NCBI GenBank assembly: GCA_902770045.1
Contig: CACXRO010000015.1
Coordinates: 1 to 45,753, forward strand
Reading direction: 5' to 3'
From: an uncultured bacterium
GTDB lineage: Bacteria > Verrucomicrobiota > Kiritimatiellia > RFP12 > UBA1067
Length of the DNA: 45,753 nucleotides
Below, in pieces: positions 1 through 45,753 of this stretch. The number at the start of each line of letters is the position of its first letter. The first letter of the stretch is position 1. The notes under the pieces are model-generated. The model worked only from the letters and a program-made list of their open reading frames with translations, ran no database searches and was not told the origin of the DNA. Position numbers and translations under genes: made by a program.

Positions 1-24
1 ACAAATCTGCCGAGGTACTGTATT

Positions 25-80
25 GTGGTTGTCGGATGCGGAGCAGTGGAGCGGTAGCGAGAACCCCAACCATCGGAGTT
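25..80 (+). repeat. right end of a dispersed MITE-like element
   Basis: This stretch matches the right-hand end of the complete element at 27524-27789. Both carry a GTGGTTGT run, then GGAGCGGTAGCGAGA, then CCCCAACCATCGGAGTT. The left part of this copy is outside the window or lost. The match is by eye and includes a few substitutions. Confidence 0.6.
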
Positions 81-225
81 TCAAACTTCGCGGACTTTGT
101 GAACTTTGCGCGAGAAAACCTGCCGCGGGAGCCCCCAACCATCGGAGTTTCAAACTTCGCGGACTTTGCGAACTTTGCGCGAGAAAATCTGCCGCGGAAG
201 CCAACAACCATCGGAGTTTCAAAAA
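64..225 (+). repeat. 69-bp tandem repeat, about 2.3 copies
   Basis: CCCCAACCATCGGAGTTTC recurs with a spacing of exactly 69 bp (starts near 64, 133 and, degenerate, 202). Each unit continues with a TTCGCGGACTTTG / GAACTTTGCGCGAGAAAA segment and CTGCCGCGG. The third copy breaks off into an A run. The unit begins with the terminal sequence of the MITE-like element, so it looks like an amplified element end. From 236 to 280 there are short CAGCGGCCAG-type repeats. No gene is visible in 1-349. Confidence 0.8.
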
Positions 226-283
226 AACATGGAGTGGCAGTAGACAGCGGCCAGCGGCCGGCAGACAGCGGCCAGTGATAAAA

Positions 284-317
284 AAACCAAAGGGCCGGAG
301 ACCGGCCCTTGGTTTGG
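284..317 (-). terminator. Rho-independent terminator of the 1348-aa gene
   Basis: On the minus strand AAACCAAGGGCCGG and CCGGCCCTTTGGTTT form a 14-bp stem with one bulged base and a 3-nt loop, followed by a run of T. It starts about 33 nt after the stop codon of the gene ending at 350. Textbook intrinsic terminator shape. Confidence 0.85.
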
Positions 318-349
318 GGTGGCGCGAGCGCCACCTATTTGCAGTTGGC

Positions 350-3300
350 TTACTCGGAGACCTTCATGAAGCCCGAGGCGCCGTCACCGAAGTTGACCGT
401 AACCTTGATCAGGTTGCCGCCCAGGAGCTTGATTGCCTCGATGTTGCCCGCGGTCGGCGTGACCCAGGTGCCGGTGGTGAGCGAGGTGCGGATCTTGACG
501 AGTGCCGCAACCTTGTCCGCAGCGACGTTGTAGGCGTCGGTGGACTCGCCCTCGGTCACCTTGACAGTGAAGTCCCACTTGCCCGCCTCGGAGTTGGCCG
601 TGAGCGAGGTGATCTCGACCGCGACATCCGTGTCGAAGAGCGGGTTGGCTCCGAGGATGAAGGACTTCCACATCCAGGCCTTCTGGGCACCCGTGAGGTC
701 GCTCGGCACCGTGGCCTCGCTCGTCACGTTCGTGATGTAGGCCACGAGATTGCCGTACTCGGCGAGGGTGGTGATGTGGTTGGCGACATCCGAGCCTTCG
801 CCGAAGATCTCGACGACCTTGTTGGAGGCAGCCTCGTCGGTCTGCTCCGCAGGCGCCCACGGATCGGCCGGGGTCTTCGACTCGAGCGAGTAGATCGTGC
901 CGTTCAGAATGGCCGTCTGGCGGAGGTCATAGTCCTCGGCGAGCGCCGAAGCGACCGAGACCGTGCCCGAGTAGGCCGCGAGCGAGCTGTCGATCGTGAG
1001 CGCAGCATCCGGGTCGGCGAGCGTGAAGTTCGGCGACGAGTTGGCCTGCATCACCTTGTAGGCGACCACGCTGTCAACCGACGCAACCGGAGTCACGAAG
1101 GTGGCGATATCGCCATCGACCGTGGCCCAGTCGCAGCCGCCAATCGTGCTCGTGCCGGACGGCTTGAGCGAAGCCAGCACGGTGTTGACACCGGTCAGAA
1201 CAGGAGAGGCGCTCTTGTAGCCGACAATGCTGCTGGCAGTGCCGTTGGCCGCAGTGACCGAACCGATGCTCGCGCACCCGTTGACGGTAATCTTAGACGG
1301 ATTGGCGTAGCCAGTCCAGCCCATCAGGCCGCCGGTGCCGCTGCATTCCGCCGCGTTATCGCTGATATTGTTAATGCTGGCCGAATTCACGCAATTGTTG
1401 AAGTTGATTTCCGAATTATTCGAACCTTCCCTGAACGCGACCAGACCACCAACCTTAGTGTAGTTGGCGTAGATGGCCATCTCGTTCGTGCAGTTGTTGA
1501 AGTTAAACGCGCCACCGTTGCCGTTGAGAGAGACAACCATGGAAGCAGCATTGTGCGTGATCGGAGTCACCGAGGTACCGAGCGAGCCGGTAGCCTTGAG
1601 CTCCGCGAACGTGCAGGAACCGTACGCCTTGCCGACAAATGCCGCGCCGCCAGTCGAGCCGGAGACCGCGCCCGCCGTCACGTTGACCGTGAGGTTGGAG
1701 ATCGTGGCATTGTTGACGAAGCGGAACAGGCCGTTGTACTTCGTGCCCGCAGCGAAGGTGACGTCGATCGTCTTTCCACCGCCGTTGAGCGTGCCGGAGA
1801 ACATCGTGCTGTCGGTGCCGACACCAACCCAGTCGGTGACGCCAGTGATGTTGCTGACGACCTCGAACGACGAGGAGGCGAACGTGCCGTCTTCGACGTA
1901 GGTCTTGAAGGCCTCGAGGTCGGCGAGGTTGCGGATCACGAACGGCTTCGCCGGGGTGCCGTCACGACCGGCGTACGGGGACGACGGATCGATGTCGGAC
2001 TGCGGGAAGTAGGCCGGCGGCGCAAGCGCAACCCAGGCCGCGGTGGCGGTGGTGTTCTCGAGGTGGTCAGCAACCACGTAGGTGGCGCCAGCCTCGTTGG
2101 TGACCGTGCCGATGACCCAGCCAGCGAAGGCAATGCCGACGACGCCCGGATCAGGAGCCGCCGCGAGCGCGAAGTCAGGCGTGCTGGCAGTGTAGACAAC
2201 ACCGTCCGGCACAGCGCCATGATCGGACGCGTAGGTCAGCCTGTAGGAGATCGTGAAGTTGAAGTTCGTCGCCTCGTTGATGACCGTCTCGGCGGTCGGG
2301 GTGACATCCCACGCGCCAGTGAGGCCGGAGACATCCGGAATCGCGTCGCCAAGCGCAGCGCCGGCAACGATGTTCGTGGTCCACTCGGCGACCACAACAG
2401 TGTTGGTCGAGAAGGTGACCGCGTAGGTGACGACCGGAGCCGCAACCGTGAAGTTGAAGTTCGTGTCGCTGCTGATGACCGACTCGGCCGTCGGAGCCGG
2501 AGCATCCCACGAACCGGTGAGGCCGGAGACATCCGGGATCTTGGCGGCGGTGAGCGCGTCGCCGGAGTTGACAACCTGGCTCCACTCGGCCACTACGACG
2601 TTGTTGGTCGAGAAGGTGACATCGCAGGGGATGACAACCGAGCCACCGACAGTGGCGTACCAGTCGTCGCCGACCTTATTCCAGGAAACGGTCTTGCCAT
2701 CCGCGACATACGTCTGGAGGTAGAACGTGGTAACGGGCTCCTCTTCAGGATCCTCGGGGTCGGGGTTATAGTCGGGGTCGTAATAGGTGCCGCCGTTTAT
2801 AACGGCTGTGAGAGAGCCACCTTCAGAATCGTCTTCGATAAAGCGGATGAGCCCATACTCGCCCGCATTAAGCGTCGTCGAACCATTATAAGCATACAGG
2901 CTTATGCCAGTTTCTGTGCTGGGCAGCACCTTACCGGTCTGAGCCAGGGACGTATCAATAACCGTAAGCGTACCATCAAGATTGGCAATCGTACCGAAAG
3001 ATTCGGTGGTTCCCTGGATAGTGTATCCATTGAGGTCAAGCACAAGGGTCTTGCCCTCATCAATCATGACGCAGCCGGCTTCTTCGTCAATGACGATATT
3101 GCTGTTGAGGATGAGCGTGCCGCCGAGCAGAGCCGCGGCAAGTGCGCCATCTTCGCCATAGAGGGACTGGAATTCGTTGGTGACGCCGCCGACAACCACC
3201 AGGTAGTTAGGCTTGAAGCCAGCGAGCGTAAGGGTCGTGCCGTTGGCGAAGATGAAGGTGCCGTAGTCGCCACCCACGCCAACCTGGTTGTCGACGGAAA

Positions 3301-4396
3301 CATTGTTGTGCCAGGTGCCGGTTTTGTGCTTGTAGCCGGTGGCGTAGGTTACATTAGAGATGGTGACCGAGGGAGTGGAAGCCGCAACGGAGAAGGTGCA
3401 GCCGGTGGTGTAGGACTCGCCCAGGTAGCTGAAGCCCGCAACGCCTTCTTCAAGCACAACCTCAAAGGAGAGGTCGTCAGCGGCAAAGGAAGGATAGTCG
3501 GTCTGGTAGGTGTCGAAGATCACGTCGCCGATCTTGCCCATGCCGGCATAGCCGACGCCGGAGAGGACGGAGTATTCGGCAATCGGGGTAGAATCGGTGC
3601 CAACGTTCAGGAGGCTCGGGAAAAGCTTGTTCTGGGAGCCGCCCTGCTCATAGTACCGACGCGGGGTGGAAGCCAGAGTGGAGAGGTAAGTGCAGCCGGT
3701 TTCAAAGGCATCGCCAATGTACTGGATCGGGGTCTGGTCGATATAGACGACAAAGCCCATTATATACCGGTCGGTCCTGCTAAGGATATTCTCGAAGGAC
3801 TTGATGGTGAGGCGATGCGTGCCGGCGCAGAGAGCCGAGACGTCGGCCGAGGAGAGGGTGGACACGTAGTTGCTGGCGACAACCGCAGGCTCTGCAGTCC
3901 AGTAGCCGGCGGTGACGATGAGGTTGGTGATGTTGGCGTCGCCGTCAACCTCGGTCTCGCGCACCCAGACGATGAGCTTGTCTTCGGCGGTGACCTTGGT
4001 GGGCTCGGGATGGTTCTCGTTCACGAGGTAGGGCGTGAACTGAACATGGGTGTCAATGAACAAACCAGTGCCGATCGAGTTGGTCACGAACCCCGCAGGA
4101 GAGGTAGCGCCCCAGCAGCCGCTGATCGTGCGGTAGAGCGGGTTGGTGATGTTGGACTCGAAGTCGAGGAACTTCTCCTCCAACGCATTGGTGACGATCG
4201 TGCCTTCGAAGTCGGACGGATCGCCGGTGAACCAATAAGTGGAGCCCGTGCTCTCGCCGTTGTCGTCGAGACCCGTGACGAACGAGCCCGCGCTGAGAGG
4301 CGAGAAATCGGTTCCGCTAAGATGCCCAGTCACATCAGCCCATGCACCGAATGCACATGAGATTGCGACGAGCAACGCCATCATTTTTTTGAGCAT
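350..4396 (-). CDS. large secreted protein with InlB-like and GLUG-like repeats
   Basis: A 1348-aa protein with a Sec signal peptide (residues 1-20, ending AFGAWA|DV), so probably exported. About residues 590-720 hold two copies of a VTFSTN-VVVAEW ... IPDVSGLTG-W unit, resembling the InlB B-repeat/Listeria-Bacteroides repeat family. About residues 890-1045 hold FVGKAYGSCTF / GGLVAF-like units in the style of GLUG motifs. The last 140 residues (AEYGNLVAYITN onward) look like a separate domain I cannot name. No PEP-CTERM, LPXTG or type IX sorting tail is seen. The start is fixed by AGGAGGT 5 nt upstream and a good promoter. It stands alone, with its own terminator. Such repeats are typical of surface or adhesion proteins; the ligand is unknown. 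It shares an upstream repeat cassette with the 3651-aa gene. Confidence 0.85.
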   Translation of the reverse strand: MLKKMMALLVAISCAFGAWADVTGHLSGTDFSPLSAGSFVTGLDDNGESTGSTYWFTGDPSDFEGTIVTNALEEKFLDFESNITNPLYRTISGCWGATSPAGFVTNSIGTGLFIDTHVQFTPYLVNENHPEPTKVTAEDKLIVWVRETEVDGDANITNLIVTAGYWTAEPAVVASNYVSTLSSADVSALCAGTHRLTIKSFENILSRTDRYIMGFVVYIDQTPIQYIGDAFETGCTYLSTLASTPRRYYEQGGSQNKLFPSLLNVGTDSTPIAEYSVLSGVGYAGMGKIGDVIFDTYQTDYPSFAADDLSFEVVLEEGVAGFSYLGESYTTGCTFSVAASTPSVTISNVTYATGYKHKTGTWHNNVSVDNQVGVGGDYGTFIFANGTTLTLAGFKPNYLVVVGGVTNEFQSLYGEDGALAAALLGGTLILNSNIVIDEEAGCVMIDEGKTLVLDLNGYTIQGTTESFGTIANLDGTLTVIDTSLAQTGKVLPSTETGISLYAYNGSTTLNAGEYGLIRFIEDDSEGGSLTAVINGGTYYDPDYNPDPEDPEEEPVTTFYLQTYVADGKTVSWNKVGDDWYATVGGSVVIPCDVTFSTNNVVVAEWSQVVNSGDALTAAKIPDVSGLTGSWDAPAPTAESVISSDTNFNFTVAAPVVTYAVTFSTNTVVVAEWTTNIVAGAALGDAIPDVSGLTGAWDVTPTAETVINEATNFNFTISYRLTYASDHGAVPDGVVYTASTPDFALAAAPDPGVVGIAFAGWVIGTVTNEAGATYVVADHLENTTATAAWVALAPPAYFPQSDIDPSSPYAGRDGTPAKPFVIRNLADLEAFKTYVEDGTFASSSFEVVSNITGVTDWVGVGTDSTMFSGTLNGGGKTIDVTFAAGTKYNGLFRFVNNATISNLTVNVTAGAVSGSTGGAAFVGKAYGSCTFAELKATGSLGTSVTPITHNAASMVVSLNGNGGAFNFNNCTNEMAIYANYTKVGGLVAFREGSNNSEINFNNCVNSASINNISDNAAECSGTGGLMGWTGYANPSKITVNGCASIGSVTAANGTASSIVGYKSASPVLTGVNTVLASLKPSGTSTIGGCDWATVDGDIATFVTPVASVDSVVAYKVMQANSSPNFTLADPDAALTIDSSLAAYSGTVSVASALAEDYDLRQTAILNGTIYSLESKTPADPWAPAEQTDEAASNKVVEIFGEGSDVANHITTLAEYGNLVAYITNVTSEATVPSDLTGAQKAWMWKSFILGANPLFDTDVAVEITSLTANSEAGKWDFTVKVTEGESTDAYNVAADKVAALVKIRTSLTTGTWVTPTAGNIEAIKLLGGNLIKVTVNFGDGASGFMKVSE

Positions 4397-4426
4397 AGTT
4401 ACCTCCTGGTTTGTTTAGATGCGGGA

Positions 4427-4456
4427 ATTATACCATATTACCCATTCGGGTGACAA
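4427..4456 (-). promoter_or_regulatory. sigma70-type promoter of the 1348-aa gene
   Basis: Minus strand: -35 TTGTCA (4451-4456), 18-bp spacer, -10 TATAAT (4427-4432) in a TGGTATAAT context (TG one base further upstream than in a classical extended -10). AGGAGGT at 4400-4406 is the ribosome binding site. An A/T tract at 4461-4478 lies just upstream and could act as an UP element. Confidence 0.75.
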
Positions 4457-4493
4457 GGGGGTAAATTAAAATTTTTTTGGGGGGCGAAACGGC

Positions 4494-4700
4494 GGGCTGC
4501 TCGCTCGGTCTCGTCGCTGCGGACCTCGTGACGCCTTCCGCGCTTAGAACAACCGGACTGGTTTACCCTGGCCGCCTGAATCCTATCGCTGGTTGCGCAT
4601 AGGATCACTCTTACGGCTACGAGTCCTTCGCTCCTCACTCGCGACACCCGCCGCTTCGCCCCCTTTGGACTGCGCTCCGGGAGAAGGCAGGCAGGACCGG
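4494..4700. repeat. 205-bp dispersed element, copy 1
   Basis: Nearly identical to 17771-17975 and, over the inner 145 bp, to 30508-30652. The conserved core includes TGGTTTACCCTGGCCGCC and ATCACTCTTACGGCTACGAG. This copy can form a CCTATCGC/GCGCATAGG hairpin. A minus-strand reading frame is open in all three copies, but the differences change amino acids freely, so I do not call it a gene. It lies just upstream of the promoter of the 1348-aa gene. Confidence 0.85.
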
Positions 4701-5040
4701 GGCGGAGGCACGCACCCGTCGACTCACTCGCATCACATCCCCGCCTCGCCGCTTGAGGGAACTCCGATGGAAGCAGGCAGGGCTCGGGAGAATGGTTAGG
4801 TGGTGGGGTGGTGGGGCGCGGCGGACGGGACGGAAGGGACGAAGGCGCGGCTCGGTGGGGATGCTGATGCTCGGTCTCGGTGCGGGTGAGTGGGACGGGC
4901 GGGAAGAATAGTATTCAGTATTCAGCAGCCAGCGGACAGCGGACAGTAATAAGGATGGGGGCAGCGGACAGCAGACAGCAGCCAGTATTCAGCAGCCAGC
5001 GACCAGCAGCCAGTAATAAGGACAGGTCCGGGGTTAGGGA
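4701..5040. repeat. gene-free spacer with degenerate short repeats
   Basis: From about 4826 there are GGGACGGAAGGGACGAAGG repeats. From 4912 to 5026 there are interleaved CAGCAGCCAGC, GGACAGC and CAGTATTCAG repeats. The same families recur in other spacers of this window (236-280, 6650-6665, 22572-22640, 30690-30750). No gene or RNA was recognised. Confidence 0.6.
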
Positions 5041-5844
5041 TTAACGGAATGACTCCAGAAACGCCAAGATGGAAGAGGACACCTGTGCCGGGTCGGCCTG
5101 GAGCCAATTCGGCCTGCGCCCCGAAAGTCTCTGTATGTATGCTGCCGTCCCGAAGATGCGGGATGCCCTGACGTGGATATCCTCGAAACTGCGCTCGCGC
5201 ATTTTGTCGTCTTCGAACACCATCCGGGAAACAAAACGCCGAAGATTCGACCGGTCGACCTTATCAATGAGATAGAACATGTCAAAGATGTCTTTTAGGC
5301 GGTTGGATCTTGTGCCGAGCCGAAGAAGGCTCTTCAGCTTCTCGGCGAATATCTGCTCTACGGTGTTGGCAAAAAGCGTGGCCGAGCTGTCGTCCAGCGA
5401 TATGCGGAACTGCATCTCGCGCTGGGGTATGTCCTCGTGCACGCTGACGCCTATGTCGATCTTGGTCGAAATCGTCACACCCGCGCTGTCTGCTATGGCA
5501 AGGTAAACTCTTTTGCCGCGGTAGTTCTGCTGGCGCAGCTCGACCAGCTCGCCGATTCTTGATATGGTGATGCCCTCAAGACAATTGAGCCGGCCGATCC
5601 AATCATCAACGTTTTCATCCGAAAGACCATAGCGAACAAAATCGATGTCCATGTCCATCGTTGCCCGTCTGACATCGCCGGTTACGCTGCTCATGACAAC
5701 GCCGCCCTTGATCGCAAGGTTTTCGCGGAGGCCGCAGGACTCGGCGGCCTTCAGCACGACATCGTGCGCCAACTTGGCCATTGCTGCGGCATTGGAATAG
5801 CCCACCGCCTCGAGCGCGGCGATTCGACCAGCGAACGACGGCAT
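5041..5844 (-). CDS. AbiEii/AbiGii-type nucleotidyltransferase toxin
   Basis: A 267-aa protein matching the toxin half of AbiE type IV toxin-antitoxin systems. These are DNA polymerase beta-like nucleotidyltransferases; characterised members modify tRNA or bind GTP and arrest growth, and some protect against phage. Visible core: an IKGGVVMSS segment near residue 45, followed by RRATMDMDIDF with the acidic D-x-D pair. A KLKSLLRLGTRSNRLKDIFDMFYL helix typical of the family follows near residue 170. The ATG overlaps the upstream gene's stop (TGATG), with AGGAGGTG 6 nt before it, so translation is coupled to the antitoxin. The length fits the family and all expected parts are present. Confidence 0.88.
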   Translation of the reverse strand: MPSFAGRIAALEAVGYSNAAAMAKLAHDVVLKAAESCGLRENLAIKGGVVMSSVTGDVRRATMDMDIDFVRYGLSDENVDDWIGRLNCLEGITISRIGELVELRQQNYRGKRVYLAIADSAGVTISTKIDIGVSVHEDIPQREMQFRISLDDSSATLFANTVEQIFAEKLKSLLRLGTRSNRLKDIFDMFYLIDKVDRSNLRRFVSRMVFEDDKMRERSFEDIHVRASRIFGTAAYIQRLSGRRPNWLQADPAQVSSSILAFLESFR

Positions 5845-6389
5845 CAGAACACCTCCTGGTCAAGACAACGCGAGATGGCATCGCGTTTGGGAAAGGCGGA
5901 TAGATAGTCATCAAGCTTGGCCGGATACAGGCGGTCGATGTTGACCCTGTAGTTGCCCAATACTTCCTTATAATAGTCGTATGGAAGCTTGTTCCGGTAG
6001 CGCATAAGCTCAATCAGCATCCGTTCGAGATCATACACGACAACCCTCCCGCCAACGGTGTCGAGCTCCATCTTGCCGACATCGAGCGTCCCGACCGGAA
6101 CAAAGTACTGCTTAACGCGCCGATCGGCCAGGACCGTCGACCGCGCTGGAGTTGCAATGGAGTAGCGGTCTGGAATGGAATCGGACAGCCGATGGTAGAA
6201 AAACGCGCTTTCAATGGTAAAAACGGCGGCTGGGTACTTCTTCAGCAATATCTGCTCCACTGACACATAGTCTGCGGTATCGGAATAGATGCCAGATTCA
6301 AGCTTGCGCAACTTCCCGGCGCCTATCATTTGTCTGACGGCGTAATACGAGCCATATTTGGCAAGGCACTCTTTGGTGTTCAACAACAT
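5844..6389 (-). CDS. AbiEi-type antitoxin and autorepressor
   Basis: A 181-aa protein in the antitoxin position of an AbiE pair. Family members have an N-terminal winged helix that binds the operon promoter and a C-terminal domain that neutralises the toxin without stable complex formation (type IV). The N-terminus (CLAKYGSYYAVRQMI, then KLRKLESGIYSDTADY) fits the wHTH with a wing. The middle (FTIESAFFYHRLSDSIPDRY) and the DLERMLIELMRYRNKLPY segment are typical of this family. It overlaps the toxin gene by one base. The start at 6389 is the first ATG after a strong promoter; no clear Shine-Dalgarno sequence is seen. Confidence 0.86.
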   Translation of the reverse strand: MLLNTKECLAKYGSYYAVRQMIGAGKLRKLESGIYSDTADYVSVEQILLKKYPAAVFTIESAFFYHRLSDSIPDRYSIATPARSTVLADRRVKQYFVPVGTLDVGKMELDTVGGRVVVYDLERMLIELMRYRNKLPYDYYKEVLGNYRVNIDRLYPAKLDDYLSAFPKRDAISRCLDQEVF

Positions 6390-6435
6390 TTAAGCAATCA
6401 TTGATGAAATCTGTCTTTTGTCGAGGTTTGCGTAA

Positions 6436-6464
6436 AGTATATCATATCAAGGTGTTGAATGCAA
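6436..6464 (-). promoter_or_regulatory. proximal promoter of the abiE operon
   Basis: Minus strand -35 TTGCAT (6459-6464), 17-bp spacer, -10 TATACT (6436-6441), giving a leader of about 40 nt. AbiEi antitoxins usually bind inverted repeats over such a promoter; I do not see a convincing pair here. Confidence 0.65.
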
Positions 6465-6538
6465 GGGGGTGTAGACGAATAGAGGCAGATTCTTCCTATA
6501 ATTTTGCGAAATATCATCTTGTTTGCCCTCTGCGCGGT

Positions 6539-6568
6539 ATTATAACATAATCGCAGACAAAAATTCAA
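6539..6568 (-). promoter_or_regulatory. possible distal promoter of the abiE operon
   Basis: Minus strand -35 TTGAAT (6563-6568), 18-bp spacer, -10 TATAAT (6539-6544). A transcript from here would contain a 39-codon reading frame (6517-6398, starting MIFRKIIGR) ending just before abiEi. It has no clear ribosome binding site, so I do not annotate it as a gene. From 6580 to 6635 the spacer holds GGGATGGAAGGGATATAAG-type repeats. Confidence 0.45.
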
Positions 6569-6671
6569 CTCGGGTAGTTGGCGGGGAAGAAGGGATGGAA
6601 GGGATATAAGAGATAAAAGGAATAAGAGGGATGAGGGCGGGGGGGGCAGTATTCAGCGGCCAGTAATTGGG

Positions 6672-9600
6672 TTAGGGGGTGGTGAGGCGCTCGGGGAGGG
6701 TGTCGTCGTACTTGAGGGTCTCGACGCCAATGAGGTTGGCGTCGGTGTCGACCGACCAGAGGTAGAAGCCCTTGGTGTTCGGGTAGTTCTGCCAGCCGTA
6801 GTTCGCGCCGATCGACTCCGTCGAGTGCGGGTCGAGCACCTCGATGCGCGCGGAGTAGGGTCCGATCGGCCCCATGGCGGGAACGTTCTCGCTCTCGCCG
6901 CCGTCCGGTCCGGTGAAGGAGCCGGCGTCGAAGATGAAGAAGCGGAACGGATGGAAGTCGTCGTCCTCCTTGAGCCAGGCAAGGTCGAGCTTGGAGCGGA
7001 CCTTGAAAGTCTCGCTCGTCCAGGCGCCGGACCAGTTGTCGCTCCGGGCGTCGTCGAGGCCGCGAAGGCGCTGCGGCGCGTGGACGATGCCGGTGACGGT
7101 GTTGGTGATGTACATCTGCATGTCGACCACGTGGTTGGTAAAGCAGACCTCGCGGCCGCCGCGGGTGCGGTAGATCATGTGCATGGTGGGACTCTTGGTA
7201 ATGCCGGCGCGGAGCCACCAGTTGCTGCCGTGGTCGGGGCTTTCCCGCTCAAGGGGGCTTTCCGGCACCGGCGGAATGTCGAGCCAGTACATCTCGGTGA
7301 GCGAGAGCGGGAGGTTGGTGGAGGTGTTGTTGATGCCCTGGAAGCGCGCGGCGCGGAAGTCCTCGGCGTCGCTGCCGGGCCAGTACTTGGTAAGCCAGTT
7401 GACGATCGAGTCGGCGTAGGGGTTGCCCTCCTGGCCGAACCCGTCGGCGAGCAGCGGGTCGAGCAGCGGGTTGCGGATTTCGCTGGCGACGACGCGGTAC
7501 GTGGTGGAGGTGGGCGTGACCGGGTGGGTGATGGAGCCGCGCAGGCCCTCGGCGACGGGCACGCCGTTCTCCTCGAGGTTCATTGCGTACCACTTGGCGA
7601 TCGTGTAGACGACGTTGGTGGTGGTGTCCCTGGGCACCACCACGACCATGTAGGGGGCGGTGTTGGTGCCGACCGACTGGACGATGTGGGCGCCGCTGTT
7701 GACGAAGTAGACCCAGCAGTTGGTGCCGTTCGGGGCGAGGAACCAGCCGGCGGGGATGATCTGGCCTTCGTTGAGCCAGCCCGGGGTGAACCGGAGACCG
7801 GGATCCCAGGTCTCCTTGTCGCCGGGCGCGGGGTTGCCGGAGACGTCGCCGCGGACGACGCCAGAGGAGCCGAAGGCGTCGGGGTCGGCGACGGCGCGCT
7901 CAACCTCCCGGCAGATGACCATGCGCTTGGTGGACGGCGGCTTTTCGTTTTCGGAGAGCACGCTGGCGAGGTTGGTGGCGGAGTACGCGTAGCCGTAGAC
8001 GCGGTCGGCGACGGTGTTGGTGCCCTCGAAGACGATCTGGTGCTCGACGATGCCGTTGGGGCGGACAAGCTCGAGCTGGTAGGGGTAGGAGTTGACGAGC
8101 GTGCCGCCCTGGGCGGTGCCGCGGGGACCGTCGCGGTTCCAGGTGCCGTCGGCTTCCGGGAGGGCGGGGTCGCGGCGGTTGATGCCGCCGGCGAGTTCGG
8201 TGCGCGGGCTCTCGAGCACGTAGAACTCGAAGCTGTTGGTTGCGTAGTGCGAGATCTTAGAGGCGGGCAGGCCGTTGTCGCCGAGCTTGGCCATCACCCA
8301 CGGCTCGCTGTCCGGGTTCATGTCGGTGAGGCGGAGCTTCCAGCCGCTCATGTCGATGCCGCTCGGAATGCAGAGCTCGATGAACTGGTTGTCCTCCGGG
8401 CGGACGCCGCCGTTGATGTCCGGCTCGCCGTCGTTGAAGTTGATTTCGTTGATCCAGGCGCGGCCGGGGCTGACGGCGTCGAGGATGGTGTAGGGCGAGA
8501 AGAACTCCGGGTTGGTGTCGCCGCCGGCGTCGACGTTCTTGTCGACGGGGTAGTACCATGGCGGCTGCGTCCAGTCGGAGTAGGTCTCGAGGATCTGGTC
8601 GTAGGGGATGCCGCCGCGGTCGTAGTAGCGCACGGCGAGCTGGTACTGCACCACGCCGCCGTGCTCGGCGGGCGGGACGAGCGTCCGCTCGCTGGTGCCG
8701 ACGGAGCGGAAGACGAGGTTGGTGGGGTCGCCGACGGGGACGAGATCGACGCCGGTGACGGCATCGGGTTCGCCGCGCCACTGCGGGTAGCCCCACTTGT
8801 CGCCGTCGTAGTAGGAGAGCGAGACGCGGAAGCCCTTGGAGAGGTCGATCTCGTCCGCCAGCTGGCGCAGCACGACCTTGGTCTGGACGCCCCAGCTCTC
8901 GCCGACGAGCGGCTGCTCGGAGGGCGAGAGGATGTCGGCTACCTCGACCGGGTCGAAGAGGTAGTTGCGGAACGGGCGCGCGTAGAGGAAGCCGACGGAG
9001 GGCTGCACCTTCTCGCGGATGGTGATCTCGTCGAGGATGATGCGCTCGTAGGCGGGGGTGACGGTCTTGGCCGAAGGGTCGGAGATGGCGAACTTGGCGG
9101 CGAGGTAGTTCTCCTTGCCGGTCGACCAGGTGAAGGTCTTCATGACGGGGCTGTCGACGACGTACTCGCCGAGGAGCGTCCAGGGGCCGTCGACCGAGCT
9201 GGTGGAGCCGTAGAGCCAGATCTTGCCGCCCTTGGGCAAGGTGGCGGAGGAGGTGGAGTAGAGGCGGGCGCGGAAGTCGACGGATCCGATGCCGCTCTTG
9301 CGCCCCTTCGGCACCTGGAAGGTGGGCGAGTAGACGGTGGGGTAGTCGGCCATGGCGCGCTCGGGGTCGTCGTCGATGGTGTCCGCGGCGACGGTGTTGT
9401 TGAGCGCGCCCACGAGGCCGCTGCCGGTCTCGTTCGGGATGGTGGTGTCGGAGAGGTACATGCGCGACTCGGAGTCGGTGGAGTCGCCGACGGTGCGGAG
9501 GTTCCAGCCGCGCCAGCAGCGTTCGGAGAGGGCGGGCTCGTCGGTGACGGTCATGCTGCGGATGGTGATGTTGCCGTAGTTGACGTTGTCGGAGAGGTAG

Positions 9601-12600
9601 GCGGCCTCGCGGGCGGCGGCGACGACGTTGGTGGGCACTAGGATGCGGAAGAGCCCGCGCAGCGGGCGGTCGGTGCGGTCGTGGAGACCAAGGTAGTGGG
9701 TGATCGAGCCGGTCTTGCCGGAGCCGGTGACCAGCAGGCCGTCGATGCCGGGCTTGTAGGTGGCGGCGTACTTGCCGATGGTGATCCAGTATTCCGGCCC
9801 CTCCTTGACGGTGGTGTTGAGCTCGGTGATGTAGCTCTCGACGTCGTTGGTGGCCATCTGCACCCAGATCTCGGCGTTGGCGTCGACGCCGGTGTAGGAG
9901 AAGGACACCTTGCCGAGGCCGTGCAGGATCGGCGCGCGCATGCTCATCGCCTTCTTCGGCTCGCCGCGGCTCGGCTGGAGGAGGAGCTCCTGCTGGTGGG
10001 CGGTCTCGTTGGTGGAGACGATGCCCTGGGTGTAGACGAACTCGTCGTCGCCGTACAGGAGGTCCTCGTGGTCCGGGGCCTCCCAGCAGGTCTGCTCGAC
10101 GCTGGAGACGACGAGCTCGACGTTGTCGGAGCCGGTGGTGATGCGGGAGTTCCAGGAGCCGGTGGTGTGGATGAGGAACTCGCTCGTCTTGAAGCCGTAG
10201 CCGCTGATGGTGGCGCTGGCGTACTTCTGCCATTCGCCGCCGCCAGCGGGCTGCAGCATCAGCACCACTTCCTGACGGAGCGAATCTGCCCCGGGCATGC
10301 GCACGCCGCAGTAGGCGTGCTTGAAGCCCTCGGTGGCGCTGGTGAGCTTAACCGCGGTCGAGGTCTCGAAGGTGAAGGTCTCGAGTCGGCTCTGGCTGGC
10401 CCACCGGCCGTCCTCGATGGCGTCGGTCTCGGGCACGGGGGAGCTCTCGGAGAAGCGGAGCCAGGGGTTCTGGGTGCCGGCGGTTCCGGAGTTGAAGTAC
10501 TTCGAGGCGTTGGCCGACGGCGGGGTGTAGTTGTCGGTGTAGCGGATGTTGCTCTGAGGGACGGGGGAGTCGTAGTGGTGCATGCCGACGAACCGGACCG
10601 GGCAGTCCTTGGCGTTGACGCCGTAGCCACCGTAGGTGAGCCTCGACGCGGAGTTGTCGCGGTAGGCGATGCCGCGGAAGCCGTTCTGGAGGCCGCCGCC
10701 GCCAGACGCCCGGTTGACCGCGGCGTTCCAGTCGGGCTTGATGCCTGCGGCCGCGTTGCTGATGGGGAGGGTGGCGTTCTGGGAAATGCCGCCGATGACG
10801 AGGGTGCCGGAGGGGGTGTTCTCGACCGAGATGAACATGCCCCAGAAATAGGGGTTGTACTGGCTGTTCGAGGTGGGGGAGGTGCTGGTGCCGGTTTCCC
10901 AGTACCAGATCCTGGAGTCGCTGGAGTCGAACTGCTGGGTGCAGAGGCGGGTCGGGGCGATCTTGCCGTTTTCGTTGCTCCAGCGGAAGAGCTCGAGGAC
11001 GTAGCGCGGGCCGTTGTTGTTGGCGTTGTTCGACTGGCGGCTCAGCCGGAACTCGTAGCAGCCGATGCCCGGCCAGTAGTAGGCGACGACGGAGACCGAC
11101 GCGCCGACGGCCATGATGCCCTCGACGCCGTTGTAGTTCTCGCCGTAGCCGGTGTACGCATTGCCCCTGACGAGGCTGCTCATCAGCACCGGGGCGAAGA
11201 AGACGTAGTTGGTGCGGTAGAAGTACTCGATGCCGCTGAGGCCGTTGAAGCGGATGTCGTAGAGGCTCACGGTGTTGTAGCACATGTTGTCGAAGGAGAT
11301 CGACTGGCCGATGCGGGAGCTCACCTTGACCGAGCCCAGCCCCTTCGGGCGGTCGGTCAGCGAGAACTCGAGGAAGCCCTCGCCCTGCCCCTGCAGCTTC
11401 GCGCCCATGTGGGAGACCGTGTCGCCGGCGGTCGGGGCGATGTACTTGTTGAGGTCGCGGGAGACGAAGGTGAGGTTGTGGCCGTTCCAGTCGTTGGGGG
11501 TGATGTGGTCCTGGAAGAACTTCTCCTTGGGGAACCCGGTGTCGTTGTAGTTGGCCAGCCAGAAGGTCTCGTTCCAGTTGGTGGAGCCGGGGTCGAACTG
11601 GTCCCACTCGCCCATGTCGAGGTTGTAGGTCTTCATCTTCACGTCGTCGACGCCGTTGGTGCCGGAGGCGACGCAGAACTTCTTGTCGAGGCGGTGGGCG
11701 TCGGACCAGTTGTTGAAGTTCTGGTACTCGGCGCGGGAGGCGGCCCAGGTGAGGTAGCGGTCGGAGATCTTGAGCTCGAGGTAGCCGGTGGAGCTGTCGA
11801 CGTCGGCGGAGACCTTCTTCACGTCCGACGGGGAGTCGTAGGACTCGAGCTTGCCGTTGGCGGGCATGACGACGGTCTCGGCGGAGTTGGGGCCGAAGTA
11901 GACGGTGTTCTCCACGAACTCGGTGGCGCCGCGGACCTGGCGGTTGACCCCCACGAAGTAGAAGGAGACGGGGACGGTGGTGCCGGACGGGACCTTGTCG
12001 GGCGGGATCTTGACGAGCGCGCGCCACATGTTGTCCTCGATCGGGTCCATCTCGTACTCGCCGCCAAGCTCGCCTTCGACGACGACGCGCATACCCTCGA
12101 AATCGCTCTTGCCCTCGCGGAGGCGGACGAACCAGTCGAGGCCGGTGGAGGGCAGAAGCTCGTCGCCGCCCTCCATCTCCGCGGCGGTGATGTGGTTGGT
12201 GACGGCGGTGTGGCGCTCGTCGTAGGGGACGCCGTAGTCGAGGCCGGAGTAGTCGACGTACTCGTAATAGGGCGTGTCCATGGTGAGGTCGTACCAGAAC
12301 TCGACGTCGCCGGCGGCCGCTGGAAGGACAAGCGGGTCGATGGAGCGGTAGCCGCCGCGCGGGTTGAGCGGGACGGTGCGCCAGAGGAAGTCGTTGTAGT
12401 AGTTGACGTAGGAGGGGTCGAGCTGGGCGATCTGCGCGGCGGGCTCGGCGCGCTGGCGCAGGTAGCGCCAGCGGTAGTGGAGGTTCGCCGCGACGACGAA
12501 CTTGTTGGTGTCGGCGGAGGTGCCGGGGTTGACGTAGAAGTATGGCTCGGCACGGGCGAAGACGCCGGTGTCGGTCTGGGCGGGGAACGGAGTCTCGAAG

Positions 12601-15600
12601 GCGATCTCCTGGCCGAGCACCTGCTTGCCGCGGCGGTCGGGGTCGTAGAAGCCGAGCGGCTTCAGGTCGGCCGACATCGCGGGGTAGGAGACGAGGATGT
12701 TGTCGAGCAGGATGAGCGCGTTGCCGTCGAGGGGCGTGGTCGCGATCGGCACGGAGGAGGTACGGCGGATGCGGAAGCGGACGGGGATGCGGATGTCGAG
12801 CGGCACGGCCATGCGGTAGAAGTTGGTGGTGGTGCCGCCGTTGACGACGGAGAGGTTGATGCCGGAGGCCGGGACTTCCTCGCGGACGAAGGCGGGGGTG
12901 TTGTCGCGCTTATACGCGACAAACGGGACACGACGCCAGACGGCGTTGGCGTAGTAGTTGTAGTTGGTGGTGACGACCTCGACGCCGCCGACGTCGTTGG
13001 TTTCGATGGTGACGCCGAGGACGTTCTCGTCGGTCGGCGGGATGAGCGCGGTGGCGTCGCCGAGGACGTTGGTGCAGATCTCGACGCAGATGCCGTAGTT
13101 GTTGCCGATGTTGTTGTTCCAGCCGTTGACGGCGTCGAAGTAGATGGTGCCGATGCCGTTGGTGAAGCAGGAGGAGTAGACGGTGGCGGAGTCCTCGGAG
13201 TTTTCGGCGCCGATGTTGCGCATCACGATCTGGCCGGCGGTCGCTGCGGTGGCGGGCGAAATCTCGCGGTTGTCGATGCTGTAGGACGACGGCGAAAAGC
13301 TGAAGTAGTTCTGGGTGTTGCGGACGGCCGAGCCCATGGTGTTGCCGTGACGGCAGTTGAGGAGATGCCACAGCCTGGCCCCATGCTGCTTAGTCCAGAG
13401 AATGGATTCGGTTGCCTCTTTGAGGTTGGGGCACGCGTCATTGTTGGCGGGAGAATATTGAATTACCTCCCAGAAAGACGGATTGTCCACCGAAACCGGG
13501 CGATCCTTCGTATTGTACGAGTAGCCCTGGTAGCGCACGATGTTCTTGGAGCCAACCATGTGGCGGTTCATGAGCAGGATGCGGCCGGTGTCGCCGAGGT
13601 TGCCGGCGAGGTCGGTGTAGGGCGACCTGCCGTTGAGGGTGAGGTTAAAGAGCCCCTTCTCGGGTTCGAGGAGCTCGTAGCCGGTGTAGCTTTCGTCGAG
13701 CGCGAAGACGACGCGGTAGGAACCACCTACCGTCGGATAGACGGAGTTGGTGGAGGAGTCGTAGACGTTGACGTAGTTGGTGGAGGCCCAGCCTTCGGCG
13801 AGGCGGCCGTTGTAGCAGACGGTGGGATATTCGCCAGCCTCCATCGCGAGCGGCGCGAAGGCGGGGTAGTCGAGCCAGTAGTTGACCTTGAGGCCGTCCT
13901 TCACCACCAACGAGTTGGTGCAGAACGCCTTGTCGTTGACGGTGTCGAACTCGGCCTGCAGCCAGCCGGGGGAGCGCACCTCCTTGGTCAGGCGGTATTC
14001 GTCGACCATACCGGCGAAGGAGTAGTAGGTGTTGTTGGTGCCGGGGATGTTGCCGAAGGAGAGGTTCTCGCCGGAGTCGGCGACCGGGGTGATGTTGACC
14101 GTGCGCTCGACGAAGGCGGCGTTTTCCATCTGGGCGCCGCAGACCTTGGCCGAGGCGCCGTTGTACGCCGCGCCGAAGTAGCTCCAGCCGCCCGTGACCT
14201 GGGCCGGCCAGATCTGGCTGGCCTCGCCGCCGGAGGAGCCGCCGCCGAAGAGGCGCATTCCACGGAGGTTGAGGTTGCCGACGCCGGAGCGGATGAGGAA
14301 TGCGCCGAGGTCGGTGTCGACGGCGGTCTCGCCGTTGCGACGCGAGAAAGGCCAGACGTGGCCTTCGGTAAGATCGGCGCCGCCGCTGGGCGCCTGCGAC
14401 ATCTTGAGCCAGCCGGAGATCGTGAGCTTGCCGTCGAAGTGGAACGAGGGCGTGTTGGAGACCACGAGGCGGCAGCCGCCCTTGATGTTGGGGGTGTAGC
14501 TGATTGTGCGGCCCAGGCCGATGTTGGCGGTGCTGTGGATCATCGACGAGGTGGTGTCGCCCGGGTTGTAGGTAAGCGGATAGCCGAAGTTGCCGTTGCC
14601 GGTGGCGTCGGACGACGGGGCGCCGTCCTGGTCGGCGAAGTGCCAGACGCCGACGTAGTCGGACCACACGTCCTCGGGGCTGTAGCCGGGCGCGTCGGCG
14701 CCTTCGCGGAGCGCCCAGTACATGCGGATGGGGGCGCCGTTGGTGAGGACATTCACACGCACCCAGACGAGCGAATCCTTATCGCCGTTGACGTTCCAGG
14801 TGTCGACCTCGTAGGGCAGCTGGGCGTCGGCGGCGGTGTCCATGAACACCATGTCCTCGCCGGTGAGGCCGGCGCGGCTGTAGTAGAAGCCGCGGAAGCG
14901 TTTTTCGCTGATGCGCACGAGGAGCGGGAAGTTGGTAAGCGGCTCGGAGCCGCGGTAGCCCTGGACGCGGAGGTCGACATAGTCGCGGAAGATGCGGTCG
15001 GGGTCGCTCCAGATGGAGAACTTGGCGGTGCGCTCGGCAGCCGCCCAGTTGGTGGTTTCGGCGACGGTGGCGCGGACGTAATAGACGCCGATGTTGGTGG
15101 GCTGGTTCTCGGTCCACGGGCCGGTCTCGGCGGAGGAGTAGTCGATCTTCGGCTCGCCCCAATCAGCTTTGACGGTGACGCGGTGCACGGTGGGGACCTC
15201 CTCGGCCTTCCAGCTCGGAAGCTTGAGTTCGGTGATGGCGTTCGGCGCCGGGGCGATGGACCAGTCGAGGCTGAGGTTCGCGGAGCTGCCGCCGACCCAG
15301 GCGTAGTTGGCGGAGTCGAGCAGCCGGAACTCGGCGAAGTAGGAGCCGGCGTTGACCCTGCCCTTGTAGCCACCGTTCAGCTGGTAGAGCGAGGCGTCCT
15401 CGGAATCGACCACGCCGTACTGGATGTTGGCGTTGTAGACGAGGCCGGGGACGACGGTCGGCTGCCGGACGGGGGCCTTGGTGATAGTCCAGACGATGGT
15501 GGTCGGCGACCAGGTGGCGGGGGAGGTATCCCAGCAGTGGTTGGAGTCGTTGAGCGCGACGGTGAAGGAATACTCGCCGACGGTGACGGCGTTGGTGACG

Positions 15601-17627
15601 CCGACGGTGATGCGGCTGTAGTCGGACCAGCCGGCAGGACCGACGACGACGAAGTGGCTGTTGGTATCGTAGACAAAGGAGTCGGCGGGAATGGAGATCT
15701 GCGGGACCGGCTGGCGGGCAATCGACCAGGAGATGTCGATCGTGGCGACGCCGAGGGCTTCGCCGGCCCACTGGCAGTTCGCGGGGTCGTTGAGGGTGGC
15801 TTGCGCAGTGTAGGAGCCGGCGTTGGTGGCAGTGTTGCCGACGATGGTGTAACGCGAGGCGTCGACGGAGGGGGTGATGCCGACCTTGTTCGCGCCGTCG
15901 TAGACGAGGCCGGTGACAGCGGTCGGCTTGGCGACGACGTAGCCGCCGATCGACCAGGGAATCTCGATGGTGTCGTTGACGGGCGTGGTGTCGCCGGGCT
16001 TGGTCTCCCATACGCAGCTGCCCTGGTGCGCCGCGCCGATGGCGGCGGTGGCGACATAGGAGCCGGTGTTGACGGCGTTGGTGACGCCGCCGAGGACATA
16101 GAACTTGGCATGTTCAGAATCATTGATGCCGTTCTGCGGGTTGCCGGTGTAGGCGAGGCCGGTCTTGGCGGTCGGGCGCTTGACGGTGAGCTGGTCAATG
16201 GTGAAGTTGATTGTGCGATCGCCGGTGGTGCCATCGTGCCAGGTGCAGTTGGAGTAACCGGACGGATTGTTGAGCTTGGCGGTGGCGGTGTAGTTGCCGG
16301 CGGCGGTCTGCCGCGCGTTGATGAGAGTATAGAAACCAGACGACGACGGGGTGACGCCGCACTGCTCCTCACCGTTGTAGACGAGGTTGGTGGCCTGCGG
16401 CTCCTGGTCCTCGGGAACGGTAGCGGGAAGGATCTTCCAGGTAAACTGACGCAACTCGGTGCCGCTGCTGTCTTTCCACTTCAGCGTGCCAACCGGCTTG
16501 ACCCAGAAGGTGTAGGTGTCGGCATTGGTGGCGACCATGTCGCCGTGGTCAAGCATCCAGTTGCTGCCGGGGTCGTCGACGCCGGTGAGCTCCGCGCCAG
16601 TGAAGTACTGATCCGCCTTGGGCGTCGGCGCAATCGCCGGCATCAAGAGACGGATGACGACAATGCCGCTGCCGCCAGCCGCGCCAGTACAGTAGCGGCC
16701 GCCGCCGCCGCCGCCGCCGCCGGTCGAGGCCTCACCGGGCGAGGCCGAAGCACCGTTCGTGCCAGGACCGCCGGCGCCACCGCCGCCAAGACCGCCCGAT
16801 GTGGCCTGGGAACCAGAGCCCCTGCCGCCGCCGCCACCACCAGCGTAATACTTCATTTCGCCGGTGATGTCACTCTGGAGACCTTCACCACCAGCACCGC
16901 TGGCACTGCTAGAAGTGTTTTTACCCTTTGCCCCAGCACCGCCTCCGCCCGCAGCGAACGTCGCATTGTTGCCAGCACCACCATTATAACCCAGACCCGA
17001 CACGCCGCTGCCGCCGGCTTTTCTTCCAGATGTACCAGTAGCCGAAGGGGAACCGCCGCCGCCGGATCCGCCGTCACGGCCAACGCTCTGGGCACCGCCG
17101 CCGCCGCCGCCAATCGCGTTGGCAATGGCGGTGGAAGTTGAGGTGATGGTAATCGACGAACTGCCGCCATCGCCACCAGACACGGCAGCGTCTTGGTTGG
17201 CGGCGGGCGTGCCGCCGACGCCGACGAAAATTGAATATGTCTGCGCCGCCAAAGTCGTGTCGCCGGTGAGGAAGCCGCCGCCACCGCCACCGCCGCCCTG
17301 GCCCTTGGCCAGGTAGTCGGCAGGTTTTACGGTGCCGCCGGCGCCGCCGCCGCCGACCACGAGGTAGCGGGCGGCCCAGGCCTCGGGCAAGGACAGGGTG
17401 CCGGGGTTGGCGGTATCGGTGTAGGTGAGGATGAGGTCGGAGCTGGCGGGGTCGGAGCCGGAGTAGGAGACCGCGGCGCCGGAGTAGGTGACGGTGATGC
17501 CGGCCCAGTCGACGGTGTCGGCGCGCGAGGCGGAGGGGAGGAGGGAGAAGAGTGCGATAACGCCAAGCGCGGCGAGGGCTGGCAGCCGCCGCGCAAGGGC
17601 ATTTAGGCTTGTTTTTATCGTACTCAT
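6672..17627 (-). CDS. giant secreted multidomain protein (Gly-rich, MBG-like, DUF2341/LamG, lamin-tail)
   Basis: A 3651-aa protein, the largest in the window. Signal peptide 1-36 (hydrophobic ALAALGVIALFSLL, cleavage after SRA). Residues about 88-328 are a glycine-rich domain ending GGSGIVVIRLL, a signature seen in bacterial adhesin-like and phage fibre-like proteins. About 400-877 holds roughly five MBG-like beta repeats (LVYNG..., LAYTG..., LVYDG..., each with GxYxAxA). About 878-975 resembles DUF2341, followed by a LamG/concanavalin-like domain (about 990-1230, with WHFADQDG and GMVDEYRLTKEVRS). About 3050-3140 (AWINEINFND...QFIELCIPSG...MSGWKLR) is a lamin-tail (LTD) domain. The regions between are beta-rich and unrecognised. 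No transmembrane or cell-wall anchor is seen at the C-terminus. The start is supported by GGGAGG and an upstream promoter. Probably a surface or matrix protein binding glycans; the function is inferred from domains only. Confidence 0.88.
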   Translation of the reverse strand: MSTIKTSLNALARRLPALAALGVIALFSLLPSASRADTVDWAGITVTYSGAAVSYSGSDPASSDLILTYTDTANPGTLSLPEAWAARYLVVGGGGAGGTVKPADYLAKGQGGGGGGGGFLTGDTTLAAQTYSIFVGVGGTPAANQDAAVSGGDGGSSSITITSTSTAIANAIGGGGGGAQSVGRDGGSGGGGSPSATGTSGRKAGGSGVSGLGYNGGAGNNATFAAGGGGAGAKGKNTSSSASGAGGEGLQSDITGEMKYYAGGGGGGRGSGSQATSGGLGGGGAGGPGTNGASASPGEASTGGGGGGGGRYCTGAAGGSGIVVIRLLMPAIAPTPKADQYFTGAELTGVDDPGSNWMLDHGDMVATNADTYTFWVKPVGTLKWKDSSGTELRQFTWKILPATVPEDQEPQATNLVYNGEEQCGVTPSSSGFYTLINARQTAAGNYTATAKLNNPSGYSNCTWHDGTTGDRTINFTIDQLTVKRPTAKTGLAYTGNPQNGINDSEHAKFYVLGGVTNAVNTGSYVATAAIGAAHQGSCVWETKPGDTTPVNDTIEIPWSIGGYVVAKPTAVTGLVYDGANKVGITPSVDASRYTIVGNTATNAGSYTAQATLNDPANCQWAGEALGVATIDISWSIARQPVPQISIPADSFVYDTNSHFVVVGPAGWSDYSRITVGVTNAVTVGEYSFTVALNDSNHCWDTSPATWSPTTIVWTITKAPVRQPTVVPGLVYNANIQYGVVDSEDASLYQLNGGYKGRVNAGSYFAEFRLLDSANYAWVGGSSANLSLDWSIAPAPNAITELKLPSWKAEEVPTVHRVTVKADWGEPKIDYSSAETGPWTENQPTNIGVYYVRATVAETTNWAAAERTAKFSIWSDPDRIFRDYVDLRVQGYRGSEPLTNFPLLVRISEKRFRGFYYSRAGLTGEDMVFMDTAADAQLPYEVDTWNVNGDKDSLVWVRVNVLTNGAPIRMYWALREGADAPGYSPEDVWSDYVGVWHFADQDGAPSSDATGNGNFGYPLTYNPGDTTSSMIHSTANIGLGRTISYTPNIKGGCRLVVSNTPSFHFDGKLTISGWLKMSQAPSGGADLTEGHVWPFSRRNGETAVDTDLGAFLIRSGVGNLNLRGMRLFGGGSSGGEASQIWPAQVTGGWSYFGAAYNGASAKVCGAQMENAAFVERTVNITPVADSGENLSFGNIPGTNNTYYSFAGMVDEYRLTKEVRSPGWLQAEFDTVNDKAFCTNSLVVKDGLKVNYWLDYPAFAPLAMEAGEYPTVCYNGRLAEGWASTNYVNVYDSSTNSVYPTVGGSYRVVFALDESYTGYELLEPEKGLFNLTLNGRSPYTDLAGNLGDTGRILLMNRHMVGSKNIVRYQGYSYNTKDRPVSVDNPSFWEVIQYSPANNDACPNLKEATESILWTKQHGARLWHLLNCRHGNTMGSAVRNTQNYFSFSPSSYSIDNREISPATAATAGQIVMRNIGAENSEDSATVYSSCFTNGIGTIYFDAVNGWNNNIGNNYGICVEICTNVLGDATALIPPTDENVLGVTIETNDVGGVEVVTTNYNYYANAVWRRVPFVAYKRDNTPAFVREEVPASGINLSVVNGGTTTNFYRMAVPLDIRIPVRFRIRRTSSVPIATTPLDGNALILLDNILVSYPAMSADLKPLGFYDPDRRGKQVLGQEIAFETPFPAQTDTGVFARAEPYFYVNPGTSADTNKFVVAANLHYRWRYLRQRAEPAAQIAQLDPSYVNYYNDFLWRTVPLNPRGGYRSIDPLVLPAAAGDVEFWYDLTMDTPYYEYVDYSGLDYGVPYDERHTAVTNHITAAEMEGGDELLPSTGLDWFVRLREGKSDFEGMRVVVEGELGGEYEMDPIEDNMWRALVKIPPDKVPSGTTVPVSFYFVGVNRQVRGATEFVENTVYFGPNSAETVVMPANGKLESYDSPSDVKKVSADVDSSTGYLELKISDRYLTWAASRAEYQNFNNWSDAHRLDKKFCVASGTNGVDDVKMKTYNLDMGEWDQFDPGSTNWNETFWLANYNDTGFPKEKFFQDHITPNDWNGHNLTFVSRDLNKYIAPTAGDTVSHMGAKLQGQGEGFLEFSLTDRPKGLGSVKVSSRIGQSISFDNMCYNTVSLYDIRFNGLSGIEYFYRTNYVFFAPVLMSSLVRGNAYTGYGENYNGVEGIMAVGASVSVVAYYWPGIGCYEFRLSRQSNNANNNGPRYVLELFRWSNENGKIAPTRLCTQQFDSSDSRIWYWETGTSTSPTSNSQYNPYFWGMFISVENTPSGTLVIGGISQNATLPISNAAAGIKPDWNAAVNRASGGGGLQNGFRGIAYRDNSASRLTYGGYGVNAKDCPVRFVGMHHYDSPVPQSNIRYTDNYTPPSANASKYFNSGTAGTQNPWLRFSESSPVPETDAIEDGRWASQSRLETFTFETSTAVKLTSATEGFKHAYCGVRMPGADSLRQEVVLMLQPAGGGEWQKYASATISGYGFKTSEFLIHTTGSWNSRITTGSDNVELVVSSVEQTCWEAPDHEDLLYGDDEFVYTQGIVSTNETAHQQELLLQPSRGEPKKAMSMRAPILHGLGKVSFSYTGVDANAEIWVQMATNDVESYITELNTTVKEGPEYWITIGKYAATYKPGIDGLLVTGSGKTGSITHYLGLHDRTDRPLRGLFRILVPTNVVAAAREAAYLSDNVNYGNITIRSMTVTDEPALSERCWRGWNLRTVGDSTDSESRMYLSDTTIPNETGSGLVGALNNTVAADTIDDDPERAMADYPTVYSPTFQVPKGRKSGIGSVDFRARLYSTSSATLPKGGKIWLYGSTSSVDGPWTLLGEYVVDSPVMKTFTWSTGKENYLAAKFAISDPSAKTVTPAYERIILDEITIREKVQPSVGFLYARPFRNYLFDPVEVADILSPSEQPLVGESWGVQTKVVLRQLADEIDLSKGFRVSLSYYDGDKWGYPQWRGEPDAVTGVDLVPVGDPTNLVFRSVGTSERTLVPPAEHGGVVQYQLAVRYYDRGGIPYDQILETYSDWTQPPWYYPVDKNVDAGGDTNPEFFSPYTILDAVSPGRAWINEINFNDGEPDINGGVRPEDNQFIELCIPSGIDMSGWKLRLTDMNPDSEPWVMAKLGDNGLPASKISHYATNSFEFYVLESPRTELAGGINRRDPALPEADGTWNRDGPRGTAQGGTLVNSYPYQLELVRPNGIVEHQIVFEGTNTVADRVYGYAYSATNLASVLSENEKPPSTKRMVICREVERAVADPDAFGSSGVVRGDVSGNPAPGDKETWDPGLRFTPGWLNEGQIIPAGWFLAPNGTNCWVYFVNSGAHIVQSVGTNTAPYMVVVVPRDTTTNVVYTIAKWYAMNLEENGVPVAEGLRGSITHPVTPTSTTYRVVASEIRNPLLDPLLADGFGQEGNPYADSIVNWLTKYWPGSDAEDFRAARFQGINNTSTNLPLSLTEMYWLDIPPVPESPLERESPDHGSNWWLRAGITKSPTMHMIYRTRGGREVCFTNHVVDMQMYITNTVTGIVHAPQRLRGLDDARSDNWSGAWTSETFKVRSKLDLAWLKEDDDFHPFRFFIFDAGSFTGPDGGESENVPAMGPIGPYSARIEVLDPHSTESIGANYGWQNYPNTKGFYLWSVDTDANLIGVETLKYDDTLPERLTTP

Positions 17628-17701
17628 TTCAACCTCCCGACACCAAACTTAAGCCGCTCGCTATGCGAGGGCATAGTTCTGTCTTTGAGTTGTTTGAGCG
17701 C

Positions 17702-17715
17702 ATTATACCATAAAT
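17702..17715 (-). promoter_or_regulatory. extended -10 promoter of the giant gene
   Basis: Minus strand ATGGTATAAT with TATAAT at 17702-17707 and no good -35. The leader is about 70 nt, with GGGAGG at 17633-17638 before the ATG. An A/T-rich tract (17730-17752) lies upstream, at the same relative place as in front of the 1348-aa gene. Confidence 0.6.
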
Positions 17716-17770
17716 CGGGGAAGGAGCGGGGAAAATTTTGAAAAAAGTTTTTGGGGGGCGGCTCAGCGGT

Positions 17771-17975
17771 GGGCTGCTCGCTCGGTCTCGTCGCTGCGGA
17801 CCTCGTGACGCCTTCCGCGCTTAGAACAACCAGCCTGGTTTACCCTGGCCGCCTGAATACTATCTCTGGTTGCGCATAAGATCACTCTTACGGCTACGAG
17901 TCCTCCGCTCCTCACTCGCGACACCCGCCGCTTCGCCGCTTGTTGACGACTCCGTGAGAAGGCAGGCAGGACCGG
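17771..17975. repeat. 205-bp dispersed element, copy 2
   Basis: Matches 4494-4700 over its whole length, from GGGCTGCTCGCTCGGTCTCG to GGCAGGCAGGACCGG, with about a dozen differences. It lies about 60 nt upstream of the -10 of the giant gene, just as copy 1 does for the 1348-aa gene. The right edge almost touches the stop codon of the ATPase gene at 17978. Confidence 0.85.
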
Positions 17976-17977
17976 AG

Positions 17978-19342
17978 CTAGGCGGGGGGCTTCGCCTCCT
18001 TGGCGAGGCGGCGAAGGAAAAAGGCGCACCAATGGGGAATAGTAAGCACGCCGTTTGAGAAACCGACATCGCCCTTGACGAGCTTGATTCCCCAGCTTAT
18101 GTCCTTGTAGTGCGGACTGTCAATGAGTACCCGCATAGACTTCGCCTTGGTGTTGCCGGCCTTGACTTCGACCGGCACGAGACGGTCGCCGGAACGGAGG
18201 AAGAAGTCCATCTCCAGCGTGGAGTTCCCCTTCTTGTAGTATGCCAGGGTCGCACCGGACTTCACCAACGCCTCGGCGACGATGTTCTCGAAAAGACCGC
18301 CCTTCCAGGTCCCGAGGTCCCGCCGCATGCGCACGTCTTCCTGAGACTCCTCGTCAAGCATCGAGACGAGCAGTCCGCTGTCGGCCATGTAGAGCTTGTA
18401 GCACGCGGAATCCAAATGCGCGGCAACGGGAAGCTCGGGGAATTCCATCGCCTTGCAGACGTTGACTATTCCCGCGTCGTTCAACCACTCCACGCATCCC
18501 CAGTAGTCTTTGTAGCGGGCTTTCTTCTCGACCAGCGAAAGCCGGAACTTCTTGTTTGTCTTGGCCAGCTGAGCCGGGATGCTTTCAAACACATTGACGA
18601 TCCGCAGCGGGTCAAGGCCCTCGGCGTATTTGCGGATGTCGGAGCGGTAGTCCGAGACTATCCGGCGCTGGATCGCCGGAACGCCTTCAAACGTCCCCTT
18701 GACAAAATAGCTTTCGTCGACCTCCGGCATTCCGCCAAGAGTGGAATAGTCGAGGAAGAGCTTGTCCATCGCCTCGTTCGCCGCCTCGCCGAACGCCTGC
18801 CCGGCAACAAGCCGGCCGTACAGCTCGTCGAGCTGCTCCTGGCTGTAGCCGCGCGCCCAAAGGAACTCCTCAAAGTCAATGGAGCCCATCACCGCCGTTT
18901 CCTGGTAGCCCACGCTGATAGACTCTATGCGCTTGAGCTGGATGCCCAGAAGTGATCCGCTGCTGATGACATCGTATTTGCCCAGCTGCGCGAACGACTT
19001 GAAGCTCGTTGCGATTTCCGGGAATTCCTGGATTTCATCGAAGAAGATCAATGTTCCCCCTTCAACGAACCTGAAGTTCGGCTCGATGAGCGAGATATTG
19101 CGAATGATGTTCTCGGCCGAGTAGCCATCACGAATTATGACCTTGTACTCTGGCTGAAGGGCAAAATTGATTTCTACGAAAGACGCGTATCTACTTTCAG
19201 CAAAATGACGGATGCTTTCGGTCTTGCCGACCTGACGGGCGCCCTTGACAATCAAAGGCAAGCGGTCTGGATTTGCTTTCCAAGCCTCTAGAAAGGACTC
19301 AAATTTCCTTTTTAAAAACACTGCTGGTTTTTTGCGCTTCAT
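17978..19342 (-). CDS. AAA_14 / DUF4143 family ATPase
   Basis: A 454-aa protein of the ATP-binding family with an AAA_14 core and C-terminal DUF4143. Walker A is GARQVGKT at residues 34-41 and Walker B is LIFFDEIQEF near 96. A sensor-like SSGSLLGI follows. The C-terminus has EMDFFLRSGDRLVPVEVKAG, a D-x(n)-E-x-K arrangement typical of the restriction-endonuclease-like fold in DUF4143. Members are abundant in gut and PVC genomes; their cellular role is not established, though a defence or mobile role is often suggested. The -10 lies 6 nt before the ATG, so the mRNA is probably leaderless. It stands alone on the minus strand. Confidence 0.85.
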   Translation of the reverse strand: MKRKKPAVFLKRKFESFLEAWKANPDRLPLIVKGARQVGKTESIRHFAESRYASFVEINFALQPEYKVIIRDGYSAENIIRNISLIEPNFRFVEGGTLIFFDEIQEFPEIATSFKSFAQLGKYDVISSGSLLGIQLKRIESISVGYQETAVMGSIDFEEFLWARGYSQEQLDELYGRLVAGQAFGEAANEAMDKLFLDYSTLGGMPEVDESYFVKGTFEGVPAIQRRIVSDYRSDIRKYAEGLDPLRIVNVFESIPAQLAKTNKKFRLSLVEKKARYKDYWGCVEWLNDAGIVNVCKAMEFPELPVAAHLDSACYKLYMADSGLLVSMLDEESQEDVRMRRDLGTWKGGLFENIVAEALVKSGATLAYYKKGNSTLEMDFFLRSGDRLVPVEVKAGNTKAKSMRVLIDSPHYKDISWGIKLVKGDVGFSNGVLTIPHWCAFFLRRLAKEAKPPA

Positions 19343-19348
19343 GCGCGT

Positions 19349-19378
19349 ATTATATCATATTTCCCTTGAATCGCGCAA
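19349..19378 (-). promoter_or_regulatory. promoter giving a leaderless ATPase mRNA
   Basis: Minus strand -35 TTGCGC (19373-19378), 18-bp spacer, -10 TATAAT (19349-19354), then only 6 nt to the ATG at 19342. Transcription would start at or beside the start codon. Confidence 0.65.
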
Positions 19379-19382
19379 CCAC

Positions 19383-19471
19383 CGCTACACTTTCATGGGG
19401 GAATATTGTGAACAACACCACACTTTTATGAGGGAATGTTGGTGCTGGCATTACACTTTCATGAGGGAAAG
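19383..19471 (+). repeat. 33-bp repeats, three copies, upstream of the ATPase gene
   Basis: ACACTTTCATGGGGGAA, ACACTTTTATGAGGGAA and ACACTTTCATGAGGGAA recur at intervals of about 33 bp (near 19387, 19420 and 19454). They lie immediately upstream of the ATPase promoter, so they could be operator sites. The spacers between them (ATTGTGAACAACACC, TGTTGGTGCTGGCATT) are only loosely similar. Confidence 0.65.
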
Positions 19472-19552
19472 TAGAATGCTTGGGACGGGTAGGACAGATA
19501 GGACAAAGAAAGCGCAATCGGAATCGGACGCAGAATCTGCGGCTTCTGCGAC

Positions 19553-20716
19553 TTAAGAATAGTATTTGCAGCTATTGGGAGGGCGGATGTTGGTGAGGGT
19601 GCCGGCGTAGTGGCGGAGCCAGTGGTCGGCCTTGGGGTGGGCCAGCGCCGCCGCTTCGTTTAGCTCGACGCCGAGGCCGGGTCGGTCGGAGGGGTACATG
19701 AGGCCGTTCTCGAAACGCACGTCCTCGTCAATGACGTCGCGGCGCCAGGGGACGTCGTCGAAGAGCGTCTCGTGGATGCAGTAGCCGGGAGTGGAGACGC
19801 CAAGGGCGAGGGTGACGGCGTTGGCGACGGGGCCGGACGGGTTGTGGGCGCAGAAGGGAATGTGGTGGGCGTCGCAGATGGCGGCGATCCCGCGCATGCC
19901 GGTGATGCCGCCGGCGTGGGATGCGTCGGGCTGGAGGTAGTCGCAGGCGCGCAGCTCGACCGCGTCCAGGATCTGCTGGGTGGTGTAGAGGCGCTCGCCG
20001 CAGGCGATGGGGACGCGCACGCGGCTGCGCAGGTCGGCGAGCGCGCGCATGGTGTCGGGGATGACGGGCTCCTCCACCCAGTAGGGGTCGAACTCCTCGA
20101 GCGCGCGGCAGACGCGGAGCGCGGTGGGGAGGTCGAACCGGCCGTGGCACTCGACGAGGATCTCCGCCTTGCCGGCGACCGCGGCCTTGACCGCGGCGAC
20201 GCACTTCAGCGCCTTGCGGAAGTCGTCGGGAGGAAGCTGGCGGTAGTTGCGGCCGAACGGATCCCACTTGAGTCCGCGGAAGCCGGCCTCGACCGCGGCC
20301 ACGGCCTTGTCGGCGAACTCCTCGGGCTCCTTCGCGCCGGCGAACCAGCAGTTGGCGTAGCAGGGCACGCCATCGCGGCACTTGCCGCCGGCGAGCTTCC
20401 AGACCGGGAGGCCGAGCGCCTTGCCCTTCAGGTCCCAGAGCGCCATGTCGACGGCAGAGAGCGCGCTCATGAGCACGGCGCCGCCGCGCCAGTAGGCGTC
20501 GCGGTAGTTGGAGTGGAAAATCCACTCGGTGTTGAACGGGTCCTGGCCGACGAGCGCGTGCTCAAGGTCGGCGATGGCGCCGAGGACGGCGTTCTCCTTG
20601 TATTCGAGGGTGGCTTCGCCGAGGCCGTGGAGGCCGGCGTCGGTCTCGACCTTGAGGAAGACCCAGTTGGTGCGGAAGCAGTCGACGACGAACGGGCGGA
20701 GGGCGGTGATTTTCAT
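19553..20716 (-). CDS. enolase-superfamily sugar-acid dehydratase (galactonate dehydratase-like)
   Basis: A 387-aa member of the mandelate racemase/muconate lactonizing group of the enolase superfamily. These enzymes dehydrate aldonic acids to 2-keto-3-deoxy acids using Mg2+. Visible residues: ECHGRFD near 190 (metal ligand E, with the acid/base His two residues later as in DgoD), WVEEP near 217 (metal E), CGERLY near 243 (metal E), and AHNPSGP near 293 (catalytic His). The KxK motif of racemases is absent, which favours a dehydratase. The substrate cannot be named from sequence. The short-chain dehydrogenase upstream suggests a non-phosphorylative sugar pathway in which a sugar or lactone is oxidised and the acid dehydrated. 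No clear Shine-Dalgarno sequence precedes the ATG. Confidence 0.87.
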   Translation of the reverse strand: MKITALRPFVVDCFRTNWVFLKVETDAGLHGLGEATLEYKENAVLGAIADLEHALVGQDPFNTEWIFHSNYRDAYWRGGAVLMSALSAVDMALWDLKGKALGLPVWKLAGGKCRDGVPCYANCWFAGAKEPEEFADKAVAAVEAGFRGLKWDPFGRNYRQLPPDDFRKALKCVAAVKAAVAGKAEILVECHGRFDLPTALRVCRALEEFDPYWVEEPVIPDTMRALADLRSRVRVPIACGERLYTTQQILDAVELRACDYLQPDASHAGGITGMRGIAAICDAHHIPFCAHNPSGPVANAVTLALGVSTPGYCIHETLFDDVPWRRDVIDEDVRFENGLMYPSDRPGLGVELNEAAALAHPKADHWLRHYAGTLTNIRPPNSCKYYS

Positions 20717-20761
20717 GAAGTTTTTGAGTTATGGGGTTTGCGTTGGGGGGTGGGGGATATT

Positions 20762-20992
20762 AACTCCGATCTGTGGGGCTCTCGCTACCGCTCCGCAGAA
20801 TGTGCTTTGCTTTGCGCATACTATTCATTTGACACAGCCATACTGACCTATGGTTATATCTGCGGCTTCGCCGCAGGGGTGGCTGATTCGGGGGTCTGGG
20901 GGCATGCCCCCAGTACTTTGCGTTCTATGCGTTCTTTGCGGCTTAACATTTTTGTTGGTGGGGGCGGGCTGAAGCCCGCCGGGCCGATATTG
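20762..20992. repeat. composite intergenic repeat between the dehydratase and SDR genes
   Basis: 20762-20920 matches the left half of the MITE-like element (AACTCCGATCTGTGGGGCTC, TCTGCGGC/GCCGCAG hairpin, GGGGTCTGGGGGC/GCCCCCAG hairpin). It continues into the right arm of the 89-bp palindrome (TTTGCGTTCT...CTTTGCGGCTTAA) and then a GGCGGGCTTCA-GCCCGCC hairpin. The last two parts occur in the same order inside mnmG (29232-29325). Confidence 0.75.
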
Positions 20993-20993
20993 G

Positions 20994-21779
20994 TTAGAGG
21001 TCGAGGTCTTCGGGCATGTGCTGGCAGGAGCAGCCGGCGTCGCAGGTGACGATCTCGCCGGTCATGTTCGAGGAGTCGTCCGAGGCGAGGAACGCGACGA
21101 CGTTCGCGATGTCGGAGCCGCGCGCCTCGCGGCGGAGCGGGCAGTTGAGGCGGCGGCGCGCGGCGATCTTGGGGTCGAGGGAGTCCCAGCGCTCGGTGTT
21201 GATGTAGCCGGGCGCGCAGCAGTTGACGCGGATGCCGAGCGGGGCGAGATCGAGCGCGAGCGCGCGCACCATGGAGTTGACAGCGCCCTTCGAGGCGCAG
21301 TAGGCGGTGCGGCGGCGGATGGCGCGCATGGCGGTGTTGGAGGAGAGGAAGACCACCACGCCGCGCGACGCCTGCTTCAAGAAGAAGCGGTTGCAGGCCT
21401 GCTGGGTAACCTGGAAGCCGCCGATGACGTTCACGTTCAGGACTTCGTGGAAGCGCGCGGGGTCCATCTCCAGGGGGCCGCCGTGGCCGAGACCCTGGTT
21501 GGCGGCGTTGTTGACGAGGATGTCGAGGCGGCCCGCCTCGCGCTCGACGGCGTCGAAGAGCGCGCGGACCTGGGCGAGGTCGGAGATGTCGCAGGCGATC
21601 GAGGTGACGCCGGCGACGCCGCGGGCGGCGAGGGCCGCCGCGCCGGCGGCGGTGGAGGCCTCGGTCGAGCCGCAGGTAAACACCTTCGCGCCTTCGCGGA
21701 CGAACTTCTCCACCAGGTCGAGACCGGTGTTGCGGCTGCCGCCGGTTACCAGAACCACCTTGCCGTCGAACTTTCCCAT
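20994..21779 (-). CDS. short-chain dehydrogenase/reductase (SDR)
   Basis: A 261-aa classical SDR that uses NAD(P) to oxidise a hydroxyl or reduce a carbonyl. N-terminal cofactor motif TGGSRNTG (the middle Gly of TGxxxGxG is Asn). NNAA near residue 90, catalytic Ser in FLSSNTA near 145, YCASK catalytic Tyr-Lys near 158, and APGYINTE near 188. A cysteine-rich tail (CDAGCSCQHMPEDLDL) is unusual. AAAGGAGA lies 8 nt before the ATG. It follows the XRE/zinc-ribbon gene by 38 bp and precedes the dehydratase on the same strand, so it is probably the dehydrogenase step of the same sugar-acid route. Substrate unknown. Confidence 0.88.
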   Translation of the reverse strand: MGKFDGKVVLVTGGSRNTGLDLVEKFVREGAKVFTCGSTEASTAAGAAALAARGVAGVTSIACDISDLAQVRALFDAVEREAGRLDILVNNAANQGLGHGGPLEMDPARFHEVLNVNVIGGFQVTQQACNRFFLKQASRGVVVFLSSNTAMRAIRRRTAYCASKGAVNSMVRALALDLAPLGIRVNCCAPGYINTERWDSLDPKIAARRRLNCPLRREARGSDIANVVAFLASDDSSNMTGEIVTCDAGCSCQHMPEDLDL

Positions 21780-21817
21780 GGTCGCTCTCCTTTGGGGTTT
21801 GTTTTACTGAAAAGCAG

Positions 21818-22291
21818 CTACGCGATGTAGGGCTGGCCGCAGTGGGAGCAGACGGCGCCGGCGTGGACCCAGGCGCCGCAGTTGGGGCAGAGGCGCTCCA
21901 GCACCTCGCCGCAGACGGCGCAGAAGCGGCCGCCGACCGGATCCGCCGCGGCGCGGTCGGGCGAGTAGAGGGCGCGGCCGGCAACCTGGTAGGCGCGGTT
22001 GCTGGGGCACTGCGGGTTGGGACAGAAGCCGGAGCCGGGGGCGTAGTTGGGGGCGGCGGGCGCAGGCGCGGGGGAGCCGGAGGCAGGCGCGGCGGCGGTG
22101 AGGGAAATGCCGAGACGCTTGGCCAGCTTTTCCACCACTTCTGTGCTCAACTTGGTGGGGCGGCCCTGCTCGAACATGGAAAGCGCAGACTGCTTGCAGC
22201 CGACTTCGGCGGCAAGGACTTGCTGCGAGAGGCCCGCCTGGCGGCGGGCATCACGGAGCTGGAAACAGATCTCTGGACTAAGGGCCTTCAC
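21818..22291 (-). CDS. XRE-type HTH regulator with C-terminal zinc ribbons
   Basis: About 157 aa from a GTG start at 22291 (VKALSPEICFQLRDARR). The frame stays open to a TTG at 22372, but that part is low-complexity repeat DNA, so the start is uncertain. Residues about 10-65 are an XRE/Cro helix-turn-helix (RRQAGLSQQVLAAEVGCKQSALSMFEQG). A Pro/Ala linker is followed by Cys pairs CPNPQC, CAVC, CPNC and CSHC, which look like paired zinc ribbons. It probably regulates the SDR/dehydratase genes directly downstream, or itself. A phased array of AGTTGATAA sites (22338-22392) lies right before it and may be its operator. The effector is unknown. Confidence 0.8.
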   Translation of the reverse strand: MKALSPEICFQLRDARRQAGLSQQVLAAEVGCKQSALSMFEQGRPTKLSTEVVEKLAKRLGISLTAAAPASGSPAPAPAAPNYAPGSGFCPNPQCPSNRAYQVAGRALYSPDRAAADPVGGRFCAVCGEVLERLCPNCGAWVHAGAVCSHCGQPYIA

Positions 22292-22337
22292 TGGTTGTGT
22301 ATTATGGACTTTATTTTTTATAAACGCAAGGGGGCAG

Positions 22338-22392
22338 TTATCAACATAGTTGGTGACATAGTTGATAAACAAGTTGATAAGTTAGTTGATAA
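22338..22392. promoter_or_regulatory. 12-bp phased array of TTATCAAC sites
   Basis: TTATCAACA at 22338-22346, then AGTTGGTGA (22348, degenerate) and AGTTGATAA at 22360, 22372 and 22384, each exactly 12 bp after the last. The sites resemble the DnaA-box-like TTATCAACA seen before dnaA (27441) and mnmG (30462). They could be DnaA boxes or operators of the adjacent HTH gene. Confidence 0.6.
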
Positions 22393-22640
22393 TTGGTGAT
22401 TCGTGGTTCGTGGTTCGTGATTCGTGGGTTTGGTTTTGTCGCAAAGGACGCAATGGAGATTGCGGCCGATTCCGATTGTCGTCGCCTCCCGCGCAAGCGC
22501 GGGCGACAATCGGCAATCGTCCGCGGTTTTGGATATTTTGGACAGGATTTACAGGATGGGGGGATTGGGGGCAGCAGCCAGCAACCAGCAGCCAGCAACC
22601 AGCAACCAACAATCAGCAACCAACAATCAGCGGTCAGTAA
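22393..22640. repeat. spacer made of four repeat families
   Basis: 22395-22430: GTGATTCGTGGTTC repeats. 22436-22558: a 123-bp element (hairpin CCGATTGTCG...CGACAATCGG at 22472-22513 with an inner CCCGCGC/GCGCGGG stem, then GGACAGGATTTACAGGAT). It is almost identical to 28914-29036 inside mnmG. 22572-22640: CCAGCAACCAGCAGCCAGC repeats. No gene is seen in this spacer. Confidence 0.8.
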
Positions 22641-22682
22641 GGGCAATATCGGCGTCCTTTGCGACGCAAATGCGACGCAAAA

Positions 22683-23375
22683 CTAGTAGACTCGTTTGAG
22701 GATTTCGGAGGGGAGGAGGTAGGTTTCGCCGTCGCGGTACTGGATGGTCAGCTTGGTAAGCTGGCGCATCACCTCGCCGTTGACGATATTGCCATTGGCG
22801 GCGAAAAGCTTCTCCAGCGCGGCGCGGCGCGCGGCAAGCTCGCCGACCGGCGCGTTCTCGAGCAGCACCGCCTCGAGGATCTGGGCGCGGCGGTTTCGGC
22901 CTTCCTTCTCCGCCGCGTCGCGCGCCTCGCGCAGCACCTCGAGGACATGGTCGCGGGTCTCGCCCTCGAAGCGGTCGTCGAGGTCGACGTTGCGCTCGAG
23001 GAGCGCGACCTTGCTCGCCGCCGGCGTCTCCTCGTTGCGGGCGAGGCGGTCGGCGGAGCGGTCGAGCTCGGCCTTGAGCGAGGCCACCTCCCCTTCCAGT
23101 GCGGCGACGCGCGCGGCGAGCGCGGCTTTTTCACGCTCAAGCGCGGCGATGCGCGAGCGAGCGAGGGTGGCTTCTTCTTCGATCTTCACCTTGTCGGCGG
23201 CAAGCGACTCAACCACCGCCTTCTGGATTTCGATTTCCTCTTCTGGTTCGGGCGAGCGCGACGGCTCGTAGGGCGAACTCGACGGCTCGTAGGGCGAACT
23301 CGACGGCTCGTAGGGCGAACTCGACGGCTCGCCGCCCTGAGAATTTTTGTCTTGGAGAAACTCTTCGAATTTCAT
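22683..23375 (-). CDS. coiled-coil protein of unknown function
   Basis: A 230-aa protein I cannot assign to a family. An acidic N-terminus (MKFEEFLQDKNSQ) is followed by three exact YEPSSSP heptads encoded by a 21-bp tandem repeat (about 23252-23330). Then comes a heptad-rich coiled coil (residues about 60-135, ALEREKAALAARVAALEGEV) and an Arg/Glu-rich helical C-terminus. No signal peptide or membrane segment. The ATG overlaps the stop of the methyltransferase gene by 4 bp (ATGA), so the two are translationally coupled. The slippage-prone heptad repeat may vary in number between strains. Confidence 0.75.
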   Translation of the reverse strand: MKFEEFLQDKNSQGGEPSSSPYEPSSSPYEPSSSPYEPSRSPEPEEEIEIQKAVVESLAADKVKIEEEATLARSRIAALEREKAALAARVAALEGEVASLKAELDRSADRLARNEETPAASKVALLERNVDLDDRFEGETRDHVLEVLREARDAAEKEGRNRRAQILEAVLLENAPVGELAARRAALEKLFAANGNIVNGEVMRQLTKLTIQYRDGETYLLPSEILKRVY

Positions 23376-24628
23376 GATGCGTTTTGTCCCTTCAGCTCGC
23401 AGCCTTCGTAGATGAAGAGCCTGCAGTCGATTGGTCCGTTGAAGAACGGGATGCGGTTGCGGTAGTAAAGGTTTACTTGCGCGGCGAGGTCCGGGTTGCC
23501 GGTGATGAGCGCGCCGGTCCAGCCGCGGCACTTCTCGTTCATGAAGGTGCCGATGCGCGCGTAGATCGGCTTTAGCTCCTCGGGGTCGCCGAGGCGGATG
23601 CCGTACTCGGGGTTGAAGAACACGCAGCCCTTGGTTTCGCCGGGCGGCGGCGCGGAAACTTCGGGAACCGGTGTCTCGGCGAAGTCACAGGCGTGGAACT
23701 CGATGAACTCGGCGACGCCGGCGGTGATGGCGTTGGTCTGGGCGTTGTCCACGGCCTCGGGCGAGATGTCGGTCGCGATGATCCGCGGCAGATTGTCGCG
23801 GCGCTCTTCCTTCTTCGCCTCGAGTACCATCTCCTTCCAGATCTGCTCGGGCGTGGCGCCGGCGGTCTGGCGCGGCGCGACGGTCGGCGCCTTCTCGCCG
23901 GGGATGATGCGGCCATATCCCTTGATGGACTGGAAGGCGAAGTGTCCCTTGAGCGAGCCCGGCGCCTTGTTCATGGCGATCATCGCCGCCTCGATGGCGG
24001 GCGTGCCGCTGCCGCACATCGGGGAGAGGAAGGGTCTGTCCCCTTTCCAGCCCATGCCCATCAGGCAGGCGGCGGCGAGGGTCTCCTGCATCGGCGCGGA
24101 GCCGGGGATGCGGCGGTAGCCGCGCTTTGAGAGCGGCTCGCCGGAGGTGTCGAGGTAGATGATGACCTCGTCGCGCTCCCAGTAGACGAAAACCGCCGCG
24201 CCGATGTTGTCGCCGCCGGAGTCGGGGCGCTGCTGGCAACGCTCGCGCATCCGGTCGGCAATCGCGTCCTTGGTGTAGAGCGAGGGGATGCGGGTGTCGC
24301 GGATGGTGCGGTTATGGGCGATCGAGGAGACGGAGAAGTAGCCGTCGGCGTCGAGGAGGTTCTCCCAGTCGATGGAGCGGACGGCTTCGTAGAGGTCGCG
24401 GATGCCGCGGCAAGTGGTGCGCAGGAGCGGGACGAGCACGCGGTGCGCGGTGCGGAGCTGGAGGTTGAGGCGGAAGACGTCGCGCATCGCGCCGCGCACG
24501 ACGACGGTGTTCTCCGTCACTTCGATCGGCTTGTAGCCCATCGCCAGCACCTCCTGTTCGGTCCAGCGGGAGAGCGCCTTGGCGCAGGAGATGATGATGG
24601 GGTAGTTCTGGTCGGTCCAGATCTTCAT
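23372..24628 (-). CDS. rlmL: THUMP-domain RNA methyltransferase (RlmL N-domain/YcbY-like)
   Basis: A 418-aa SAM-dependent RNA methyltransferase. In E. coli the N-terminal half of RlmKL makes m2G2445 in 23S rRNA; this shorter single-domain form is common elsewhere. A ferredoxin-like/THUMP N-terminus (residues about 50-165, with RTAHRVLVPLL and GYRRI) is followed by SPMCGSGTPAIEAA (SAM-binding motif I, near 205) and ATDISPEAVDNAQ. The catalytic motif IV reads NPEYGIRLG where most relatives have NPPYG. The C-terminal GPIDCRLFIYEG matches the family end. It starts 4 bp after dnaN ends and is coupled to the coiled-coil gene. The rlmL symbol is by homology; the exact target base is not proven. Confidence 0.85.
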   Translation of the reverse strand: MKIWTDQNYPIIISCAKALSRWTEQEVLAMGYKPIEVTENTVVVRGAMRDVFRLNLQLRTAHRVLVPLLRTTCRGIRDLYEAVRSIDWENLLDADGYFSVSSIAHNRTIRDTRIPSLYTKDAIADRMRERCQQRPDSGGDNIGAAVFVYWERDEVIIYLDTSGEPLSKRGYRRIPGSAPMQETLAAACLMGMGWKGDRPFLSPMCGSGTPAIEAAMIAMNKAPGSLKGHFAFQSIKGYGRIIPGEKAPTVAPRQTAGATPEQIWKEMVLEAKKEERRDNLPRIIATDISPEAVDNAQTNAITAGVAEFIEFHACDFAETPVPEVSAPPPGETKGCVFFNPEYGIRLGDPEELKPIYARIGTFMNEKCRGWTGALITGNPDLAAQVNLYYRNRIPFFNGPIDCRLFIYEGCELKGQNAS

Positions 24629-24632
24629 CCAA

Positions 24633-25727
24633 TCAGCTTGCGCGCAGCGGCATCAGCACGTAGAGGAACGGCACCGAGCACTTGACGACGGCGGGGGAGT
24701 GTCCGTTGTTGAGGTTGATGGTGACGATGTCGTCGTCGATCGCCTTCAGCGGATCCATGAGGTAGGCCGGGTTGAACATGATCTCAATCTTCTCGCCGGC
24801 GTACTTGATCGGCACTTCGTCCTTCGCCTCGCCGATCTCGGTGGCGGCGGAGGTGACGACGAGGCGGCCGGACTCGAAGATGAGCTTGGTGGAGTGGGCC
24901 TCGTCGATGGTCATGACGCTGGCGCGGTCGAGCGCGCTGAGGAGCAGCTGGCGGTCGACGCTGATGTGCTCGGCGGTGTCGTGGGGGATGACCTGGCGGT
25001 AGTTGGGATAGGTCTCGTCCATCAGCTTCGAGTAGAGGTGGAGCGAGCCGAGGTCGAAGGCGATCTGGGACTTCTTGACGGTAATCTTGATCTCGCCTTC
25101 GCCGGCGAGCGAGCGCTGAAGTTCGTTGACTGCCTTGGAGGGGAGGACGATGTCCTTCTCGCCGTCCTTGGGGAACTCGAGTTCGCTCTCGACCATGGCG
25201 AGGCGGCGGCCGTCGGTGGCGACGAGGGTGAGCTTTTCGTCCTTGAAGCTCATCAGCACGCCCTTGAGGGTGCGGCGGGTGTCGTCCTGGCTGGCGGCGT
25301 AGGCTACCTTGCGGAGCATTTCGCGGAGAGTCGCCTGCTCGATGGTGTAGGAGTAGGAGCTGTCCTCCTCGGGGAGGCGGGGGAAGTCCTTAGCCGGCAT
25401 GCCGACGAGGGTGTACTTGGCGCTGCCGGCCTTGATGACCGCCCTTTCGTTGAAGTCGACTTCGACCGAGACCTCCCCTTCCGCCACCTTGGAGATGGAG
25501 TTGAAGAGCAGGCGGACGGGAAGAGTGGTCTCGCCCTTCTCCTCGACGGTGCAGGGGCAGACGCACTTGACGGAGATGTCGAGGTCGGTGGTGGTCATCC
25601 TGAGCTCCTCGCCGTCCGCCTCGATGAGGACGTTCTGGAGGATGGGGAGGGAACCCTTTCCGGCCACGATGTTCTGGACTCCCTTGAGTCCTTCGATGAA
25701 CTTGGATCGGATGATCTTGAACTTCAT
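24633..25727 (-). CDS. dnaN: DNA polymerase III beta subunit (sliding clamp)
   Basis: A 364-aa sliding clamp that encircles DNA and tethers the replicative polymerase. The length matches the family (about 365) and three repeated clamp domains can be followed: MKFKIIRSKFIEGLKGVQNIV; a middle domain with GVLMSFKDEKLTLVATDGRRLAMVE; and a C-terminal domain with VPIKYAGEKIEIMFNPAYLMDPLKAI and the end YVLMPLRAS, which corresponds to the usual MPMR(L) tail. AAAGGAGA precedes the ATG. It lies downstream of dnaA, the classic dnaA-dnaN order, separated by 220 bp. Confidence 0.96.
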   Translation of the reverse strand: MKFKIIRSKFIEGLKGVQNIVAGKGSLPILQNVLIEADGEELRMTTTDLDISVKCVCPCTVEEKGETTLPVRLLFNSISKVAEGEVSVEVDFNERAVIKAGSAKYTLVGMPAKDFPRLPEEDSSYSYTIEQATLREMLRKVAYAASQDDTRRTLKGVLMSFKDEKLTLVATDGRRLAMVESELEFPKDGEKDIVLPSKAVNELQRSLAGEGEIKITVKKSQIAFDLGSLHLYSKLMDETYPNYRQVIPHDTAEHISVDRQLLLSALDRASVMTIDEAHSTKLIFESGRLVVTSAATEIGEAKDEVPIKYAGEKIEIMFNPAYLMDPLKAIDDDIVTINLNNGHSPAVVKCSVPFLYVLMPLRAS

Positions 25728-25947
25728 GTTGCTTCTCCTTTGTCGATTGTTGCGAAGTGTATCAAATATTACTGATGAATGAAAGAGTGAAAATTACTAT
25801 CATTAGGTTTGTAGACATGTAGAGAAAGTGGTCGAGAGCCAGTAAAAACAGGGGTGCGGGAGGTGTTTTGGGTTTGACAACCTGTCGCGGATATTTCGGC
25901 TCGGTTTGACATCTTCGTAGTTGCCTTCACTTGTCTACCGCTTGCAT
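25728..25947. other. dnaA-dnaN spacer, AT-rich
   Basis: A 220-bp spacer containing GGTTTGACA twice (about 25872 and 25903), TTTGTAGACATGTAGAG near 25808, and a minus-strand TTTGATACACT -10-like site near 25754 that could drive dnaN. No gene is visible. I see no TTATCAAC box here. Confidence 0.5.
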
Positions 25948-27375
25948 TCACTCCATCGAATCAGAAAGTTTATAGCCGAGGACGGAGAGAATCTCCTCCA
26001 GGTCGGCCCTCAGGTTGGGCTCGTTGGAGAGGCGCTGCTGGATGGTCTTGACGCCGCTGATGACGGTAGCGTGGCTCTTCTTGAAGCCGTCGGCGATTTC
26101 CTTGAGTCCCTTGGCGGTGTACTTGCGCGAGATGTACATCGCAAGCTGCCGCGGAGTTACCATCGACTGGGTGCGCTCATGTGAGAGGATGTCGTCCATC
26201 GAGGAGTTGAAGTGGCGGGCGCATTCCTGCTGGATTTCCTTTATGGTAAGCTTCTTGAGGGTGTTCTCCTTCTTGATGAAGGGATCGAGGATTCGGGAGA
26301 GGATGGTCTTGTCGAGCACCAGCTTGGGATTGGCGGAGACGAATACCTCTACCGTGGCGAGGGCGCCTTCAAGGGCGCGGACGTGGCTGTTGATGTTGTC
26401 GGCGATGAACTCGAGGGCGAGGTCGGGGATGCGGACCGAGGTGGACTCGGCCTTCTTCTTGAGAATGGCGAGACGGGTTTCGTACTTGGGAGACTCGATT
26501 TCCTGGAGCATGCCGCCCTCGAAGCGGGAGATGAGCCGGCTTTCGATGGTGGAGGGAAGGTTCTTCGGAGCGACGTCGGAGGTAAGCACGATCTGCTTGT
26601 ACTTGTCGCGCAAGGCGTTGAAGTTGTTGAAGAACTCGTCCTGGGTCTCCTTGCCGCGCTGGAAGAACTGGACGTCGTCGATCAGGAGGACGTCGAGCGA
26701 GCGGTACTTGTCGCGGAACTTGGAGATCTTGCCCTCCTGCATGTGGTTGACGTATTCGTTCATGTACTCCTCGGCGGTGAGGTAGCAGATGGAGAGCGAG
26801 GGGTTTTTCTTCTTGAGCTCGTTGCCGATCGCCTGCATGAGGTGGGTCTTGCCGAGGCCGGTGCCGCCGTGGATGAAGAGCGGGTTGTTGCCGGGGCGGC
26901 CGGGGCTGGCGACGACGGCCTTGGCGGCGGCGATGGCGAAGCTGTTGGAAGGTCCGCTCACGAACTCGTCGAACGTGAACTCCTCTTTGAGCGGCAGCGT
27001 GGAGACGAAGGATGAAGGCGCGCGCGAGGTCGATGACTGGTCGGCATAGCCATAGCCTTGCGGATAGGCTGGCTTTTCGTCCACAGGTTTGAGGGAGCTG
27101 TCGTAGCGGACTTCGATCTCGATGCCGGGATCGGCGCCGGCGAGCAGGAAGCTGCCCTTGATCTTGCTCGCGTATTCGCTGCGGATGAGGTCGGCGGCGA
27201 ATGAGTTGGTGGTGATGATGGTGAACTTGCCGTTCTCGAAGGAGACGGTGGCGACCATACTGAAATAGCGTTCTGCCTGGCTCTTCTCGTCCTCGCCATT
27301 GAGAGTGCCAAGGTACATCGACTTGGCCTTCTCCCAGAGCGCGGCAGGTTGGTTTTTAGCTTCTTCGTTGTTCAT
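25948..27375 (-). CDS. dnaA: chromosomal replication initiator DnaA
   Basis: A 475-aa AAA+ initiator that binds DnaA boxes and melts oriC. Domain I about 1-85, variable linker to about 125, AAA+ core with Walker A GGTGLGKT (170-177), Walker B DVLLIDDVQF and arginine-finger region ESRLISRFEGG. The C-terminal DNA-binding domain IV contains TPRQLAMYISRKYT. The recognition-helix signature reads FKKSHATVISG instead of the usual GGRDHTTVxHA: one residue is missing, Asp is Ser and the first Thr is Ala. The start MNNEEAKNQPAALWEKAK is chosen because a TATTAT -10 lies 8 nt before it, which excludes the ATG at 27393. Confidence 0.95.
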   Translation of the reverse strand: MNNEEAKNQPAALWEKAKSMYLGTLNGEDEKSQAERYFSMVATVSFENGKFTIITTNSFAADLIRSEYASKIKGSFLLAGADPGIEIEVRYDSSLKPVDEKPAYPQGYGYADQSSTSRAPSSFVSTLPLKEEFTFDEFVSGPSNSFAIAAAKAVVASPGRPGNNPLFIHGGTGLGKTHLMQAIGNELKKKNPSLSICYLTAEEYMNEYVNHMQEGKISKFRDKYRSLDVLLIDDVQFFQRGKETQDEFFNNFNALRDKYKQIVLTSDVAPKNLPSTIESRLISRFEGGMLQEIESPKYETRLAILKKKAESTSVRIPDLALEFIADNINSHVRALEGALATVEVFVSANPKLVLDKTILSRILDPFIKKENTLKKLTIKEIQQECARHFNSSMDDILSHERTQSMVTPRQLAMYISRKYTAKGLKEIADGFKKSHATVISGVKTIQQRLSNEPNLRADLEEILSVLGYKLSDSME

Positions 27376-27383
27376 GGGGCGGT

Positions 27384-27389
27384 ATAATA
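27384..27389 (-). promoter_or_regulatory. -10 element directly before dnaA
   Basis: Minus strand TATTAT inside TGGTATTATACC, 8 nt before the ATG, predicting an almost leaderless dnaA transcript. The -35 region is poor, so activation or an extended -10 is likely. Confidence 0.55.
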
Positions 27390-27440
27390 CCATAATTTTG
27401 GGGAATTGTGGGAAACGAGGAATCTACTCGTGTTAACTAC

Positions 27441-27463
27441 TTATCAACATAGTGTGTAGATAA
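27441..27463. promoter_or_regulatory. DnaA-box-like pair upstream of dnaA
   Basis: TTATCAACA at 27441-27449 and, on the other strand, TTATCTACA at 27455-27463, each one base from TTATCCACA. They lie about 50-75 nt upstream of the dnaA -10 and could serve autoregulation. Confidence 0.6.
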
Positions 27464-27523
27464 GTATGAGGAGAGTGTTTGAGTTTAGGGTGTTTGGGTG
27501 TTTGAGTTGGGGGAGTATTTTGG

Positions 27524-27789
27524 AACTCCTATCTGTTGGGCTCTCGCGGCCTTCGGCTGTCTCGCTTCGCTCGGCTGTCCCGCTCCGCAGAATGGTTTAT
27601 GCTTCGCAGAATACATTCATCAACCACAGCCACAATGAATATAGGTTTTATCTGCGGCTGCGCCGCAGTGGTTGGTAGGGGGTCTGGGGGCAAACCCCCA
27701 GTTATAAAACCAGATAATGCAGTTTTATGGATAGTGGTTGTTGAAAGCGGAGCTGCGGAGCGGTAGCGAGAGCCCCAACCATCGGAGTT
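27524..27789. mobile_element. MITE-like element with terminal inverted repeats, complete copy
   Basis: 266 bp bounded by AACTCC-TAT...GGGCTCTCGC on the left and GCGAGAGCCCCAACC-ATCGGAGTT on the right, which are imperfect inverted repeats of about 25 bp. Inside are a CTGCGGC/GCCGCAG hairpin and a GGGGGTCTGGGGGC/GCCCCCAG hairpin. No transposase is encoded. Partial copies lie at 20762-20920 (left half) and 25-80 (right end). No clear target-site duplication is visible, so mobility is inferred. The flanks of this spacer (27465-27520 and 27790-27856) hold GTTTGGGTGTTTGAG, AAGGGAC and CGAACCACGA repeats. Confidence 0.6.
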
Positions 27790-27856
27790 TATAAATGGGA
27801 CAAGAGGGACTGAAGGGACGGAAAACAGACGAACCACGAGCAACGAACCACGAAAC

Positions 27857-30289
27857 TTAGTGATGGCCGCGGTGGATGATGACGGCGAGGATGGCGACGT
27901 CGGAGGGGTTTACGCCGGGGATGCGAGCAGCCTGGGCAAGGGTTTCGGGGCGGTGGGCCTTCAGTTTCTGGCGGCTTTCAAAGCGCAAGGCGGGAATTTG
28001 GTCATAGTCGAGCCAGGCGGGAATTGTCTTTTTCTCATCAATTTTCGCCTTTTCTGCCGCTTTTTCTTCCTGATCGATGTAGGGAGCGTAAAGACGCATA
28101 ATCTTAATTTCGTTTTCTATGCGGGCGGTGGCGGTGGGGGTGGTCTCATGCGAAGTTCGCGAAGTTGGGGTTGGGGTTTTCGCGGCTACTTGGATATAGG
28201 CGAATTCGGCGGCGAAGGCATCGAGTTCAGTGGCGGAGCGGATGCCGACGCGGCGGGCGGCGGCGAGGAGTCGGTAGATGGCGTTGTCCTGGCGCAGGAT
28301 CAGGCGACGCTCGGCGCGGGAGGTGAACATGCGGTAGGGTTCGTCGGTGCCCTTGGTGACAAGGTCGTCGATCATGACGCCGATGTAGGCATCCTGGCGG
28401 CTGAGGACGAGCGGCGGCTCCCCTTTTGCGCGGAACGCGGCGTTGATGCCGGCGATGATGCCCTGGGCGGCGGCTTCCTCGTAGCCGGTGGTGCCGTTGA
28501 TCTGGCCGGCGAAGAAGAGTCCGGGGTGGTCCTTTGCCTCGAGGCTATGGTTAAGCGAGCGGGAGTCGATGGCGTCGTACTCGATGGCATAGGCGTAGGC
28601 GAGGAATTCGGCGTGGGAGAGTCCGGGAATCGAGTGAACCATCCGTTCCTGCACGTCGGGCGGCAGGCTGCAGCTGAGTCCATTGGGGTAGATGATGGTG
28701 CCGGCGGCGTCCTCGGGCTCGAGCATGACATGGTGTGACTCGGCGTTGGCGAAGCGGACGATCTTGTCCTCGATCGAGGGGCAGTAGCGGACGCCGGTGC
28801 CCACGATGGCACCGCCGTAGAGGGCGGAATTGTTGAGGTTTTCGCGGATAATCTGGTGGGTTTCGGCTGTGGTGTGGGTTTGGTAGCAGGGAAGCTCGGG
28901 GAGAGGATGATTTGGTCGCAAAGGACGCAAAGGAGATTGCGGCCGATTCCGATTGTCGTCGCCTCCCGCGCAAGCGCGGGCGACAATCGGCAATCGTCCG
29001 CGGTTTGAGATGTTTTGGACAGGATTGACAGGATTTGGGGGCTGGGGGGTGGAATTATCACACAGAGGCACAGAGGCGCAGAGAGTTGGGGGTTGGGACG
29101 GGGTGGATTGGACAGGATTGACAGGATTGGGGGGCTGGGGGGTTGAATTATCACACGGAGGCACAGAGACGCAGAGGTTTTGTTTTGGGGTTTTAGCCGC
29201 ATAGGACGCATAGGACGAAAAGGTTTTGGGGTCTGGGGCGGAGCCCCAGTTCTTTGCGTTCTTTGCGGCTAAAACTAGAGGTTCGGGGGCGGGTGGCGGG
29301 CATTGAAGCCCGCCGGCAGGATTCGGAGCGGCTGGGGATTGTTCCACGTGGAACAAGGGGCGGGGGTGGTCGCCGGGCTGGCGGATGCAGGCGGTGAAGT
29401 CGCAGGAGGAGGCCTTGAGCCGGGGCGGAGTACCGGTTTTGAGGCGGAAAAGGCGGAATCCAAGGCGCTCCAGCGCGGTGGAGAGCTGGTTTACCGCGGG
29501 GCGGCAGTCGCCGGCGCTTTCTGAGCCCTTCTTGCCGATCCAGATGCGCCCACGGAGCGCGGTACCGGCGGTAATGACGATGGCCTGGGCGCGGAAAAGA
29601 CCATGGCGAGCGGTAACGAGGGTTAGTGTATGATGATTTTTAGCCGCAAAGGACGCAAAGGACGCAGAGGTTTTGGGGTCTGGGGCGGAGCCCCAGTTCC
29701 TTGCGTTCTCTGCGCTCTTTGCGGCCAAACAAGATTGTTCCACGTGGAACAAGGGTGAGGAAAGTGTTTGGGTGTTTGGGTGGTTAGCCGCAAAGGACGC
29801 AAAGGACGCAGAGGTTTTGGGGTCTGGGGCGGAGCCCCAGCTCTTTGCGTTCTCTGCGTTCTTTGCGGCTAAAAAATAATTGGGTTCATGGATCGTTGAT
29901 GGTGAGAGGTCGATGACATCATCTTCGATGAGGGTGAGGTGGGGTTGGGCGGCGAGGACTGCCTGCATTCGCTGGGAGTAGGCGGCCTTGTCGCATTGGC
30001 AGCGGGTGGCCCAGACGGCGGGGCCGCGGCTCAGGTTGAGGGTCTTCGCCTGGAGCGCGGTAAGGTCGGCATTGCGGCCCATTTCGCCGCCGAGGGCGTC
30101 CAGCTCGCATACCAGGTGGCTTTTGGCGAGGCCGCCGATCGAGGGATTGCAGGGCATGCGCGCCAGGGCATCGAGTCGCGAAGTAATGAGCGCGGTTTCG
30201 ACGCCCATCCGGGCGGCGGCGAGCGCCGCCTCGCAGCCGGCGTGGCCGCCACCGACCACGATGACGGCAAACTCTGGGGAAGGTTTCAT
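27857..30289 (-). CDS. mnmG: tRNA uridine 5-carboxymethylaminomethyl modification enzyme MnmG (GidA), with in-frame repeat insertions
   Basis: An FAD enzyme that with MnmE modifies U34 of several tRNAs. It has 810 residues; the family has about 620-640. FAD motif GGGHAG at 13-18 and catalytic Cys at PCNPSIGG (C47) are normal. The second catalytic Cys, LPCYQTHT, is at residue 468 instead of near 277. The extra residues are two blocks. Residues about 135-217 carry two LAAK...[13 protein letters not shown] copies flanking FHVEQ. Residues about 310-461 carry FHVEQ, one more such copy, two 31-aa direct repeats with [11 protein letters not shown], and a hairpin element. The rest ([35 protein letters not shown]) is intact, so the gene is probably functional. 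The start at 30289 is chosen because a -10 lies 8 nt upstream, inside the earlier reading frame. Confidence 0.92.
28914..29036. repeat. 123-bp hairpin element inside mnmG
   Basis: Nearly identical to the intergenic copy at 22436-22558, including the CGATTGTCG/CGACAATCG stem with inner CCCGCGC/GCGCGGG. Here it is read as coding sequence (segment [20 protein letters not shown]) without a stop. Confidence 0.85.
29017..29176. repeat. 93-bp direct repeat inside mnmG
   Basis: GGACAGGATTGACAGGAT ... ATTATCACAC-GAGGCACAGAG occurs at 29017-29083 and 29110-29176. The period is 93 bp, exactly 31 codons, giving two [16 protein letters not shown] peptides. A frame-preserving duplication. Confidence 0.8.
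29193..29272. repeat. palindromic repeat in mnmG, 80-bp copy
   Basis: Starts TTAGCCGC and ends GCGGCTAA, with a GGGTCTGGGGCGGAGCCCC centre. It is the same element as 29640-29728 and 29784-29872 minus one 9-bp unit. It is followed by a GGCGGGC/GCCCGCC hairpin near 29300. Confidence 0.8.
29340..29355. promoter_or_regulatory. parS-like site 1 (ParB binding)
   Basis: TGTTCCACGTGGAACA, a perfect 16-bp palindrome (18 bp with flanking T/A), matches the bacterial parS consensus NGTTNCACGTGNAACN, which loads ParB for chromosome segregation. It lies inside mnmG, read as FHVEQ, about 0.95 kb from the origin candidate. parA/parB are not in the window. Confidence 0.88.
29640..29728. repeat. 89-bp palindromic repeat in mnmG, copy B
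   Basis: Imperfect inverted repeat: TTAGCCGCAAAG at the left, CTTTGCGGCCAA at the right, with GACGCAAAGGACGCAG paired against CTTGCGTTCTCTGCG and a GGGGCGGAGCCCC tip. Confidence 0.85.
29736..29751. promoter_or_regulatory. parS-like site 2 (ParB binding)
   Basis: Second perfect TGTTCCACGTGGAACA, 396 bp from the first, lying between two 89-bp palindromes in mnmG. CACGTG cores elsewhere in the window (for example 7130-7136) lack the flanking GTTC/GAAC. Confidence 0.88.
29784..29872. repeat. 89-bp palindromic repeat in mnmG, copy A
   Basis: TTAGCCGCAAAG ... CTTTGCGGCTAA with perfect 12-bp ends and a GGGGCGGAGCCCC tip. Same orientation and length as copy B. Confidence 0.85.
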
Positions 30290-30297
30290 CGGTGCGT

Positions 30298-30326
30298 AGT
30301 ATAACAAATTATCAACCATTTGTGAA
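30298..30326 (-). promoter_or_regulatory. mnmG promoter, leaderless type
   Basis: Minus strand -35 TTCACA (30321-30326), 17-bp spacer, -10 TATACT (30298-30303), 8 nt before the ATG at 30289. A TTATCAACC box (30309-30317) sits in the spacer, so DnaA could repress mnmG. Confidence 0.6.
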
Positions 30327-30475
30327 GGGTGAAATGGTAAGTGTTATGCGAAGAGAAAAATAAAGGAAAATTACAAATTGTTTGTATTTTTGCAAATTGA
30401 ACAGTTATTTAAAATCTGTCAAGAGGGAAAAGAGAAGAAAATGTAGACAATTATCTAACAGTTATCAACAAAGAA
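30304..30475. other. candidate replication origin (oriC)
   Basis: An AT-rich spacer at the point where gene orientation flips from all minus to almost all plus. DnaA-box-like sites are TTATCAACC (30309), TTATCTAAC (30451) and TTATCAACA (30462). The stretch 30355-30415 is especially AT-rich and could be the unwinding element. It sits beside mnmG, with dnaA and dnaN within 6 kb and two parS sites within 1 kb. Inference; GC-skew and marker-frequency data would decide. Confidence 0.6.
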
Positions 30476-30507
30476 AGAGCGGCGCGGCGGCGGCGCGGTG
30501 GCGGAGC

Positions 30508-30652
30508 CGCGCTTAGGACAACCAGACTGGTTTACCCTGGCCGCCTGAATCCTATCGCTGGTTGCGCATAGGATCACTCTTACGGCTACGAGTCCTCCGC
30601 TCCTCACTCGCGGTACTCCGTCGCCTCGCCGCTTGTTGGAAACTCCGGGAGA
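30508..30652. repeat. 205-bp dispersed element, copy 3 (shorter)
   Basis: Carries the inner 145 bp of the element at 4494-4700, from GCGCTTAGGACAACC to CTCCGGGAGA, with very few changes. Upstream of mnmG and the origin candidate. The outer CTGCTCGCTCGG part is missing. Confidence 0.85.
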
Positions 30653-30890
30653 AATCATGAAGAACCGGGGGTCTGGGAATTTATATATATAAGGACAAAA
30701 GGAACGGAAGGGACAGAAGGGACGGGGACAGCAAGCGTACGACAGCAAGGGGCGGGGGCGCGGCGGAGCGGGGAGCGGGTGGGGGGACATCACACAGAGT
30801 CACAGAGAGTTGGGGGTCTGGGGGCATACCCCCAGATAGAAAACCTCTGCGCCTCTGCGTCTCTGCGCGAGATAAAACTGCCGCGGGTTG
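30653..30890. repeat. repeat-filled part of the mnmG-tig spacer
   Basis: AAGGAACGGAAGGGACAGAAGGG repeats (30693-30730), a GGGGGTCTGGGGGC/ACCCCCAG hairpin (30812-30833) flanked by CACAGAGTCACAGAG and CTCTGCGCCTCTGCGTC arms, then CGCGAGATAAAACTGCCGCGG as in the 69-bp repeats at the window start. No gene. Confidence 0.6.
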
Positions 30891-30901
30891 GCGGGGGGCG
30901 G

Positions 30902-30930
30902 TTGAGATTTTCGGCGGGGTTTGATATACT
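30902..30930 (+). promoter_or_regulatory. tig operon promoter with long leader
   Basis: -35 TTGAGA (30902-30907), 17-bp spacer, -10 TATACT (30925-30930). Transcription from about 30937 gives a leader of roughly 185 nt. The leader is purine-rich and nearly free of T runs; I see no known riboswitch or attenuator in it. GGAGAA precedes the tig ATG. Confidence 0.7.
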
Positions 30931-31123
30931 ACGCGAAAAGCAGAAATTTTGGCTGTGAGGCGCAAACCAAGACCTGAATGAACCTACAGGAGGCAAAACA
31001 GAAAGCCAACTGAAGGCAGGACAGGAAGCGGGTGAACTGAGAACCGACAGACGGCAAAAAGGAGAAGTCGGCTGAAGGGCGAAAAGCGAGGCCAGCCAAG
31101 GTGACAACGACGGAGAACAAGCA

Positions 31124-32308
31124 ATGAAGACGAGCAAGAAGAAACAGGGCAAGTGCCGCATCGAGCTGAAGGTGGAGCTGGACGCCGCCGAGAAGGGCGA
31201 GGTCGTGAAGTCGGTCGAGCGCGAGTTCGTGCGCCACGCCGAGCTGCCGGGCTTCCGCAAGGGCAAGGTGCCGGTCGAGGTGATCCGCCGCAGCTTCGCC
31301 GGCCAGCTGAAGCAGGAGACCGTGGCGGCGATGGTGCGCAAGTTCCATCCCGAGGCGCTGAAGGCCGAGGGCGTGGACGAGGTCGCGCTGGTGGGCGTGA
31401 AGGAGTTCGACCTCGACGGCGAGGGCGGCTCGTACACGGCTCTCGTCGACGTGCGGCCCGAGTTCAAGCTCCCCACCTACAAGGGGCTCAAGATCGCCGA
31501 CGCGGACGCGACGGTGAAGGACTCGGAGGTCGACGAGCGGATCGACCAGCTGCGCGCGGCCTACGCGACGTTCGAGGACGGCAAGGAGGGCGACGCGGCG
31601 GCCGAGGGCGACTACGTGCAGATCGACTACGAGGGCACGGTCGGCGGGAAGAAGATCCTCGAGGTCAACCCCGAGGCGAAGATCGTCGCCGAGGGCAAGG
31701 GCTTCTGGACCCAGCTCGAGGAGGGGCGCTTCCTGCCCGAGATCCTCGACGCGGTGAAGGGCATGAAGGCGGGCGAGACAAAGGAGAAGGTCGCCGCCAA
31801 GTTCGCGAAGGAGGGCGCGCCCGAGGGGCTCGCCGGCGCGAAGGCGGTCTACACGGTGACGCTCAAGATGCTTCGGCGCCGGGTGCTGCCGGACGACGCG
31901 ACGCTCGCCGAGAAGGCGAAGGCGGAGTCCTTCGAGAAGCTGAAGTCCACGGTGCGCGAGTCGATGGAGCGCGCGAAGGTGGAGGGCGAGAAGCGCCGCC
32001 GCGAGGACGAGGCGGTGGAGCTGCTCCTCAAGAAGGTGGACTTCGACGTCCCGCAGACCCAGGTCGACTCGGTGATGCAGGGGATGCTCTCCGAGATGGC
32101 GCAGCGCGCGCAGCTCTCGGGGCTCGACGCGAGCTACTTCGAGCAGAACGCCGAGAAGATCCGCAAGGACGCGGCGGAGAGCGCCGAGCGCCAGGTGCGG
32201 CTCTGGTATGTGATCGAGGCGATCGCCAAGGCGGAGAAGATCGAGGCGGACGACAAGGAGATCGGCCGCAAGGTGGTGGAGTTCGTGCTCGCGAACGCGA
32301 AGAAGTAA
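31124..32308 (+). CDS. tig: trigger factor (ribosome-associated chaperone)
   Basis: A 394-aa chaperone that binds the ribosomal exit tunnel through L23 and protects nascent chains. The ribosome-binding signature GFRKGKVP lies near residue 45. The PPIase domain (about 155-245) includes [14 protein letters not shown]. The C-terminal arm region is helical ([36 protein letters not shown], split here as a long charged helix). The protein is a little shorter than the E. coli form (432), mostly at the C-terminal end. It heads the tig-clpP-clpX-panD run, a widely conserved order for the first three. Lysine and glutamate content is high, as usual. Confidence 0.94.
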
Positions 32309-32309
32309 G

Positions 32310-32362
32310 CGGGAGCGGGGAAGGGATAAAAGGGATCGAAGGGATTGAAGGGATAAAGGGAA
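32310..32362 (+). repeat. AAGGGAT repeats in the tig-clpP spacer
   Basis: Five near-tandem AAGGGATNNA units occupy almost all of the 62-bp spacer. They provide purine-rich sequence before clpP but no clear Shine-Dalgarno at the normal distance. Confidence 0.6.
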
Positions 32363-32370
32363 CACGCACG

Positions 32371-32973
32371 ATGAAATCATACCTTGTACCTTATGTAGTG
32401 GAGCAGACCGGCAAGGGCGAGCGCTCCTACGACATCTACTCGCGGCTCCTCCTGGACCGCATCGTGTTCATCTCCGGCGAGGTGACCGACGAGATGGCGA
32501 ACGCCGTCTGCGCGCAGCTCCTCTTCCTGCAGTCGCAGGACGCGGAGAAGGAGATCTCGGTCTACGTGAACTCTCCCGGCGGCAGCGTGACGGCGGGCCT
32601 GGCGATCTACGACACGATGCAGTTCGTGAAGTGCCCGGTGGCGACGTACTGCATCGGCCAGGCGGCGTCGATGGGCGCGGTGCTGCTCGCCGCGGGCGCG
32701 AAGGGGCGCCGCCACGCGCTCCCGAACGCGCGGATCATGATCCACCAGCCGTGGGGCGGGGCCGAGGGCAAGGCGAGCGACATCGAGATCACGGCGCGGG
32801 AGATCCTGCGGCTCAAGGAGGTGCTGAACGGCATCCTCGCGAAGCACTCGGGCAAGACGGTCGAGGAAGTCACGCGCGACACCGACCGCGACCACTTCAT
32901 GAGCGCCGCGGAGGCGAAGGAGTGGGGGCTCGTGGACAGGATCGTGGCCGAGGGCGGGGCGGAGAGGAAATGA
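32371..32973 (+). CDS. clpP: ATP-dependent Clp protease proteolytic subunit
   Basis: A 200-aa serine protease that forms the tetradecameric barrel of ClpXP. Catalytic Ser in GQAASMGA, His in ARIMIHQP and the Asp in RDTDRDHF are all present. [13 protein letters not shown] is the usual N-terminus with almost no propeptide. It ends in an ATGA overlap with clpX, so both subunits are made together. Length is normal for the family. Confidence 0.95.
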
Positions 32974-34259
32974 AGCGCCGCCGCACCAGGGACGACGAGC
33001 TGGTCTGCTCGTTCTGCGGGAGGTCGTCCGACGAGGTGCCGATGCTGCCCGGCCCGGACGGCAACATCTGCGTCGACTGCGTGAAGCGGGCGAACGAGCT
33101 CATCAGCGTGGGCGACGCGGTGAAGAAGGGCGGCGACGAGCCGCCGCCGCTGCCGCCCACGCCGACGCCGAAGGAGATCAAGAAGTTCCTCGACCAGTAC
33201 GTGATCGGCCACGACGAGGTGAAGAAGGTGCTGGCTGTCGCCGTGCACAACCACTACCGCCGGCTCGAGGCGACCGCGGCGGCGCGGAAGGGGAAGGAGC
33301 GGAAGGCGGCGCCGGCGGGCTACGCCGGCTACGACGACGTGGAGATCGAGAAGTCGAACATCCTCCTCATCGGCCCGACCGGCTGCGGCAAGACTTTGCT
33401 CGCGAAGACGCTCGCGAAGATGCTCGGGGTGCCGTTCGCGATCGGCGACGCGACGGTGCTCACCCAGGCGGGCTACGTGGGCGAGGACGTGGAGAACCTG
33501 GTCCGCTACCTTTTGCAGAACGCGGACGGCGACGTCGCCCTCGCGCAGCGCGGCATCATCTACGTGGACGAGATCGACAAGATCGCCTCCAAGACCGACA
33601 ACGTGTCGATCACCCGCGACGTCGGCGGCGAGGGCGTGCAGCAGACGCTCCTGAAGATCGTCGAGGGGACGATCTGCCGCATCCCGCCGAAGGGCGGCCG
33701 GAAGCACCCCGACCAGGAGTACATCGAGGTGGACACCTCGAACATCCTCTTCATCTGCGGCGGCGCCTTCGTGGGGCTCGACCGCATCGTCGCCGCGCGC
33801 AAGGGCCGCGGCGTGGTGGGCTTCGGCGCGGCGGAGCGCCGCGAGGCGGAGGCTGGCGCGGCGGAGGTGAACCCGCAGGACGTGCGGCCGGAGGACCTCG
33901 TCAAGTACGGGCTCATCCCGGAGTTCACCGGGCGGCTCCCCGTCATCACCACGATGAAGGACCTCTCCGAGGAGGACCTCGTGAGGGTGCTCACCGAGCC
34001 GAAGAACTCGCTCGTCAAGCAGTACCGCAAGCTGCTGGCGATGGACGGCGTGAGCCTCGAGTTCGAGCCCGCGGCGCTCAGGAGCCTCGCGAAGGCGGCG
34101 CTTTCGCGCGGCACCGGGGCGCGGGGCCTGAGGGCGGAGATGGAGCGGCTCATGACCGACATCATGTACGAGGCGCCGGGCAGCGACTCGATGCGCGAGG
34201 TAACCGTGACCGCCGAGATGGTGGAGAATCCGTCCGCCGCGGCGAAGGCGGCGGGCTGA
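32970..34259 (+). CDS. clpX: ClpX ATPase, unfoldase of ClpXP
   Basis: A 429-aa AAA+ unfoldase. Four-Cys zinc finger at residues about 13-40 (CSFCG ... CVDC). Walker A GPTGCGKT near 135, pore loop GYVGEDVEN, Walker [16 protein letters not shown] loop for ClpP docking (near 287) and [11 protein letters not shown] (sensor/arginine region). A complete, ordinary ClpX. The start ATG at 32970 overlaps the clpP stop; upstream in-frame codons belong to clpP DNA and are not used. Confidence 0.96.
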
Positions 34260-34280
34260 GCGGTTTTGGCGGAGGCGGAG

Positions 34281-34607
34281 ATGGAGATCGAGGTACTCAA
34301 GGCGAAGCTGCACCGGATCAGGGTGACGGAGGCGTGCCTCGACTACGAGGGCTCGCTCACGCTCGACCCGGACGACATGGAGGCGGTGGGGATACTCCCC
34401 TACGAGAAGATCCTCTGCGCCGACGTGGAGAACGGCAGCCGCTTCGAGACCTACGCGATCGCGGGCGCGCGCGGCAGCGGCGTCTGCTGCCTCAACGGCG
34501 CGGCGGCGCGGCTCGGCAAGGTGGGCGACCGGCTCATCGTGATGGCGTTTGCGCGCATGTCCGAGGACGAAGCCGCCGCCTGGCAGCCGAAGGTGAAGCA
34601 TTTCTGA
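34281..34607 (+). CDS. panD: aspartate 1-decarboxylase proenzyme
   Basis: A 108-aa pyruvoyl enzyme that makes beta-alanine from aspartate for pantothenate and CoA. The self-cleavage site Gly-Ser is visible in YEGSLTLD near residue 24, and the family blocks LHRIRVTEACLDYEG, ILPYEKILCADV, RFETYAI, GSGVCCLNGAAARLGKVGDRLIVMAF are intact. The ATG at 34281 is preceded by GGAGGCGGAG; an in-frame TTG at 34266 is less likely. It follows clpX by 21 bp and is probably in the same operon. Confidence 0.94.
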   Translation: MEIEVLKAKLHRIRVTEACLDYEGSLTLDPDDMEAVGILPYEKILCADVENGSRFETYAIAGARGSGVCCLNGAAARLGKVGDRLIVMAFARMSEDEAAAWQPKVKHF

Positions 34608-34615
34608 GGCGGTGG

Positions 34616-36106
34616 CTACTCCACCACCTGCCAGAAACCGCCGTTGTCGAAGCCGACGCGGCGGACTGTGCCTCTGGACTTCTTTATCCAGTTGGCGATG
34701 CTTGTGCGCGAAAGGCCGCACGCCCTGGCCATTTCACCCTGGGTTGTTCTTGGGTTGGCGCGTATCAGCGCCTTGATTTTGTCGAGCGTTGGCATGTCTG
34801 CAAACCCATTTACAGAATGCGAGGCTCCGCTTGACAGATCGGCGGCGATTTTGACGAGGGCCTTTTGGTCGTCAGCCGGCGCGGCGAAGATGGTTAGTTT
34901 CAGCTCGGAGTCGCCGAGCAGCTCGTATTTTGGGCATTTCCCCGAAAGTTTTCTGGATGCGGAGAAAATTACCGGCACGCCTTCGCCGCGCCGGTCCATG
35001 ATTCGCGATCTGACAATGTCTGTAAACCTTTCTGTCAAGGGGCACCTTGCGAGACATGTGCAGATCAGCTCGTTGCGCGAGAACTGGCGCTCACCGATTT
35101 CGTCGATAGTCATAGAATTTGGCAGAGCCCCGGGGGAGAACAGCTCGAGCCTGTCCGCGAACATGTGCAGCCGGATCTTGGATCCTGATATCGAGTAGTC
35201 GCGGTGCGCGACAGCATTCACGACCGCCTCGAATACTGCGTTCATGGCAAACTGGGGAATGTCGATGCGGTTGGGCCGTTTGACGGCGAGGGTTCTCATG
35301 TTTCTGTTCACGAACCTGCACGCTTCCGCTACCTGGACGTCCAGCGGGCCGCAGATATCCTTTGCGTCGAGCTGCTCGTTGGCGTTTCGGGCCTTTCCCC
35401 GGTAGCACACCGCCTGAATGTAGGCGCTGGGCAGATACTCCTCGGGGCTTTTGCAGGCCATGAGCACGCCGCCCACCGACGGCTTCACCTTCCCGTCCTC
35501 GTCCTTGGCCGTGAAATGCAGTTTTCTCAGGAAGTCCGCGTCCGACCCCGGCGAGAGGGGGGTCCTGAACTTTTCAAACAGTGTTTTCGACAGGGCGGAT
35601 GTCGTGGCATCGGCAACAATCTGTTCGTCAAACGACATCAGCCGCGTCTGGCTTCGCTGCTGAAAGAGGCGCGCCAGCAGGTCTGGCGGCATTTCCCGCT
35701 TAGAGCTGCCGATACGGTAGAAATATCCATGGGGGCTTTTGTGCACGAAAAGGCTCCTGGCGACGTCGACCCTGATGACCGGGGTGTCGACGCCCTGGGT
35801 GTTGGGGAGGTAGAGCTTTCGGATCAGCGGTGTGATTGGTGGCTTGATGGAATCGTTGCAGATGTTGCGCAGCCAAGTCTCGGCGACGTCGAGCTTGCCG
35901 GGTTCAATGCCTTTCACCTCTTTTGTCTTGTCGTCCACGCCGAATACGAATGAGGCGCCATGCGAGTTTGCGGCCGCCGCGAACTCGTCGGCCAGATCGC
36001 GCGCATCGGGCTCAACCACGCGCTTGCCGGGGATGGAAAGCAACTTCAGCTCCAGAAGCGAGTCCTCTCCAAGGGTGATTTGGCGGACAAGCAGATTGTC
36101 GGACAT
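34616..36106 (-). CDS. AlbA_2 (Schlafen-like) domain ATP-binding regulator
   Basis: A 496-aa protein. The N-terminus (SLLELKLLSIPGKRVVEPDARDLADEFAAAANSHGASFVFGVDD) is an AlbA_2/Schlafen-type domain. The middle (FEAVVNAVAHRDYSISGSKIRLHMFADRLELFSPGALPNSMT) has the N-box and glycine segment of a GHKL-type ATPase (HATPase_c_4). The C-terminus (IKALIRANPRTTQGEMARACGLSRTSIANWIKK) is a helix-turn-helix. Such proteins are often labelled transcriptional regulator or RecG-like helicase; the target is unknown. AAGGAG precedes the ATG. It is the only minus-strand gene right of the origin and converges on panD with an 8-bp gap; GGTGG-ctact-CCACC at the junction might act as a two-way terminator. Confidence 0.85.
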   Translation of the reverse strand: MSDNLLVRQITLGEDSLLELKLLSIPGKRVVEPDARDLADEFAAAANSHGASFVFGVDDKTKEVKGIEPGKLDVAETWLRNICNDSIKPPITPLIRKLYLPNTQGVDTPVIRVDVARSLFVHKSPHGYFYRIGSSKREMPPDLLARLFQQRSQTRLMSFDEQIVADATTSALSKTLFEKFRTPLSPGSDADFLRKLHFTAKDEDGKVKPSVGGVLMACKSPEEYLPSAYIQAVCYRGKARNANEQLDAKDICGPLDVQVAEACRFVNRNMRTLAVKRPNRIDIPQFAMNAVFEAVVNAVAHRDYSISGSKIRLHMFADRLELFSPGALPNSMTIDEIGERQFSRNELICTCLARCPLTERFTDIVRSRIMDRRGEGVPVIFSASRKLSGKCPKYELLGDSELKLTIFAAPADDQKALVKIAADLSSGASHSVNGFADMPTLDKIKALIRANPRTTQGEMARACGLSRTSIANWIKKSRGTVRRVGFDNGGFWQVVE

Positions 36107-36140
36107 GGCTCATGACTCCTTTGGGTGGTAGAACGCGCGT

Positions 36141-36170
36141 ATTCTAGCAAATCCGCCGCGTATCTGTCAA
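36141..36170 (-). promoter_or_regulatory. promoter of the AlbA_2 regulator gene
   Basis: Minus strand -35 TTGACA (36165-36170), 18-bp spacer, -10 TAGAAT (36141-36146). It diverges from the pseudopilin promoter only about 25 bp away. Confidence 0.7.
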
Positions 36171-36193
36171 GTCTGTAAACCGGTGCACCCCCC

Positions 36194-36223
36194 TTGCGCG
36201 GGGGGGACGGGTTATGGTATAAT
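36194..36223 (+). promoter_or_regulatory. promoter of the pseudopilin operon
   Basis: -35 TTGCGC (36194-36199), 18-bp spacer, -10 TATAAT (36218-36223) with TATGG before it, then 9 nt to the first ATG. The same TTGCGC-18-TATAAT pattern precedes the ATPase gene at 19342. Confidence 0.65.
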
Positions 36224-36232
36224 CCGCTGCGT

Positions 36233-37432
36233 ATGATGAAAAAGGGCTTTACACTCGTCGAGCTGCTGATCGTGATCGTGGTGATCGCGATCCTCACCTC
36301 GATTACCTTTCGCATCATGGGGGTGAGCGAGGACCAGAAGGCCCGCAACATAACGGTGCTGCGCCTGCATGCGCTCGAGAGCGCCATCGGCGGCTACTAC
36401 GCGGCGTTCGGCTCCTATCCGCCGGTGCGCCTCCACGGCAGCCGCAACATCTTCTACAAGGTGAACGACCAGGGCGTCCAGGTCGTGGACGACGATCCCG
36501 AAGACGGCGCCCTCAACTGGTTCCGGGTCCACGCCGCGTGCAAAAGCCAGCCGGTTGCCATGAGCTATCCATTCAGCGAAAGCAACCTGAAGGCGGTCAC
36601 AAAGCTTTCCCAGCAGTTGCAGAAACTGGCGTCTAGCGGCAAGGGGTTCGCGTACGGGCGGGCGGCCGTCGTGGGCTTTGACGGGCTGCCGACGCCGCAG
36701 CAGCTCAGCGGCAAGTACGACGAGGCGGAGTGGACCCACCTCAACCTCTTCAAGTTCGGGCTGATGAGCTTCCTCCTGCCGCGGTTCCTCTACATGATGC
36801 AGTCGCGCGACACCTCGATCTACGACAAGTTCGCCCAGTGGGGCGACAACAACAACGTGCCCTGCAGGTTCGAAGACGGCATACCCTACGACAAATGGGA
36901 AGACCTGGCGAAAGACGTGGTTCCGACGCCGGACGGGAAGACAAACCCCAACGCATGGAAAGTCGCGCTGTTGCCTTCGCAGATCATAACCGCGCGCTGG
37001 GCGGCGTGCCTCCAGGGATGCTGCTGTTTCTACATGGAAAGCAGCGGGTACCAAACGGTGTGGGGCGTGAATGTGGGCGGCGGCGAGGGCGGCGCCCCGT
37101 TCCTGAGCGAACCCGGCTTTTCGGTGCAGGTCAACTCCGGCAAAGAACACCACTATCCGCCGGTATATTCTTCCGGCGAACTGCAGAACGAGCACAACGA
37201 CTGGACCCGGGCCTACGCCGCCGACGGCGTAACGGTAATCGACGGCTGGGAGGAGGAGTTCTACTACTATTCGCCGCCGCCGCACCAGGGCTACCGGCTC
37301 TGGAGCGCGGGCCCGAACATGAAAACCTTTCCGCCCTGGATTTCCGAAACCGAGATCAACAAACTCAGCGCGAGCGACGCGAAGACGGCGCGAGAGTGGA
37401 AGTCGGACGACGTCGTGCACATGAGCAACTGA
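36233..37432 (+). CDS. prepilin-type N-terminal methylation protein, first gene of the operon
   Basis: About 399 aa beginning MMKKGFTLVELLIVIVVIAILT: a type IV prepilin/pseudopilin leader, with cleavage expected between G and F by a prepilin peptidase and Glu at +5. The ATG at 36233 or 36236 is set by the promoter. The remaining 370 residues are much longer than a GspG/PilA (about 140) and aromatic-rich (MESSGYQTVWGVN, YSPPPHQGYRLWSAGPN); the last motif resembles the WSAGPN/GSDG end found in T2SS G-like proteins. Probably a minor or specialised pseudopilin subunit of an envelope secretion or pilus system. Confidence 0.85.
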   Translation: MMKKGFTLVELLIVIVVIAILTSITFRIMGVSEDQKARNITVLRLHALESAIGGYYAAFGSYPPVRLHGSRNIFYKVNDQGVQVVDDDPEDGALNWFRVHAACKSQPVAMSYPFSESNLKAVTKLSQQLQKLASSGKGFAYGRAAVVGFDGLPTPQQLSGKYDEAEWTHLNLFKFGLMSFLLPRFLYMMQSRDTSIYDKFAQWGDNNNVPCRFEDGIPYDKWEDLAKDVVPTPDGKTNPNAWKVALLPSQIITARWAACLQGCCCFYMESSGYQTVWGVNVGGGEGGAPFLSEPGFSVQVNSGKEHHYPPVYSSGELQNEHNDWTRAYAADGVTVIDGWEEEFYYYSPPPHQGYRLWSAGPNMKTFPPWISETEINKLSASDAKTAREWKSDDVVHMSN

Positions 37433-37446
37433 GGAGCACTGGGCAA

Positions 37447-38079
37447 ATGACGAACCAAACCGCACATAGGGCGTTCTCGCTGCTGGAACTGCTGGTCTCG
37501 ATTGCGATCATCGCCATCGTCACCGGGCTGTCGATCGCGGGGTACGGCAAATTCACCGCCCACGCCCAGAACATGCGCTGCGTCGAGTTTGTGCACCAGA
37601 CGAAGACGGCGCTCGAGCATCTCTACCAGCGCGACGACGCGTGGCCGCCCCTCCTGCAGAAGGAGGCTTCCGGCGGCGACGGCCGGCTCGACGCCGACGC
37701 CGGCGCCCAGCTCGCCAAGGCGGGGCTGATGTCGCTAACCTTCAGGTCCAGGGAGCGGGAGGACGGCTCCAAGGTGTACAGGCTCACGGGGCACGACCGC
37801 TTCGGCGTGGTGACGCCGTGGGCGATGGACTACATCAAGCACCACGACTCCGCGTCGCTCTCCTCGAAGCTGCCGGCGGGCGGGACGATCCAGGACCACA
37901 TCCTGCACTATGCCATCGACCTCGACTACGACGGCATGACCGAGGTCATGCACGGGCACGACGGCAACAAGGCGCGCGTCCGCGCCCAGGCTTGCGTGTG
38001 GAGCTACGGCCGTGACGGCAAGCCGAACACCAAGGACGACATCCGCAGCTGGTCGAAGGGACAGGAGGCAATATGGTAG
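37447..38079 (+). CDS. prepilin-like protein 2
   Basis: A 210-aa protein starting MTNQTAHRAFSLLELLVSIAIIAIVTGL. The leader is of prepilin type but has A-F instead of G-F at the cleavage site, which peptidases tolerate. The globular part ends with ACVWSYGRDGKPNTKDDIRSW, similar to the SYGADGK/D-rich Ca2+-loop end of GspG-like pseudopilins. It follows the first gene by 14 bp and overlaps the next gene by 7 bp. Confidence 0.85.
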   Translation: MTNQTAHRAFSLLELLVSIAIIAIVTGLSIAGYGKFTAHAQNMRCVEFVHQTKTALEHLYQRDDAWPPLLQKEASGGDGRLDADAGAQLAKAGLMSLTFRSREREDGSKVYRLTGHDRFGVVTPWAMDYIKHHDSASLSSKLPAGGTIQDHILHYAIDLDYDGMTEVMHGHDGNKARVRAQACVWSYGRDGKPNTKDDIRSWSKGQEAIW

Positions 38080-38612
38080 TGTCGGGCAGGAAAGGCTTCA
38101 CCATCGTCGAGATGCTGGCGGTAATCGGCATTATCGCCGTGTTGCTGTCCATCATCGTCATTGCCGCGTCGGGGGTGATCAAGTCCTCGCGCGCCAAGCG
38201 GGCGGAAGTCATGCGCAACTCGCTCGAGCAGGCGATTGCCGCCTACTACGCGCAGGAGGGCAAGTGGCCGTCGCTAATCGAAAGCGCCGGTTCCGACGGC
38301 CAGGACACCTACAAGTTCGACGGAACGAAGGCGGACAAGATCTTTCAGGAGGTGGTGGGCAAGGGATTCGGCCGCAGCGGCAAGAAGTCGATGCTGATCG
38401 ACGCCTCCGGCCTGTTCGTCTGCGACTCCAGCGCGGCAAGCGGCACGAAGGCGCACGGCTACGAGTTTTCCGAGGTGATGGGTCGGCACGCCAAGCACCG
38501 TATTAATCTCGATCAGATGGCATTTGGCTATCAGGAAACCAAGAGCGGGCGCTTCATTCGTTTTAAGGTCGTCTACAACTTCCGTACGGATGCGGTGAAA
38601 GTCGAATTGTAA
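38073..38612 (+). CDS. prepilin-like protein 3
   Basis: A 179-aa protein with leader MVVSGRKGFTIVEMLAVIGIIAVLLSIIVIAA: G-F cleavage site and Glu +5. A conserved helix follows (AKRAEVMRNSLEQAIAAYYAQEGKWPSLI), the typical N-terminal alpha helix and YPxxL-like turn of GspG/GspH pseudopilins. The rest is short and ends FKVVYNFRTDAVKVEL, a beta strand. It overlaps its upstream neighbour. Confidence 0.87.
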   Translation: MVVSGRKGFTIVEMLAVIGIIAVLLSIIVIAASGVIKSSRAKRAEVMRNSLEQAIAAYYAQEGKWPSLIESAGSDGQDTYKFDGTKADKIFQEVVGKGFGRSGKKSMLIDASGLFVCDSSAASGTKAHGYEFSEVMGRHAKHRINLDQMAFGYQETKSGRFIRFKVVYNFRTDAVKVEL

Positions 38613-38628
38613 GGTCGGGGTGAAGACA

Positions 38629-39453
38629 ATGCGCAAGGCGTTCACACTGATAGAGCTGCTGGCGGTAATCGGCATCATGGGGATGATGGGCGTCGCCGCC
38701 GCTGCGAGCTACGGCGCGCTGGTGAACGGCATGAAGGAGCGCAGCGCCTGCGCCGCCGCGTCGGCGATCCTGCGCGAGGCGGGCGAGCGGGCCCGCATCG
38801 ACCGGCTGCCGACGGTGGTCTACTGCTACAACGTCTGCCTCAAGGAACCGGTGGATGATGAGCCCGGGATAGTGGCAGGAATGATGACCGCGATCCGCCG
38901 CGTCGGGCGCATTACCGGCGTGCGCGACCGGCTGCTCTTCGACGAGTTCGCCGACCTCGACCAGTCCTACGAAACCTCGGACGAGGAGAACTATCTGCGG
39001 AACATGCGCGGCCACCGGATGTTCAAGTACAACGACGAAAGCTCGGTGCAGAGCAGGATGCAGTACTCGGTGGTGGCCGACGCCGTCTACCGCGACGACG
39101 GCGCGCAGACCGTGACCATCTTCTCCGGCGGGGTCAACAACCGCACCAACCTCGTCACCAGCGCCTTCTACAACCTCAACACCAGCGACCGCGAGCCGTC
39201 GGGCGGCTGGAAGATCGGCGACGGCTACGCGGTCGAGTTCGCCGAGCTGCAGCTGCCGGACGGATTCATCTTCGGGCAGCAGCTGCCTACGAAGGCGGGC
39301 GCGATAACCGAGTTCAAGGCGATAAGGTTCGACCCGGAGTCCTCCTCCGGCGAGACGGTGGATATCTACGTGTCGCGCCCGAATGAAAGTGGGCGCCCGC
39401 AGGCGGTGAGAAAGGCGGGGCAGGCGTATGCCGACCAGAAGAAGAGCGTATAG
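38629..39453 (+). CDS. prepilin-like protein 4
   Basis: A 274-aa protein from the ATG at 38629 (preceded by GGGGTGA; an in-frame GTG at 38620 is possible). Leader MRKAFTLIELLAVIGIMGMMGV, A-F cleavage site. The body contains [29 protein letters not shown], close in style to GspH/FimT minor pseudopilins, where a helix is followed by strands. It ends 26 bp into the next gene. Confidence 0.84.
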   Translation: MRKAFTLIELLAVIGIMGMMGVAAAASYGALVNGMKERSACAAASAILREAGERARIDRLPTVVYCYNVCLKEPVDDEPGIVAGMMTAIRRVGRITGVRDRLLFDEFADLDQSYETSDEENYLRNMRGHRMFKYNDESSVQSRMQYSVVADAVYRDDGAQTVTIFSGGVNNRTNLVTSAFYNLNTSDREPSGGWKIGDGYAVEFAELQLPDGFIFGQQLPTKAGAITEFKAIRFDPESSSGETVDIYVSRPNESGRPQAVRKAGQAYADQKKSV

Positions 39454-40027
39454 GCGGGGCTTCACCCTGCTCGAGGTCAACCTCGCCCTGTTCATCATGA
39501 CGACCGGGGTCCTCACCCTCTGCGCGCTCTACTCGCTCGGCTTCCGCGAGAACCGGCAGAGCGTGGAGGACGTCACGGGCGTGGCGTGGGCGGAGGCATA
39601 CCTCTCGCCGCTCGTCCAGGGGCTCTCGGCGACGAACATGCCGTGGTCGGCGTGGACGCAGATCGGCGACCCGCCCTCGACGAGCGCCACCAAGAGCCGC
39701 AATGTGGCCGACGGCGTCTGGCCGAGCGACGGCTGGAGCGCCTATGTGCAGCCGCTAAGCAGTTCCGGAACGGACATCCGCTACCGCGTTGTCGGTTCGC
39801 CGCGTTCGCTTGCCGACTCGGCCTGGAACGGGGTGAACGGCAAGACCCAGGCTCCGTACAGGGGATCGAAGCCGTCGGTCCCGACCGACTTCGAGTACGC
39901 GCTCGTGGTGACGCGCCGCGGGACGATCATCCAGCTTGCCTTCCGCAGCGCGCGGCGTCGCGAGACGCTGATGACGCAGCCGACGTATGTAACCGAGGTG
40001 CGGTTCTGCGGCAACCCAGACAAATAG
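39428..40027 (+). CDS. prepilin-like protein 5 (GspI/PilV-like)
   Basis: A 199-aa protein with MPTRRRAYRRGFTLLEVNLALFIMTTGVLTLCALYSLG. The R-G-F-T-L-L-E-V leader with LALFIM-TTGVL is characteristic of GspI/PilV minor subunits. The remaining part is unassigned. The start ATG overlaps the end of gene 4, so they are translationally coupled. Confidence 0.84.
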   Translation: MPTRRRAYRRGFTLLEVNLALFIMTTGVLTLCALYSLGFRENRQSVEDVTGVAWAEAYLSPLVQGLSATNMPWSAWTQIGDPPSTSATKSRNVADGVWPSDGWSAYVQPLSSSGTDIRYRVVGSPRSLADSAWNGVNGKTQAPYRGSKPSVPTDFEYALVVTRRGTIIQLAFRSARRRETLMTQPTYVTEVRFCGNPDK

Positions 40028-40042
40028 CACGAGGTGAAACGG

Positions 40043-40510
40043 ATGCCATGCAGATGTCATAGAAAAGGCTTTACGCTTCTGGAGGTGATGGTTGCCTGCC
40101 TCCTCCTGGGGATGCTGGTGACGGCGCTCACCATGGTCTTCAACCAATCGTCTATTGCCTGGCGCACCGGCATGGCGGGGGTGGTGAACCTCTACAACAC
40201 GCGCACCGACCTCGGCAAGAAGCACGACAACTACGACAACATCCTTCCTGGACTCAAGACCAAGGAGGACATGGAGTACCGGGCGGTGTCGCTGTGGAAG
40301 GACGGGCAGCTGAGGACCGACCGCGCGTTTGATGTGGCGACCGAGTCGCTCTCCTACGCCGCCGCCAAGACCAGTCGGGAGCAGGGCATTTCCGATGCCG
40401 ATTCCGGGTGGTCGGTTTCGCTTTTCACCATCGGCGTGCGCTCTGCCGGCCCCGACGGCGTCTTCGGCACTGCCGACGACCTCTCCACCTACCCGTACGA
40501 GGAGCAGTGA
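40043..40510 (+). CDS. prepilin-like protein 6 (GspJ/PilW-like)
   Basis: A 155-aa protein, MPCRCHRKGFTLLEVMVACLLLGMLVTALTMVFNQSSIAWR: K-G-F-T-L-L-E-V leader plus a long hydrophobic helix ending in a Trp-Arg, as in GspJ/PilW. The ATG at 40043 has GAGGTG six bases upstream; a GTG at 40034 would overlap that site. The C-terminus VRSAGPDGVFGTADDLSTYPY resembles the GPDG...DD calcium loop of pseudopilins. Confidence 0.84.
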   Translation: MPCRCHRKGFTLLEVMVACLLLGMLVTALTMVFNQSSIAWRTGMAGVVNLYNTRTDLGKKHDNYDNILPGLKTKEDMEYRAVSLWKDGQLRTDRAFDVATESLSYAAAKTSREQGISDADSGWSVSLFTIGVRSAGPDGVFGTADDLSTYPYEEQ

Positions 40511-40511
40511 A

Positions 40512-41000
40512 ATGAAGCGCCGCGCATTTACGCTAATCGAACTCATGGTGGTGCTGGCGATGATCATGATCCTCGTCGGCGCGATGACCGCGAGCATCAA
40601 TGCCGCGCGCCGCCGCGCGAAGATCGCGAAGGCGATGCAGGAGATGAAGGACCTCACCAACGCGATCCTCGCCGCCGAGCAGTTCGCCAAGGGGCGCACG
40701 CTGGACGGATACGTGACGGGGGGCTGGCACGTCTGCGACGAGGCCTCGCTCCTGGCGGTGCTCAACAGCACGGCCGGCGAGAGCGGCGAGAGGGCGCCGG
40801 TGCTCTACTCCGCTTCGCTGGTGAACGGCCAGATGCTCGACCCGTGGGACAAGCCCTACGAGTTCATCATCGAGAAGACGGCGACGCTCGACTCCGGCGA
40901 CGGCACGACCGGCGCGGACGCGAACTTCAAGACGGCGGCGCAGCTCCCGAACTTCTTCCGCCTCGATCCGGCGGAGCGGGCCATACCCAAGAGGAACTGA
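40512..41000 (+). CDS. prepilin-like protein 7 (GspG-like)
   Basis: A 162-aa protein, MKRRAFTLIELMVVLAMIMILVGAMTASINAARRRAKIAKAMQEMKDLTNAILAAEQ in style of a major pseudopilin GspG: A-F site, Glu +5, then a basic helix. LDPWDKPYEFI near residue 110 is the DPWGxPY motif of GspG, a strong family marker. One base separates it from gene 6. Confidence 0.87.
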   Translation: MKRRAFTLIELMVVLAMIMILVGAMTASINAARRRAKIAKAMQEMKDLTNAILAAEQFAKGRTLDGYVTGGWHVCDEASLLAVLNSTAGESGERAPVLYSASLVNGQMLDPWDKPYEFIIEKTATLDSGDGTTGADANFKTAAQLPNFFRLDPAERAIPKRN

Positions 41001-41002
41001 CG

Positions 41003-44000
41003 ATGAAGCGAACCTCTTCCAGAAAGGGATCGGCGCTGCTGATCGTGCTCGGCATGCTGGCGTTCATGGTGGTCTCCGCCGTGGGCTTCTCGGTCTTCAT
41101 GCGCGAGAGCCGCAAGCCCTCGAGCCACCTGAAGCGCAGCATCACCGCGCGCTTCCTCCTCCGCGCGGCGCTCGCGAACGCCATCGCCCGCGTCGACGGG
41201 GACTTCAACGACGACGAAGGGCGCGTGGAGGGGATCTACGACGACCTCTACCCCGGCGTGGGGCCGTCGCAGTCGGAGCCGGTCAGCGAGAACGGCGACT
41301 ACTGGGGCAATCACGTCTTCATGCCGTTCGGGCAGGTCGACCCCATGTACACCGTCTCGACGCTGACGCTCGAGTCGCTCGCCTACCTGCCGCCGGCGAT
41401 CATCAACGAGGTCAGGGTGTGGTCCCGCCGGACGCGCACCGCCGAGTGGAGGAACCTCGCCTACGACCTCGGGCGCTACGCCTTCTGCGCGGTGGACGTC
41501 TCGGACTGCTTCGACATCAACAAGGTGCGCGCCAACGAGCGGCGCACGAGCGCCGCCAACCACCGCTTCAACCTCTCGCCGCTCTACCCTGAGAACGGCG
41601 CTGCCCTCGACGAAGTGCTCGACAAGGTGCTCGACCTGGATCCGCCGTCGTTCATCTCGCTCGCCGACTACAACATCGTCGCCGGCACCGGCACGCGCTT
41701 CGCGCCGTGGATGCACGACTTCATCGGCACTACCGGAAAGCAGATCTACGAACGCACGGACGACGAGCACTTCGTCTCCAACGCGCTCTTCATCACCGAC
41801 ACCTGGTTCCCGCCCACCAACACCGTCGGCGGCGCCTCGGGCGTGAACGTCGTCAACCTCGAGGCCGGCGGCAGGAACCAGCCCTGGACCACCTTCGAGG
41901 CCCGGTCGGCGCTCGAGCCGCTCGACGCCTGCGTCCGCAACACCTGGGCGGACGCGCTCTACTGGATGCTCCAGGGCGTCGGCATCGCCTGCCTCTACGA
42001 CTACCTCGACGAAGACCAGGTTCCGCTCTCCTACTGCCTGCCCTGCACCGAGACCGCCCCGATGGTGTGCGCTCTCGGCATCGACAGTCCCGCGGTGACC
42101 ATGGCCTTCAAGCAGGAGAACAACTTTGCGAGCGGCGACTACGGTCCGCTGGTCGACGTGCCCGGCCAGGGAAGGCAGCCGCGGTACAGCGTTACGGTAA
42201 ACCGCTGCGTCCTGGAGGTAAACGTCACCGGGCTCAGGGCCTCGGGCGTCCTTGCCTTTCCGTTCAAGCGGGCGCAGCTCAAGAAGGACAGCTACGAGAC
42301 GAAGTTCTCGGGCGAGGCGCTCTTCCGGGTCTTCTTCGGCCCCCAGAACCTCAAGAGCCGCGTCCACTCCGGCCAGGGCGACGAATACATCCACCCGCTC
42401 AGCAACCGCGACTGGGCGAGCGAGCGGGCCGGCTGGAAAAACGGGGTATACACCGCCCGCGCCCAGGAGTCGGACGTCAAGGGCGAGCTCAACTTCTCGG
42501 CGAAGAAGCTCGCCGGCCAGGAGGATGCGCTCGGCGACTTCGACATTACCGCGTCCTGCCCCGACGGCAAGGCCGAGTTCACGCTCTTTTATTTTGTCGA
42601 GATGCATGACAAGGTCGGCGGCGGAACCGAGTCGTGGTACTGCTTCGACGGCCTCAGCGGCGACCCCGACGCATTCCAGCCCCGGAGCGTGAACGGCAGA
42701 TTGGGCGAAGACCCAGACGACAAGGCGTCCAAGACCTGGAGCGAGTACCTGAAGCAGGCCAGGGCCGACAAGCCGACGGGCGGCAACTACACCGACGACA
42801 CCCTCCCCTCGGGAAGGGGGACCCAGCGGACCCTGGGCAACATCGCCGACATGTACCCGCACGTCGCGGTGTGGGTGCGCCTCTTCAACGACGACGACAC
42901 CTACGACGTCGTCCCCGCCCGGGGCAGGGACGACATCGTCTACGGCCACCGGGTGACGATTCAGCTCCGCGACTTCGAGCTGGCGTTCGGCGACAAGGTC
43001 GGCGGACAGGACGTCGCGCCGATCCTGGAGTTCCGCGACGGCAGGGCGGTCGCGCTCAACGGCGACGACGTCATCACCAGGCTCGAGAGCGCCTTCCCCG
43101 CCGCAGGCGCCCGAATCACCTTCGACGCGGAATGGAACCGGCTCTACGCGGCCGACCCCCGCTACAACTTCGCGCCGGAGAACTGGTTTGCGGTAAGGGC
43201 GGACAACGGCCGCGCGACGAAGAAGCAGTGGCTGGACGCGATCACCCCGCTGCTCGGGGACGAGGGCCGCGACCGCGACATCTTCATGTTCACAAGCGAC
43301 CAGGAGTACCTGCAGTCGATCGAGGAGCTTGCGTTTCTGCCGCGGGTGGGCGACGCCGCATTTCCGCCCGGCCAGGCCCTCCGCTACTACCTCGACCAGT
43401 CCAATCCGCTCGAGGGCGCGCCTTTCGGCGGCCGCATCGCGGCGAACGCGAAGGACGCGCTCGATAATCTCGCGCAGGGAGAGTTGTTCTGGCGCACGTA
43501 TTCGACGTATGCGGACGGCGGCGAGGTGGACGACGTCCACGTCCTGCGCGCCGGGGCGGTGCAGTACGAAATCGTCTCCGGCGTCAACGACTTCCGGGCC
43601 AACCCGTTCTCCCGCGACCCGCGCATCATCGCGGCGGTGGTGGAGGACACGCCCTTCGACTACTTCGCCGCGAGCACCAACGAGCTCAACACGCTCTACT
43701 CCGAGCCCGACAAGGCCACGTCCGACAAGGCGAGGGACTATGTCTTCACCGGCCTCCGCAAGAACAGCGCCGGCTACATCGATGGATTCTCGCGGCTTGC
43801 CGGCGCCATGCAGTCCGAATTCGCCAGGGCCGCGCTGAACGCGAAGCCCAGCGCCCCCAAGACCATGGACTGGCGCGAGATCTTCGACAACGACCTGAAG
43901 TGGGCGAGCGCCAGGAAGGGCGACGCGCAGACCGACATCTTCGGGGTCAACCTCGGCGAGCCGCTCCACGGCGTCGACCGCAAGTTCCTGCACGCGTTCT

Positions 44001-44275
44001 GGCGCGAGTGCTTCCAGAACCGCCAGCAGCTCTTCCTCCTTTTCCTCCGCGCGGAGCCGCTCACCGTCGGCGGCATGGGCTTTGGCTCGCTCGCCGCCGC
44101 GCAGCTCGGCGCGCGCGGGGTGGCGCTCGTCTGGCGCGACCCCGAGCCGCCGGGGCGGAACCGCTCCGCCCGCGCGAACCGCAGCGGCATCGGCCGCCCC
44201 AAGCAGTGGCAGAGCCTGATGGAGGCGTCCGGCCCCCACCGCACCCGCGTCCTCTTCTACCACCCCATAGACTGA
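41003..44275 (+). CDS. large GspK/PilX-like minor pseudopilin
   Basis: A 1090-aa protein that begins MKRTSSRKGSALLIVLGMLAFMVVSAVGFSVFMRESRK. The leader has G-S-A-L-L and no Glu at +5, the hallmark of the tip subunit GspK and of PilX. GspK is normally about 320 residues, so this one carries some 700 extra. The following helix (ITARFLLRAALANAIARVDGD) fits GspK, but I recognise no domain in the rest, which is rich in Asp, Tyr and Asn. It starts 2 bp after gene 7. It may cap the pseudopilus or present a large extracellular domain. Confidence 0.8.
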   Translation: MKRTSSRKGSALLIVLGMLAFMVVSAVGFSVFMRESRKPSSHLKRSITARFLLRAALANAIARVDGDFNDDEGRVEGIYDDLYPGVGPSQSEPVSENGDYWGNHVFMPFGQVDPMYTVSTLTLESLAYLPPAIINEVRVWSRRTRTAEWRNLAYDLGRYAFCAVDVSDCFDINKVRANERRTSAANHRFNLSPLYPENGAALDEVLDKVLDLDPPSFISLADYNIVAGTGTRFAPWMHDFIGTTGKQIYERTDDEHFVSNALFITDTWFPPTNTVGGASGVNVVNLEAGGRNQPWTTFEARSALEPLDACVRNTWADALYWMLQGVGIACLYDYLDEDQVPLSYCLPCTETAPMVCALGIDSPAVTMAFKQENNFASGDYGPLVDVPGQGRQPRYSVTVNRCVLEVNVTGLRASGVLAFPFKRAQLKKDSYETKFSGEALFRVFFGPQNLKSRVHSGQGDEYIHPLSNRDWASERAGWKNGVYTARAQESDVKGELNFSAKKLAGQEDALGDFDITASCPDGKAEFTLFYFVEMHDKVGGGTESWYCFDGLSGDPDAFQPRSVNGRLGEDPDDKASKTWSEYLKQARADKPTGGNYTDDTLPSGRGTQRTLGNIADMYPHVAVWVRLFNDDDTYDVVPARGRDDIVYGHRVTIQLRDFELAFGDKVGGQDVAPILEFRDGRAVALNGDDVITRLESAFPAAGARITFDAEWNRLYAADPRYNFAPENWFAVRADNGRATKKQWLDAITPLLGDEGRDRDIFMFTSDQEYLQSIEELAFLPRVGDAAFPPGQALRYYLDQSNPLEGAPFGGRIAANAKDALDNLAQGELFWRTYSTYADGGEVDDVHVLRAGAVQYEIVSGVNDFRANPFSRDPRIIAAVVEDTPFDYFAASTNELNTLYSEPDKATSDKARDYVFTGLRKNSAGYIDGFSRLAGAMQSEFARAALNAKPSAPKTMDWREIFDNDLKWASARKGDAQTDIFGVNLGEPLHGVDRKFLHAFWRECFQNRQQLFLLFLRAEPLTVGGMGFGSLAAAQLGARGVALVWRDPEPPGRNRSARANRSGIGRPKQWQSLMEASGPHRTRVLFYHPID

Positions 44276-44283
44276 GGGAAAAA

Positions 44284-45231
44284 ATGAAAAAGGCATTCAC
44301 CCTGATCGAAATGCTCGTCGTGGTCGGCATCATCGCCGTCCTCGCCTCGATAGTGCTGGTCAACATCCGCGGTGCCACCGAGGCGGCGAACGCCACCAAG
44401 TGCATAAGCAACATGCGCAGCCTCTGCAACGCGATGAATGCCGTGGGGATGGACTGGGGCCTATACCCGATGGCGGGCCCCGTCACCGCCACTACCACGG
44501 GACTTGGCGAAAACACCACCGAGGGGTGGATCAGCCGAGACCGATCGGGCAATGTAGTGCCCTGCTACGGCACTGGAAACGCAGACGACGACATCTATGC
44601 GCTTACCAACGGCTGCGCCGGCGGATGGCAGGAAGGAAAAGGCGATTCCAACGGGACGTTTTGGCAGGCGGTTGCCCAAAACGCCAGCATTTTCTGCTGC
44701 CCGACGTTTGCCCAAGACCTCCTGGCCAAGCGCAAGCGCAAGCCGGTTTTTTCCTACGCCCTGAACGCGGCGATATTCAAGTCGGACCTGGAGGATCAAA
44801 ATTACCAGTCCCTGTCCGGCCCCGGGATGGCGCACTACAACAACAAGGGCGACATGACCGACAAAGGCGACAAGAGGGTGATGTTCGCAGAACTGCCGAT
44901 CTCGCAGAGCTGCAGCTACGATCCGCTTGCCAAGCCCGACACCTGCAACGCCGCGCTGCAGATTAAAATGACGTTCAGCGGCGTAGTGTACGGCAACCCG
45001 CTTTGGAAGGGGCGGTCGGAGGCAATAGGCTTCGTCCACCTGGACAAGCGCAAAAAGTACTACGGGCACGTCGCCTTCATCGACGGCCACGTCGAGAAGT
45101 ACATGCAGCCGCCGGCGAGCTCTTCGCTCAAGGAGGACGCGCTTACCGCCCGCATCTGCATTGGCGACGACGTCGCCTACGACGAAAAGGGCTACCGCTT
45201 CGTCGCCGAAGCGGAGGACGAAGAGGATTAA
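44284..45231 (+). CDS. prepilin-type protein with H-X9-DG motif
   Basis: A 315-aa protein with leader MKKAFTLIEMLVVVGIIAVLASIVLVNIRGATEAANATKCISNMRSL, then a C-terminal HVAFIDGHVEKY. This is the processing-associated H-X9-DG type (DUF1559-like) of prepilin proteins, which expand greatly in Planctomycetes, Verrucomicrobia and Lentisphaerae. It lies 8 bp after the GspK-like gene and ends the operon. Six or more Cys residues (CISNM, CNAM, CYGTG, CAGG, FCCPTF) suggest disulfides. Confidence 0.87.
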   Translation: MKKAFTLIEMLVVVGIIAVLASIVLVNIRGATEAANATKCISNMRSLCNAMNAVGMDWGLYPMAGPVTATTTGLGENTTEGWISRDRSGNVVPCYGTGNADDDIYALTNGCAGGWQEGKGDSNGTFWQAVAQNASIFCCPTFAQDLLAKRKRKPVFSYALNAAIFKSDLEDQNYQSLSGPGMAHYNNKGDMTDKGDKRVMFAELPISQSCSYDPLAKPDTCNAALQIKMTFSGVVYGNPLWKGRSEAIGFVHLDKRKKYYGHVAFIDGHVEKYMQPPASSSLKEDALTARICIGDDVAYDEKGYRFVAEAEDEED

Positions 45232-45294
45232 TCGCCCCAGGCATCGACCGCCCATTCGCGGCAAGGTTCGCGAGCCGCCGATCCGCGGCGCTCT

Positions 45295-45594
45295 TTGTTC
45301 AAGAACCCTACGCGGCATTTCGCCATAATCAACCTTTTTGGCGAGAGCAACAGGGGCATGACGCGCGAAGAGGTGGTTAAGGGGCTTGGGGAAGTGTCGA
45401 GCGGCGACGTGTCCTCGTGCCTCGAGGAACTCGCGGACTGCGGGTTTCTTCGCCGCATCGAACTGTTCAGGTCTGCAACCGGGACTCGCAAGGGAATTCT
45501 GCCGACGCTCGTTACGACGTTCGGACTAAAGCGCAACGCGAACGCGGCGATGATCACCAACGTTGTCACCATCGACGACCTCTTCCGGTCGTGA
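45295..45594 (+). pseudogene. remnant of a DUF234-type AAA ATPase gene
   Basis: A 99-aa frame that looks like two separate pieces of one larger protein joined. Residues about 8-53 (FAIINLFGESNRGMTREEVVKGLGEVSSGDVSSCLEELADCGFLRRI, a winged helix) match the mid-part of DUF234-type ATPases. Residues about 54-97 (ELFRSATGTRKG, LVTTFGLKRNANAAMITNVVTIDDLF) match the extreme C-terminus. The N-terminal AAA core and the intervening DUF234 nuclease-like part are missing. Most likely an internal deletion in a decayed gene. A short functional protein cannot be excluded. Confidence 0.7.
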
Positions 45595-45615
45595 AGCGCC
45601 GCGCAAAGTTGTCTA

Positions 45616-45720
45616 CGGCCAGTTTGCCAAGTTGTAGATTGTTGTAGATACCCACTGGCCGTTTGCCAAAGTAAACGAAACTTAGAAAGGTTAAACGAAA
45701 GTTTAGTCGTTCGTTGGATG
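45616..45720. repeat. short direct and inverted repeats at the window end
   Basis: GGCCAGTTTGCCAA and GGCCGTTTGCCAAA are direct repeats; GGCCAGT and ACTGGCC also form an inverted pair. Next come TAAACGAAACTTA and TAAACGAAAGTTTA, then further T/A-rich sequence. No gene is recognised from 45595 to the end. Confidence 0.55.
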
Positions 45721-45753
45721 TCGGCGTAGCGTTGAGTTTGGCAATCCGGCGTG

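Follow-up and report, generated by a model that had tools for sequence, protein, structure and literature searches.

The DnaA box is often regarded as nearly universal, with a fixed C at its sixth position, and to our knowledge almost all studied bacteria have C there. The published consensus of both Escherichia coli and Bacillus subtilis is TTATnCACA, with C fixed at position 6 (hereafter C6), and a review table of high-affinity 9-mer boxes has C6 in every species listed. The canonical recognition-helix residues of DnaA are R399, P423, D433, H434, T435, and H439 (PMC7561715), of which residues 432-435 lie in the stretch that contacts bases in E. coli (PMC5043019), and the T435M and R399A proteins show defective box binding (PMC5742627). 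One paper describes D433 as highly conserved in every bacterial class and as contacting base 7, not base 6 (PMC8235120). Residues 435, 438, and 439 in helix 5 have been proposed to explain the box preference of Helicobacter pylori, and 435 and 438-439 the epsilonproteobacterial preference for T at position 5 and the protection of the G opposite C6 (PMC5043019), from which we infer that residue 435 plausibly lies near base pair 6. For Mollicutes, a box TT(A/T)TC(C/A)ACA has been given (Cordova 2002, as quoted in PMC3322544).

Here, we analyzed the dnaA region of an uncultured, probably ruminal bacterium of the Kiritimatiellia (phylum Verrucomicrobiota). The window is the whole 45,753-nucleotide contig CACXRO010000015.1 of assembly GCA_902770045.1, and its dnaA block comprises the following features:

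25948..27393, minus strand: dnaA, 481 amino acids, a bona fide DnaA with an altered recognition helix
25951..26250, minus strand: DNA-binding domain IV of DnaA (last 100 residues), placed by PF08299 (residues 384-451) and by alignment with two close relatives
26053..26085, minus strand: turn of the helix-turn-helix (HTH) and first residues of the recognition helix, FKKSHATVISG (residues 437-447), from the translation and alignment to 8btg
24633..25727, minus strand: dnaN, beta clamp, TIGR00663 at 295.9 bits
23372..24628, minus strand: RlmL-like methyltransferase, from an NF008748 match below cut-off and synteny

The dnaA product matches TIGR00362 over its full length at 433.2 bits, above the curated cut-off of 343.9, and also PF00308 (Bac_DnaA, 197.6 bits against a cut-off of 23) and PF08299 (Bac_DnaA_C, 72.9 against 31.5). 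It is the only DnaA match found by profile search of the genome, and dnaN lies directly downstream, giving a single-copy gene in dnaA-dnaN order. A preliminary description of this DNA had reported that the recognition helix departs from consensus. The departure is real, but the alignment behind it was shifted by one, because the F it used is the conserved F preceding GGRD and one turn residue has been lost: the usual F-GGRDHTTVLHA reads F-KK-SHATVISG here, and phmmer aligns the B. subtilis sequence of 8btg, F-GGRDHTTVIHA, in the same way, with a turn one residue shorter in our protein. In E. coli numbering, all four of the conserved residues D433, T435, P423, and H439 are replaced (by Ser, Ala, Lys in GLKEI, and Ser in VIS, respectively); H434 is kept, and the R399 equivalent is probably kept (HERTQS). 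Within the family, the helix mostly starts K[T/S/K]HAT, with R-N-HTT in genus g14, the usual form being [KR]DH[TG]T. An AlphaFold model of domain IV had a mean pLDDT of 47 and was left out of the analysis.

The box-like sites of the window are listed below:

22338..22346, plus strand: TTATCAACA, edge of an origin-like array, from word search
22360..22368, minus strand: TTATCAACT, origin-like array with 12-bp spacing, from word search
22372..22380, minus strand: TTATCAACT, origin-like array, from word search
22384..22392, minus strand: TTATCAACT, origin-like array, from word search
27441..27449, plus strand: TTATCAACA, box ahead of the ORF at the dnaA promoter, with the same inverted pair in relatives G045 and G048
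27455..27463, minus strand: TTATCTACA, inverted partner at the dnaA promoter, conserved in genera g1 and g13
30309..30317, plus strand: TTATCAACC, near-match at the mnmG start, from word search
30462..30470, plus strand: TTATCAACA, single box upstream of mnmG, with an equivalent about -2.7 kb of dnaA in G045 and G048

In total, TTATCAACA and TTATCAACT each occur three times in the window and TTATCTACA once. Searching throughout the window for TTATCCACA gave no occurrence, nor is there any TTATnCACA at the dnaA promoter or in the array, where the boxes have A at position 6 (A6) in place of the canonical C6. TTATCCAC is absent from this contig and present elsewhere in the genome. Across the 2.27-Mb assembly, 13 copies of TTATCAACW were counted, against 10 of a reversed control word, and 6 of the 13 fall within 8.1 kb of this contig; the probability of at least six at the genome rate is 1.4e-11. 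The earlier observation that the local boxes (TTATCAACA or TTATCAACT at 22338-22392, 27441, and 30462, with no TTATCCACA) are changed at position 6 and clustered is borne out by these searches.

To place the window among its relatives, we extracted the surroundings of dnaA (at most 20 kb each) from 40 further family members, which with the window makes 41 loci. TTATnAACA occurs 201 times in these regions against 7.9 expected, and TTATnCACA 22 times against 8.1 expected, which are enrichments of 25.5-fold for A6 and 2.7-fold for C6. An unbiased 9-mer enrichment put TTATCAACA first, in 36 of the 41 loci where 2.8 were expected. Base composition is ruled out as the cause of A6, which lies 25-fold above a dinucleotide model in G+C-rich genomes. 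The count of A6 against C6 boxes that had been proposed as a check comes out clearly for A6, and confirms that the box change is family-wide and extends beyond this window.

The array of changed boxes and its neighbor are as follows:

22278..22400, no strand: candidate oriC, an A6 box array in AT-rich DNA (60-68%), conserved in 16 family genomes
21818..22372, minus strand: HTH_3 and zinc-ribbon protein whose promoter holds the array, from Pfam HTH_3 and synteny; true start probably near 22290

Located 3.5 kb downstream of dnaA, the candidate oriC separates the dnaA-dnaN-rlmL-like block from the HTH/zinc-ribbon gene. Of its four boxes, which fall within 55 bp (22338-22392), three are direct, spaced 12 bp apart, and the fourth points the other way. 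The candidate combines the box array and AT-rich DNA near dnaA by which an oriC is recognized. In the 16 family genomes that share it, the array is found before the same HTH/zinc-ribbon gene, at +4.0 to +5.0 kb relative to the start of the dnaA ORF, and in relatives of genera g13 and g14, synteny makes the RlmL-like gene the last common gene before it. Base 6 over the 81 array sites of these 16 genomes is A in 73, G in 6, T in 2, and C in none. In other genera of the family, A6 boxes lie between dnaA and dnaN. Where a GC-skew minimum falls in the interior of the locus (15 family loci), the median distance from that minimum to an A6 box is 275 bp, compared with 1835 bp expected (p 6e-4). The window's own GC skew, on a 45.7-kb contig, shows no minimum near the array, so that its composition does not mark the origin and the family evidence does: since equivalent clusters in relatives coincide with the GC-skew minimum, the 22338-22392 array is a good candidate for oriC. 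Along the plus strand, the skew of the window stays positive through the first 40 kb, on both sides of dnaA, with a single dip at 18-19 kb, and drops to about zero or below only after 36-41 kb; in many relatives, by contrast, the sign switches close to dnaA.

Because the array occupies the promoter of the HTH_3/zinc-ribbon gene in 16 genomes, the sites might instead be operators of the adjacent protein rather than DnaA boxes. We consider this very improbable, as the same word recurs at dnaA promoters and, in genera that have no array, between dnaA and dnaN, where the skew minimum lies, and the corresponding promoter regions of genomes with D433 and G435 in the helix (DHG genomes) carry a textbook-like TTATTCACA. 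The gene itself is a conserved neighbor of the array in the 16 family genomes, possibly encoding an origin-linked regulator.

On the other side of dnaA, mnmG (27857-30319) contains two parS sites:

29340..29355, no strand: perfect parS TGTTCCACGTGGAACA inside mnmG, from word search
29736..29751, no strand: second perfect parS inside mnmG, from word search

These are the only perfect copies in the assembly and lie about 7 kb from the array, which argues that the array region is origin-proximal. Within mnmG, parS encodes the peptide FHVEQ. Other family loci with parS and enough flank have one to five perfect copies, also inside mnmG, and parS stays in this gene even where mnmG lies 8-10 kb away on the other side of dnaA; loci of genus g13 have no perfect parS. 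The mnmG product is 820 amino acids long, and its Pfam GIDA match is broken into three. In-frame insertions within 28930-29840 include a 30-residue peptide in three copies and a 40-residue peptide. The latter is matched almost exactly by an intergenic repeat at 22430-22560 (in the region 22430-22640), and judged by this match, the insertion is a dispersed repeat placed within a conserved gene.

We consider it fairly probable that the DnaA of this family binds the shifted box TTATnAACA in place of TTATnCACA, because both the dnaA promoter and the conserved array are strongly enriched in A6 boxes and not in C6 boxes, and the start of the recognition helix is changed. The altered domain IV would then read A6 boxes; at the array, acting as oriC, head-to-tail DnaA on the 12-bp-spaced boxes would open the flanking AT-rich DNA, and the inverted pair at 27441-27463 would autoregulate dnaA.

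The comparison was extended to the phylum with 195 genomes surveyed and 100 further dnaA regions taken. In the DHG genomes, TTATTCACA ranks first in 9-mer enrichment, and regional enrichment is 5.8-fold for C6 and 2.2-fold for A6; another clade lacking D433 shows 3.7-fold for A6 and 0.6-fold for C6. TTATTAACA is among the top enriched 9-mers in family f28 and, alongside tRNA-like sequences, in the remaining members of the window's class, whose helix is [KR]NHAT. At the dnaA promoter, genomes with D/G at residues 433/435 have 41 C6 and 7 A6 boxes, N/T genomes 11 C6 and 5 A6, N/A genomes 12 C6 and 56 A6, T/A genomes 1 C6 and 56 A6, and K/A and S/A genomes together no C6 and 22 A6. DHG genomes, which are of the Verrucomicrobia type, use C6, and TTATnAACA goes with helices in which the His is preceded by Asn, Thr, Ser, or Lys and mostly followed by Ala. 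By family, the helix/box split is 10:2 versus 2:21 (12 versus 23 families; Fisher p 2e-5, shared descent ignored), and among genomes lacking D433, promoter C6 is found in 15 of 47 with N433 versus 1 of 58 with T/S/K/E433 (p 1e-5, shared descent ignored). Comparing domain IV across the phylum, as the preliminary description had suggested, shows helix change and A6 co-occurring across much of it, and at the level of sequence the correlation is real.

Parabacteroides, with helix KKDHATV, has A6 words near dnaA and none at its promoter. L105, an order-level relative of family f2 with helix RNHATVLY, carries TTATCGACA, with G6, twice upstream of dnaA. The near-complete 0.9-Mb genomes G092 and G113 of family f35 gave no Bac_DnaA_C match and are possibly symbionts without canonical DnaA.

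How closely protein and site have changed together is less clear-cut. On a DnaA tree built with the HTH left out, D433 changes about three times, A435 about eight times, and absence of C6 about 16 times, and none of the pairwise sign tests of helix against box is significant. D433 as sole determinant is ruled out by family f21, which has D433 and A435 yet two TTATTAACA boxes (A6) at the promoter. T435 is ruled out in the same role by genus g14 (N433 and T435, NHTT), with TTATGCACA (C6) at the dnaA promoter and the A6 words TTATAAACA and TTATCAACA in the array, and by L069 and L072, which have T435 with A6 at the promoter. Deletion in the turn is ruled out as the cause by families f34 and f36, which have a full-length turn and still A6. 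These genomes do not support the exact proposal that Asp-His-Thr reads the changed base. Near-identical NHAT helices in families f8, f10, f11, and f13 pair with C6, A6, or one of each, so that relatives with the same helix and the usual box, named beforehand as evidence against a coupled change, do exist in a weak form. Genome-wide counts of tandem box pairs were informative near dnaA and too noisy in AT-rich genomes. With about three independent changes of D433 and a counterexample to every single-residue rule, the coupled change of protein and site is only partly supported: helix and box shifted in the same lineages, but the sign tests do not reach significance.

Few independent changes and non-significant tests are compatible with phylogenetic coincidence, in which helix and box would have diverged in the same ancient lineages without one causing the other, and TTATCAACA would be bound almost equally well by an ordinary DHTT DnaA; the Mollicutes consensus, as quoted in PMC3322544, does tolerate C or A at position 6. 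The graded relation inside the clades lacking D433 (N433 versus T/S/K433) and the fixed C6 of E. coli, B. subtilis, and the review table make this unlikely in our view. The main rival to a coupled change is loosened specificity: the helix would have lost contacts, leaving position 6 unread and any of the four bases tolerated, and A would be common by drift or easier melting with no new specific contact. Consistent with this, NHAT genomes of the window's class often pair an A6 with a C6 box at a spacing of 11 bp, T6 (TTATCTACA) and G6 also occur in f1 promoters, and g14 has both C6 and A6. Against it, the family arrays have A6 at 73 of 81 sites and C6 at none in genomes of about 47-62% G+C, which favors C, and C6 is almost absent from the promoters of T/S/K433 genomes. 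We give loosened specificity a substantial chance, somewhat short of even.

For the family, a coupling link between helix and shifted box is plausible, and the two have changed in the same lineages, probably via a permissive stage. With Asn433 and Ala435, both C6 and A6 would probably have worked, and loss of Asp433 with Ala in place of Thr or Gly at 435 may have made A6 acceptable or preferred. Whether the DnaA box was re-matched in this way within one phylum, with loss of D433 and T/G435 moving base 6 from C to A by way of an Asn-Ala stage of dual specificity, we can suggest only tentatively, and lean against it. If true, it would be a natural series in which an essential initiator-origin pair was recoded without replication failure. 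The graded helix and box states among DnaA orthologs of this phylum make it testable which residue reads base 6 and how an essential initiator can change in step with its many sites. Origin predictors tuned to TTATCCACA would miss A6 origins.

The observation is more general than the preliminary description had it, and a changed box has precedents in Mollicutes (C or A at position 6) and Thermotoga; a search of a paper library on TTATCAACA with DnaA found no article about this phylum. The Mollicutes box, as quoted, likewise tolerates A at position 6, but comes from an unrelated AT-rich lineage, keeps C in the consensus, and is comparable by box alone. Thermotoga maritima DnaA (2z4r) shares the one-residue-short turn and Ser at 433 (FNRSHPVVV) and has a non-standard box, ACCTACCAC, which is far more divergent, and its residue 435 is Pro. 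In epsilonproteobacteria (H. pylori and A. butzleri; PMC5043019), a species-specific box shift has also been ascribed to the start of helix 5, but there it affects position 5 (T), with C6, D433, and H434 kept and mostly Ser at 435. Compared with the canonical system of E. coli and B. subtilis, the locus described here retains the DnaA architecture, the TTAT and ACA ends of the box, and the placement of boxes both at the dnaA promoter and as an array close to dnaA-dnaN; it differs in an HTH one residue shorter, in Ser for D433 and Ala for T435, and in A at position 6 of the box.
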